Assembly (NCBI RefSeq): GCF_001619985.1
Contig: NW_017264197.1
Location: forward strand, 1,426,001 to 1,490,000
DNA: 64,000 bases
Source: Xylona heveae TC161
Lineage: Eukaryota > Ascomycota > Xylonomycetes > Xylonales > Xylonaceae
Direction: 5' to 3'
Under the pieces are notes generated by a model, which was given only the letters and a program-made list of their open reading frames with translations, was not told the origin of the DNA and ran no database searches. The translations under genes and the position numbers were made by a program. Positions 1 through 64,000 of the stretch are shown here, piece after piece. Each line of letters opens with the position of its first letter. Position 1 is the first letter of the stretch.

Positions 1-346
1 CAAGTTCAAAATTGCCTGGATTGACAAAGCCAGCATTGCTAGCGGGGGCAAAGTTGACGAGGTTGAAGCCACTGAGGGCACCTTCATTGTTTCCAGCTTG
101 AATGGCCGGAGTCATTTCCATGTCAACGTCATTGGTATTGGCAGTGCTCGGATTGGCAAGGTTACCGCCGTTGGAAGGGCCAACGCTGGGGCTGACACGG
201 GCTTTCATGGAGAATGGACTGTTATCCATCTCGACTTCGTTCATTTCGTTAGGAACGGGGGAGGATGGTTCGGAAATGTGGAATTCCTCGATGCCTTGCA
301 AGATGTTCGCGGCAAATTCATCAGCGTCCATGTTCATGCTAGTCAT
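1..346 (-). CDS. 5' part of an unknown gene, cut by the window edge
   Basis: Reading leftwards from an ATG at 344-346 the frame stays open for 115 codons to the window edge, so only the N-terminus is seen. The peptide begins MTSMNMDADEFAANILQGI and is acidic, rich in Asn, Ser, Pro and Met, without a signal peptide or membrane segment; it looks disordered, such as an activation-domain-like or adaptor N-terminus. I do not recognise the family. The start is favoured because the frame has no stop and because five well-formed introns lie directly upstream in the presumed 5' leader (391-1091), the last acceptor being only 45 nt before the ATG. Plus-strand frames over the same bases look like shadows. 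Confidence 0.6.
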   Translation of the reverse strand, partial: MTSMNMDADEFAANILQGIEEFHISEPSSPVPNEMNEVEMDNSPFSMKARVSPSVGPSNGGNLANPSTANTNDVDMEMTPAIQAGNNEGALSGFNLVNFAPASNAGFVNPGNFEL

Positions 347-390
347 TTCGAATGACGGTAAGCAAGAGCTTCTTGAATAGAGGTTCGGAT

Positions 391-1190
391 CTGCAGGGGT
401 TTGTCAGCTTCGTTCTTACTTTGGACTAATGAGTTTTAGGTCTCTTACAAGCACTGTCTAAGTATGACGTGTGTGGGTGTTTCTCGAAGGAAAGGGGATT
501 TTGAAATCTAAATGAAGTTGTCAGCTCTTTGCTCTGCGTTTTGTCAAGATCAGGAGGACTTACCGTCTCAAGAGATCACTCCGAGCTTAGCTCAAAAGCG
601 AGATTACAGCGACGAAAAAGGAAGCTTTCGAAGCGGATGAAAAAGAGAAGATGAAGGTGCGAATGAAAAGAGGATTTTACGTCTAAATGAAATTGTCAGC
701 TCTATGCTCCACACGTTATCGGCATTAGGGGGACTTACTGTCACAAAGGATCACTGCGAGCTAAGCTCAAGCTCGTGATCAACAACGACAAAAAGGGCAG
801 CTTTCGAAGCCGATGAAAAGAGGAGATGGAAGTACGAATGGAGGGGAGGATTTCGAATCTGGACGAACTTGTCAGCTCTCTGCTCCACACGTTGTCAAGA
901 TTAGGAGGACTTACCGTTACAAAGGATCACTGCGAGCTAAGCTCAAGCTCGTGATCAACAACGACAAAAAGGGCAGCTTTGGAAAGCTGATGAAAATGAG
1001 AAGATGGAGGTACGAATGAAAAGAGGATTTCGAATCTGGACGAAGTTGTCAGCTCTGTGCTACAAGCTTCATCAAGATCAGAAGGACTTACCGTCACCGG
1101 AGAATCGGTTTGAACTGAGCTCAAACGCGAGATCAACAATGACGAGAAAGACAACTTTTGAAAGCAGGTGAAGATGAGAAAGGTACGAAT
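391..1190 (-). repeat. Tandem array of intron-bearing leader units (period about 176 bp)
   Basis: Four diverged direct repeats, spaced 175, 176 and 177 bp, plus partial copies on both sides. Read on the minus strand each unit contains a complete fungal intron: donor GTAAGTCC, branch GAGCTGACAA, and acceptor TTTAG or TCCAG. The introns are 1036-1091, 859-914, 683-738 and 508-563, each exactly 56 nt; a fifth of 58 nt lies at 391-448 with donor GTAAGAGA and the same branch. Exons between them are 121, 120, 119 and 59 nt, so frame is not kept, which points to an untranslated leader of the gene starting at 346. Three of the four main units also hold the palindrome GAGCTWAGCTC. Splicing is inferred from consensus sites only. 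Confidence 0.75.
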
Positions 1191-2462
1191 GGAAAGAATA
1201 TCAGCTTGAGAGCAGACAGTTACGAACGAGAAAGATCAAAGATCAACCACGGTAAAGCTGTTCCTCGCTGACGAAAAGAAAGATGTGGATGGAGAGAAGG
1301 TGGAAGAAAGAAGAAGGGAGACGAGAGAGGAAGGAGTGCTTTTGAAGGCAAAAGTGGCTGGTCTCGCTTGAGAAGGGCGTTGTCGGGGCCGACAGTGGTG
1401 AATATGAGCTCCCTGCGGAAGGAACTGGCTACTCTGGTTTTCATTTCGAGTGACGGGCTGCTCTTATTCTCCCGCATTTGAAGGGCAAGATGGCTACGAA
1501 TTCCACTCAAATTTCTAGGCAAGTTACTCCTCGATACAGGCTATCTTGCGAATATTTTATCGATCGATTTGAAGCAGAAATGATACGTTGGCAACTATTC
1601 GTCGGTAAGTGAGATGAGGGGCATCTGAGTCCGAGTTTTGGTTCGATATTGCCTAATCGGGAAATATACGTGAATGTTGCCGGTGTTGTGGTTCGCGGTG
1701 CGCTAGGCGCGCTTGACCTGCATGGCACCGGAGCTCATTCTGACTCTACGGGGCCCGTCCTTCCCGTCTAAGCGATCATGGGGCCCTATTACCCCAGCCT
1801 CTCTATTAATGAATAGGTTTTGATGTTTTGCTACGCTTACTTGATGACTGCTCACTCTCAATCACAGGTTCGAAGCTATTCTCATATCTGGTTCATCAAA
1901 GCTACCTTGCTTTAATTTCTCAATCGAAGCTACATCTCGTGGTAGACTTGTCGTCATTCTCGAGAAGGACAATGACTTAATCACTTCACCCAGTGGCTAT
2001 CGGAAAAAGTTCCGGCAGAGTATTGTACCATTGACCATCATTGAGTGAATATCCTCGCTTGTCCATTTTATTACGTACGTGTTTTGAAATAATACCGGCC
2101 GAGATGCGGGGATGCTCGGCCGAATAGAGCTATTGACGAATTCACGGCTCTGAATACAATAGTAAGTGACTTGAGTTTGACTGCGAATAGAGCTAGAGAG
2201 TCATGTCATTACTCTATTGTTTCAGCATGACGAATAATACATTCTGGTCAGTCTCAGCTTCGAAAGGAGCTCAATGGTTCTAATATTCAAGGAGCAATAA
2301 TTCTCTTGTGTTAGGTAGTTAACTAAGTGATGCAAAGCGGGAGCAAAATCTCGGTTCTGAAGGCCAATAAATATCCTAGCCATGTGCGCAGGTTACAATA
2401 ATCAGGAGTGCAAGCATCACAGAAATTGAATTGCGCGGTTCTCTTTGCCTCTCATCATTTGG
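1191..2462. other. Intergenic, presumed promoter of the left-edge gene; one hairpin
   Basis: No convincing coding sequence. Minus-strand open frames at 1220-1522 and 1507-1728 have no codon bias or recognisable motif. A perfect 8-bp inverted repeat CGGCCGAG/CTCGGCCG (2096-2103 and 2115-2122, 11-nt loop) stands out. The right part is the 3' flank of the minus-strand gene that ends at 2463. Confidence 0.6.
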
Positions 2463-3803
2463 TTAATGCTGTGCTTGTTTGGGAGCTTTCAAAGCACCAA
2501 CGCGGTGCACCCAGAACTTTCCTTCTGTAGCATCCTCCACTTTTGCAAACGACCTATGGTGAAAGCCCCATTGGATAGCCTTCCTCTCCTGGCCATCAAT
2601 CTCTACCTTCAAAACCTGTTTATCCTTGATCTCGGTTGGGTCATTCATTCTCAAGAACTCGATGTTGAGGCCGCTAGCCACATGACCAATAATTAAGTCT
2701 TTATCATGGATGTGTTCAAGTTCATCCAGGAAACCCTTTCTTCTTCGCGAGAGGAGAGCAACTTCTCTCCACTCGTTCCATAAGGACTGTTCTTGAGAGC
2801 CTGACCAGAGATATTTGACAGACAGAATTCTGGCCAAACTTTCCGGAATATCAACTTGTACAATTCGCAGATCATCTAGAGGTACCTTATGCTTACCCCA
2901 CGCTGCGTACAGGTCTGCAGTCTCTTTCTGTGGAGTAAAATAGCTGAATGCTATAAGTCCGCCAAAGTCTCCTTCCACCGTGGCAATTTTACCCAGCTCC
3001 AGTCGCCGCGTCTCCTTATTGCAGAGCAATTTGCATCTATATCCATGCTCTGCACGCCAAAGAGTAGTGTCGCTAGGTGCGACTTCTGGCGCAACAACGT
3101 CTTCCGCCGAAATTGGCGCAGATGACCTTTGCTCAGCAGCTTCGTTCTCTGCAGAATGGTCCGACGTCTCATCCATCTCTTGCATATGGATGACCAGATC
3201 TTTTACAGTCTCGTCAAGGGCTTCGACTACTTCGAAAGCAGCCTGTGCCGCATCCAACACCCAGAACTCACAGCTGGCTGTACATCTGATGCCTTCAAAT
3301 TCAGGCATCAGAATTGCTTCCTTGAGCGTCGAGTTGATTCCCAAGCGGTCCAGATGGCCACTCCAGTCATCCAAGGAGCTCGTTGGGCCAGGCCCGAGCA
3401 TGGTGATCCTTGAGAGCGCAAAATCAAGGAAATCTACCTCGCCGATAGCGACATGTTCACGGAAATACGGATCATCCATGGCAGCAAGAGCAGTAGAATA
3501 GTTGTGCCACATTTCCGCGGCAGTTTTGAAGCCAATGAACTCGTAGGTCTCTTGACTATGTAAGTCCGCAGGTATTTCCACTTCGTCTGTCTCAATCTTC
3601 AGACATGATGCTTTGAAATCACGAGAAGTGACAGTGTTATGTGATGGTTGTGAAAAGGCTTGATTGGATATAGTTGAAGTAGGTGACATTATTACCAGAG
3701 GAGAGATCTTGCGCTTGTTCCCTTTGATTGGAGATAATAGATTCTTTTGTTCTAGAAAAGCCGCGACACCTTCGGATATTGTTTGTCTGTTCTGAGTGCC
3801 CAT
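2463..3803 (-). CDS. Orphan 446-residue protein, first member of a local three-gene family
   Basis: Single uninterrupted exon from ATG at 3803, 446 residues. The N-terminal 80 residues are Ser/Lys-rich and disordered. Residues about 85-200 carry ETYEFIGFKTAAEMWHNYS followed by an acidic helix-like stretch ending FWVLD; the same pattern recurs in the genes at 36940-37560 and 39559-40500. A separate C-terminal domain (about 245-435) has FSYFTPQKETADLYAAWGKH, then IVQVDIPESL, WNEWREVALLSRRRK and DLIIGHVASG. By eye this order resembles DUF3990-like, ADP-ribosyltransferase-fold domains (Y-T...A..WA, V.V...L, W...V..R, D.IIG..A). That is an inference; no catalytic residue can be assigned safely. 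No signal peptide or membrane segment. Confidence 0.8.
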   Translation of the reverse strand: MGTQNRQTISEGVAAFLEQKNLLSPIKGNKRKISPLVIMSPTSTISNQAFSQPSHNTVTSRDFKASCLKIETDEVEIPADLHSQETYEFIGFKTAAEMWHNYSTALAAMDDPYFREHVAIGEVDFLDFALSRITMLGPGPTSSLDDWSGHLDRLGINSTLKEAILMPEFEGIRCTASCEFWVLDAAQAAFEVVEALDETVKDLVIHMQEMDETSDHSAENEAAEQRSSAPISAEDVVAPEVAPSDTTLWRAEHGYRCKLLCNKETRRLELGKIATVEGDFGGLIAFSYFTPQKETADLYAAWGKHKVPLDDLRIVQVDIPESLARILSVKYLWSGSQEQSLWNEWREVALLSRRRKGFLDELEHIHDKDLIIGHVASGLNIEFLRMNDPTEIKDKQVLKVEIDGQERKAIQWGFHHRSFAKVEDATEGKFWVHRVGALKAPKQAQH

Positions 3804-5434
3804 CTTGGCAAGCCAGTCGAAGCTGATGAGAGTTCAGGAACCTCGATCAAATTAAAAATTAATATAGCTAAAATATTGAAGCAAAGCATTTGGCTTGGGG
3901 AAGTAAGACCGATGTAGGTCTATAGCTTGTTTTATCTCGGAGTCAGGTATTCTTAGCCAGGTATGCACCGACGTGGCTTCAGCGTACTTAAGGTGTCCAT
4001 TGGAAATGATGAATAATAGGCCGGTTTACATTCAATTAGAAAAGCCATACTAAGTGTGAATCGTGCAAAAAGGACCAGACCAAACTGGGTAGATCAATTG
4101 AATATGCCACCATGAATATGCCACCATGGTCTTTATTCACCGTTATGGTTACGCTTTGGGAAAGGGGTAAACAAGTTGTCAGTATAATTATTGTGCACGT
4201 TATTCGTACCTTGCACAATTATGCAGATATCGCTGAATTTATGCATAGATGGATTGGCGCAAAAGAACCACCCTCATCCGGTCCGAGCTATTTTTTCCAA
4301 ATCGAAAGCTAATCCAAGCAGATAAGATAATAGCTGTACTGTGCTTTTGAACGGGTAGAGATCTACACTGAGTAATTTTTGAACGGATAATGTCTGTATA
4401 GACGGCAGGTAGGCCGCTTTCAACTCCGGATTTTGGAATGTAAAGCATCATAGAATTATTTGTCTCTGGCATGCTTTAGTTACTTATATGATCTAGACTG
4501 TGGAGACATATATTTATTTTCTCCCTTGGATGTCTTAAGCATATGGATCTATGCTTCTCAGAAATATATTTGAAGTAATACATATTTACCATGATATTTA
4601 TGGTATAAGACGCACATTTGTTAATTAAAATCTCCCTAATCAAGGAGGAAAAAAAAAAAAACAGCAAACAAACCTAACTGAATATTTCATATCAACAGCG
4701 TAAATATGAATTAATCTAGAATATTATAGGTGGAATAATTGAATTGATATTTATCGCGGGTTGAAGAAGTGAGATGTTTCTAAATATATTCGTGGGGCAA
4801 GTCGGAGAAATCTCCGTGGGGTTGTCCCCAGCATAACCACAGCTGAAAAGCAAGTACAACTACCTCTAGAAGGGCATAATTTTCGTCAGAGTAGAGTACT
4901 ACTACTTTCAGGCTCGACGCCATAGCCGTTATCCCGACTGGAGTGACCTCAAGGTTGAGCTGGAGAGTTGACGTTCATACATTTGCAGTATTATATTGCT
5001 GGCAGTTTCTATAATTTCTGTTGCTCAACAAATTGTTGGAAACGTATATCATTGTGCGCCCAATATTCTTATGTTTTGCTCTCTCTCTCAGAACGAGCAT
5101 AAACCACGCACCGTCGCTTGCGTACGTACATCAATCCTACCGTAGCTCGGGTCTATCGCGTACCTTACGTCGGTCGGCCAAAGCTCGAACAGACGATAGC
5201 AACTCTTCTGCCCCAGGAATGCAGATACCTCACACTTTTCCGCTTTGCTTCTGATTGGCTTGCGAGGAAAGGGGACAGTGGGAGGTCTCTTGTGAAACAT
5301 CTACTCAATCATTGACGTACCCTGACCTCTGATATCATGCAAACAAGAGCTGTCGATTGAACTAGAGGTCTACATCCCAACGATAGTCAAGACCATTCGC
5401 ATCCGTGCTTGCGGGCGCGTGAGAAGCGCCCATC
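3804..5434. other. Intergenic, AT-rich, between divergently transcribed genes
   Basis: Divergent promoter region for the orphan gene (minus) and the Rab GAP (plus). Bases 4000-4800 are markedly AT-rich. A perfect 14-bp tandem duplication of GAATATGCCACCAT lies at 4100-4127. No gene or RNA recognised. Confidence 0.6.
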
Positions 5435-8400
5435 ATGTTCAGCATATCGTCTCTCGTCCAGAAGGCCCAATCCCTCGTTGATCCATCGTCTGCTCCTGTC
5501 CCTGGGAGCTCTGACCGAAAGCCCTCCAAATCCGCTCTATTCCGTCATCAGTTTCGGTTGCCCGATTCCCAAAACCCTCTGCAAGAGATCACTGCAGAGC
5601 TAACCCTCCCGCCTCCGCATTCCACCAGCTCAACAAACAAGCCGCGAACTGAGAAAGATTACGATCGAGACCGTGATCGGGGAAATAATTATCCAGGAAA
5701 GCTGCATCTGAGCGAAAGCTTCCTGTGTTTTTCAACGCAGCCGACAAGTTTCTTACCGTCCGCTAGTCTGGGCTCATCAAGTGGGTTTACCGGACAAACA
5801 CATGGAGAAGGGCCAGCAGGCAATGGGTTCACCCTTCCACTTTGCGCTATTCGACGCGTGGAAAGGCTTCATAGCCAAAGTTATATGTTTGCTCTGAATA
5901 TCACAACCTGGAATGGCCTCACCTCAGCCGGGCAGAGCAACGCAGCCTCTGAGCCTCAAAGGTTTACGATACAGCTCGCGGGGAGTCGTCAAGCATGTGA
6001 AAAATTTTGTGACGGCCTAAAGAAGGGGCTCAGAGAGGGAATCCGAGAGGTCGAGAACCTCAAAGCTGTTGTTGCTGAATGCTATTCAGAGTATCTCCTC
6101 TCCAATGAACCAAAGAAAGCAAAAGATGGAGCCAAGGATGACACAACCGCACGTGAACCTCCTGACGCGGGGCTGGGAATGGTCTTCAAGTATCCCGGTG
6201 ATGCTCGCAAGCTGCGAGATCGGAGCAAGATGAGACTCTGGGGGGAATATTTGCGAGGTAGGCATCGCCTTCCCGACTAACAAATTTTGAAAGATGCGTT
6301 GCTGACGTGGGATAATTAGAAAACGGTCGTAATGCCACGTTAATTCGGCAATCCACATTCCATAAACTTATCCGGGTTGGTCTTCCAAACAGGCTACGGG
6401 GTGAAATTTGGGAACTCGCCTCGGGCTCCTTTTTCGTCAGGCTCCAGGATCCAAAGCTCTACTCCGAAACGCTCTTAAAGTATTCTGGGAGGACTTCGCT
6501 GGCCATTGATGAGATTGAAAAAGATCTGAATCGAAGTCTTCCAGAATATCCTGGTTTTCAGAGCGAGGAGGGAATTGGACGACTGCGAAGAGTTTTGACG
6601 GCGTATAGTTGGACCAATGAACAAGTTGGATACTGCCAGGCAATGAATATTGTCGTAGCAGCACTTCTCATGTTTGTAGAGCCTTAATCTCCCCGCGTCG
6701 TGCAGATGCTAATTCTCCCACGAACAGCTACATGTCCGAGTCCCAAGCTTTCTTTCTCCTCTCTGTGCTCTGTGACAGACTTCTTCCAGGGTATTATTCT
6801 ACCACCATGTACGGGACCCTACTCGATCAGCGAGTATTTGAGTCGCTCGTGGAGAAGACGATGCCGATTTTATGGGACCACCTCGTCAAATCTGACGTGC
6901 AACTATCTGTGGTCTCGTTACCCTGGTTCCTCTCGCTCTACATAAACTCCATGCCTCTCATTTTCGCCTTTCGCGTTCTTGATGTGTTCTTCTTGGAAGG
7001 ACCCAAGGTCCTGTTTCAAGTTGGCTTAGCGATCCTTCGCATCAACGGCGAGGAGCTGCTTGATGCTACGGACGACGGGGCCTTTATCTCAATTCTGAAA
7101 TCGTACTTTTCTCGCCTCAACGAATCTGCTCATCCTCGCTCGGAAAATGAGAGACTGAGAGCCGTGACGAAATTCCAGGAATTGATGGTTGTTGCTTTCA
7201 AGGAGTTCTCCAACATTACGCAACACACCATATCAGAGCAGCGGGCCAAGCACAAGGACGCAGTTCTGAACAATATTGAAAGCTTTGCCAAACGAACATC
7301 AATACGAAATCTCGGTCCGGACAGCAAGCGCCTCAGTCAAGACGATCTGGGCTTCCTCTACGATAGATTTTATAGCGTTCTCTACGAGCGACAACAGCGG
7401 ATGCAGATGATTCGAGACGAGACCGAGCGACGAGCAAGGTCTGGTAACATTGAGGCCAATGAAATTGTTACTGGAGTCGGTGGCAATACAGAAGTCGAAA
7501 AGGGAAGAGTTGGGCTGGGCCCTAGTGCGACCTTGATGGACTATGACGCCTTCCGAGAGTTCTTAGCCGGCATCGCGCCATGGGCCATCTCCGATACACC
7601 GAGTCCATCTCAAAATAATCTGGCTTCTGAAAAGTCGCCATTCTCTTCGTTTGGTGGAGGTCTCAAGGGCCGAAATCGATCACTCTCGCCCTGGGGTGCT
7701 GGAAATCCAGAACCGGCAGATCATGAATTCGTGCAAAGACTCTTTGGGAAATGGGATGTGAACAAGACCGGAGCCCTGAGCTTGCAAAATGTGGTGGCAG
7801 GTTTCGCTCAGATTAAGGGTACGCGAGATATTCTCGCGAGCATCAGCTATTTCTTTGATCTCTACGATGACGATGGGGATGGAAAAGTTGACCGAGAAGG
7901 AATACTACGCATCTCCGAGGCATTATTGTTCTTGTCGAGGCGTGGCTTGCAAGGACTTTTGACTCCTGCGCCCACTGGAGTGCCTGGGGAGTCCGATCGT
8001 GATCTCGACAATGGCCTTGATGATCAAGCACTGGGTAACATTGACGAAAGGTTTTTGAACAGCGTCAGCGCCTTCATTCGTCGTTGCTTTGAATACGCTG
8101 ATCCGGATCGCTCACACGAACAAGCTACAAATTCGACCAGCGCAAATGTCAATGATATGAATGATGGTCTAGCTGCATTTAGCATTGGCAAGGATGAGGA
8201 AGATCTCTTAGATCTAGATGATGCCAGTGGAAACCGTTCCACGGGTGAAGGTGATTCCCAGGAAAAGGCAAGCTCGAGTTCTGAAGCAGCGGCAGACCAG
8301 TCTGAATTATCTGAAGCGACAAGGGCGAATCAAAATTCTGCAAATCTTGCACTTGATCCGGCAAATCCGCTTCACATCATACTTCCAACCTTCCGAATGG

Positions 8401-8984
8401 TCATTCTCGCTGATGAGTTGCTTCAGCGATTCTTTGAGTCATTCTTCCCCGATTCATTCCAGCTCTCTGAACGTCCCATGGAAGACGTCTCGTCCTCGAA
8501 GCTCACCACATTTGCAAGCGTATCCGGAGGTCGTGTAGGCAACATACCTACACCCCTATCTCGGTCGCCTGTGACTGGAGGAATGGTTCCACCAGGCAAA
8601 GGCTTGCGAGGTATGCTGGATAACCTCGTGACCGATGGCATGCGGGTGGCGGCCGAAGTGAGAAAACGCATGGACGAGGCGCAACGTGAAATGGAACGCA
8701 ATGCTCTTGGCCGAGATGAAGAGGACGAAGAGGAAGAAATTGAGGAAGGAGGTAAAGTGTCGTTGGGCTCCCGCGGCGATGCAGAGACGCGAAGCGTCAT
8801 GGAACGCGATCGGGATCTCCTTGAAGGAGCTGAAGCGGAGTTTGGAGGCATTGGCGAAAGCGGGTCTACGGGAGAAGTGACGGCACCTCAGTCATCATCT
8901 CATATTTTGGACCTACCTGCAGAACCGTCTCGGCGGAGAAGTGCCAGCTCGGCTACGCAAAAGGTCGTCGAGTTTGAACGATGA
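5435..8984 (+). CDS. GYP2: Rab GTPase-activating protein with GRAM, TBC and EF-hand domains (Gyp2/Mdr1 type)
   Basis: Three exons, 5435-6257, 6320-6671 and 6728-8984, give 1143 residues in frame; both introns have GT-AG ends and the second (56 nt) restores [18 protein letters not shown]. Order: disordered N-terminus; GRAM-like domain (about 75-200) with [16 protein letters not shown] domain (about 290-500) with the arginine-finger motif IEKDLNR (Arg about 346) and glutamine finger GYCQAMN (Gln about 381), so it should be catalytically competent; EF-hand near 765-785 with [12 protein letters not shown]; acidic C-terminal tail with a basic, coiled-coil-like stretch near 1030. In yeast this family acts on Rab GTPases such as Ypt6 in Golgi/endosome recycling; the target here is not visible. 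The start ATG is the first after an in-frame upstream stop region. Confidence 0.92.
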
Positions 8985-11900
8985 TTGAAAGAAATGCCCA
9001 TAGACGAATCCATTTCCAAGACCAACATCCATTTTGCTTACACTGTCATACTCCACTCTTTCTTTGTCTATCCCACACCTCCTGGTCCATTTAAACGAAC
9101 ATGGGTGCAATCGGTACATGGATCTGTCGGCCGGATCTCAGATGCAACGATTTACTTCGGGTCCAGCAATCATAGCCGTAAGATGCAATTTCCGCCTCTG
9201 AACAATTGTTCCCACACTCTGGGATCTGGCATACATTTTCAAGAGATCTTGCCCGTGTGTTGACGATGGGACACGATGCTAAGTTAGAGGGGAACCAGGA
9301 TCGAGTTGTGGCCCTGTCTGCCCTGTCCGCTGTGCCTCCCTTTCCGTCGCTCACTGCCTCCCCTTGTCGCCTCTACTGCCGGGAACATGTCTCCTTTGTT
9401 CCCGAGCCGTGTGGATCATCGAGCAGGGCTGCACGGCCCCCAAAGGGGTGTGCGTTTGCCGAGCAGACTAGGTTTACAGTGTGGTAAGGTTTTACGGTTC
9501 GACTCCCTATTCGGCGCCTCTTTGCAATGTCTTCAGTTTATGCCCACTCGTGAGGATTTATTCCTTGTCACTGCATAAAGTATATCACGTTCCGGTGCAT
9601 GGGTATTTTTTCTTCGTATTCGGTGGTTATCTTTTCGTTTCTTTTTTCATGTTTCCTTCAGATAGCATCTCCATCTTTCCCTACATATCTTGTACCCACA
9701 GAGGTACAAAGTATGTTACATGTTCAGGATAAGCATTTTGCGGGTGAATAGAAATTAAATGAGTCAAAAGCAATGTTACTAGGCCTAGGAGATGTATGTC
9801 GGAGTTTTTTCGGTTGGGTGCAATCGAGTTCGAGACAGAGTACGTGACAAAAACATGACGGAACGTTTGGTAGGTACTGTCTTGCAGAAGCAAAATACCT
9901 ACCGTCGGAAGGTTCCGAGTTCGGAGACGGCCACCGCCTTGCCCCCATCTCAGATCGTAGTATAAATAATACTGTACGATCTAGACTCTAGTCCAGGGCG
10001 GAGGATTACTACTGCACATGGGATCAGTGATCGGCGGTGAAAGAAGAGGCACAGACAGTATGGATGGAGGAGGGAGGTGCTCTGCCTGTCTGTGCGGAAA
10101 AGTCTCTGAACACGGAGATTTTTCGTTTGCAACGGCGGCGAGCGCGGTGTTTCATCCCGACGTTGGGGTGAATTATCTTAGGTATAGGGTAGGTGATGAA
10201 TGATCTGTCATATATGATACTTGCGGTGCCGATGGATTACAGTGCTATACACGTATACGTCGTTTGTAGAATCTGCTCCGTATCATGTCTGCTCATAATG
10301 GCCAGCTACGACGTTGTTCGGAAGAAGGGAGAGGGAGAAGAAAAGAAAAAAGAGACTTGTGCCCAAGGAAAAGGTTCGGCTCGGCTACGGAGCACACCAA
10401 CCTTGGCATTTGACATTTGGCAGATGGGTAAGCTTACCGAGGCATTCGTTATGTTAATTCCCCTCGTGCGGTAACCTAGGTACCTGTCATGCTTTTGACT
10501 GACACTTTTCCCTTGGCGGGCCCCATTTTGCTTGTTGCCCGCCCCACCTTGTCTGCGCATTCTCTCAATTTCTCTCACCTTTCCCCGACCTCCCTTCCTC
10601 GCTGCTCATCATGCAACTCTTCTCTACCGATTCGTCAAACCAGGTATTGCAGTACCAGGGATTGTGTCGGTAGTAGTTCTCTTATTTGTCGCTCAACTGA
10701 GCCAACGAGAGGTTAAGTGAAGCCAGACGGGGCGGGTTTACGGAAGCCAGTCGGCGGAAACCGTTGAGCCATTGGGAACTAGAGAGCAAACGCTAAAGCC
10801 TCACTAAACCGCAGCGAAAGGGTTCTCTACGTCCCCACTATCGTCTGTTGGTCTGCCTCAGGCCAACTCGCTATTACGGTTAAGGCATCCAAATTGTCAG
10901 AGGGCGCCGTCGACTACAACGGTTACCCAACTCCCGCACGGAGAGCTACTGAGCTCGCTAGACTGGGGGGTTTCCTGTCTACCATCACCAAACGAGTACA
11001 GTACGCTCCATATACATCGTAGGACGCGTGTCGACTACTGCAGGGGACACTTTAGGCCCGTTTACCTTCTACCCGCCCCATCCAGGGAACAGGGCGTGAG
11101 GCCCATGGTATCCCTGAACGGGGATTATTTTTCTCTTTCTTCTTTGTTCGTCAAGTGTTTTTTTTTTTTTTTTCTCTTCCCTTTTCAGCCAGTGCGCTTT
11201 TGAATTGTGCCAAGGCTTGGCTAACGTTTAACGGTCTGGTTGTTGTCTAAAAAGATGTGGGACCGAGGTTAAGCTGGCGACACGTTCGAAATAATCTGAC
11301 GATGATGACCTCTTTGGTCGACAAATTACGGAGTACAATCACCGTCCTAACCCTGTTTACCGATAGCTTCCCCGACTGTCCTCTTTTTGGACGGGCATAA
11401 GGGAATGGTTTGGCCGGATGCTTTGTTCTCGTTGCGTTTCAAGGCGTCTTTTGTGGCCAAGGTACCCGCGCCAAAGGTTAATGTCTTGCAGCGTGGATTG
11501 GATATACTAGGGTTGAAACAAAGCGCCCATCTCAAGGACTCGTGCACTGGACATTGGCCATGTCAATAATGATGCCCGTGCCCTGGCAGTGGCTTTATTC
11601 TGCAGGGACGATTATGCATGATGTGATTTGTGGCTTTTGAAAAAGTGAGTTTTGAGGATGATTCGGCAGGGCTGCTGCTTTGGCCGACCAAGGTTTGTAT
11701 CCGGTCATTCGACCCAGAGCCGAGTCTCTCAAGTTCTTCACTTTTTGAAGGGGCGCCTGTCCCATCCGTGACTGGTCTTTCTTGGGGGGAAGATATCCTG
11801 AGCCCGGTAGTTTGGTGGACCCATGGCATTATTACTGCACGGAGGGTACGGAGTATTATCCTTCGCATTTTACTTTGCTCTCATTCGCCTTTCTTTGAGC

Positions 11901-12890
11901 CGGCTGCTCGCCTGATTACAGTACAGAGGTACAAGAGGGTCTGTTCTCCTACTCCTCACTTGTCTGTGACAAAAAAGGTTCGTGGATGGGTCGACCCGAC
12001 GTCACGGAACCATAACGACGGGCAATGACACTATCCCAAGCTATATTGCGCACTACGGGCAAACTAACGGTGCTCCTCCAAGCTTTGGCAAAGGAAACTC
12101 GTTTGGGAACGCCCCCCCTCCCGCTCCACTGCCGCGACTTTCATCCACACCACGACCCTTAGTCGTCCCTACTCGTTTCCACCACTCCCCACTCGCACTC
12201 CTTTCGGCTTCACTCTTCGTCACTGGCCCTGGTCAGCCAATGCTCAGAGATCACGCCGAGCATGGACTGAGCAGGAAAAATTTCTCTCGCCCGCAACGCT
12301 GATTTCCCGGAATGCCGGACCGAGCATGGATGGAACTGGATCTCCAAGACAGCAATGGCTCGGGTCGATGAAGCCATGCGACACATTGCCTACTGGGCCT
12401 GGCAATGGCGTGGCACGGTTCTGGCCCTCATCGCATCGTCTACGATCGGCATGCAGGAACTGGACCGTATAACTTACTCTATGGCCGTCGCGTGCCCGAT
12501 GGGGACGCTGCTGCTCGTCCCCACAATAATTGCAAGGACGGAGGATCCCCGACGAACGAGTATGGAATGTTGGCCGTCGTGTCTGCGTGTGTGTCATGTT
12601 GGTTTCGGCCTCTTTTGTTGCTTTTTAATGAATCCCCCCTCCCCCATGTCCATTACTTGATATTCCCAAGACCCCAAATATTTCGAGTTCCTCGGCCCGC
12701 TTTTTTTGAATATCCCCCGAATGTGATCTCCATCTCGACTTGCCGTCATTGTTTCTTATAGAGTGATAGAAACCAATTGACCACGAAACAAGGAGTAAAC
12801 AAACGTCCCGGGGCATTGAAACTGCCTGTCACCGCTACCTTTTGACGAACCCAATTGTTTTGGTGATCTGAGAGATCATCATCGGTCATC
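8985..12890. other. 3.9-kb non-coding stretch
   Basis: No frame longer than about 130 codons, and none with a motif or biased codon use. Structure seen: a perfect 10-bp inverted repeat GCACAGACAG/CTGTCTGTGC at 10049-10058 and 10086-10095; a pyrimidine-rich leader-like tract 10545-10610 followed by an ATG at 10612 opening an 18-codon frame; a T tract near 11158; two copies of TACGGAGTA (11327, 11847); a second C/T-rich tract at 12105-12200. Pyrimidine tracts of this kind are typical fungal 5' leaders, so a non-coding transcript or a long regulatory region for the monooxygenase gene is possible. Confidence 0.5.
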
Positions 12891-14607
12891 ATGCCGTTCA
12901 AGGTTATTATTGTCGGGGGTGGACTCGCCGGATCACTCTTGGCCAATGGCCTCATCAAGAACAATGTCGACGTGGAAGTGTTCGAACGAGATGTAGCCTA
13001 TTCGAAGCGCGAAGGATATCAGATTCGTCTTGGCGCCATGGCGCTCTCCGGCCTGCATACCTGCCTCAGTGAGACGGCTTGTCGAGAAATTATTGGCAAG
13101 TTTGGACGCAGCGGTGGACAAGTCTATACGACGCCCATTCTCTACAGCACCGATCTCACCCCGCTTCGAGGTTTCAATGGCAAGAGCCAACCCTACCACA
13201 GAAGCGCACCGATTAGCCGTGTCATCTTGCGAGATGCTCTGGCAGAGCCATTGATCAAGCAGAATGTCATTCGATACGAGAAGAAATATCTTTATTCAGA
13301 GATTGTCCGCGGCCCGGATGGCATGGACAAGGTTCATGCCTTTTTTGAGGACGGAACTGTGGCAGAGGGTGATATGCTCGTTGCAGCAGATGGTTCAGGA
13401 TCAAAGGTGAGATTTTCACAGCATGGCTAAAGTAGGAACTTGTCTGACTGAGACATTTACAGATTAATACTGAAGCCGGCCCTGACAACATTGTGGATAA
13501 ACGGGATCGTTGTGGGTTCTTGGCCAAAGGTCAACTTCCCAAGGAGACGCTCCGAAGACTTCCTCATCAACTTCGTGCGGGTCCATTGGTGATTGAAGAC
13601 GACGGCGTTGTCTTTATAGCCTCGGCGTATCTGCCGGATAAGCTCAAGAGACGGGCTCCGCGTCCCGCTCATCTAGCGCCCAACTTTGAAGATTTTGAGC
13701 GAGCAACAACGTCATCCGTGAAGCAGGTCTCGGTGCGATCACTCGACTCATGCTCGAGTGATGAGACCGACTTGAGTTTCGACGAGAAAGCTGCAAGTCT
13801 CATGTGGAACATTAACATGCCCACTGACCGAGTCCCCGAGAACCTCGAGGCCGACGATCCGGTCGAACGTCTCATTGACACCATCCGGCATTGGGATCCT
13901 TCAGTGTACGTATACGATTTTCCTTCGTTGGATATTGTTCCCTTGCCGCACCTTGGATTAGTGGCTCTTTGCTTACCATGGTTACAGACACGAGATTATC
14001 CGTTCAGTCTCACGCGAGGAACTGTATCAATTCTACGGTCGAGTCGGCTGTAGTCCGACCCTAGACTGGCGAGAACGCTCAGGCGGTGGTTCGGTCAACT
14101 CTAGAAACCCAAAGAAGGGCCATCCTAGAATTTGGTTTATTGGAGATTGTTTCCACCCCATGCTTCCGACTCGGTTTGTCTTCACCATCTCTTTTTCGTC
14201 CCTATTGTTTTCGCAATGACTGACTGACCCTTCTTAGAGCGATGGGCGGAAACCAAGCCATGTGTGACGCCGGTGAGGTTTGCAAGTACATTTCCAAGCT
14301 GGCGCACCAGAGCAACCCTATCAACAATGAACTCCTCGAACGATCCGTCTTCAATTACGAAGCCGGCATGATTCCGAGAGCATTTGAGTGGGTCGAAAAG
14401 TCCAATACCGCCGGTGGGGTCCGCCGCACCTTGAGCATCCTCAAGGCAAAGAAATCCCATTCGAGCTTCCGACTCAATTCGATCAAGGGAAAACTACAAC
14501 TCTTCTTTGTACACCGCGCCCACGAGGTCGATGCCGGGCTCGGTGTCATGCTCCGGCGGCTGGGCGGCAAGCGCGACAATGGCGGCGACTTTGATTCATT
14601 CAGATGA
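12891..14607 (+). CDS. FAD-dependent aromatic-type monooxygenase
   Basis: Four exons (12891-13406, 13463-13905, 13988-14173, 14238-14607) join in frame to 504 residues. The N-terminal dinucleotide-binding motif is VIIVGGGLAG (residues 5-14) with the ribose-binding acid in VEVFERD; ADGSGSK near 168-173 is the DG motif, and IWFIGDCFHPMLPTRAMGGN near 368-390 is the GD motif that binds FAD and closes the substrate pocket. These place it in the PHBH/salicylate-hydroxylase-like flavoprotein monooxygenases, which use NAD(P)H and O2 to hydroxylate or epoxidise. No C-terminal membrane helix is seen, unlike many meroterpenoid epoxidases. No biosynthetic partner gene is nearby, so the substrate is unknown. 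Codons VHEIIRSVSREELY across intron 2 confirm that join. Confidence 0.88.
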
Positions 14608-15746
14608 TCGTTCCATTTTTTATTTCTCTTAACCACGCTGATTTCAAGTATCCGTGTTTGCATTTCACGGACGTCTACTTCATTACATGGTGCATTATAC
14701 TTTCGGGCATTTCGCAGGATCAGGCGTTTTATTAGATGAGAGCCTGGAGGCTTCTCTGACGAGATCATGTCGGCATGTCTCGTGTTTTGTATATTCTTTG
14801 GTGGTTTTCTCGTTTTGGTTTTAAAGATACTCCGTGGGACGTTATTGGATTGGTGTTGCATGGACTGTACACTTGGACTGTACATTTTCCTTGGTAGAAT
14901 TATACCTACCTAAACTAGCTTGTATTACAATGCATGAGTCGACGCATGAGGTCGTCGCCCAATGCATATGTCGATTATTCCTAATATCTATTTCACTAAC
15001 TCTTTACTTTCCAGTATTTTGTTTTGTGTCTTCAGTCACTTTGTATGACTTTGTATGGTCAGTTACATCATGTTGGTTTCCGAGAGAGTAAGTCAGCTGT
15101 TATGGGCTAGTACGCATCACGATACCAACTGGAAAGTTGACAACTAACCTTGGGTTTTGTACGGTAGTTTTACCCAAGTTAGGTGGTTTAAGCTTGTATA
15201 TACATTTACTCACATCTGCTACATCCTTTTATAATCTACTCCTTCTCCTTCTTCTTCTTCTTCTTCATCTTCATCCCTCTATCCATCAATCCCATTCTTT
15301 TTTTTTTTTTTTTTTTTTTTTCCGGTTTCGGGGTTTCTCAAGTTACGCGTGAAGTGTCGAGCGTGTCAATTCCCGTGTGTAGAGGTGGAATACACGTCAA
15401 GGCTGATGGCTGATGGCTGATAAAATGGACAATCATAGTATTCACAGTATTCGCGGTCCACCGCCTCCGTACGCAGAGTACGCAGCGTACCCTACGTACC
15501 CAGGAGATCCAGGATACCCAGCGTAGCCAGGATTACTAGAGGACTTACGGAGTCATGTCTTGGAGGCAGAGGATGTAAGTCCAGCTTCTATTTTCTATTT
15601 TCTATCTTTTATTTTTTATTCTTTACTCCGCTGAACCAAGGTCGTATCATTTTGCTAACTCGTTTTTCCAAAAGATATGTGAAAAGAAATGCAAATCGCC
15701 TATAAAATGGCCAACACCAAAACACCATCGAGCGATAGATGTCGAT
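14608..15746. other. Intergenic with poly-T run and short direct repeats
   Basis: 3' flank of the monooxygenase and leader of the next gene. Contains a CTT/T-rich tract with about 20 T at 15298-15320, threefold GGCTGAT at about 15400-15420, and the motif pieces TACTCCGT (14828) and TACGGAGT (15546). A possible 5' intron of the next gene spans 15575-15674: donor GTAAGTCC, branch TTGCTAACTC, acceptor AAAAG. Confidence 0.5.
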
Positions 15747-16904
15747 ATGGAAGCGTGTCGGTATCTGCATAGCATGCTTGTTAGTATTACAACTCGACAT
15801 ACTTCTACCGCTACTACTTCTTCTACGACTACTGCTGCCATTGCTGCTGGTGGTGCTACCTTTTCTTCTTCTTCATCTGCTGGTGCTGCTGTCGGTGTAA
15901 TTGTTGGCGATAAAGAGGAGGAGGAGGAGGAGGAGGAGGAGGAGGAGGGCGGACCAAGTTGGTCGAGGAGGCCAAGTGAGTCAAGTACTGTACTTCATTA
16001 TTGGAGTCCAGGACATGCAGGACCGGGACCGGGACCGGGGCCAGGCTCTTCTACCTTTCCTCCTCTTCCTACTACTCAAACAACAACGATGACAACTACA
16101 GCAGAAGCAGAAGCAGAAGCAGAAGAGGCAGAAGAGACAGCAGCAACGGCAGCTACTTCACTAGCTATACCGTGCAGTCTCAGCGTCAGCAGTCTCCGGC
16201 TGATACGAGGTTTCCAAAAACTAGGGACTTTTAGTATACCTGACGTTGAACCAGATGCAAAAATCAAAACCAAACCTCCGAAAATAGTGGACGACGCGGA
16301 GGGATTGCATGCGTACCTTACGACACTTATCTCTACCCATCCCAACCCCACAAGGCCCACAAAACATCCAACAAGTCATCCAACACAAGATCCCACAAGA
16401 CACATAACAAAACACACAAAGAACACAAAAGCGACAACAAACGACAGCAGTGATGAACAAGAACCTTGGCATCCAGCTTCGACTACAGCGGAAGACTACA
16501 TTGTATCCTCCATTTTGCAAAATTTACATCATCTGAGCAGCGGCCGTGGTTCTTCATCATCCACAGGAAGCCTATCGATTCAGATTCAGCTATTTAGCAT
16601 TTCGGTGCTGGGTACAGCCCCCGACGCGCTTTTTAATCACAGCGACGTCGGCGGCACCACCACCACCAACACCGCCACCAGCAGCGGCAGCAGCGGCGGC
16701 AGCCAAGTACTCGTCTGGAGGTGGGCAAAGCCGGAGAGCGCGTATGACCGGAAGAGTGGATTTTGGGAGACAAAAATAGATGACGCGATTGATGATGGGG
16801 AGTGGTCGGGAGGAAGGGAACTATACCTATTAGTGCAAAGCGTGTCACGCGAGAGAAGGGAAGAGCTCAAGCATGGTAGGGTTGTTATCCAACTCGAGTA
16901 TTAG
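15747..16904 (+). CDS. Low-complexity orphan protein
   Basis: An open frame of 385 codons. The first half is built of codon runs: Thr/Ser/Ala, eleven Glu from (GAG)11 at 15915-15947, alternating Gly-Pro, alternating Ala-Glu, then His/Thr/Pro-rich repeats. The last third is more ordinary, with IQIQLFSISVLG and VLVWRWAKPESAYDRKSGFW, followed by an acidic stretch and a probable amphipathic end; this part looks like the folded core. The frame stays open upstream of 15747 to the acceptor at 15674, so the true start could lie upstream: an ATG at 15555 and a donor at 15575 exist, but the join that keeps frame needs an acceptor (15640) very close to a poor branch site. Family not recognised. Confidence 0.55.
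   Translation: MEACRYLHSMLVSITTRHTSTATTSSTTTAAIAAGGATFSSSSSAGAAVGVIVGDKEEEEEEEEEEEGGPSWSRRPSESSTVLHYWSPGHAGPGPGPGPGSSTFPPLPTTQTTTMTTTAEAEAEAEEAEETAATAATSLAIPCSLSVSSLRLIRGFQKLGTFSIPDVEPDAKIKTKPPKIVDDAEGLHAYLTTLISTHPNPTRPTKHPTSHPTQDPTRHITKHTKNTKATTNDSSDEQEPWHPASTTAEDYIVSSILQNLHHLSSGRGSSSSTGSLSIQIQLFSISVLGTAPDALFNHSDVGGTTTTNTATSSGSSGGSQVLVWRWAKPESAYDRKSGFWETKIDDAIDDGEWSGGRELYLLVQSVSRERREELKHGRVVIQLEY
15915..15947 (+). repeat. (GAG)11 coding for poly-Glu
   Basis: Eleven GAG codons in the frame of the orphan gene; likely length-variable between strains. Confidence 0.9.
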
Positions 16905-17132
16905 AGTAGCTGGATAACAAGGGTTACAGTAGAGCTTTCTTTTTTTTTTACAACATTATTATTATTATTATTGTTGTTGTTGTTGTTGTATTATTAACAG
17001 AACAGAAACGAAATCCAAATGGGTACTAGTGAAAAGGGGACTGGAGCACCGACGCGCCAGTCGAAATCCCTATATTACACACCATGAATCCATGCAGGGC
17101 GCTGTCTAATCAAGCAGCTCAGCCATATGGTG

Positions 17133-18828
17133 TTAATGGTGACCATCTTGAGGCCATTTCCTTCCATTGACAGGTCCCCCCAGAGGCGATGTGCTCGGAA
17201 GGATTCCCGCCTCGGCACGGAGACGGTCTACAATAGGACCAACTGCGAACGCACTTTCGCCGCTTTCATGGTCTGTGCAAGGGCTATGCCGGACCGGAAT
17301 GAACCAGTCATACCAGTGGTTGCCCATGACGGTCTTAAAGTTATTGTAGTAGCCCAGATCCCACGGGTTCTCGCCTGGCTTTGTGCGCAAAATAGCAAAA
17401 GTGCGGGGAGGTCCGTTGTAGTGAGGATTGTGAGTGGTAGTAGTGTTTGACGGAGAGCGCACAGATGCGTCAGGCGAGGTCGGTTGCGAGCCGTACATTC
17501 CTCGAGTTGAGTCATTGCTGTTGGAGTCCGCCATGGGCACCTGAAGGCCAGTTGTTGGTGATAGCGGATAAGTAATGGTGGACAAATCCAACGCTGTACC
17601 AGGACCAGAGCCTTGGGCAGGGTCTCTGCGGGGAAGCAGATCCGGTCGCGGGATGAATACGGCGAACCGCCAGACCTTGACGTTTTTGGTCAAGCTCTCG
17701 ATTGTAGTGGAGTTTGTAAAAACCAAATGGAGAGAAGTGCCTGCCATGCCACCCGCGAATAGGCCAAATAGCCCAGCACTTATTGTAAGTCAGTTGTTGA
17801 GTCTGGTGTAAAGGGAGGAGAAAAGGCGACATACAAACCGAGTGTAACAGCCCAGTTGGCGTGCGTGTAACCTGTCTGAGGTAGGGTCAGAGTGGCATTC
17901 AAATATCGAACCCGATCAGGACATACCTCTCTACGCCGTTCCGCAACAAAGTATGCCATGAATATCAATACAAAAATACAAAAGAAGGTCGCGTATGATA
18001 CGAATTGGATGAAGAATTTGAAGCTTGTTTCTGACACGATACCGCCGACCCTAAATTACAAGTCAGCAAGTGCCATCAATTCTCGCAGAGTGCCTCGTGA
18101 AACAAAAGGTTGAGAACATACCAGGGGCAGAAATGGTCCATTTTTCGCACACAGCGATCCAGCTCGGAGCAATGATGTGCTCGATCAGGCTTCCAATTCA
18201 GGCATTTCGAGCACCATGCTGGTCTACCATCGTTTTCACACAGAAAGATATTCTTTGTGTAGAAGCGCTCCAGGCCAGGCTGGGGTTCTGTAGGGGCATC
18301 CTCGGCCATAGCACCGCTCCATTCCCCATCGTTGTGACCTGTCACCTGCCTAGATTCTGCTTGTTGATTTACCCATGACCTCTGTGGGTTTTCCCGCAAG
18401 CTCCCGTTATCCGTCTCCGGCTGATGGTTCTGGTTCTTCTCGCCGCTATTTGACTTATTCTTTGGAGCTTTGCGCCATCGTGAGCCCCGCGGAACATATC
18501 CCGGATTTGTGAGGACCACCAAAACAAGTCGGAAGTAAGACAAAGTCATGCTGAGTAGCAGGATAAAATATAAAACAAGCCCGGCAATGGCGGCTCCCCG
18601 GCGCACGCCATGATTGGACTGAGATGGTGAAGGATGCAGGAGATAATTTACTGTCCTGAGGTCAGTCAAGCATTGAGACTTGGAAGGTTGAGCGGACAGA
18701 CCACAGAGTAAGGCTACAAAAACCCAGGTGACATATCCAACAATGCCAACCAAGATAAACGGTATGACACGTGCAACCCAGACATTTGCAGTCTTTTGAT
18801 CACAAAGAGGTTTAGCCTTGCCGGCCAT
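17133..18828 (-). CDS. pfa5: DHHC-family protein S-acyltransferase, Pfa5 type
   Basis: Exons 18828-18122, 18050-17927, 17875-17835 and 17778-17133 join in frame (505 residues; 488 if 18651-18701 is also spliced out, which then yields CVNYLLHP). The start at 18828 (MAGKAKPL) is preferred over the in-frame ATG 15 codons upstream because the first transmembrane helix follows shortly. Two N-terminal membrane helices, a charged loop, then the cysteine-rich domain WCSKCLNWKPDRAHHCSELD and RCVRKMDHFCPW; the signature is Asp-His-Phe-Cys rather than DHHC. Two more helices follow the join WVGGIVSETSFKFF, then the TTxE motif (TNSTTIESL) and a proline-rich tail. Family members palmitoylate cysteines of membrane-associated proteins. 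Intron 3 uses GTATGT at 17834, giving TLGFAGLFGLF. Confidence 0.9.
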
Positions 18829-21800
18829 TGACCTCCGAGGACGCTCGTCGCAGAAAAGAAAAAAGGCCCCCACTCGGCTTCTATTGATATTCTCCCTTAA
18901 GGTAAAAGGATATCATCTGAACGAAGAGGGTCGAAGCTAAGATATATTGTGCCGTCTAGAACAGTATGATTGCGGCTTTGGTGATATCGTGCCTATGTCC
19001 ACATATCTGGCAGATTATGCAACGTTTCGTAAAATGCTGAAAAGTGCGCAGGCAAGGAAGGTTTCTTGGGCCGAGCTGGGCCGAGCTGGGCCGAATTGAG
19101 CTGAGAATGAACCTACAGCTAGCAAAAATGGGGAAACAGTACTGTACAAAAGAGAAATCAATTCTGCCAACAGAATGAGGAGAACTCTTTGATGCTATCA
19201 ATGCTGGAGATGGAACAGATTCTGACAATGTTCGTTGCCGTTGTTTTCGACGATGCACCCGATGTCGTCGCGTGCATAATCATGAGATTATATAATCAAA
19301 TGATTTGTACGTCATTGTATAAATTATGCCAAAGTTACTCGTACTTGTGCAGCACCGCACTATTGCTCCGCTTATGAGTAACTAGCACGTCCCCTAACTA
19401 AAGCTTAGTGCTCCCGGATCAACCATGACGTTTCTCTACTAACATCCTCCGATAGAGGCTTTATCGACCTCATGTCTTGGCTAGTTTCACATTTAGAAGC
19501 TCCAAGCTTCTCCACTACATGCACTTCTACGAGATTTTCTCCGCAATTGCAAATTTTCTATGGGGAGTCTCAGGAACCCTGAAACGCTCAGACCTCTGAA
19601 GGTTGAAAGGGCAGCCTCGGAGGGCGACAAGGCAACAATGAGGCTCAATTCAGCCGACGAGGCTGTATTAAAGGTGTCCTTTCCCCCACCCCCCCAGGAG
19701 CTCTTCGGATTCCTGATAATTTTGTGTCATCATTCCTGAATTCCTCCGCATAAGCACCAGCTTTTTATCCTTGTTAGCATCAAAATCGGCTCGAATAATG
19801 TACCAAACTCGTCATCAAATCGAGTGGCGGGAAGAACATCGTCAATACGGCTTTTGAACGATTCGATATCAATATGCCTAACAAGACATGGTCACACAAG
19901 GTTCTTGAATCTGTGTGGATAGTCTTTGCGCATACATCGTTTTGCCAAGGTCTACTTTTAGGTTTCACTGTTTTCTGGGTATCTCCGCCTTATCCGCTTT
20001 ACACCCCGCATTCTCGTTACTCCGTAGTCCACTGGGACAACTTCTATTCTTACGGCGAAGCAGAAGACGTAGCTGAGCCTTGCATGATGCAACGAGAGGA
20101 GGCTGTAACTTTCTAGGCTGCAAATTTTCCCCGTGGTCTCTGTTCTTTTTTCACTGAATATCCAATACTGATTTCACAAATTATTCGATAAAGGGAATCT
20201 AATCCACCGGTCCTTTCAAGCCGTACCTATTATATCGCCAATCGCCGCAGAATAGTTTGGTTCCTGAATTGCTTGCTGTCATTTCGTGTGTGGCTGCTCG
20301 TTTTGATGCCATCCTGCTTGCATGCCTGTGGCATATCCTTATAGCCAGAGCTACTATACCTCTTCCCATATGTCAGAGTCACACGGCTCTTTGAGGACTT
20401 CTCGAACCGCTCATCATTGTTAACCTCTAGGAATGATTCTTCAGCGGATTTTACCCTATTGGGCGCGAACGACGTATCCGTGTTCGTCTCCGCTGCCAAT
20501 ACCTCGGTCATGCTGAGCGTGGGAAGTCTCTACCAGCACTACCAGCACTACCTTTCCTACACTAATCTTTATCTCCCTCCCACTGGCTGGAATAAATCGA
20601 AGCAGAAACCTCACCGCATCTATTTTTAGTGGCTTATACCATGCATACTGCTGCAGTTCCTTCTCCATTGGTGGTTAAATATAATTGCATATATTTCGAT
20701 TTCTTTTTTTTTGTTTCTTTTTGCGTAGTTATCTGACTAAGGCACTGTCTTGCGATGCCTATTTGTCAAGTTCATTTTCACTTTCTGAGGCATCCCGCTT
20801 TGATACAAGGATCTGTGAAATTCAGCCTCATTACTCGAGTCTTGATTTTTTGTTTTCACAACCTGTGGCCGTTCAAACCTATGTTGCAACCCCTTTTGGG
20901 AAGAAATGCAAGATGAACCGCTGCCAAAATTGCCGCTTTCCTGAATTTCAGAATTCGTCTTGCGAAATCGATTTCTCACGTGTCCGAGTCTGTTCTCGCC
21001 GTGGCAATGAAGTGGCAGCTTAGCGCTTAGATTTCCCTTTCATTTCTTGGCGCTTTCCGCGAAGCATCTGATTTCAAGGGTATCGAGCTACAAAACGAGG
21101 CTTTGCAAGTGAGGCCAGTGAGACCCTCTCGGAGATTATGGCTGAGGCTTCATGGCGAGGTTGTGATATACGACGGATTGACTCTCAGTTAGTCATATCC
21201 AGATTCAGGGAGAGCTTCTCCTCATCAACGAACGAATTCGTTCCAGATCCATCACTTTCTAGATCGCAATACAAGGCAACCGCAGGTCTGATGACGGAAT
21301 TACCGCGCTCGACAAGGGTCGGCCCAGGGCAGCCTTACGCCAAATGCATACGCACCTTAGGCTACAGAAAGGGGCAAAGCCTTTTGATGCACTGAATACT
21401 TCTGCCGTCGAAGAGGCAGTAAGGCGGTGTCAATCTGTTCGTATGATGCATGCCCCCCTCCCCCTTGTCTTACTGCCTAGCACAAGCCAACCTGGACATC
21501 CACTCTACCTCCTTTTACTGGATAAGCTTTTTTCTTTTGGCATGTGGGTGGCAGGGATACGCACATCTTCATTTCCCTGACCAATCATTGTGAAAATAAT
21601 CTAACGTCTAAGTTAGTCACAAAAAAGAGATCTCTCTTCCTACGTCTTTATTGGCAGATGCCAATACACATTTGCATCAGAACTATCCAGCCATACGCAC
21701 TCGCCCTTGATGATGCTTTCTTTCACCGATATCATGCTCCGGGATCTCCCAGTCTTTCATTCAATGCACAGCAATAGCCATCGGTGAACAAACTCCTCAG

Positions 21801-23381
21801 CATACTGTCAGCCGCAGCGTATGGCTTTTTCCCCGTATTCAGTTCGCAGCAGCAACAGGCAAGGATCGATGCCCAATAATCCTACCCTCGCATTGCCGTC
21901 TTGAAGCCAGATACTAGCATTATCGGACTTATTCCCTTGGACCTTCTCATTGTCTACCCAGTCAACGGCTGCACCGCATTTTCTGTACAGAGGCTTTTCT
22001 CAGATTTTTAGTATATAATGCTCGACAAAACCCCACAATGACATTGTTTTGATTCATCCGAGAACATACAGTTGACGCGCACATCTCTTGGCTTTCTGTT
22101 CCTCACCTTAAAGAACCTTCACTCAAGGCTTTTCTTGTTTCCCTGTGACTGCATTGCTCATATCTGTTTCATTCATCATGTTTGTCCCAGAAATCACCTT
22201 TGTTCATGGCCATGGCTGCCAAAAAGAGTTGAAGCATTCAGCTGAGGTATATATGCATGAGATTTTCTGAGCGAGGTCGTGGAACCACCAGTTCATTGAC
22301 ACTGATCCTTTATCCTTCGCTCAGTGTTGCTCGAAAAATGCTACTGCGTGGTTCTGCTGCGGCTGCAAAGGATCAAACAATCCAGAGCTTGCGCCAGCAT
22401 GTACCCTCTGCGGCCACCATAGATGCGACTACTGCGAATTAGCCTAACCCCTTCTTCAGTCATCCGGAGAGACGGGATTGAATGAGCCGGTAAGCAAGTC
22501 CTTATCAGTCCTCAGTTGCTGCCTTCCCACTGTCCCAATGTCTAGTACGTTAGTTCGAAGCGTAGCTGACAATCTGATAGCACCCAAATCTTGACTCATC
22601 AGCTATACCAGCAATCTGTCTCCCCAACATTCTTTTTACCCCTTCAATTGGTCTGCAAGGCTCTCAGAAGCGTCATGCGAAATTGTTCACGATTTACCAG
22701 CAACGTACTGGCATGAAACTTTAGCCTCAATGAACACAGACAAGAACTATTAACAATCTTAGCATAGCGGACACGGTTTCTTGCATTGGGCACGGGCATA
22801 TCCGGCGCTGGAGAATTTGGGCGGGCAGGATACAAATCGTTTGGGGTCAATTGTTTTTTTTTTGTTAGAATGTTTGCCTCGTTTTAGACTTTTTATTTCT
22901 TTGCATAGCATTTTTTGATTCTGGCTTTTTGTCTGTGCTTTTCATTTTCTCCCACTTCATCTTCGTTTCAATTTTTTTCCAACCTCAATTTCTGTCATTT
23001 GCATCTCTCATAGACTACACTCTCTTTCTTTTCACCCATTTCAAAGCATCTTGTTAGCAGAATATCGACTTCTTCCATGGAATTCCTTGAAATTCTTCAA
23101 AATCATTATTGCTAGTCACCGTCCCACATTCATATGAGTCACTTATGACCCCATGCGGACTGCGTCATAATAATTCGGTTTACTGTTTACTATTTGTGCA
23201 ATCCCATCGTCAAAACCCGGATTGACACTGCTCTCGGACGAGAATGTCATACCCTTGCTGGTCATATGTTTTGTAATACACGTCTTCTCAGGATCATTTC
23301 TTGGCCATCATCATCATCCTCTTTTTCCGCCACCTTCGCCGCAAAGAGAGGCACAGCTTCCACCTGGTCTCTGCACAGCCC
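18829..23381. other. 4.5-kb gene-poor stretch
   Basis: No supported gene. Open frames up to about 110 codons (for example 20685-21023) show no motif. Seen: a 10-bp tandem GGGCCGAGCT (two copies and a partial third, 19068-19097); one TACTCCGTA at 20018-20026; and a strongly pyrimidine-rich region at 22850-23060 that looks like the promoter/leader of the small frame at 23382. Confidence 0.5.
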
Positions 23382-23594
23382 ATGACTCACCACATCGAAT
23401 ACTCCGACTGCGCAGAGCCTCAAATGCGCCGCAGCGCCGCAGCTAGCTTCCCTTCTCTCCGCAGGCCCAGCAAGAAGGTAAACGCCGCAGCCGCCACCCC
23501 ACAGCCCGAAAAACGCCACACCCGCCTCGACCGCAGCCATGTCGTGCAAGGTCCCCGGATTTTCCGTTACAAGGACCAGGGACCTAGCGTCTAG
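23382..23594 (+). CDS. Possible small basic protein, 70 residues
   Basis: From ATG 23382 to TAG, 70 codons: MTHHIEYSDCAEPQMRRS, then Ser/Pro/Ala-rich basic sequence, ending HVVQGPRIFRYKDQGPSV. It is the only frame in this gene-poor stretch with a strong preference for C-ending codons, and the local G+C rises sharply just over it; a long CT-rich leader precedes it. Against it: the opposite strand has an overlapping 111-codon frame from an ATG (23262-23597), and the family is not recognised. No signal peptide or membrane segment. Confidence 0.4.
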   Translation: MTHHIEYSDCAEPQMRRSAAASFPSLRRPSKKVNAAAATPQPEKRHTRLDRSHVVQGPRIFRYKDQGPSV

Positions 23595-24429
23595 CATTTC
23601 TATAATCTGCTATCGTCAGGGGTTTTTTGAGGCTCTCAGAGCCTCATCCAGATTAGATGCGCTTTCTTAAAAAAAGTATATATGTATATAGGTATTAATA
23701 GATTATAGATAATAAACAACAACAACAAAAATTAATAGTCCCTTGCCTGAGTCACAACATGCCCGTGACTCAGCACCAGCAACTGGTACCAAGTACCAAC
23801 GAGCTTCGAGAAAATTCCACGGTAGCTCCCACATGTCCTAGCCGTTCGTAGTGTCCCAACTCCCGAGTCATCTGCTGCCTGCAAATTCTCTATACCACTG
23901 GGCTCGCGCACCGCGACTCGTCCAGGACTCCAGGCCCACGCAGGTAAGATCCTTTGCTAACCCCTGTCTCTTTTGGTTACTGGCTTCTGGAGACTCCTCT
24001 TCAATCCAGCCGCCGAATCCGGGGAATTTGGGGTATGGAGCGATTGGTATACCGTAAAACTCTTACACTATAGTGTTTATGCATGGTTCTATGGACATAG
24101 ATGTGATTAGAACAAAGAAATATTATACTGCAAAAACCAAAGATTAAGGGCTGAAGACCAAGGACTAAAGACCAAGGACTAAAACCTAAAAAAAATAAAG
24201 AGTAAAGGGTCTGGACGGCGACAGGAACAGGGAGAGAGCTGCTGGCCATAACAGCTGCTTCAAGAGAAGCCCGCTCGGAAGCGAACGTTAATGAAGTCCT
24301 GTAAATCGATTCAGGACTCTGAATGAGAGTGACGTAGACGACCGGCTGCAGATATGCTCGGAATCCCGGATTTTGCTCCGTTCAGAAAGGGGATGCCCGG
24401 ATGTGGAGCATCTTTTTCAAGCCATTGGC
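23595..24429. other. Intergenic with a short tandem repeat
   Basis: A GAGGCTCTCAGAGCCTC hairpin near 23629-23645 directly after the small frame could end its transcript. AT-rich tract 23665-23740. Two perfect 14-bp units AGACCAAGGACTAA at 24055+100 (24155-24182) with degenerate flanking copies. Confidence 0.5.
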
Positions 24430-25570
24430 CGTAATTTAATGTCCCATCGGAGCTTGTGACGTTGTGCAAAATGGTCGAAATTTGATATGATTGCAGAGTG
24501 CAGACACATCAGAGTGCGAGAGCGTACACTCGTATTCGTAGAAAATGACCTCCAATATCTTTCCCAGCCCGCCCAATTTAGGAATCAGCAGTGTAAAGGA
24601 GCCTGGAGGAGACAGAGCGATTAGAGACATTTGTCGCAAAGAAAACTCTTTATCATGTTGAATCCATAAGAGTTTTGAAGTTTTGGTCCAGGGCAAAGAA
24701 TCCGCTCCATTGGATTAGAAGCAACGCTGCGTCTTCGAGGTCCCGACACTACGGGTTTCCTTCAATTGCAGGACAGAATTTACTGCAAGTCCATATTCTG
24801 GGCCACGGATTTGGATTGACTAATGTTAAAGGTGAATGCCAATCAAAAGGTAGCTGACCGAGACACATTGTTGGCCTTTGGGGCTTATGTTGAGAGTCTG
24901 AGACTGCTGTTGAACGATTCGGGGTACGAACCGAGGCATTTTGTGGTCTTGCTGGGCCGCTTGCTGGCGAGATGTGGGTTGAAAGCCCTTCTTCAGAATT
25001 GGCAAGGGAACTCTGAGGATTTCTAAAGAGAGGTTTCTAAGTGATGCATTGAGATGGCTGTCGTCCGGCCTTTAATTGACTGTCGGCTCCGCTCGCTGCG
25101 GCAGCTATGGCGAAGACGTCCCTGGGTTGTGGAGATTTTGGAAATGTTAAAAAAATCCTCGTTCCCTAACAGAATCGTGAAGAAGAGGTTCAGTCTTTGG
25201 CTTAAAAAAGGGAATTCTCGTTCCCCGACTGGATCGTGAACAGGAGATTTATCAAAGGCGCAAAATGGACCTATTCTCGGACTGCTCTGACCAAGCGCGG
25301 AGTCGGTGAAGGGATTGTGCCGGGCAGCGGGCTGAAGAAGTCGAGAAAGTCTTGCGCCATTCCTATTCATCAGCACTGGACGCCGAAGACGAAGACGATT
25401 TGCCTGCGAGATTGTGTTGTGAGTTCGTTCTAAACTTCTACCACCAGCTAGACCATATGGCTCTTCTTCCTGACCTTGCTGTCCAGGAAGGCCGTTTCCG
25501 AAAAAGCGACGACATTTTCTTCACAGGGAAGTCCAGGACTCCAGCAAGCCGGTTCAACACATAGAACAAC
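24430..25570 (+). pseudogene. Possible remnant of a nitroreductase-like (Acg-type) gene
   Basis: The frame at 24823-25026 gives NANQKVADRDTLLAFGAYVE, then SLRLLLNDSGYEP. By eye this matches the middle of Acg-type nitroreductase-like proteins (VxDPDxRELLIALGAALxNLRLALxxxGY), where this helix follows the FMN-contacting strand. Upstream in the same frame there is a TGA about 9 nt before the ATG, and no open frame with an FMN-binding N-terminus; downstream sequence is broken into short frames. A diverged direct repeat of about 40 bp (25147-25188 and 25202-25246, sharing CTCGTTCCC and ATCGTGAA) interrupts the tail. This is a weak, eye-based call. Confidence 0.22.
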
Positions 25571-26207
25571 CACCCAAAATCTATATCTTAGTAGACTGTG
25601 GTAGAAAACTCCGGAAAATGTCAAGTCAAATCTTCGTCCAGTCGTGACTCATACTCGACTTTCAGATTCAGAGATTAGGTATGTCATGGTGTCTATGTTG
25701 TTGGTGTGGTTTGCCGGCATTCAGTGCCAAACGATCCTTATCATGAGTGCAGCGTGCTTCACAGATACGCGCATTGTGAATTACTCACAACATCTCTTAT
25801 GAACTCAATCTTTGCCAAGATGCTGTGCCTCCCCCGCTTTGTGCCAGGGTTTCTAGAGGCTTCAAAGGCTTCAATTAGGCAACAAAGGCTAGATAATCCC
25901 TGGATATTGCGGCTCCGAGGGAATGATGTTCACAGGAAAATGCATTGAGCACCTGACTTTGACGTAGGTCGCTCTGGGGGTTTTGCTGAGGGTTTAGAAT
26001 GGAGAGGCTCTTAGAGGCTAATCGCGGAAATATCCCGGGTGAGCTTTCCAACTACCGATACACAGACTTTCCTTTGATGAGCTTCAACATTTAAAGAACT
26101 TCTATTGATATATATATTTAATAAAAAGAAAAAAAGGAAAGAAAAAAAGAAAAAGGAAAAAGGAAGGCATCCGGAAACCAAAGCAAAATAGAATCGATCC
26201 TAGGACC
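25571..26207. other. Intergenic
   Basis: No gene recognised. The right end (26120-26175) is an A-rich, purine-rich tract on the plus strand. Confidence 0.5.
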
Positions 26208-26224
26208 AAAAACAAAAACAAAAA
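26208..26224 (-). terminator. Pol III terminator of the tRNA gene
   Basis: Directly after the discriminator base the minus strand has three T5 runs separated by single G residues. Confidence 0.7.
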
Positions 26225-26323
26225 TAGTAGCGCAGGGGATCGAACCCTGGACCTTCCCCGGACTTCGCACATAATTCGCATGAATTCTGTGAAGGGGAAA
26301 TCATACCACTAGACCACGCCACT
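26225..26323 (-). tRNA. tRNA-Val (anticodon CAC) with a 27-nt intron
   Basis: A full cloverleaf folds on the minus strand. Acceptor stem AGTGGCG/CGCTACT (one G-U pair) with discriminator A at 26225; D arm GTCTAGTGGTATGAT; anticodon stem TCCCC/GGGGA; T arm CAGGG-TTCGATC-CCCTG. The loop reads TTCACA, then 27 nt (26261-26287), then C, so the intron sits after the purine 3' of the anticodon, the canonical eukaryotic site, and the mature body is 72 nt. With U33 fixed the anticodon is CAC, decoding GUG valine. The 5' half resembles fungal tRNA-Pro, and an A-U first acceptor pair is unusual for tRNA-Val, so the isotype is a little less certain than the gene itself. Confidence 0.85.
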
Positions 26324-26720
26324 AACTGTAATGGGAAGTTTTGATGTTATAATATTATATGACATAATACCCCTCATCTGTTACAATTGAAAGCGATCTT
26401 GATTAACTCACGTTCTTGTGACTTTGCATCAGCATCGATACATGGGATTCCGATGGATGTCTTTGTACCAGATGGATTGTGTTCGTGGGATTGTGCCTGG
26501 AACATGAAAAGAAAACGCATCATACTTCGAATTGGGAACAGAAAGCCTATGAGTAAACAGAGCACAACGGACCATATTTGCCAGACGATTATATTTTATA
26601 TTCATCTAGTCTAGAACCCCAGCCCTGTTAATACGAAAATATGCAATCATCTCTTTAGCGTGATGCCGTCCAACATATATACAAAGCCAAATTTATAGAC
26701 CGTCATCGGCAGGAGGAAAT

Positions 26721-26800
26721 TTATGATGTCGTAGCAGGGAAAACGAGGGAAACACCACTGGGACAGATAAAGTTAGCCATGATAGCTCGCGTAGAGAGAC

Positions 26801-26869
<69 letters not shown>

Positions 26870-28484
26870 CAAAACATGGAAAAAGAGAAAGTAGGGCAGA
26901 GGTAGCCGAGAGTGGGATTGAGATTAGAGAAAGTACTTACTCATCTCCAGCCGTAACGACGCGTCCAATACCGCCACCCTGGATAAATCCAAGGACACCG
27001 CCGCCTTCGCCTTCACCTCGGTGGCCCTTCCACTCCGCTGCAAGACCCTGTGCTGCAGCGGCCGTTCCTCCTCTGGTATCCCATCGACGGACCACGCCGT
27101 CCATACCAGCCGAAGTCAGCAACCAGCTGCCCGCAGGGACTCCAGCAGCATCACCAGCGGAGGAGACTGAGCTGGGGGGCAAAAACTCAACCTTGACAAC
27201 CGCGTATTCCTCATGGGCCTCCTTGATATGTCTCCGTACGGCAAATCGATGCGCAGTATCGTAAAGCGCAATTGATCCATCTACACTGCCTGCAGCAAGG
27301 AGAGTCAATGGCGGAGCTGCGAATGACAGCGTCTCGACTCCATCGCTCTGCGTGGCGAGCGAAGCAAGAATTTGTCCGGCCTGGCCGGCTCCGGTTGAGG
27401 AAGCTGTGGAGTTTCCTCCAGTCGGTCCACCCCCGCGCTTGCCACCTCGGTTCTTGCTTGATGCTCCGGCACCCTTAGCGCCAGCAGTGACAGAAGGGTC
27501 GGCGCCAATCCGCGGAAGGCCGACAATTTTTACGATACCACCTGCACCACCAACCGCGGCGAATGTTCCTGATGGGGCGACAGCAACGCTATACAGACCA
27601 CCCTCGACAGCGAACCGCTGATCCTCTGGGGTGAGACCAACGACTGCCTGACCACCTTCGCCCTGACCAACACCCGCCACAGCGGCCTCGCTAAAGACGT
27701 CCCACACGTAGAAGGTGCCATCCTCGGAGACAGTCGCCAGAAGCTTTCCGTCTGGCGTCCATGCGCCTGCCGTCGAAGCCATGGTGTGTAGGTAGAATGC
27801 TTGGACGATTGTCAAGGGAGAAGCCTTGTCTGCCGCATTGATGGTGTACACCCAGACAGAACCGTCATTGGCGCCGATAGCCACAGTATTAGGATAGTCA
27901 GGATGCGGGCAGGGAACGAGCCAGTTGATTTCCTCAACTTCTTGAGCCTCCGCAAGGAAGGTCCATTTCTGCCCGCTTGCGTTTCCAGAAGTATCTCTGT
28001 ATGCACGTAGTCGGCCGTCCAGGCCCGCGGTAACGACGAATTCGCCGTGAGGCAGTGTAAATGTTATAGCATTGACAGAGTCGGTGTGGCCTTCGAGCTT
28101 AGAAATTGTGTTGAGAGTCTCGCGTTCGGTGGGTTCGGCAGGTTGCGTTTGATAGCTCGCAGGCAAGACTGGTTGGTCCGGAGGTGTGCTGTTGAAAACG
28201 TAGGCTAGGTCATCGCCTCCACCGGTCGCGACGATATCTGGTAGACGAGGATGCTGCGCAATACAGAAAATGCTGTCTTTGTGAGTATCGAAATGGGCTA
28301 CGCTGTCGTTTTGAAGCTGGATTTCTTGCAGAGCTGAAGGATCCTCGTTATCGTCATCGGATTCCATATGCGCATCGTCATCCTGTAGAATTTCTTCGCC
28401 AGCCTCTGCGGCATCGAGCATGACGTCCTGATGCTCCTCATCCATCGTTTCGTCGTCCTGGAAGGGTTGGTTTGAGGAAGACAT
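26721..28484 (-). CDS. SQT1: WD40 ribosome-assembly protein Sqt1
   Basis: Exon 28484-26941 and a terminal 37-nt exon 26757-26721 join to 526 residues. The join turns the end TAGDE-stop of the unspliced frame into TAGDDGVSLVFPATTS, which is how the last blade of this family normally closes; the 183-nt intron has donor GTAAGT, branch GGCTAAC and acceptor CCCAG. An acidic N-terminus (MDEEHQDVMLDAAEAGEE) precedes about seven WD repeats, e.g. FDTHKDSIFCIAQHP, LEGHTDSVNAITF and a final WKGHRGEGEGG; a Gly/Ser-rich insert lies around residues 345-375. In yeast Sqt1 is the dedicated chaperone of ribosomal protein uL16 (Rpl10) in the cytoplasm. The start MSSSNQ is chosen over an ATG 22 codons upstream, whose extension is hydrophobic and unlike the family. 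Confidence 0.9.
26805..26864 (+). repeat. (AG)30 microsatellite inside the last Sqt1 intron
   Basis: Sixty bases of uninterrupted AG on the plus strand, read as (CT)30 in the transcript, lying between the donor at 26940 and the branch site near 26778. Confidence 0.95.
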
Positions 28485-28912
28485 GATGTTTGGTAGAGTG
28501 CGCAAGACGGGTCCGTTAGGTAAAAAAAATTCGAGCAGAAAAATGGGCAATAATTCGTGAGCAGTCGTTTCCTGAGCCTGACTCAGGGAGCTTGTTTTTG
28601 TTTGGGCCCTTGTTTATAAAGGCGAGGGCCTCCTTAAAAGTGGAATTGCTTTGTGATTTTGTAAGGCTCAAGGGTTGATTTTTGGCTTAGAAATCGCAAC
28701 CGCATGAATTTCTCATGGTTATCGCGGGCAACGTCGGCGGTAATCTTCCTCGCTTCACGTCATGCGGGGCAAACGATGCAAACACTCTCCAGTATAGGCA
28801 ACGTAACTGCTTCAACTCCAACCATTCAATTACTGAAGCCAAGAGCCCTCGAATCTCTCAAATTTGAATAACATTAATTAAATTATAATAACAGATCAAG
28901 CCTCCTGCAGTG
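28485..28912. other. Intergenic, Sqt1 promoter and 3' flank of the ligase gene
   Basis: 428 bp between two genes on the same strand. No further gene or RNA seen. Confidence 0.6.
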
Positions 28913-30989
28913 TTAAAGCTTTGAAGAATTCTGGCGCCGAGAAGCTCTCTCCCGATCCCGCAGAAGCCGTCTCAAAATCTTCCCGCTCGGGCTCTTGGGA
29001 ATCTCCTCTACAAATTCCACCCCACCCTTCAACCATTTGTACTGCGCCTTATGATTTGCCACGTGCTTTAGAATTTCCCTTTTTATCACGCTATTAGGCA
29101 CGACAACACCAGCAGAAGGTTGTTTAACGATGAATGCCTTTGGCACTTCGCCGCTTTCTGGGTCAGGAACGGGTATGACAGCTGCGTCAAGTACTGAGGG
29201 ATGAGATAGGAGATGATCTTCAAGTTCTGCTGGCGCAACTTGGTGGCCCTAAAGGCGATTAATTATATATCAAGCTTGAGATCCAATCTACTTACCTTGA
29301 CCTTAATCAATTCTTTGAGGCGGTCTACAATCCATAAATGCTCTGTGCCTTGTGGTGAGACCCTGACCATAGCCTCATCCCCCGTTCGGAGCCATCCACC
29401 TTGAAAGGTCTCCAAGTTTGCTTGGTCGTTGTTGAGGTATCCAAGCACCACACTTGGCGACCGAACAAAAAGCTCGCCAGGTTGGTCATATTGTTCGATG
29501 TCGTGCCCTTCGTCCGAGACTATACGCGCTTCAGTTGATGGGAGTAGCGACCCACTCGACCCTAGCCAGATATCCGTATAATTTGTGCAGAGTACCAATG
29601 GAGATGCTTCAGTCATGCCTGCAAAAGTATTAGTCTGCTTCGGCAACCCCTTAAGTAGATTACTCGGCGTGTACATACCGTACGTTTGTCTAATTTTCCA
29701 ATGGGAGAATTGTTTCTGTAGGTCCTCTGCTGCGCCTGTGCCCAAGGGAGCCGCACCTGTATAAACGGCTCTAACACTGCTGAGGTCAAACCTTTTCGTG
29801 ACTTTCTCGCTCTTCGTTAATGTTAGGATTATTGGTGGAACCTATGACGGGATTGTATTAATTTATCGAGTTCCAATAAACAAGAGAGGGGTATCGTCTC
29901 AGAGCAATATGCGGCATAGACGTTACTTACAATATACAATATATTGATCCTGTATTTTTCCACTGACCTGAGCATTTGCAAAAGATCAAATTTTGGTAGC
30001 ACGATAACGTTATCGCCACGGTAAGTAGAAGCATGACAAATGATGACCAGCGCATAGATGTGGCTCTGCGGAAGGAGGCCAAGAGCAACTTCAGTGTAAT
30101 AAGGTCGGTTGCTTGATCGGCTCATCTTATCCCGATATGGACGTTCAAATGAAGCAATTTGCATAATGTTAGCAATTACATTCCGATGTGATATCATCGC
30201 CATTTTCTAGAGACCAAATATTCAGTTGAATTGTTGGAAAGACTTTGAGCGCAATCCTTACCGGTAAGCCCGAGGTCCCGCTCGAAAGACACAAAAAAGC
30301 AGTCTGGTTTGCCCCTTGACCTTTGGTCCATTGTAACGGTTCCAGCTCCGGAAGACCTCTTCCGAAATCTATCAGTTGGTTTACAGTCTCATAGTTATTT
30401 TGATTGTCGTTGCCGGTCTCGAACTCTTCTGGGAGCTCGAGGATGTAGATACGATCTTGAGGAATTCCTACGTCATGCGCTGCAGCAAGTGCAATTGGTA
30501 GTAGCGGGACGCAGGTAAAGAGGGCCTTTGCTTTGGACGCCTTGAGCTGATATGTCAATTCAGATCTAGGGTATGCGGCATTGGTTGGAGAGCAGATTCC
30601 AGAAAGTCGATGAATTGCCCATGCCAATGAGAGCGTGTCGATCTAAGCAGTAGCATTGCGTTCAGCTCTTGAGGCAGGTCTCGAATTAAGCAAAAAGAAG
30701 AAAAGCATACAGAGTTCAGACTGAAGACGCCAATGACTTTATCCCATTCGGAACCCCGATTTGGCTCCCAGCCGAGTCTGCGGGCGAGAGCTCTCGCAAG
30801 AAAATCGACTCGTTGGGTTACTTCTGCTGTCGAGTATTCCTTCCCTGTCAAACCACATGTATAAGGTGCTCGAGATTGGTTCAATGGGACTCGGCCATAC
30901 TGTTCTCTCAAGACAAAATCGCAAATAGGAATTGAATCAGGTGGATCGAACGGCAATTTTGGCACCCACTCGGGGCTCCTGAATACCAT
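28913..30989 (-). CDS. Peroxisomal AMP-dependent acyl-CoA synthetase / 4-coumarate-CoA ligase-like
   Basis: Six exons (30989-30711, 30642-30262, 30206-29931, 29841-29679, 29618-29296, 29248-28913) join in frame to 585 residues. ANL-superfamily motifs run in order: phosphate-binding LSSGTSGLPK (about 212-221), YGMTEAS (366-372), GWLRTGDEA with Asp about 447, and PKSPSGKILRR with the adenylation lysine about 564. The protein ends Ser-Lys-Leu, a canonical PTS1, so a peroxisomal matrix location is expected. The family activates carboxylic acids to acyl-AMP and then thioesters, mostly with CoA. The substrate (fatty, aromatic or polyketide-derived acid) cannot be told from sequence alone. All introns are 47-90 nt with GTAAGT/GTATG-like donors. 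Confidence 0.9.
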
Positions 30990-33431
30990 ATTGCGGTGAC
31001 CTCACCTCAAGATGGAAGAACAAGCAAATATCATAGACAAAGCGACAAAAAACTACCAAGTGGCTGGAATAGTGAGACTGTTCAACGAAGAATGCAAACG
31101 CCGACGGGTATCAAGCACATAAAGCGCGACAGACCCTTGGCGGGGGTCTTCATTGTCACTCGGGGTAAATGCACAATGCCAAGCTGCCGACCTCAAGCTT
31201 AGGCATGACAGGGGTCTAATAGAAACCAGAGCTTCGACTGGAAAGACATACCTAGGTTATACCTTAGATAACCCAGATGACGTCTCCAAGTGAGCGGCTA
31301 TTTAAGACTCCCGTCATCCGTCATCCATCATCCGTAATCAAGAAAGCCAGTCCATAATTTCAAGAGCGCGCATATTCACCAGGAAGCTGCATTATACTTG
31401 GTTGGTTGACTTTTAGCAGCATTCACTTGTACCTGGTTAAGCCCCGCGGATGATATTAGCCCGCACGGGTAGATCTTGTCCAATTGTATAACCCCTAACC
31501 CTTGACGAACCCCGCAATAACGCCTGCCCCTCTCCAATCTCATTTACACGACCGGACGATATGGGAAAGTCATCATCAGCATCATCAGATATGCGATACT
31601 TTGGCCGTACGATTAAATTTAAAAAAAAAAAAAAAATCCATTACCGGAGACACATAAATGAAATCAAAATAATCAAAATTAAACCAAAAAGATCGCAGAG
31701 TAATAGCAAGTACGGAATTGCATGATTGCTGACCCAAAATCACCACCTCATGACTGCAAAAGCTTGTGGTGACGGACTTCTCCGCTTATTGACAGAAGTC
31801 TTGGAGAAGCTTGTTGGTTCAATTGAACGGCATCTTTCCCACTCGAGTGTCTCTATCATCTCAATTATCCCAACAGACGTAAAGCTCTGACTTTGTAAAT
31901 AGATCTTTGCCGAAGCTTCAGCTATAAAGCGGAGAATGTTTTGCGCCAAGACAACTTCGACGATGACGCCTATGCAAATGTCGTTGTGCCCTGGGGACTG
32001 CTGTTAAGGGTACGCGATCCAGGTCAGGTGCAGCCTTAGTCTCGGCATGTCTGGCTGTTTGGAATCGAGCCAGGTCGGTTCTGATATGGCAAAAGCATGC
32101 TACGTGCCCTCACCCTGAAAGATTGCAATGAGCCAATGACCGACAGCAGCCCTAATCTGTACATCACTTCGCACACAAGATCTCTCAGCCCTGATTCAAT
32201 CCTAGGAAAATTTTCAACTAGTCTATTCCCTTGGAAGTTCCCACGCAGCGATGGTAGCATCCTTGTGTGCTTGTGCTTCGCCTGTAATCTCTCGATACTC
32301 AGGTGGGCCCGTCTGTCGACATACAGCAATCAAGAATACTCGGTAACGTACCTTTTTCGACCTCATGTTCGTTGCATGAAAGTGCTCGACTCTCATTACT
32401 CTGGTCTGACAGCAAGAAAAAATCTGCCCAAGACAAAATCAATTGCTAGTTAGAACGCAAACCACTAAACTCTCTCATTTTTTGATGGCCATTGATCAAG
32501 AAATTACGTTCCCTCCTCTTTTCAAGACATGTTTAATCATATGTGATTGCTCTCTAACTAGAACTGTGAAACGATTCCTACGCGTGATACTGAAGGCGAG
32601 TCGTGCTTGGGCTCATATGCAATTATCTAGAGCCAGCTAACCTTACAGCTCGGATGATCTAGATTATGTGAGGGGTTGACAACGATCTTTGCCTTTGCCT
32701 CCCAGCGTGCCTTTGATTTAGGAGTTTAGAAAAGGATTCTGCCAACTATATCAACCAAGTCAGAGTTGTGCATCTATACTCGACATGGTTGGAACTGACC
32801 CCAACGTGAGAGCAAAGTGGTGGGAAAGGAAACGCGTGGGCCACACGTGGAAAAACCCTAAGTTAGTGCCAAATATTGCAGAATATATCCAGTCAGGTAT
32901 GATTTTTATTTCAATTTACTTCATCTCCCCGCATTGCAGTCTGTTTTCCCCCGCATCTTCAACCACCCACTGTCTCCCCATCACTTTTCGTTCATGTTTC
33001 CTCCTGCAAACACTCAGATCTGAGTCTCTGGCCCTCATCTAACGTCGTTTTTGATGCATCCATATCATCTCAGTACCCTCTGATTCACTCTCAGTCTCAA
33101 TTTAAATAGACCCTTCTTTCGTCCTTACTTTTGTTTTTCCTTTCATCTCTTTCTTGTCTCCACCCTTATCGCACTCTTCGACAATCCTCTCCGTTTCACG
33201 TTCAACACGCGTAGCCATAGCCCTCTGCTGTTTCCTTTCCTCTCAACTTATGGTTTCATGCGTGTTATTCAGAGCAGGAGTTGTTTCCACGCCTCAAGTC
33301 ACCGTCCTTGGTCTTTAATTTGATTCCCAATCTGCTCAGTCCACTTTGTGTCGCTCTCAGAGCTGTCGTGTAGTTTTCCTTTTCTTCTCCTTTCATCACA
33401 ATTTGAAACCCCGCTGCGTTCTTGTCGCAGC
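30990..33431. other. 2.4-kb divergent intergenic region
   Basis: Separates the ligase gene (minus) from the dioxygenase gene (plus). Contains a poly-A run near 31620-31636 and, at 33050-33420, a strongly pyrimidine-rich tract that is the likely leader of the dioxygenase gene. Open frames at 32036-32453 on both strands show no motif. No RNA gene seen. Confidence 0.55.
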
Positions 33432-36143
33432 ATGAGAGAAACATCTAAAGATCGCTTGCCAGAGGGCTTCAGCGATATTCCAGACACTAATTTTGATTCA
33501 GCATCGCATGACACGTCAAACTTTGTCCGTCGCGGAAGTCGAAACAGGAAGCGACCTACGCGCCTTGGCGATGGCTCTGATGGTGTTCGTCCAGACTCTG
33601 AGACAGTGATGAGTCTGGATTCATCTCTGGAGCAAAATCACGTTGTGTCATGCACTGATGATTCATCCATGAACTCAAGTGAAACTGCAAACGTGGCCGT
33701 CGCTGAGCCAAGCAATGCCAATGGTGGAGGAAAGGTTAAACGTCGCAAACGCGCAAAGATTGACGTTACCTTTGAAAAAAGTGACTCCGCCAATGATCTA
33801 TCGTCACCTGCCGAGTTGCAAGCCACTATCGATGAAGAAATTCCTTCAGATTCACCAATTGACTCTGTTGCGCATGAGGATGCCTCAACCGGTACTGTCG
33901 ATGTAGCTTCCAAACAAGAGGGAAAACCGGAGCCACATGGGATGCCAGAAGTATGGGCAGAGGTAGGTTACCAACTTTGTGGCTTTAAAACTCTTCCGAT
34001 ATACTTACCAAGTCAAGGGCCGACAAGCTCTTTGTGAGAGTGTCCCGTACTATCGGTCATATCAAAGCGGGGCCTATGTTCATGATGACATTGCCTATGG
34101 CGTTCTTCTTGATAAACAATGTGGACGGAGAGACTACATGGATGACGAGATCGTTATTGCTCGAGCGTAGGTTTATTCTGCTATTAGAAGCTTTCTCCGG
34201 ATCAAATAGCTAATTTGAGCAGCGGTGGATGTCTCAGAAAAAATAAGGAAGGTGATATGGAAGCAACTGATGACCATCGAATCGACAATGCGGCAATCAG
34301 GAGCTTTATTAGTAACCAACGTCGTCACGTTCCGGTTGTGCTTATTGTGGGTAAGTTTAATACACCAAAGACGTAACGTGGATGGCTTCACCGAATACTG
34401 ATTTGATTCAAGGTTCATTGAATCCAAATTGTCCCACGAAACTACCCCACAGATACTGTGTCCTCGGTCACTTTCAAGTGACGGGAGTGTGGTGCGAAAA
34501 GATTCAAAAGAGGAAATGTTACAAGTTTCGCTTTGAAAAGATTGACCTCGCATCCAAAAGCTGGTGGTCTCCGAAAAGCTCAGCCAATCCACCGCTTCAC
34601 CGCGAGTACGGCCCAATCGCTCCACGTCGGACTTGCCAGAGTTGCCAAGCGGTCTATTCGCAGATGTATCAGCAGGGATGGATGTGCCTCAACGATACAT
34701 GCCAGGCCTTCTTTAAGATTGACGGTACTGAGCCCGAAGGGAATTTGGCGTATACAGAGGCATTCCTGAACGAAAGAACAGAATGGCCCAAGCAGATCAA
34801 ACCTCCTTACGAGCTGCAAACTTCGGTGCTGTCTGAAGATGATAATGATCCGATGGTGTCCTATTCCCGGCATGCTTGGAAGGGGTTTGTTTGTCCCAGA
34901 TGCGGCCGGTGCAATTCTCGCATACGCTGGCATGAATGGAAGTGTGCCACCAGTGACTGTGGGTTTGTTCAGCACGTAAGACATACCGTCATTTCACCAA
35001 AGATGGCTGCAACACCATTCGATATACCATACAACGGTCAGCCTCCTACTCAGGTAGTCAAAGAGGATTGGGTCACGGAAAAATTTACGTTCCTGGACAA
35101 TTATCGCGTACAAATTTACACCCTGCCTGGCGGAAGTACGATTACAAACTTCCTGGCAAACACTTACGTCAACATTCAAGCGGGTGGCCCAGACGAAATG
35201 TTTGAAAAGCTTCAGTCGGTAGAGATGGGATTGAGAAGATTTCCACTTGCAAGTCATGGATGTACGTGTGTGTTATTGTAGACCCATCTTGACCTGAGCT
35301 AATGTCTTGCAGTGACCGGAGAAGCAGTCACTCAGCACTTTTCTGTGAATTTCGGCATGGATTATAAATATGTCGTTGACGTTGATTCCAAAAGCTTCCA
35401 AGAGGCTCCACAGTTGATTACCGATGCGGTGAACAGACTCACCTGGGCAGGCGCATATGTCGTGAACGATGAATCTTTTATGAATTTCAATGAGCTGCTT
35501 GCCATTGGATACTTTGAAGGGCAGAAGATCAGCGTAAGCCATGTTGTGCCCTTCTTTTCGACAAACTTTCCTGACATATATAGTATCATGATGATGGAGA
35601 GTCCACACTTGGACCAACTATAGCGACACTTTCACTTGGTGGATCTGCCGTAATGAGAATCCGGATGAAGGGTGTCTATTATCATCTCCCGCCTCGACCG
35701 AAGTACAACCCTTCTGCGCCTGTGCTACGTGGTGCTAAAGCGTACGAAGAGCGCGTTGCTCTAAACCTCGAACATGGCACAATTGAAGAGGAAGAGTGGA
35801 ACAAAAAGGTGGACGAGATGTATGAATGCCATCAGAAATCCAGGGCCACAAATCCACCAAATCTCCTAACTATGACACTCCGGCATGGAGACATTGTGGT
35901 CATGCATGGTGCAGAGTTGCAAAAGTATTTCGAGGTACGTTCCTGCTCTTACTTTTCTGCTTTACAAAGTACGAATACTAACTTCAGCCACAGCACTCTG
36001 TCATTCCCGAGGGCCGCCTTCGTTTCGCTCTGACGTGCCGCCATGTCAAGCCTGAGCTCATCGCTGAGGACCGCCGCTGGAAAGGCGAATTTGTCCGACA
36101 GCCGTACAATGGGGATGAGGGAGATCCTCCTATTGAGAATTAA
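33432..36143 (+). CDS. AlkB-like Fe(II)/2-oxoglutarate dioxygenase with two zinc knuckles
   Basis: Seven exons (33432-33962, 34018-34166, 34223-34350, 34413-35261, 35313-35533, 35584-35934, 35994-36143) give 792 residues in frame. Residues 1-175 are disordered with a basic nuclear-localisation-like KVKRRKRAK. Two tandem Cys4 motifs of identical spacing, C-x2-C-x13-C-x4-C, lie at about 344-366 and 430-452, each with W-M/K-C before the third cysteine. The C-terminus is a double-stranded beta-helix: YHDDGES supplies His628 and Asp630, TIATLSLGGSA the core strand, EHSVIPEG the distal His744, and RFALTCR the 2OG-binding arginines (Arg753, Arg759). The iron-binding triad is complete, so it should be active. 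A role in demethylating nucleic acid or protein in the nucleus is inference. Start: the first ATG after the CT-rich leader. Confidence 0.87.
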
Positions 36144-36939
36144 ATTTGTCTACAGCTCGCAATTTCCTGGATATGCTGCCAAATCTGCACGTTTTCAAAC
36201 TTACTGCTAGCAATTTTCGGTTTCATTTTCTCCGGCGTGGCCCTATCGCTGATTTTCTCCTTTGCTTTCTCGATCTCTTTCGCCATACGTTCGCAATTTC
36301 TTTCTCTAGTAGTAAGCGATGAGCTTCTACTGGTCGAATCTCCTTTTTTTTTGATAGTTTTTTCTTCTTTTATTTCGTCAAGTTATTTCCTTCAAATCGA
36401 CGTTCCGTTCTGATATATTTTCTCAAGCGGTTCTTGTCTTTCTTCTGCTAGCTTCGCACCGGCGCACTCCTATTTTCTCTCTTTTTTCCTTTTCATGACA
36501 CTTTCGAGCATCTTCATTTCCTTCTACAGCTAGATTTTCTTCAAAAAAAATATCTTTCTTTTGCTTTATTTATGCTCGCGCCTCTAGTCTTAGGCGCTTT
36601 TCAAATTTACTCCAGAATCCAGCTGAATCCAAGCTCTAGTTTCTATTCGCAAATTTTATTTTTGCCTCCCACAGTCCCACTCTTTGAGGCTCTTCACGCA
36701 TTTCATTCCTCCATTGAACATCACCTCGTTCAACGCAAAGAAATCTTATGCTGTGAGATGATCATAACAAATTAACAATCCTTCCAGAATCCAAAGCCCG
36801 AGCTCGAAAAGACCAAAGCGCCAAAGGCATATCATTTGCCTAGACTCCTGACTCTTACACGATGCGATATTTCTCCTTCTTCCCCCCATCTGTAAGATTA
36901 AACCTCTTCTGTCTGGGCACATAGACAACCACATCCCTC
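36144..36939. other. Intergenic between convergent genes
   Basis: T-rich, pyrimidine-rich 3' flank of the dioxygenase gene; no gene seen. Confidence 0.6.
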
Positions 36940-37560
36940 TCATTTTTCTCCTTTTTCTCCTCCTCCTCCTCCTTCTTCTTCTTCTTCTTCTTCTTCTTCT
37001 TCTTCTTCTTCTTCTTCTTCTTCTTCTTCTTCTTCTTCTTCTGCTGCTGCTGCTGCTGCTGTTCCTGCCGCTTCCTCTTTCCTCCCCATTCCTTTTGCCC
37101 GCATTCCATCCATCTCCATCTTCGACAAGACCCTCGTCCCCGCCTGCCGTCGCGCATCAGGCACGACTCCTGGCGGAAACACCGCGTCTGGCTCTGGGAC
37201 AAACGCATCACTGAGGTCTTTTTCGCTATACCCGGCCTGCAGCAGCGCCTTGCACTGCAGACTGTACTTTTTCCACAGCTTCGCCGCCACGCTCGGCTCT
37301 AGCCCGAGAAAGAGCAGCGTCTCGGGACTGACGCAGTAGGCCGGCACAAGCGTAACGTACGGTCCGTATCCAGCTGCGCAGCAATCTGCGAGCACGCGGG
37401 ACGTGAGGCGGTACCATCGCGCGCCTTTACCCGTCGGCATCAGCGCGGGTCCGTCCAGCGCGGATAGCGCCTCTGAGGCTGGCGCCGTGAGGATGGGGTC
37501 CCGAGTGGCAGGGTCGCGAGTCTGAACGCCTGGGACGTGTAGGACTTTTGGCTCGGCCAT
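36940..37560 (-). CDS. Orphan protein with Ala-Glu-Gly homopeptide tail, second member of the local family
   Basis: Single exon of 206 residues from ATG 37560. The folded part (about 45-165) reads WYRLTSRVLADCC, then AYCVSPETLLFLGLEPSVA and AKLWKKYSLQCKALL. The pattern E-x3-F-x-G-x(n)-W-x2-Y is shared with the genes at 2463-3803 and 39559-40500. The C-terminus is a homopeptide run of 6 Ala, 23 Glu and 5 Gly, then EKGEK. An alternative frame over the same trinucleotide tract would give poly-Lys but lacks the conserved part. It lacks the C-terminal domain of the 446-residue relative. No known function, no signal peptide. Confidence 0.75.
   Translation of the reverse strand: MAEPKVLHVPGVQTRDPATRDPILTAPASEALSALDGPALMPTGKGARWYRLTSRVLADCCAAGYGPYVTLVPAYCVSPETLLFLGLEPSVAAKLWKKYSLQCKALLQAGYSEKDLSDAFVPEPDAVFPPGVVPDARRQAGTRVLSKMEMDGMRAKGMGRKEEAAGTAAAAAAEEEEEEEEEEEEEEEEEEEEEEEGGGGGEKGEK
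36958..37059 (-). repeat. Compound trinucleotide microsatellite (GCA)6(GAA)23(GGA)5
   Basis: On the coding (minus) strand the tract runs 37059-36958 in one frame as six GCA, 23 GAA and five GGA codons. The three units differ only at the second codon base. Confidence 0.95.
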
Positions 37561-37820
37561 GTTGTGTATAGTATACTATCGACTCCTGACTCCTGACTCC
37601 TGGCTTCTGAGGGTTTTGGTTTGGTCTTTGACTCTTTGGTGGGGTATTATGGGCTTGTAACGTTGTTGAAGATCTTGTTGTTTTGTTGAAACTTGACAGT
37701 TGTTAAGCGTAGGCCGACGACTCGACGAGTGTTTGTAACTTTGGATAGGCGCGTGACGCGTCTTCTTTGTGCGCTGGTTGATATATTTATTTTTACTCTG
37801 GTTATTTTTATTATGATTTT

Positions 37821-37822
37821 GT

Positions 37823-37854
<32 letters not shown>
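37821..37854 (+). repeat. (GT)n microsatellite
   Basis: GT/TG dinucleotides interrupted once by TC at 37826-37828. Confidence 0.9.
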
Positions 37855-38365
37855 TTTTTAATAAAATTTGCCTTTTCTTGAAGATATCAAGGTCATCAAA
37901 ATATCGTCCCCCGATGCTCTTATAGAGATGACACTGTATGATTAACAATAATATGATATTCAGAGAATCAGATAATTTGAGACAACGAATCTTCAAATTA
38001 GGTAGTTTACTGTTTGACGTTGTAGATTTGTATCAATCCAGTATCAGAAGACAAAAAAAATCAAGATAGTTTTCAAACAGACAAAGCCGTAAAGGAAGTA
38101 GGAATATGAAAAAAAATGCTTCTTCGCTTCTCGACTCTCGAGTATATAAATCTCTCTAACTTACTCAACGAGTTCTAACTTCTACAACAGTCCAAAATCG
38201 AACAAAGTAGCCTTATGCATGCAGCATTACTCTAGAATCATCCTAAAACGGGCAATGCCGCAATATCCCGTAGACTGTAGTCTGTAGTATGTAGGAGGAA
38301 GAAAACCAGGCAGCCAGGCTGCTCCGCGTGGTGACACTGTGAATCCAACCGTCAATGCGTCATCG

Positions 38366-38400
38366 TACGGTGTACGGTGTACGGTGTATGGTGTACAGTG
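38366..38400 (+). repeat. Five-fold 7-bp tandem repeat (TACGGTG)
   Basis: Units TACGGTG, TACGGTG, TACGGTG, TATGGTG, TACAGTG in direct succession. Confidence 0.9.
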
Positions 38401-39558
38401 TGCCCAACTTGGAGAAGCATCATCTTTTAAAAAAACATACTGTATGAGTAAACTGTAGGTCTAACCAGTTACCGGTACTTTTGGCCTAGTAGCTTAGAAG
38501 CCTAGTACTGTATTGTCGCTAAGCAGGTGAGCCAGGCTGGCTGACTTGGCATGTAAATCGTCACTGACTCACTGTGCAGGATTAGTACGAAGTAGAATAG
38601 CATTACCTACGGTCCTACAGCTACGAGCCTACGGCATCCTGCTGTCATACAGGCACGCTGCACGCTGCACACTGCATACAGTAGTGACAGTACACTTGTA
38701 GAGTACACTAGTAGTGGGATGTTTGTACGAAAAGGGGGGGAAATGCCAGATTGATCTGGTTTATATTAGATCATGACTCATGAGCAGCGAGCGGCGAGCC
38801 TATGAAAATGCCACGGCCCACAAGTTACAAGTATGAATTTATGAGATGAGGGCTGAAGAATAAAGTATAGTAGTTCTAGTGCCTGGCTGAGTCATTGATA
38901 AATGCGGTAGTGATGTCGCTATATAGTATATACTGTACCTGCCAGTGTTGCCACAGCTGAGTCCTGATGGAATGCATACATTATGGTTCGTCGTTTATGG
39001 CTGTTAGTAGTGAAACCCAGTATCTGTATTGGTGCCTAGTAGCATAATTAAAAAAAAAATAAAAGTAAAAGATGAAGGATACGAAAAATGAGATAAAAAT
39101 AAAAAAAAATTGAAAAAAAAAAAAAAAAACAAGATAAAATAAATTGGCAGTAGTAGCCAAGGGTGCTAAGTTGTGTGAAATTGAGTACAAAGACAAGATA
39201 GTACTCTACTGTAAACTCCTAGAATCCTTAGAATCCCAGCTTTTCGTTATGGGTTTCTGTGTCTCTCTCGAAAATTCAGAATTCCATCGAATCACCGATA
39301 ATTTACTGTCCCTCCCTTCCTGATACGACACTTTCCCCGGCGGGGCAAGACGTTCCCCATATCCTCGTCCAGCTCACTCTGACTATCACCGTCACATCCC
39401 TCACCGAAACATTTCTCGCAGTGGTTGATTTCACAATTCCACTGTCTCTCCTCTGCCTCAAGTCTCCTTTTCTCTTCATCCTCTCTTTCCCTCTTCGCCT
39501 TTTTTCCCCTCGTGTCCAAACAATACCTTCTCCACCACCAGTCGTCGTCATCTCGGTA

Positions 39559-40500
39559 CTAAAAAGCCCTCCAGTAGTATTGATCATCCGACTGGATGGA
39601 TTCCAGTAGATGATACCTACTCTCGACCCTTTCGACCATCCAGCACAATGCAGTAGTTTCGTATTTTTCTTCGTCCAAGACGTCTTTGAAGCTAGAAGAC
39701 GAGACCTGATTTACGAGCTGTGCTCCGATTCCCAGGCGCCGGAACAAGGGGCCCCAATCCTGCAGGTTTTCCTCGCTGGCGTCCTTTGGGTAAGGCACAA
39801 GTTGGGAGAATATAAAATTGGTAAAAGGATCGCCAGTACCGAGAAATTCATCAATGAGATCGTCTGGTAATCCAGGAATAGGTAGCTGCGGCTTGTCATT
39901 ACAGTTATCCTCCACTCGAGAGGTGCCGCATCCTCGGTGGTGAAGAATAGATTCAGTGGATTGAAAGGCCGAAACGGTTCCTTGGGAAAATTTGGAGTCT
40001 TCTTGGTGGGCTCAACGCCTAGCCTGTTGACTTGATCACAGTACGCTTTCCAGATGGTCTTGGAGGTTTTCTTGTTGAAGCCGCAAAATTCGATTGCTTC
40101 GGCACTGTGGAGAAATTTGGGAACCTTGTGGGGGCATTTCGGATGCCAGCTATACTCTGAATTATTTTTGATCGCTTTTTCGGTAAGAATGTAATAACCT
40201 GACGTGTACGTTCGGATTGTTTTCTTCCAGTTTATTTTGTCGTCGGAAAGGTCGAAGATTGGTATACTTGGATGATGCAACTTCTTGGCCGATTGCGATG
40301 ACTCGATGAGGAATGTATGGTGAAAAAGATTTATGGGTGAAGTATAGAGTTTGCTCTCTGCGTTGAAAATGACTGCGGAGTGAAAAATGTCAGAAATAAA
40401 TATACTCTCCATAACTGCCACATGCGATTGGCTATGACTGTATCCTACCACTCTTTCAATAGAGACAGAATTATCAATAGCTACCCGGGGTCATCGCCAT
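39559..40500 (-). CDS. Orphan protein, third member of the local family
   Basis: Best model: exon 1 40500-40485 (16 nt), exon 2 40372-40017, exon 3 39885-39559, 232 residues in frame. The first intron has donor GTAGCT, branch TTCTGACA and acceptor CGCAG. The second (131 nt) has a weak donor GTTGAG and acceptor GCAG; it is chosen because exon 2 and exon 3 lie in different frames and because its removal brings the spacing in line with the 446-residue relative. Conserved block: YYILTEKAIKNN, EAIEFCGFNKKTSKTIWKAY, then DDLIDEFLG and LQDWGPLFRRLG, matching FLDFAL and LDDWSGHLDRLG of the relative. If the second intron is not real, the gene is frame-broken. No C-terminal domain like that of the 446-residue protein. 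Confidence 0.5.
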
Positions 40501-41745
40501 ATCACCACAGACTTGACCTCAATCAGGACAAAGCACCAAAAAAATAGAATAAAGGCCATCGAATGACCCGACCATGAAGTCCAGTCATGCAGCCTGGTAC
40601 ACCGAATATGGTCTAGTAATAGTTCCTGAAAATATATCCCACTCCTTCCGCCGCATACAGCATGACTCTGTTCTCCCTCTGCACACTCTCAGCGTAAAGG
40701 AGAGGTGTCAACTCCAGGGATGTTCAAAATAAAGAGCATGCATGTCCAGATTATAAAATGTTGGAGTCATCGTAACGAGTATGCAACATTCTCCTGAGCT
40801 CCTCTAAGCTAGTCTCGTTTATAAGTTAGCCAGATGCGGGGGTTAGAGGTATCCCTTAGGTTAGGTTACCGTATAACTACCTATATCTGTAGTCGCTTAA
40901 GCCCAAGCAGCCCTGAAGCCGCTGTGGCCAGGCATGCACATCTACGGTTCAGCAGGACAGAGCGCACCAGGATTACTAGTTTGAGAAGGCCAGTCAATGC
41001 TAAGGCAACTCAATTACCATAGTTGCTGTGGCCCATGGCTGGTTGTGGTGAGTCGAAATTGTTATATAAACAATGGTACAGAGGCTGAAAAGGGCTGAGC
41101 AGATACTGTTCAAGCCAGCAAAAGCATGGTTGCAATAGAGTGAAATGTCCGCAGCTGCCTCATCAGAGGGATGACGACGAAGTAAAATCAGAATCAATAA
41201 GAATTAATTTTATTTTCTTGGCCAATTGCCAAACTTGCTTACAGCTATAGTAAGTTAATACAAAGTGGAAAAAATGCAAATCTTTATTCTGACAAGTCCT
41301 TGCCCGGCGGGCGGTGGAGGCACCAAACAATGTGGCCAAACAAGACCTTACAATGCAAATGCGGCCAAAAAAAAGGTTACAATGAAGGAAGAAAACACAA
41401 AGTAAGACAGAGGATAAAGACGAAGATAAGAGAAAATAAATCGATGAGAAATTTAATATGCAACCCATTGAAACCTTGTCAAGACCAGCTCCTAGCTCCA
41501 TTCCAATGTACCTTGAACATTGCACCTCAAACCTCAGGTAGATTCTAAAAAATCTGGATAATAAAAAAACGAAATTAATAAAAAGCCCTGAATGAGCAGA
41601 TGAGATGAAATATGGAGGGAAATGGCGCTAGACGACTTTCATATGATTGCGCTGCGCGAAAGACTGCAGAGAGATCAAGACTGCTTATTGCCCAGGGATC
41701 GGCGGCTCGTAGAGCCTTCCATAAGACGCTAGAGTAGTACGATTA
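40501..41745. other. Intergenic
   Basis: Upstream of the small orphan gene and downstream of the Rho GEF; both are on the minus strand. No supported gene; the minus frame at 41163-41525 has a hydrophobic stretch but no motif. A+T rich with short A-runs at 41350-41580. Confidence 0.55.
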
Positions 41746-44700
41746 CTACTCCTTCAAGCCTTCATTGAGTAACAGTTCCACAACGATTTGACTGCGTTCC
41801 ATCTCGGGATGTTGCAGAGCAACCTTAACTGAGCGCTTGCCTCCGGAAAAGACGCCGCCAGTATGCTGCGCGTCGTCTAGGCACCGCACGTCCTTTCCAG
41901 CAATGACCTGTCTAAGCCGCCCATTCTGTGCATTGCGAATCTCGACAAAATCTTGGTCAAATAAGAGGATATAGGGGCCGAAAAGCGCTGCCGACTTTGC
42001 TTTGCCCACAAATTCCATAATGACCGATCTGGACACATCACCATGCTTGTTGACGTAGACGGCACATTCTTCGTAGCAGAGCAGGAACTCGGTCTCGCTG
42101 AGACGAAACATACCAAGAGGCTTCTGGTCGCGGACGCGGCTGGCAATAGTGGCGACATGGGGCGCTTTGAGGTCGGGTACGGACCAGGGTTGTTTCTTGT
42201 CAAGGGTAAGGACCTCGAAGCCGCGGTGCGTAGAGATGGAAAGAGACGAGTGGAAGAGGTTGAGGCCAAAGCATTCAGTGGGGATATAGAACTCGTCAAA
42301 TTCGCGGAAGAACTCCGTCGCGCCTTTACGCAGAAAGCGGTGTTTCTTCTCGGTTGACTTTTGAAAAATGGGCTCAAGGACCTTTGTGGGAAAAAAAGAA
42401 AAATATTTGTCAGCGTGAGAGGCTCGAGATTGGGAGTGATGAATGAAAGGGAAGGTGAGACTGGACGCGTTGCGACAGTGGACATACCTTAAAGGTAGAT
42501 GAGAGACCCTCCCGCTTCTTATAAAAGACAAGCATACGATCTTTCATATGCCCCATTGCAAAAAAGCCAACATCTCGAGTACCGGACAATTTCTGCGGCG
42601 CACGTCGAGCAGAGTCATTCGGAGGCGGTGTACCATTGACAGGACAAACCGCATCAAGGTGGTACGCTATCAATGATTTATCTGAGATCAGCAACATCAA
42701 GCTGAATTCTTCAAGCACAGCTACCTGCGATACCCGTGGGATGTTGATGATCTATGCATAGTGAGTAATTTGCTCTCCAGAAAGCAAGACTGATGTTTTA
42801 CTTACCCTATTCCATCCCCGGGGGTTGGCATGCTCCGCCAAGTAGATTCCATAATCTGTTCCCACCGCCACCATCTGAGTACCGTTAGACTGAGTGAAGG
42901 TGGTAGCACAATTGACCGAGGCCCTGCAGACAGGCCCCGGTCGCGGACCTGGGATGTGTTCAAATTCTTGTTCCACTTCACGAATGGCACGATCAAGGGG
43001 CGTGCCACTTATAATAACGCTCTTGGAGCCGCCGTATAGAGAATCATATGCAAAGGCTGTGTCAGCCATTACCCGCAGTCGGAACGGCTCAGCATTCTGA
43101 GCGTACAGGGAAGCAGCATGTTTTGTCTTTGCTTCAATGATCTTCTCGCACCAATCTTGCCGGCTCTGTGCCGTCGGTGCATATAGTGTGTACACTTCGG
43201 ACTTGCCAAGATGCTTGAGCCGGAATGGATAGAGGATCTTCTCTTCCTTGTAACCTTCAAGCACAGTATTGGTGACCATAACCCCATTGGCCGATGAATT
43301 GGATGTCGTTTGAGTGAGTCCACTAGCCGAGCTGACAGTCGCCGTCGGCGCCTGAGGGCGAGTGCTTACGGCTGTCGCAGTACCAATGCCCTTGACAGAA
43401 GACTTCACTACCGGGTCATCACTTGTACTTTCAAGCACTAGAAGGTCCATAGGGATGGGCTATCAGAACAGAGTCAGTAAAGTCGTTCAACAAGCGCAAA
43501 GCTGATCATAACGTACAAGCTTCGAGACGTCATATCTATCGTGCTTGATGCCTACCGCATCCCTCACCGTGATTATTTTCGCAAGGACCAGATAATGATC
43601 AAACAACATCGCGTATGTATCGAGCCAGGTAAATCGGTTCGCTCCAAGTCGTTGAAGCTCCCCTTTGAATATGAGCTCACGCCCAAGATGATTTAGGTTG
43701 AGTTCCACTCGTTCCATTCCGGGTCTCAACACCAACTTCGTGCCAAGCTCGAGGAGATCAACTTTCTTGGACATCTCTGCGACACGGGCGTCGCATTCCA
43801 AGGTCACATCTTTGATCTCACCCATTGCGATCAGAAGATTACTCTTCTCTTCCGTTTCTTGCAACATATTCTTGTGCACAGTTCCGAGAAGCAAGCTGTA
43901 TCGCTGCAACCGGGTGATGGGCGCCTTCACATATGTGTCCCAGCCGAGTCGCTTGGATCGCTCATGCTTGCTGATCTGGTCAAGGAATTGACGAAAAAGA
44001 ACGTTCCTCTCCGACTCTTTACGAATAAGGAATGATGCATTGGGGAAGCTTGCAGCATAATCAATATAAGCTGCCTTGGCCTTGCGTATCCATTCGCGAA
44101 AAATTCCGCTGAAGCCCACAATCCAAGGGCCCTGCTCTTGTTGGCGATATTTTAACTGCGCGAGTAAATAATCTTCATTAACCTTCTGAATCGCGTCGAC
44201 TTTGCCGAAGACGTCAGAGAGAAACTGCTGGATTCGCTTTGGCGAAATTATGGGCGGATTGCAGACACGCAGTTGATCGCGATATAGCTGACGAACAACG
44301 TCAAGCTGATCCATAAATTGATCCTCTGTCTGGACAATCTCATGTAGAATATTTTGACGCTCAATCTCCTTCTTATTCACTCCCTCCAGATCCTCCATCT
44401 TGATCTTATAAAACGTGACCCAGTCTTCCAGCTTCTTTTGCGGTTCCAGAGCGTGCGCTTGAAGGTTGACCTTCTTGAGGGTCCTTTGACAGTGCGAAGC
44501 ATAGCAGCGTCCGGACTCATTGGTCATATGAACTCTGGGAGAGTAGCAACCGGTCCCAGTGAGTTGATAGATCACGCCGGACATTGTTTCTGATGTGAAT
44601 TTAACCCATTCTTCATCGTAGACAAGAACTCCGTGCTTTAGCATTTGCTTAACTATAAGCGCTGCAAGCGTTTCGGCATCGGCAACATTCATTGTTGGCA

Positions 44701-47179
44701 CTTTGTGTGTAAATAATGCCACGATTCCATCTACTACCGTTTGTTCTTTCAGGTCAGTTGACCCTTCACTCATTTGCCTCAACCAGGAGACTACAGAGCT
44801 TAACGCCCAAGGCTCTGAGCACTTCTTGAAATCTGACGTAGAAAGTTTGGCCGGATTAAGCACCTTGCCCATTGGTATCTCGGGAAGATCCAGCGCCACC
44901 GTGCTTTGTGGGGCAGAGCTATCGTAAACGGAGTCCGTCTTGGAACCAGCCAGACGAACGTTCATTTGCTGCTGTCTCGAGAGACGGAAGGGCCGCTCAT
45001 CCGCATCAGTCTTTGACCGAATGGGGGGAATCGCTTGTGGGGTGCTGCTATAGCTTGATAACGACGAAGATCGTGGAACCATGGTTCCTGAGGGAGTAAC
45101 AAGCGTTGATGCTCGGCTATCAGCTGTTGAGAGATAGGATAAGGTATCGGTGCTAGGAGGTATCTCGGCTCGTGCATCGTAAATATCGAATAGAGCATCA
45201 TGCTGCTCCGGGGCGATTGCTGTCGAAGCTGCTGAAACCGAAGGCAAGGGCCGTTGGGAAGACATGCCGGGGTGGTAAAACAATTCGGGATATTCTTGGG
45301 AAGGAAGTGCGCTCGGCGAAATGGGAAATCCCTGTGCATCTACGAGAGTACCTTCGTCTCCTTCCTCAAAGCTTAGTCTGCGTCTCTCCGGCGTAGGTTC
45401 CGAAAGGCCGCCCATCCCAAAACCATCTGCGCCAGTGCTGTCAGGGCCATACTGTCCAAGGTCATCGTAAATGCCCTCGTGAAAGCGCTCGTCGGTACTC
45501 CAGGGAACATCGGGCATTGGTAACGGTCGCTGTGGAGTTTCCAATGGTCCAACATCTTCTTGAGTGTGAGCTGCAATGATGGATGGATCGTCCCCGTAGT
45601 GAAGTTGGACGTCATAGCCCCCACCATACAATCCCATGTCTACGTGAGCATAGTCACTATCGCTTTCATGGCCAGCCACAGGGTGTTCTTCCGGCGCGGC
45701 TGGGCCGTAGCCCGGAAACAGGCGATAGTCTGCGGCCCGTCCATGAGCCCGATCGGCCATCTCACGTTCCTCTTCCATGCGTAGCGCAGCGAGCCCGGCC
45801 GCCGCTTCGGCATCGCTGCCCTCGCTGTACGCATCACTGCTGCCAATCCCATTCGTCAAGTCTTCGTCAATCTCCGAAATGTGGTGGCTGGCAGTTGGAG
45901 CGGTGATGCTGCTGGCGAAGAGCGGATCTGGCTCGGCTTCTTCATGAATGGGCGAATGGCGGCCCATCGGCGCCACAGGGCTTCGACGTCGACCACGGGA
46001 TCGACTATCCGCCCTCATGAGCTCCTCCTCTACTTCTGTCCAAACGTTATCTTGCACCATACCCTGCATTGTTGGCGCAGCGGATCCCCCATTCGAGACG
46101 CCCAGGTCCGAGCGGATCGATGCATCAGGGGGCGGCCCAGGCAAGGGGCGTAATTGAGGATGTCTGCCCGTTGTATTCGTTCGTTGCGGCGAGTGCTGCG
46201 GAGGAATTGGAGGCACATCATCTCCAGGTCCAGCGCCAGAGAGCCCATTCACGCCAGCCACAGTCTGGCTACCATGTTGAGGCGGCGAAGGAAGTGAGTG
46301 ATGTTGCAGATTCATACGTTTACTGTCAAAGCTAGATGCAGGTGAATGTAGAGAATAAGACTGTGAGTTGGACCTCTGCGGAGAATTTGCGGCGTAGTAC
46401 TCGTCAATATCGAAATAGTCGCTACCTCGCCGGGCAGACTGTGGAGGGTGCGCAGCATACTCTGGGGAGTAGGAGGCATATGTTGTCGAAATGGGCTGAT
46501 ACGGAGCATAAGGCGCTGACGTACTTCCTACATATGGAGACGGTCTACTCGGATGGCTGTACTGAGAGTCGTGGCGTTGGGGCGGTGTCTGGGGAACGTA
46601 TGCAAGCGCCGGTGAGGGGTAGGAAGTGGAAGATATAAAACTCGTCGGGGATGCTCCATATACACTGTTTGGGGATGTTGCCTGATAAGAAAAGCTCGAA
46701 GAACGATACGCAGCTGGATTGTATGGCTGATGAACCGGCCCCTGAGTGGCATTCACCGAGCCGTACGCTGCCGGATTATATTCGGAAGGCGGGACAGGAT
46801 ATTGCTGCGAAGAATAGGCGGTATAACCTCCCGGTGGCGATGTAGCCTGGTATTGCGGTTGATGCCCAGTGGGAATGTATGGCGCCGGAGGGGGATGGCC
46901 GGATGGTGGGTTTGAGCCGCCCATGTAAGGCTCCTCTGCAATTCCCAGAGTATTTTGGTTGCTCCGAGGCACCTCATTTCCACCCATCATTGTGCCATAT
47001 TCAGAAGGCCTACCGGCGCTCTCGCCAACATATGAAGCGTCATCTCCACGGTCAAAACTAGGGGACCGCTCAAGAAATGGCTGTGTGGGAGACTGAAGTC
47101 CGCCTGATCGAGGCGGAGGAGGGAAAGCAGTTGCGGTCTGCTGGAAATGAAAATTCTGACCATTTCGGTAATACGACAT
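41746..47179 (-). CDS. rom2: Rho1 guanine-nucleotide exchange factor with DEP, DH, PH and CNH domains (Rom2 type)
   Basis: Four exons (47179-43517, 43459-42806, 42751-42488, 42381-41746) join in frame to 1738 residues. A long disordered Ser/Pro/Tyr/Gln-rich N-terminus (about 780 residues) is followed by a DEP domain (ALSSVVSWLRQMSEG ... MLKHGVLVYDEEWV), the catalytic DH domain from about 940 (ILHEIVQTEDQFMDQLDVV, and APITRLQRYSLLLGTV, its conserved helix), a PH domain split by intron 1 (TWLDTYAMLFDHYLVLAK ... RQDWCEKIIEAK), and a CNH domain from about 1380 to near the end (MVAVGTDYGIYLAEH, FGLNLFHSSLSISTHRGFEV). In yeasts this architecture activates Rho1 at the plasma membrane and drives cell-wall integrity signalling and glucan synthesis. 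The N-terminus seems longer than in typical relatives. Confidence 0.93.
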
Positions 47180-48669
47180 GTTGACAATGCCTTATCGAAG
47201 TTCGTATTATAAGTTTTTGATATAAAGATTTGGGAAGGCAATCTGGAAAACGAGCGTGGGAGTGAGAGCTTCTAGCGGAGGATGATGCGACAAGGTCTCA
47301 CATCTGGGAGCGGCAACCTGAGGTCGTGGAAAGGTGGAAGACGAATACAAGAGTTCCTGTCACCTCCAAACTGTTTCCTTTCCTTTCACGGCAATACCGC
47401 CCTGACTAGGAGAGCAGTCGAGATCAACGGCCATACAGATTTTTGGCGATGTTGGAGGTTTTAGCCCAAGGCAAAGCAACGGTAAGGGTGCAAGCCGCCG
47501 TCTCCAGGCGACAGGGCGAGGACGGGGAAAGGCGTTAAGGTTCCCCCCATGTCCGAACATGGTTCCGCTCGCTTATTACCGCCCACGCGCGTAATGTTGT
47601 ACGTTGGTACCGTCACGATCCTGAACAATAATAATGAGGTACGACCAAACGCGTAATTGTTTTCGTTTTGAGCCATATTTTCAAATCTCGGATCAGCGTA
47701 TATGCATTGCTATCGGAGTGTTATTATTACATTGATTCGACCATTAAAATTGATCAATTTCTATAGATGACTCTCGTACAGGTCAAGGTATGAAATTTGG
47801 GACTATATCACACTCTACAGTAAGCTATAACTGAGGGCGGTCAAGTCGTGTGGCTGAGATCCTCGCCTTCTCACCGCCTTCCAGGCTTCTGTGCCACTGC
47901 TCCAGCGAAACAAGTCACATGCATTGCAAGAAGTATGAAGGTGTCTTAAGATATCGGAAGGTTTAGTTGCGGTGTCAAATCGGCAGTCATTGGAATTTTC
48001 CAGATTGTAAACCCTCGTCGGCTTTGGATTTAAAAAATATTCTTTTAAAAACGAAAGACATAAAAGTATCACCTCTCCCTGTCGTTACAAATAGGATTGA
48101 ATAGAGCTCAAAATGATATTCATAAATAAAATTACTGCAGGCCAACCAAAAAGATTCTCAATTTTCTATTTGTTGTAATTCAAAGATTCGTGGGCTCCAA
48201 GTGTCAGCCACTATTGTTGACGCTGTTGCACTGACCCTGAAGGAATGATAAATGCGAGTGGAGGCTGAGCAGCTCATGGTTTCTGTACTATTCGTACGCT
48301 GTACGGAGTACTGAAAAGATCCGAACGCCGAAAGGGCATGGCACGTGACAGAAGTATCTTTCACGTGATTAGCCTGCTGATGACGTGATGCCCCGCTCCA
48401 GGCTCCTGATCGGAGATGGCAGCAAAGATGGCTCCGAGCTGCTTGATTGGCTACAGCTCAAGGCCCCTCGCAAACAAAATTCCACTGTTAGTAATGGAGC
48501 TGTAATCCTGACCGTCCGAACCCTCGAATCAATTTCCCCTCCTCTCTTTAAGTCAAATCTCCACATCTGACTCCTTTTCTGACTTTCCTCCTCTAAAAGA
48601 GAAACCTCCTTACACTTCATCAATCAATTGAACTTTTGTTCTTCTCCTAAGTAACTCTACACATTCAAA
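47180..48669. other. Divergent promoter region of the Rho GEF and SOD genes
   Basis: 1.5 kb between two divergent genes. Holds one TACGGAGTA (48302-48310) and, at 48530-48660, a CT-rich leader directly before the SOD start. No gene seen. Confidence 0.6.
48530..48669 (+). promoter_or_regulatory. Pyrimidine-rich core promoter/leader of the SOD gene
   Basis: Long CT blocks end a few bases before the ATG, whose context CAAAATGG is close to the fungal optimum. This layout is typical of strongly expressed fungal housekeeping genes. Confidence 0.45.
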
Positions 48670-49704
48670 ATGGTCAAGGCTGGTAAGTTTCTCTTCTGTC
48701 ATTTACCTGATCTTCTCAAAACCTTCGTTGCTAGCTCTGGGGTCCATTTATCTGTGAGATCTTTGTGGAGTTCCTATCACTTGCTGCCAATCGCTTTCCG
48801 TTGCTTTTTTAAAGTTGGAAGGAAAACGTCTGAAGATGGAGGATGCTCGACGAGGGGCGAGTGTTGCGGTTCTTAAATCCCTTTGGTCCACGGTTCCACC
48901 TTGATGGTTGTCTTTCCACCAAGGTTCTCTTCATTGCACGCTTGCCCGATTATACCTACATTAGCAAACGGACGCGCTTCCCCGTAGCAATGAACCCCTG
49001 CTAATCGGTTGAATGATCTGCATGTCGGACCTTTGTTGCTAATAAAAGTGAAATATAGTCGCTGTTCTCCGAGGTGACTCCAAGGTTGGCGGTACTGTCA
49101 CCTTCGAGCAGACTTCCGAGTCCAACCCTACCACCGTCTCATGGAACATTACTGGCCACGATGCCAACGCTGAGCGTGGCATGCACGTCCACCAGTTCGG
49201 TGACAACTCCAACGGCTGCACCTCTGCTGGTCCTCACTGTAAGTCTTCTACAACTTTATTTCAGCCCTAGGGGTGAAATCGATGCTCATGGTACGAAACA
49301 GTCAACCCTTACTCCAAGACCCACGGCGCTCCTGCCGATCAGGAACGTCACGTCGGCGACCTTGGTAACTTCAAGACCGACGGTCAGGGTAATGCCGTCG
49401 GCTCAGTCCAGGACCGCCTTATCAAGCTGATCGGCCCTGACAGCGTCGTTGGCGTACGTTTTACAACCATCAATGAATCATACAGAGATCAAATCTGGCT
49501 GACCATTTCGTTGCAGCGTACCATTGTTGTCCACGCCGGCACCGATGACCTCGGTAGGGGTGGCACTGAGGAGTCCAAGAAGACTGGCAACGCTGGTGCC
49601 CGTCCCGCTTGCGGTAAGTGCTATATACTCTGCACGGTCAATTATAGCCCCAGATAATTCAATACTAACAAGAAATATTAGGTGTCATCGGCATTGCTGC
49701 TTAA
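48670..49704 (+). CDS. sod1: Cytosolic Cu/Zn superoxide dismutase
   Basis: Five exons (48670-48682, 49059-49238, 49302-49453, 49517-49613, 49682-49704) give 154 residues, the normal length of fungal SOD1. Copper ligands are visible in HVHQFGD (His47, His49), GPHFNP (His64) and [10 protein letters not shown] (His about 121); ERHVGDLG (His81, Asp84) supplies zinc ligands with His64 and His72; Cys58 and the Cys in PACGVIG form the conserved disulfide. It converts superoxide to H2O2 and O2. No leader peptide, hence cytosolic/intermembrane-space. The first coding exon has only 13 nt and is followed by a 376-nt intron, the longest among the models here; the other three introns are 63-68 nt. Confidence 0.98.
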
Positions 49705-50661
49705 ATGACTCTGTAATCAAACGAAGATACCGATGTTACGAAACACGAATTTAGTTGGAGCGTAACTTGGCTTGGAAAACCGTAGTTGGCGTCAATATTT
49801 TCCTAATAGTGAAGTAGATAATTGATATCTAAAAAATCACTTGGAATACTCTCGGGATTTTTCACGGACCTCAACAGTAGTTGTGACATCGGATAAGCTT
49901 GCCATGTGCTGCGTATATTCTCTCCTTTACTCCAGATGCTGAAGGGGACGGAGGATATCTTTCCTAAAGGCGCTAGACCCGGTCATGCATGGAAACGAGG
50001 GGTCCGACAGATCTAGAACGGCATAGCGTCGGTACTTAGAAGGCCCGGTGCTCGGGTCCAGGTCCAGTCAGGAGCTTCAGTACACGTTGAGTTCTCTGAG
50101 AGAATCGCCATCCCTAGCAGTTTAGTAGTGAATGGTGTGTACTATTGCGCCTTGATCCCCAGAATCCCACAGCTCCCCTAACAATTCCTCCTCCAATTTC
50201 GAACTATCATTTCCCTTCTCCCTTTGTTCGTCTCTTTTCATCATTCAACCATTTCCATTTTGACGAACTGGTGGGACCTCCTTTGGATAACTCCTTGCAT
50301 CATCCTCTGCGGTTTCCCTTGCACTCTAGCTTCATCGTTTCGTTCATCACTGTGCAGCTTCCACCAAAAGAAACTCTCCTCTGGGGCAGGACTAATCATT
50401 GATTGACAGATACAGTACCTTTGCCAGATAAAGTACGAGATTGGGCAGCTTCATTTTGTCCCTAACGGAGTGAGTTTACCCCGACAGACCTCTTGTCTCC
50501 TTGATCCAAAGTGGCATTCTCAACGTCAATTGCGGGATGGAAGCTCTAAATCTTGACATTTGCCTTTGGCTCTTTCAAGCAACCGAGGTATAGAATTGAA
50601 CCATTGAGACTGACAACCTCTCTCAGAACCTCGCATTAGTTCTTCGGCAGTTTCTATCAAC
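49705..50661. other. Intergenic between SOD and Tudor-SN genes
   Basis: Both genes are on the plus strand. The right half (50150-50400) is CT-rich and likely promoter/leader of the Tudor-SN gene. No gene seen. Confidence 0.6.
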
Positions 50662-53615
50662 ATGCCTCTTTCACAGGCCAAGGTTAAGAGCGTCACCTCC
50701 GGTGACACCTTGGTGCTCTCCAATGTCCACAATCCCAGCCAAGAACGAATCCTGAGCTTGGCCTTTGTTTCGGCCCCAAGAATCCGCAGAGAAGGCGATG
50801 AGGTTAGTGCTTTTGCTTGTAAAGAAGATGAAGACTTCTACCTCACGTAGTGAAACATTGTCTGCCCAAACTGCTTTATGTTTGCATAAAGCGTACTTGA
50901 TCTTTAACCCGCACCATGTTCCGCGCGCCATTCTTCGGTGCAACAATTTGCCTCCACCTCTTCCGTCAAGGATCATGAATGCTAATGCACGTTTTCTAGC
51001 CATTTGCCTTCGAATCGCGCGATTACCTCAGACGACTACTCGTTGGAAAGGTCATTCAATTTACTGTCATCTACACTGTTCCTACCGGCGTCAAACGCGA
51101 CTACGGTCTTGTCTTCCTCCCGTCCGGCCATACACTTCCTGAACTGCTCGTGTCTGAGGGATGGTTGCGTCTACGAGACGATGCCGAGAGAAAAGGTGAT
51201 TCCGAAGAATCTGTAGCTCAGCTGGAGAAGCTTAGAGCCGCGGAGGCCGGCGCACGAGCGCAATTCAAAGGTGTCTGGGCTGCCAGCGGTGGCAAGCTGG
51301 ATAACATCTATGAGGTCCCCGACCCCAAAGCGTTTGTCGACGAGTGGAAGGGAAAGACAATTGACTGTAAGTTGTAATGTGATATTGTCTCTATGCTTGC
51401 TGAAGAATATATATTAGCCATTGTCGAGAGAGTCCTGACTGGAGATCGTCTGATTGTCCGGCTGATGGTTACTCCAACGCAACATGTACAAACGCTCTTG
51501 CTTATTGCCGGCGTGCGGACACCCACGACAAAGCGGACGAACCCCGCCGACGGCAAGGAACTTCCAGCAGAACCGTTTGGCGAGGAGGCCCAGCAGTTTG
51601 TGGAGTCGAGACTGTTGCAGCGGAACGTCAAGGTTGATCTGCTCGGCGTCAGCCCGCAGGGTCAGCTTGTTGGAACTGTTATCCATCCTAATGGCAACAT
51701 ATCCGAGTTTTTGCTGAAGTCGGGTCTGGCACGGTGCACTGATCACCACTCCACCATGCTAGGAAGTCAAATGGCCGCGCTGAGACAAGCCGAGAGAGCA
51801 GCGAGAGAGCAGCGTCAAGGTCTCTTCCAAGGCCTTGTCTCCACAAAAGCCAACAACTCCCGCAATATTGAGGCTACTGTTGTTCGCGTGCAGAGCGCGG
51901 ATACCGTCTTTTTGAGAAACAAGGCTGGTGAGGAGAAGAGAGTGAACCTCAGCAGCATCAGGCAACCCAAGTACGGAGACTTCCCCACCAGACACGCATG
52001 GATTTTCACTAACGCGGATTGCAACTTTAGGCCTACTGATCCCAAGCAGTCTCCCTTCGCGGCCGATGCTAAGGAATTTTTGCGGAAGCGACTTATTGGA
52101 AAGCACGTGCTTGCAACCATTGATGGCAAGCGACCCGCCACTGAGGGTTACGAGGAGCGGGAGATGGCCACCCTTCTCCTCAACAACAAGAATGTTGCCC
52201 TGACTCTTGTCGAGAATGGCTATGCCTCCGTGATCCGCCACCGTCGGGATGATGAAGATCGCTCAGAGATTTACGATGATCTGCTTGCCGCCGAGGAGGC
52301 TGCCCAGGCCGAACAAAGGGGAATGTGGTCTCCTAAGCCTCCTGCGAATAAGCAATACCAGGACTACTCCGAAACCTTGCAGAAGGCCAAGATCCAGGCC
52401 TCTGTCCTTCAACGCCAGAAGCGTGTTCCCGCCATTGTGGATTTTGTCAAGAGCGGATCTCGTTTCACTGTCCTGATTCCTCGCGAGAATGCCAGGCTCA
52501 CCTTTGTCCTCTCCGGCATTCGCGCTCCTCGCTCCGCCAGAGGCCCTGAGGACAAGGCCGAACCCTTTGGACAGGAAGCTCACGAGTTTGCTAACCGCCG
52601 CTGCATGCAGCGTGATGTTGAAATTGACGTAGAGACCACTGACAAGGTTGGTGGCTTCATCGGTACACTGTACGTCAACCGTGAGAACTTTGCCAAGCTT
52701 CTCCTTGAAGAAGGCCTTGCGAGCGTGCACGCGTACTCTGCAGAGCAGTCAGGCAATGCGAAAGAGTACTTTGCTGCCGAACAGCACGCCAAGGATGCTC
52801 GCAAGGGCATGTGGCACGAATGGGATCCCAGCCAAGAGGTGAACGATGAAGAAGCTGGTGAGGCCGCCGACGACGAGGCAGGTAATGGAGAGGCTGTCGT
52901 CGAGCGCCGGAAAGACTACCGCGACATTGTTGTGACCAACGTGGACGACAGCGTCAAGCTTAAGGTTCAGCAGATTGGCACGGGCACTGCCGCTCTCACG
53001 GAGCTCATGAGCGCTTTCCGCACTTTCCATCTGTCCAACGCTACCTCGCTTCCTGGTGCTCCTAAGGCGGGCGATTTTGTTGCGGCCAAGTTCACCGAGG
53101 ACAATGAGTGGTACCGTGCCCGCATCCGCCGCAACGATCGCGAAAACCAGCAGGCCGAGGTCGTCTACATTGACTATGGTAACTCTGAGCTCGTCCCCTG
53201 GTCACGCCTCCGTCCCTTGACTCAGCCGCAATTCCTGCCGTCCAAGCTCCGTCCTCAAGCGCAGGACGCCGTTCTCTCTTTCCTCCAATTCCCCCTTACC
53301 TCGCCAGAATACCTTGCCGACGCCGTCGCTGGAGTCTCTGCCGCCGTCTCGGGCGCTCAGCTTGTTGCCAATGTCGACCACCAGGACCAGGATGGCACAT
53401 TGCACGTCACGCTCTTTGACCCCAAGAGCAGCGCTTCTCTCGAACAGAGTCTCAATGCCGACTTTATCGCCGACGGTCTCGCCATGGTGCCCCGCAAGCT
53501 CAAGGCCTGGGAACGCGCAGCTTCTGATGTGCTCGCTGGCTTGAAGGCCCGTGAGGAAGAAGCCAAGCACGAACGCAGAGGAATGTGGGAATACGGCGAT
53601 TTGACAGAGGATTAA
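50662..53615 (+). CDS. SND1: Tudor staphylococcal nuclease (SND1/Tudor-SN)
   Basis: Exons 50662-50802, 51000-51366 and 51418-53615 join to 901 residues, the usual family length. Four staphylococcal-nuclease-like repeats follow in order; each starts with a strand such as AKVKSVTSGDTLVL, AIVERVLTGDRLIVRL, ATVVRVQSADTVFLRN or AIVDFVKSGSRFTVLI, and each ends with an RQGLFQ-, RGMW- or KGMWHEW-like motif. The fourth is followed by an acidic linker (about 575-600), then a Tudor domain with AKFTEDNEWYRARIRR and VVYIDYGNSELVPWSRL, embedded in a fifth partial nuclease fold that ends RRGMWEYGDL. Family members bind RNA and act in transcription, splicing, stress granules and RNA decay in nucleus and cytoplasm. 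The end of each repeat matches the human protein's layout. Confidence 0.95.
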
Positions 53616-54849
53616 AGTCGATCAAGAATAGGAATTCGCAATTTTTTCTTTTTTCTTGAAAAAAGTTTTGCCTTCCCGTTTCTCTAATTTTCCCCTCTTC
53701 TCTCCTCGCCCGAAAGAACGGTACCCTTCCTCTTCATCTCTTTTCTTTTTCTTGTCCTTCACCGTTTCCCCTTCATCTTCCTCTGTACGGCGAATTTGCA
53801 GGGACGGCGATTGAAGGAATTTTCAAAGTTATTTCTTTCTCTGTGCCGAAGGGAGAATTTTCCCTTACCAGGTCATATTTCATGCTGGACGGTTTCTTCC
53901 AAAATTAGTTCTTGCATGATATCTATCATCGTTGTCAACTGTGTTGTTGATCGTTATTCAGCTTATCACCATCAATTCGATGGTTATCACTAGTCTCTCA
54001 AGCGTTGGCTAGGCTTTTTTTTTTTTTTTCTAAAGACAACAAAATTAAAAATTGAATCGAGTTAAACATTTAAAGTGCTCAAATTATCCGCGTGGGACAT
54101 TGTCTAATTTGCCAAAGTGTGCCAAAAGGTTACAAAGCAAATCGTGATTCATCTTCATAATCAAGTCGTGGAGTAAGTTATTTATGCATGGCATGCATAT
54201 CTTCCAACGTTTTAATGAAATTTCACAATCACATGCTACAAGTTTCGTTATGTCTCACATATGATTATGACTGACGTTGTATGAAAATTTGTGAAATGAA
54301 CCTTTTTCTTCATAAAAAAAATTGTACAAATTGATCATTTGAAGACGTTAAATACATCGTTCAATCGTGACGAATTTGGGGGGATAGTAAAGACAGATGG
54401 AGATATGAAGGGGTAGAGTAAAAATTAAAAGGCGGGAAATTGAACGGACGCTAGCAAGTCAAGCTTTGCAAGAAAACTCCTGCGCCGCCAAAAGGAGAAG
54501 TCCATCGTCATGTTGAATCAAAGTCGATACGACATCTTCTCGCAATCCCAAATCAGTCTAGACGCTTGAGGCAGTTTCAAAATAAAAAAAAAACACACGC
54601 GCCACCAGTCTTTCCCTTTTTTCATCTCCTATTTTTCCCATGGTGACAAAAAGAAGATGGAGAAGAAAGGTCCGAGCAAAGATGCAAAATAACGAAAAGC
54701 TCCAGTCTAGATGTTCAACTTGGTGGAAAAGTTCAGTCGATCGATTTGATCAAAGAGGTTTCAAGTGAAAAAAGGGAGTATATGAGGGATGAAATGTAAA
54801 TCAAAGGAAAAGAGACGCAGAAAACTGAGATGACACATAGTCACTCAAT
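53616..54849. other. Intergenic between convergent genes
   Basis: 3' flanks of the Tudor-SN (plus) and transaldolase (minus) genes. CT-rich at 53640-53790, T-run near 54018-54030, otherwise AT-rich. No gene seen. Confidence 0.6.
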
Positions 54850-56087
54850 TTAAGCCTGGATCTTCTCCTTGAGGATGTCCTTGAGGGTGACGGCGTCAGC
54901 GGCGAACTTGGAGATACCCTCACGGAGCTTCTCGACGGCCATCTGCTGCTCGTTGAAGTCGAAGCGGAAGAGAGCCTCATCGTTGATGTAGCTGCGCTTC
55001 TTCAGGTCGACAACGTGGGCGTTCTCAGAAGCAAGCTTCTTGGGAACAGCCTCCTTGGAGTTGTAGAGATCCTCGAGGAGGTTGGGCTGGAAAGCAAATG
55101 TTAGCTCAAGGCACGAGGCACGTGTGAGTATTGGCGGGGCAAACGTACGGAGATGGTAAGGTAGTCGCAGCCAGCGAGCTCAGTAATCTCACCGACGTTA
55201 CGGAAAGAAGCACCCATGACAATGGTCTTGTAGCCGTACTTCTTGTAGTAGTTGAAGATGTCCTGGACAGACTTGACACCGGGGTCCTCGGAGGCGGTGT
55301 AGTCCTTCTTGGTGGCGGCCTTGTACCAGTCGAGGATACGGCCGACGAAGGGAGAGATGAGGTAGGCACCGGCCTCGGCACCAGCGATGGCCTGCTCAAG
55401 AGAGAACATGAGGGTCAAGTTGCAGTTGACACCGTGCTCATTCTGGAGAATCTGGGCAGCCTTGATACCCTCCCAGGTGGAGGCGATCTTGATCAGGATA
55501 CGGTCCTTGGAGATGCCGATCTTCTTGTAGAGCTGCAAAGACTGTCAGTCGCTGATTGATATTAAAAAATTACACAGTAATCGGAAGCGTACCTCAAGGA
55601 TGTGGAGAGCCTTCTCAACGGAGGCCTTGGTGTCGAAAGAGAAGCGGGCGTCGACCTCGGTGGAGACCTTACCGGGGACAATGTTAAGAATCTCCTTGCC
55701 GAACTCAACAAGCAGCTGGTCGAGAGTGGCATCGACCTGGGCGTCAAGGTCGCCGCCCTGTAAATGTGGTGTTAGAACCGATTGACACTTTTTCATCTGC
55801 AGAAGAGATGTTCAAACGTACAGTGCTCTTGCCGAAGGCAACGGCCTGGTCGATCAGCTTGGCATACTCAGGCTTCTTGGAAGCAGCCAAGATGAGCGAA
55901 GGGTTGGTGGTAGCATCCTGAGGACGGTATTTGGCGATGGTAGCGAAGTCACCAGAGTCGCAGACGACAGTCTAGACAAGCAATTGTGTTAGCCAATGGC
56001 TCAATGTGATGCGAAAATCATCTCCAAAATATAAGAGGTGATTTGACTTACGGTGCCAGAGGCCTTGAGCTGGTCGAGAGAAGACAT
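54850..56087 (-). CDS. tal1: Transaldolase
   Basis: Five exons (56087-56052, 55971-55822, 55757-55593, 55532-55149, 55086-54850) give 323 residues. The class-I transaldolase signature is intact: [17 protein letters not shown] and [18 protein letters not shown] at the N-terminus, the Schiff-base lysine in [12 protein letters not shown] (Lys132), [18 protein letters not shown], and [12 protein letters not shown]. It transfers a dihydroxyacetone unit between sedoheptulose-7-phosphate and glyceraldehyde-3-phosphate in the non-oxidative pentose phosphate pathway, in the cytosol. The codons are strongly biased to C/G-ending forms, as expected for an abundant enzyme. The first exon has only 12 codons. 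Confidence 0.97.
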
Positions 56088-58392
56088 TTTGGATAAGTTG
56101 TGAAGTGATGAAAAGTAGTGGTCGTTAAGAGGATTAGATCCTTTTGAAGATGCAGGAGAGGGGGTATCTGGATAATAAAAACGTGTGAAGATGAATTGAA
56201 CTGAAGGAAGAGAAGAAGCAGGAGGAAGGAACGGCAACGGGGTTAGTTTAATAAGGAGTGAGGAGGCAAAGAGAGTTGGCCCATGATGAGAGATGGCGGC
56301 AACGTGAACGATGGTTGGTTGGAACTGGGTGGGATGGTGGGGTCACCGATGGGTACTCGCCATGGGCCCGGTTACCTCATCGGCGCCGCCTGCTGATGAG
56401 CCACGAAGTACCAGTAACCATCTCGTAGCCATGGCGACGTCAAAAGTGCCTGATTACGTTAAATTACCTCTTGTGCAAAAAAACACCGTAATTACTCTGA
56501 ACAGCACGAGGCGGAGAAGAGAACAAGGGAAAAGAATGGACCTTTCTACAGTAGTTTCACTCCCATCATTTTCTTCCGATACTCGTCCCTCTCATTGCGA
56601 TTGAGTAGTTACGCTTTCATCATATCTATGATTGTGCTTTGGCGTAACAGCTGTAGATGGTACGAGAATTACGCCGTGATGGAGGGGTATCTTCCTTCTC
56701 TTGGTTCGCTTACCTATCCCCTTTGAGAGATCCACTTTGCTGGAAAACCTTTCCGAGGAGTTTCGTCATCGCACCCTCTTTGCCCCAATTTACTCATTAC
56801 AGCCAAACGCTCTCGCAGCCAGATCCAAGGCGAACCAAATCGAAACGAATCAACTAGACAGAGTATAGTGGTGAGTTAGGTTACCGATTACCGCAAATGT
56901 GCCAAAATATGTCAGCCAGAGTCAACACATACACAGCCCAGGCCCTTTTGACATAACTCCTGCATCAAGGGACTCCGCCCCTCCTTTGGGTATCTTTGGC
57001 GAGACATAAATGTTCATGATGATGCAAGTAGTGGTACTTTCGCCTTCATCTGCCATAATGTATAGCACTCGTATAAAGCTACTCATTCTTTTCTGTATCC
57101 TTTTTTGGGTTGAAATGTTCTCTATTTGGCACCCTTTTCTGTATCACTTTTTGGGTTCGAATTATTCTCATTCTTTTCCTTTTTTGTCACCCTTCTTTGG
57201 TACAATTGGTCCTCTATTTGGAACTCTATGGTCCAACCTCTTCCAGCGGACTTCCCTTTCTGTTTTAATTTCCTCCGTAGGGGGACAACGAAAGGTTACC
57301 CCCACGCACATTGGACATTAAACCGACGGGATCAAGAACCCCCGAAGTATCCACTGATAGATTTTCTTTTTTTGATATATTGATTATTGACCAAGCCTGC
57401 TAATCTGCAACATTGCCCCAGTCCCTTGGCTACGCTAGCGATCATTGATTGCCAAAAAAAACAAATATTCGAGCCCAAAGGTGCAGTCATTTTCTGCGGG
57501 GTCGATTCCGGGGCGCCTGGGCGAGACCATTTGTATCACTAAGAAGAGAGGTCTCGTTGTCTCATACATGGAGCAGCTAGCTTTGTACCGTATTACGGAG
57601 TACTCTCCTGCCCCAAATGTGCCCCTCCATGTGCCCCTCAATATTACGCGGAGTCATATTTAGTGACACCCCCAAGGAAACCCCTCCAATCTGCCCCCAG
57701 TGGTAAAAGTCATATCGGATCTATTTCGCCGAGACCGGACAGGGGGCAACAATAACTGTCATCACGTGACTAGCGCGTGTAGGTACCGATGTAGCCCTCA
57801 TGCAGGAACGGAGACGGGCCTCAGCAGTATAGTATTGTACTTCGGAGCACTCTCCTCCGTAAGGTAAAATCCCTTACCCCGGGGAGATTGGGAAGATCTC
57901 AGCTTGACCAGGGGTCAGAGATAGGAGATAAATCGGATCAATCAATAAATCAGATATCTTCCTGATGCATAACGAAAGTCAGCAACAACGAGTTGTGCGG
58001 GGATAACACCGCAGACACATAAAACGGAGCAGACGTCACCATCCTTAGAGTACCGCATCACGTCAAAAGTCGGACGACAATTGCAATATCTGACCACACA
58101 CCATAATTGCAACACTGTGGATGATCAACGTATTGAAAAAAATTCGTAGATCGTTTTGATATCTCATGAAAAATATGCAGTATATGTATGCCCCGTATAA
58201 GTACCAAGAATCCGTAAAATTTTCATCATCCCAAGGGGAAAAAAAGAAAAGAAAAGAAAAACGCCATATCCGTCATGCAATGGTGGGGTAGTTGAGAAGA
58301 GGATGAAGAATAGTCGTAGCGGCAAGAAGAAGAATAAAAGTTCAAAGAAAAATGTACAGCGTGCGTCTCGGAATCATTGATTGGCATCATGC
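56088..58392. other. 2.3-kb intergenic region
   Basis: Promoter of the transaldolase on the left, 3' flank of the permease on the right. A diverged direct repeat sharing TTTTCTGTATC and TTTTTGGGTT occurs at about 57090-57125 and 57139-57170. One TACGGAGTA at 57594-57602 and a relative near 57843. No gene with recognisable content; the plus frame 57010-57321 is T-driven. Confidence 0.55.
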
Positions 58393-60219
58393 TTAGAAGA
58401 GCCATCCAAGAGTGTACCGGTACCACTTCTGCGCACGAGTCTCCTGGCCGCGCTGGGCAGCCTCCTGAGCCAGAAATTCCTGCTCCTCGGCATCGATCGC
58501 AGCCTTGCCGCTCCAAATGTCTGCCGATTCGGGCTTGACACCAGGCGACTTCATCAGGACCTTGTAACCGAGAATCATGATCAGATAGAGCGGAATGCCA
58601 AGGTAACCAGTGATAAAGTTCTTGTAGTCAAAGTTACCATAGGTGCTGGGGTTGTGCACAAAGACATTGAAGTTCTTGAAGATGGCGATGAGGATGCAGA
58701 AGGCAAGCGCGCCGTACGAGCCCCATTTGCCAAAGGGCGCCTTGTAGGCAAGCTCGTGGTCTTGCACGCCCTGGGCATTGCGAGCACGCACAAAGTAAAT
58801 GTGGCTGACCAGGATGGAGATCCAGGTGAGGAGACCAAAAATGCTGACGAGGTTGACGAAATAACCAAAAATAACCTTGGCGTCACTCGAAACATTCATA
58901 AAGGCCAAAAGAGCAATCGACGCAGACAATCCCAGCGAGTAAACGGGGACGCCCGCATTGTTGGTGTAGGCAAAGATGCGAGGTGCCTTGGCCTCAGATG
59001 CAAGACCGTAGAGGGTACGGCTGGCAATGTACAAATCCGAGTTGGCGGCCGAAATGACAAAGAGCAAGATGCACGCGTTCATGATGCCAGGCAAAACTTT
59101 GACGCCGGATAGTTTGATGGCGACAACAAAGGGAGACGCAGCAGCCGAGTTGGACTTCTTGCTGGCGAAGATGAGCTCGGGGGAGTCATAGGGCACCAGC
59201 ATGCCGAGCAGCAGAACGGTGACGATGTAGAAGACCACGATACGCCAGAAGGTCAACTTGATGGCGCGAGGAATGTTGCGGCGAGGGTTCTGGGTCTCGC
59301 CGACGGTGACACCGATCAGCTCCGTGCCCAAGAATGCAAAAGTGGCCTGGACCATGGTTGCCCAGAAAGCGAGGAATCGGCCAGTGGAACCAGCTACACA
59401 GAGAATTAGCATCTGAAAATTTTACAAAAGGGTCGGGGCGAGATTCAGATAAGACGTACTTTCAATGTACTCGTGAAAGGCACCAGGATGGTGCCAGTAT
59501 CGGAAGCCCTTGCGGTCATGATCGGGCCCTCCGCCAAGCACGAGAACCAGAGAGAGAATGATGAGGCCAATGATAACAATGACCTTGAAACTGGATAGCC
59601 AGAACTCAAACTCGCCAAAGAACTTGACACCGAGGTAATTGATGGCAACGATGAGAACAAGGAAGACGGCAATCCAGACTCCTGGATTAACTTTCTCAGC
59701 CGGACACCAATATTGAAGCACCAAGGCAGCAGCGGTGAGTTGGTTCGGAGACAAGATAATATACTTGAACCAATAACTAAAGACGTCATATCGTTAGTAT
59801 ACTTGAAAGATCGAAAATACTCATTAGAAATATCACGCTACTTACGTGTAACCCATGGAAAAGCCGAGAGCGGGATCGCAGAATCGGGTAGCATAACCAG
59901 TGAAACCACTTCCAAGAGGCAACCATGAAGCCATTTCGCCCAGAGCGCACATGACAAGGTAGACGAGGAAGCCGACCATAGAGTAGGAAATCAGAACCGA
60001 TGCAGGCCCAGCGCGAGCAAGTCCGGAACCAGTACCAATGATCAAACCGGTGCCGATAGCACCGCCAATGGCAATCATGGTAACATGGCGAGCCTTGAGA
60101 CCACGGTGCAGCTGAGTTCGGTCATCACCGGCTGCGGGCAGGATCTCTCCGCTTTTGGTCTCGGACTCGGGGCCCTTCTCGACCGTGTCATTGGAGGGTT
60201 TCCGATCAATGGCGGCCAT
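58393..60219 (-). CDS. Amino-acid permease of the YAT/AAT family, Dip5-like
   Basis: Exons 60219-59846, 59776-59460 and 59393-58393 join to 563 residues. The start ATG gives MAAIDRKPSNDTVEK. A charged N-terminal tail is followed by the family signature RHVTMIAIGGAIGTGLIIG, GPASVLISYSMVGFLVYLVM, GEMASWLPLGSGFTGYA, and the conserved substrate-site region LGTELIGVTVGETQNPRR; about twelve membrane helices can be counted. The long C-terminal tail ends KWYRYTLGWLF. Such proteins are proton-coupled plasma-membrane importers; the sequence around TGYATRFCDPALGFSMGYTY recalls the dicarboxylic amino-acid permease Dip5/AgtA, but substrate choice cannot be fixed by eye. Confidence 0.92.
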
Positions 60220-61781
60220 TTTTTCTTTGCAGGATTGGATAAAGCTGTGGATGGGAAAAAGTAGGCGTAACGGGTGCTGAATCAATAGAGCAGTTGAAAT
60301 GATTGTACAGCTTTGCCCAGCAGATTTTTTAATATAGTCACGCAGCTGAGATGGCAGCTGAACGGGTGGAAATGGAGGCAGGAGATAGATCGAGTCCCAC
60401 GTCTCACAGTCACAGGTGTGTGAGTCCCTGAACTTTTAAGAGCCTCTCCCCTGAGACTCAGTAAAAGGGTAGGAGAAGTCTTCCGGGCGAAAGGATGAAT
60501 AATAACGAATGTTTACTTTCAGAACCGCCTGCAAGATGGGAAAGCTCTTGGACTTATGAGGGCAGGAAATGAAGAAGATGCCACGCGCCTTATCAGTAAG
60601 ACTGCGTGCCGTTGAGGATCATCCCGGGATATTTGAGCCCTGACCCTAGTAATTCGGGCGAGAGCCAAGAGATAAACTCGTGTCATGGTGGATGAGTCTT
60701 GATGCTGCTCCGGGAAAAGCGCATGTCAGTTCTTGTGAACAGAACGGGTTCCTGAGGGCCAATCCGCAGTCAGGCTGGTCCCATTCAGGTTAAGATGGAC
60801 GACTTCTTCGCGGCTTCCAGGCCAAAAACCACGCCAAATTGGGCTAAATGTACCAGTCACAACCAGTGTTAGCTGATATCTAAGGCGGGTGGCGGGGAAG
60901 ATTTTCTCGAAACATTGTCTGATGCGCTACAGACTTACAGGTTAGCACATATGTCGGAACTCTGGTGATTTAGGGTTGGAGAGGTCGTGCCACGGTCCGG
61001 TTAGAATCGGTCCGTGTGAGAGTTACTCACCGACTAAGCGCGCCCTTTAGCCCCTTGGCGGCAGCGCTGCATTGACATGCCAAGAGCGATTACTGCCAAA
61101 GCGGTATAAAATGGTCTTGGCCTTACATAAAATAAACTATAAGCAGAGATAAGAAAGAGATTTCTGGAAGAAATGACATACAGAAAATGCGGCTTTCCGT
61201 CTTTAAGATACAGTCGTCCCCACATCTGGGAGATTAAGTTACAAGGTGGAAGATAAGCAGAAATACGAAGTACGGAGTAATCACCGCAAGTAAGATACAG
61301 GAACGGCACGACCAGACTTCTATACTCTGATGCAGTGCGGAGTACTACGTAGGACGGCAGTCGGGAGCAGGAGCAAGGGAATTATGATGAATGGGAAATT
61401 GTCTCGACTGTTTATTTGAGCGTCCGCCTTTGGGTTTCCCGTACCTGACCGCCACCCCGCTCAATTACCATATGTGGCTTCTAGAAAACTCTGACCGAGT
61501 AGGTACTTGTGGGTGGCACCACGAGTGTGAGATTGCCCTTGTATTTGTTCGTAACCGAGGTCAGTCTACTCGTCCTCCGGAGTAGTGGAGAACCCCCGCA
61601 TACAAAAACTCTCCTGCCATTAGACTTTTCGCTTATAGTGATCTGCAATTTGGGGGTTACACTGCGGGACTAATAACGAATATCAAGAATTCAATGGAGA
61701 TACTTTGTCAACGAATAATAAAATGACTAGAGGAAATATATTTTACATCCGTTCTCTTGGTTGCAAACATAGTCTTTGGTG
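60220..61781. other. Intergenic
   Basis: Promoter side of the permease gene. One TACGGAGTA at 61271-61279 and a near copy at about 61338. No gene seen. Confidence 0.55.
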
Positions 61782-62367
61782 CTAACAATTCTCAGATGGC
61801 GAAGGTATGGGCAGACCGATCCGTGGGTTCCATTGGCCGCTGTGCTTTCTTCTTGAGTTGTAGTCTCGTGGATCTGATCTCAGAACCGTGTCTTGGTGAC
61901 TCTCGAGCATGACTTCGTCGTCATTCAGTCCGAAGTATTCCTTATATATGGCTTCCACTCGGTTAAATTTCCGAATCGAATTTGCAATCTCGTCTGCACA
62001 AAAAGCAGACTCGTCATTCTCGACCGTGACTGGATCAACAACTTGTTGTGGAATGACAGGAAGCCGAACTCTTGCCAAGGATTGGATGAAGGGCTGTGCA
62101 AATTGAAAGTTGCGTATCCTATTGCTAATCCACCTTGATGCTGAATAGTGTAGTTGGTCGGGTCCTGTTGCAGCTTCTACATATCTTGATGTAGAAGCAA
62201 AACCAGCTCGGGTATGCGTACAACGGTAGCTTCTTTGGACCGACCTTCCCAAGTTTAATGTAATTTACACGAGGCCCCCTTTTGCGGAGGAATTCGAACT
62301 GCTTTCGTCTTTGAGAGCCTAATATCAATTTCTTAGAAGGAGGAGTACATTTCTCAGCATCTGGCAT
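61782..62367 (-). CDS. Split hypothetical reading frame
   Basis: From ATG 62367 an 80-codon frame (MPDAEKCTPPSKKLILG, basic) overlaps a second frame, 62252-61782, that carries IANSIRKFNRVEAIYKEYFG and DDEVMLESHQDTVL and ends with a Pro/Ser-rich tail. They could be joined by a GT-AG intron 62221-62185, but at 37 nt that is shorter than any other intron here; otherwise the gene is frame-broken. A perfect 10-bp hairpin (62173-62182 with 62189-62198) sits exactly at the junction. Not recognised. Confidence 0.28.
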
Positions 62368-63560
62368 ATTCCCATGAAATCTGAGAAAATCGCCCCGCTC
62401 TCGGTCCAGAACTTATCCGGTTAAATAAGTCCACACGCGATAGATTGTTCTCAATCGGTTTATTGAGGTTTGTTAAGAGGTGAATGTATAGATCAAGTTA
62501 TGGAACGGCTTCAGCCGACCTGTCAAATGGCAAAAGTAAAAATTTAAGTTTTGACATGAACCGATTTGACGTCCTTCATTCTGATCCATGTACTGTTTTT
62601 TCAGATGGATATCATGCGTAAAATCCAAAACTCCTTCAATGTGAACACAGCTCCCCGCTCAAGGTGTTCCATGTTGAGCTCCGCAAGCATGCCTGATATG
62701 GCTTTCATCAGATATTATGTGACAATTTGATCGTTGAATATATTGCAGACAAGATATTCCGTAAGCTCCACTGGTTACTTTTGTCGACACGTCCATGTCG
62801 CCGCCCTAACCCGATGGATGGTGGGAGGGCCAGAGAGGAATCCTTTTGGGCAAAGACGGTGAAATAATTATTAATAAGGTTGTAATTGACTAATATATCA
62901 GCTTAATGAAGCTTTTTGGAGAGGGCTTCGGATGCTTGCACCGTTGAAGGGCCCAGTATATATAGCAGAATAGAGGGAGCGGATGAATCTTCAAACTTTG
63001 TGAATAAGAAGGTCACTTGACACATTCCTTGGAGATGGGTTAATGATAAAATCACCAACTTAGATCACTGCTCCAGCCTCCGGGGAAATCCTAGGGATTA
63101 ATGCAGATTTGGTCTCTCGGTATCCGATACGAGCCGCTTCGGCTTATTTTTCTTCCAATGTCAGGAGTACTTGGTTCAATACTACTACTGTCATTTGGCA
63201 GTGACAATTAAGAGTTTATGTGACCTTGAGCTAACCAATGCACTAGCTGCCTGGTTTTAAAGTGGCCAGCACAATCACTTGATACGGATAAAAAAAGATT
63301 GGTTGATAGAAATGAATTTGTAAAATTCCAGGATGATGTAAATGAATAAATGGCAATTCCTTCACCGAATGTAGTGCATTGTTACCGAAACTTTTTAGCT
63401 TTGCTATCACTGAAAGATCAACTACGTCAGTGCAACTGGCTTGGTACTGCAAACGAAGTTAATGCATAACACAAACCACAATCCCACCATCCATGCCTTA
63501 AGGCGTGTTGTCATTCTCTTCCAAGAGCATTTTTATTTTCCCCAGGTAATTTTTTCTAGG
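62368..63560. other. Intergenic
   Basis: AT-rich; 3' flank of the HHE gene on the right. No gene seen. Confidence 0.55.
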
Positions 63561-64000
63561 TTACTGTGGGAACTTGCGGAAAATGTCCATAACGTGGTCG
63601 ATAGGGGCTGTCATTAGTCCAACGACAGTTTCAAATGGAGGCTTGTCCGGAGCAGAGGGATGCGAGCGCGTCGGAACGAGGAGCTTAGTCCGTTCAAATG
63701 ACTTGACCAGATCCTCACTCATCTGATCTTGAGATGAGGCCAAAGCATTCTCAAGTCCTGGAAGATCATCTCGCTCCTCTTCCTTGATGTGCTCTGAGAG
63801 ATCCGACATGAGAGACTTCAGAGTTGGAATAAAGTCGGGGTCATTTGCTTTGAGGCCTTGGAACTTGTAAAGTGCTTCTTTGACCTGCATGGTATAAAGT
63901 TAGTCTCCGACTGAAGCAGAAGATGCGGGAGAGCATTCTCGTCATACGGTTTGATGTTCTTGACGGTCCCTATCCGCCAATTGTTTGCCTTTATCACCCA
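63561..64000 (-). CDS. Hemerythrin-type HHE protein, 3' part only
   Basis: Two exons are visible: 64000-63948 (continuing outside the window) and 63884-63561, joined by a 63-nt intron with donor GTATGA and acceptor TGCAG. The peptide reads DKGKQLADRDRQEHQTVKEA, then LYKFQGLKANDPDFIPTLKS, SEHIKEEERDDLPGLENAL and ends FETVVGLMTAPIDHVMDIFRK. The EHQ and SEHIKEEE segments are the second-half metal-ligand motifs of the HHE cation-binding four-helix bundle, which binds a di-iron centre; the first motif lies beyond the edge. Function in fungi of this stand-alone type is not settled. Confidence 0.82.

Follow-up and report, generated by a model that had tools for sequence, protein, structure and literature searches.

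What is a tandem row of intron-like sequences doing directly upstream of a very long open reading frame, and how did it come to be there? The locus belongs to Xylona heveae TC161, an ascomycete of the Xylonomycetes that lives as an endophyte of the rubber tree and has a genome of 24.28 Mb in 17 contigs. We analysed a 64-kb stretch of this genome (C5:1426001-1490000), referred to here as the window, and positions are those of the window unless a prefix is given. The reading frame comprises 2388 codons on the minus strand (L002:1180-8346) with its ATG at position 346, and the array lies immediately ahead of it.

TRF identified a repeat period of 176 across 491-1097 (3.4 copies) and a period of 353 across 514-1193, the array extending to about 1193. 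Each of four units contains one 56-nt intron-like sequence of the form GTAAGTCC...GCTGAC...YAG, and a fifth intron-like sequence of 58 nt follows. The donors are spaced by 177, 176, and 175 nt, and then by 115 nt to intron 5. The original prediction of four minus-strand repeats of ~176 bp, each with a 56-nt intron, and a fifth intron of 58 nt agrees with these coordinates and motifs, and the exon lengths that it gave, 121, 120, and 119 nt, were recovered between the first four introns. The shared donor and GCTGAC branch point were likewise found as described, while the acceptors, which had been called near-identical, fall into two classes, TTCGTCCAG for introns 1-2 and TTCATTTAG for introns 3-4. 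The array introns have the donor, the branch point, and the YAG acceptor at the ordinary spacing of GT-AG introns in this genome. The argument from constant intron length against drifting exon length is a weak one. With a start assumed at 1260, the leader would measure 914 nt before splicing and 632 nt after it. The features, in the direction of the minus strand, are as follows.

491..1193, minus strand: tandem array, period 175-177 bp, ~4 copies, from TRF, a repeat search (D1-D4), and the donor spacings
1261..1400, minus strand: pyrimidine-rich stretch and putative transcription start zone (C+T 0.71 versus 0.47 in 1401-1600)
1092..1260, minus strand: leader exon 1, taking in the exonic portion of unit 1, with 1260 as the assumed 5' end
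1036..1091, minus strand: predicted intron 1, 56 nt, with an ATG at 1072 opening a uORF of 7 codons plus stop
915..1035, minus strand: leader exon 2, 121 nt
859..914, minus strand: predicted intron 2, 56 nt, no ATG
739..858, minus strand: leader exon 3, 120 nt, identical to exon 2 at 110 of 119 aligned positions
683..738, minus strand: predicted intron 3, 56 nt, with an ATG at 725 opening a uORF of 7 codons plus stop
564..682, minus strand: leader exon 4, 119 nt
508..563, minus strand: predicted intron 4, 56 nt, no ATG
449..507, minus strand: leader exon 5, 59 nt, its opening ~20 nt similar to the start of the unit exons
391..448, minus strand: predicted intron 5, 58 nt, no ATG; acceptor half and start of the next exon similar to units 1 and 2
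347..390, minus strand: leader exon 6, up to the start codon, containing CTTACCGTC (354-362), a complement of the unit donors
1..346, minus strand: 5' portion of the 2388-codon reading frame, the remainder lying beyond the window, to L002:1180

Intron 5 was compared with the units through its acceptor half together with the beginning of the next exon; a likeness as strong arose in 1 of 1000 shuffles for unit 1 and in 19 of 1000 for unit 2, so that intron 5 may be an older relative. The last exon was also tried as an extra unit and rejected, as 58, 114, 260, and 396 of 1000 shuffles did equally well against units 1 to 4.

We evaluated how rare this arrangement is. The strict pattern GTAAG[TA]N24-40[AG]CTGACN6-16YAG, fitted to these five introns, of which four are copies of one another, matched five times on the minus strand in 1260..347, with no match on the plus strand there and none in the rest of the window. 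It occurred once in 20 sampled 10-kb stretches (200 kb, both strands), and 20 shuffles of the window averaged 0.05 matches each. Genome-wide, the pattern GTAAGTN24-44GCTGACN5-16YAG produced 129 matches, compared with 26 for the backward pattern, and the array contributed four among the matches listed; two sister patterns produced 74 and 114 matches (33 and 31 backwards). The repeat unit itself has a single match in the 24.3 Mb searched. Thirteen sites match GTAAGTCCN20-48GCTGAC: four are the array, and the other nine are unlike it between the motifs. TRF detected no further array with a period of at least 70 in 264 kb (the window and the 20 sampled stretches). The individual signals are common ones in this genome. 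GTAAGT is the most frequent donor (20 of 158 predicted CDS introns, lower-quartile length 56), and CTGAC and CTAAC are the leading branch types in the 87 predicted introns that have such a motif, in a set from a loose predictor that includes false introns and whose scoring favours such sites (a stricter predictor gave 5). Separately, five dispersed intron-like sequences of 58-64 nt, 81-100% similar, were observed at C2:1218886, C5:474960, C2:1247893, C5:447627, and C1:1322962 (L036-L040). An introner-like family was considered for these and rejected, since they sit within longer pairwise alignments of 1.1-2.7 kb and so belong to a gene or element family.

The description of the stretch as a noncoding, leader-like region with repeated introns was supported. 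The spliced exons contain stops in all three frames and no ATG. Dinucleotide shuffles of the spliced leader contained a mean of 5.06 ATGs and none in 0.35% of cases (P 0.0035); with one copy per unit the P value is 0.0175, and for a single exon 25% of shuffles are free of ATG. The ATG-free distance after splicing is 816 nt as a sum. For 41 control ORFs of at least 250 codons, measured unspliced, the median was 86 and the longest 654; the unspliced distance of the leader, 379 nt, was equalled by 2 of the 41. Before splicing the leader holds only two ATGs, in introns 1 and 3, and the next one upstream is at 1444. For a start at 1260, splicing would reduce the ATG count from two to zero, the behaviour of a leader buffered against uORFs, and a start above 1444 would bring in one further ATG. 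Removal of uORFs as a general role, which the original prediction had offered, was not borne out, because only introns 1 and 3 carry an ATG and the introns are not enriched in it (2 versus 2.98 in shuffles). Pyrimidine content (C+T) is 0.59-0.67 in the exons and 0.40-0.52 in the introns; it reaches 0.71 across 1261-1400 and stands at 0.46-0.47 across 1401-1900, a profile suggesting that transcription starts, and the leader has its 5' end, within 1260-1400. Joining a donor to any downstream acceptor created an upstream ATG in 0 of 15 pairings, so the protein would stay the same whichever splice sites were chosen. Eight of the 32 combinations of retained introns are ATG-free, namely those retaining neither intron 1 nor intron 3.

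It had further been proposed that splicing is maintained while the units diverge. Across the four units, 13 of 14 columns in the core splice signals are invariant, the exception being the pyrimidine ahead of the AG (C or T), compared with 91 of 155 other columns (59%). The binomial P value against this background is 0.006, and of 182 circular placements three, the true one among them, give 13 invariant columns; these P values are soft because the units share descent and are not independent, and because several tests were picked after the sequence had been viewed. The signals thus exceed the background, yet the intron interiors (23 of 42 ungapped columns invariant) are no better conserved than the exons (68 of 113). 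Equal conservation of exons and intron interiors is not what selection on splicing alone predicts, and the proposal stands for the signals only.

The history of the copies can be partly read from their differences. Exons 2 and 3 are the most similar pair, the remaining pairs matching at 81-95 of 114-119 positions. Fifteen columns divide the four units two against two: ten join units 2 and 3, two join 1 and 3, and three join 1 and 2. These last three, which set 1 and 2 against 3 and 4, are the final three of the 15 and fall within the acceptor tail (P 0.002 under random order, in a test devised after the tails had been seen). An identical exon start follows the tails of introns 1 and 2. A single unequal crossover in the intron, between branch point and acceptor, would explain why the tails group as 1+2 and 3+4 while the exon bodies group as 2+3, and copies 2 and 3 seem to be the recent result of a chance crossover.

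The downstream reading frame contains a second tandem array (L002:4436-5103), which is coding, lies outside the window, and has a period of 162 bp or 54 codons (3.6 copies, 71% matches). With two long-period arrays in one gene and none further in the 264 kb, the locus may be prone to unequal crossing-over. A tandem repeat of 54 bp (2.7 copies, L002:329-482) is also present downstream of the reading frame. By reading of the translation, the product is coiled-coil-like with a hydrophobic C-terminal part. It gave no Pfam family at E 0.1 and no PDB sequence match at 0.001, and protein-database searches with residues 1-500 and 2180-2388 returned zero matches, its own entry included. The neighbouring TBC-domain protein, unlike this product, was retrieved from the protein database, with 100% identity across the query to a protein of X. 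heveae TC161. Since the searches missed the product itself, the result does not amount to an absence of relatives, and the gene may lack a public model or have one of a different length.

Taken from the sequence, the probable reading is that the array lies in an untranslated 5' leader in which an exon-intron cassette was multiplied by unequal crossing-over and the introns are still spliced. The gene would be a long, coiled-coil-like one with a 5' untranslated leader. Its cassette, composed of acceptor, ~120-nt exon, donor, and branch point, would have multiplied in tandem through unequal crossing-over, and the mosaic of the copies suggests that the break of the last crossover fell between branch point and acceptor inside an intron. 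Each copy contains what looks like an ordinary short fungal intron, which is probably removed; ribosomes would then scan some 630 nt of leader, free of ATG, before they meet the start codon of the reading frame. Because no frame runs through the units and any donor-acceptor joint yields the same protein, cassette number could drift nearly neutrally. The splice signals would persist because an unremoved intron would be a cost to the leader, and this cost would be most direct for introns 1 and 3, which carry upstream ATGs. Any gain in expression from the added introns would be secondary. The arrangement looks like a real and unusual side effect of unequal crossing-over in a leader that is not translated, and a probably undramatic one.

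We weighed this reading against several others. A minisatellite with a promoter or regulatory role is an unlikely alternative; transcription would then start past most of the units, and the intron motifs would have been carried along as passengers of duplication. Such an arrangement would accommodate the equal conservation of exons and intron interiors and the AGCT palindromes that recur in the units by reading, and the transcription start used here is an assumed position; however, the signals are kept above background, composition shifts at the exon-intron junctions, and a fifth, diverged intron-like sequence is present. The ATG counts bear on this explanation from both sides, as the exons contain none on the minus strand versus 15 on the plus strand, while ATG ranks just fourth among the depleted triplets of the spliced leader (z -2.99 for ACT, -2.58 for GCG, -2.54 for TCT, and -2.48 for ATG).

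Intron-mediated enhancement by the leader array, a putative function, is possible. That the array is itself adaptive, each extra intron raising expression in this putative manner so that intron number sets a dose, is quite unlikely. The core signals are kept in all four copies as this explanation would have it, and excerpts of a study of Cryptococcus neoformans describe introns that act cumulatively on mRNA level by number and position (PMC3744415). The same excerpts, however, describe negative effects for some introns, such as two of CAS3 (PMC3744415), and at the Xylona locus there is no sign of selection on number, copies 2 and 3 resembling an accident of recent crossing-over. It is a rather remote suggestion that the leader is a copy-number-variable intron array (an intron VNTR), in which unequal crossing-over changes the cassette count, leaves the protein untouched, and so turns the number of splicing events in each transcript into a heritable, fast-changing expression dial.

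A structural splicing switch, in which hairpins at the donors or pairing of the donors with CTTACCGTC would set the number of introns kept, is very unlikely. The 71-nt folds at donors 1-4 have z values of -4.61, -1.71, -3.36, and -0.39 (0, 15, 1, and 67 of 200 shuffles as stable), and their energies were reached by 3, 35, 14, and 45 of 188 control GTAAG[TA] sites, so that donors 1 and 3 appear stable but donors 2 and 4 ordinary. Whole exons gave z values of only -2.68, -2.07, -0.77, and -0.18. Four of the five donors are less open than the leader median of 0.077 in local unpaired probability computed in a longer context (0.037, 0.042, 0.012, and 0.058; donor 3, 0.090), but mean donor pairing is ordinary, with 168, 47, 60, 94, and 62 of 188 controls as high. 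Covariation in the leader folds did not exceed that of shuffles (310/500 and 161/500). A donor-masking hairpin was rejected, given that 94.3% of consensus cells pair versus 94.0% when shuffled, with no extra covariation and ordinary donor pairing. CTTACCGTC, which we take to be similar to the 5' end of U1 snRNA, lies on the minus strand 8-16 nt ahead of the start codon and is complementary to the exon-intron junctions of the repeated introns. Its pairing with the four unit donors, at a mean of -15.7 kcal/mol, was equalled by 6 of 1500 window sequences upstream of ATGs, although the complementarity was spotted post hoc and does not extend to donor 5, for which 116 of 500 shuffles did equally well. 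One element can pair with several repeated sites in docking/selector exon clusters of the Dscam type. Here there are no coding alternatives, and the pairing is post hoc and weakly supported: the 6/1500 complementarity stands beside donor pairing at ordinary levels and covariation at the shuffled level. The splicing-based switch of the original prediction found no support in donor pairing relative to the 188 sites or in the 15 donor-acceptor pairings, none of which gives an ATG.

Two RNA motifs were also tried and rejected. CNYTCNYT, presumably the Ssd1 motif, occurs once in the spliced leader versus 4.46 times in shuffles, and TTGATGA, which we take to be a C-box-like snoRNA motif, is confined to intron 1, the introns being short for a snoRNA. 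That the region is a protein-coding or structured RNA gene is barely credible despite its repeated exons with some stable local folds, given the stops in every frame of the spliced leader and an Rfam search of positions 1-5000 with no family at gathering score, the lone sub-threshold match being on the plus strand (E 0.12, 20.7 versus 80 bits).

The favoured reading, a cassette multiplied within an untranslated leader, was compared with known systems as they appear in excerpts of the published accounts. In yeasts, leader introns such as those of USV1, MCR1, and YTA12 are proposed in one excerpt to protect against uORFs (PMC6726248). The Xylona introns share with those described there a position entirely within the leader and the confinement of unspliced-leader ATGs to introns, but they number five, four are copies of one cassette, and three of the five lack an ATG. 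In Cryptococcus, introns in UTRs are reported to show lower conservation and more frequent retention than those in ORFs (PMC5006051). Three models of intron multiplication come closer, and none fits the Xylona array. In the AGGT model, as excerpted, tandem genomic duplication raises intron number by turning a duplicated exonic segment into an intron (PMC3443670); the Xylona introns are instead copied inside a larger unit, a 56-nt intron within 175-177 bp, and are not duplicated segments bounded by AGGT. In polyubiquitin UBC, splice sites likewise recur in each tandem unit, but the excerpt describes dual-specific sites, one sequence acting as donor and acceptor, and an intron length that is a multiple of the unit (PMC10809524), whereas the Xylona sites are separate and the intron measures 56 against a unit of 175-177. 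Introner-like elements of fungi are similar short introns in several copies, but by the excerpted account they number hundreds across unrelated genes (PMC4457414), while the Xylona unit occupies one locus. The same paper puts other intron duplication, within-gene tandem duplication included, at less than 1% of the gains of single introns in Zymoseptoria tritici (PMC4457414). Among the matches listed in the open-licence literature, titles and abstract openings contained no leader with tandemly multiplied intron cassettes, and a precedent in print is possible. The new aspect is that a known kind of event, tandem duplication of an exon-intron cassette, would have taken place in an untranslated leader.

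If the introns are spliced, the locus would show that introns can multiply within one untranslated leader by the copying of whole exon-intron cassettes, with no spread to other genes and no origin from exonic repeats. Such an array would tolerate alternative splice choices, leaving cassette number free to drift. With it one could also ask, in a ready natural setting, whether expression depends on the sheer number of near-identical introns, and whether untranslated leaders are a site of low-cost intron gain.
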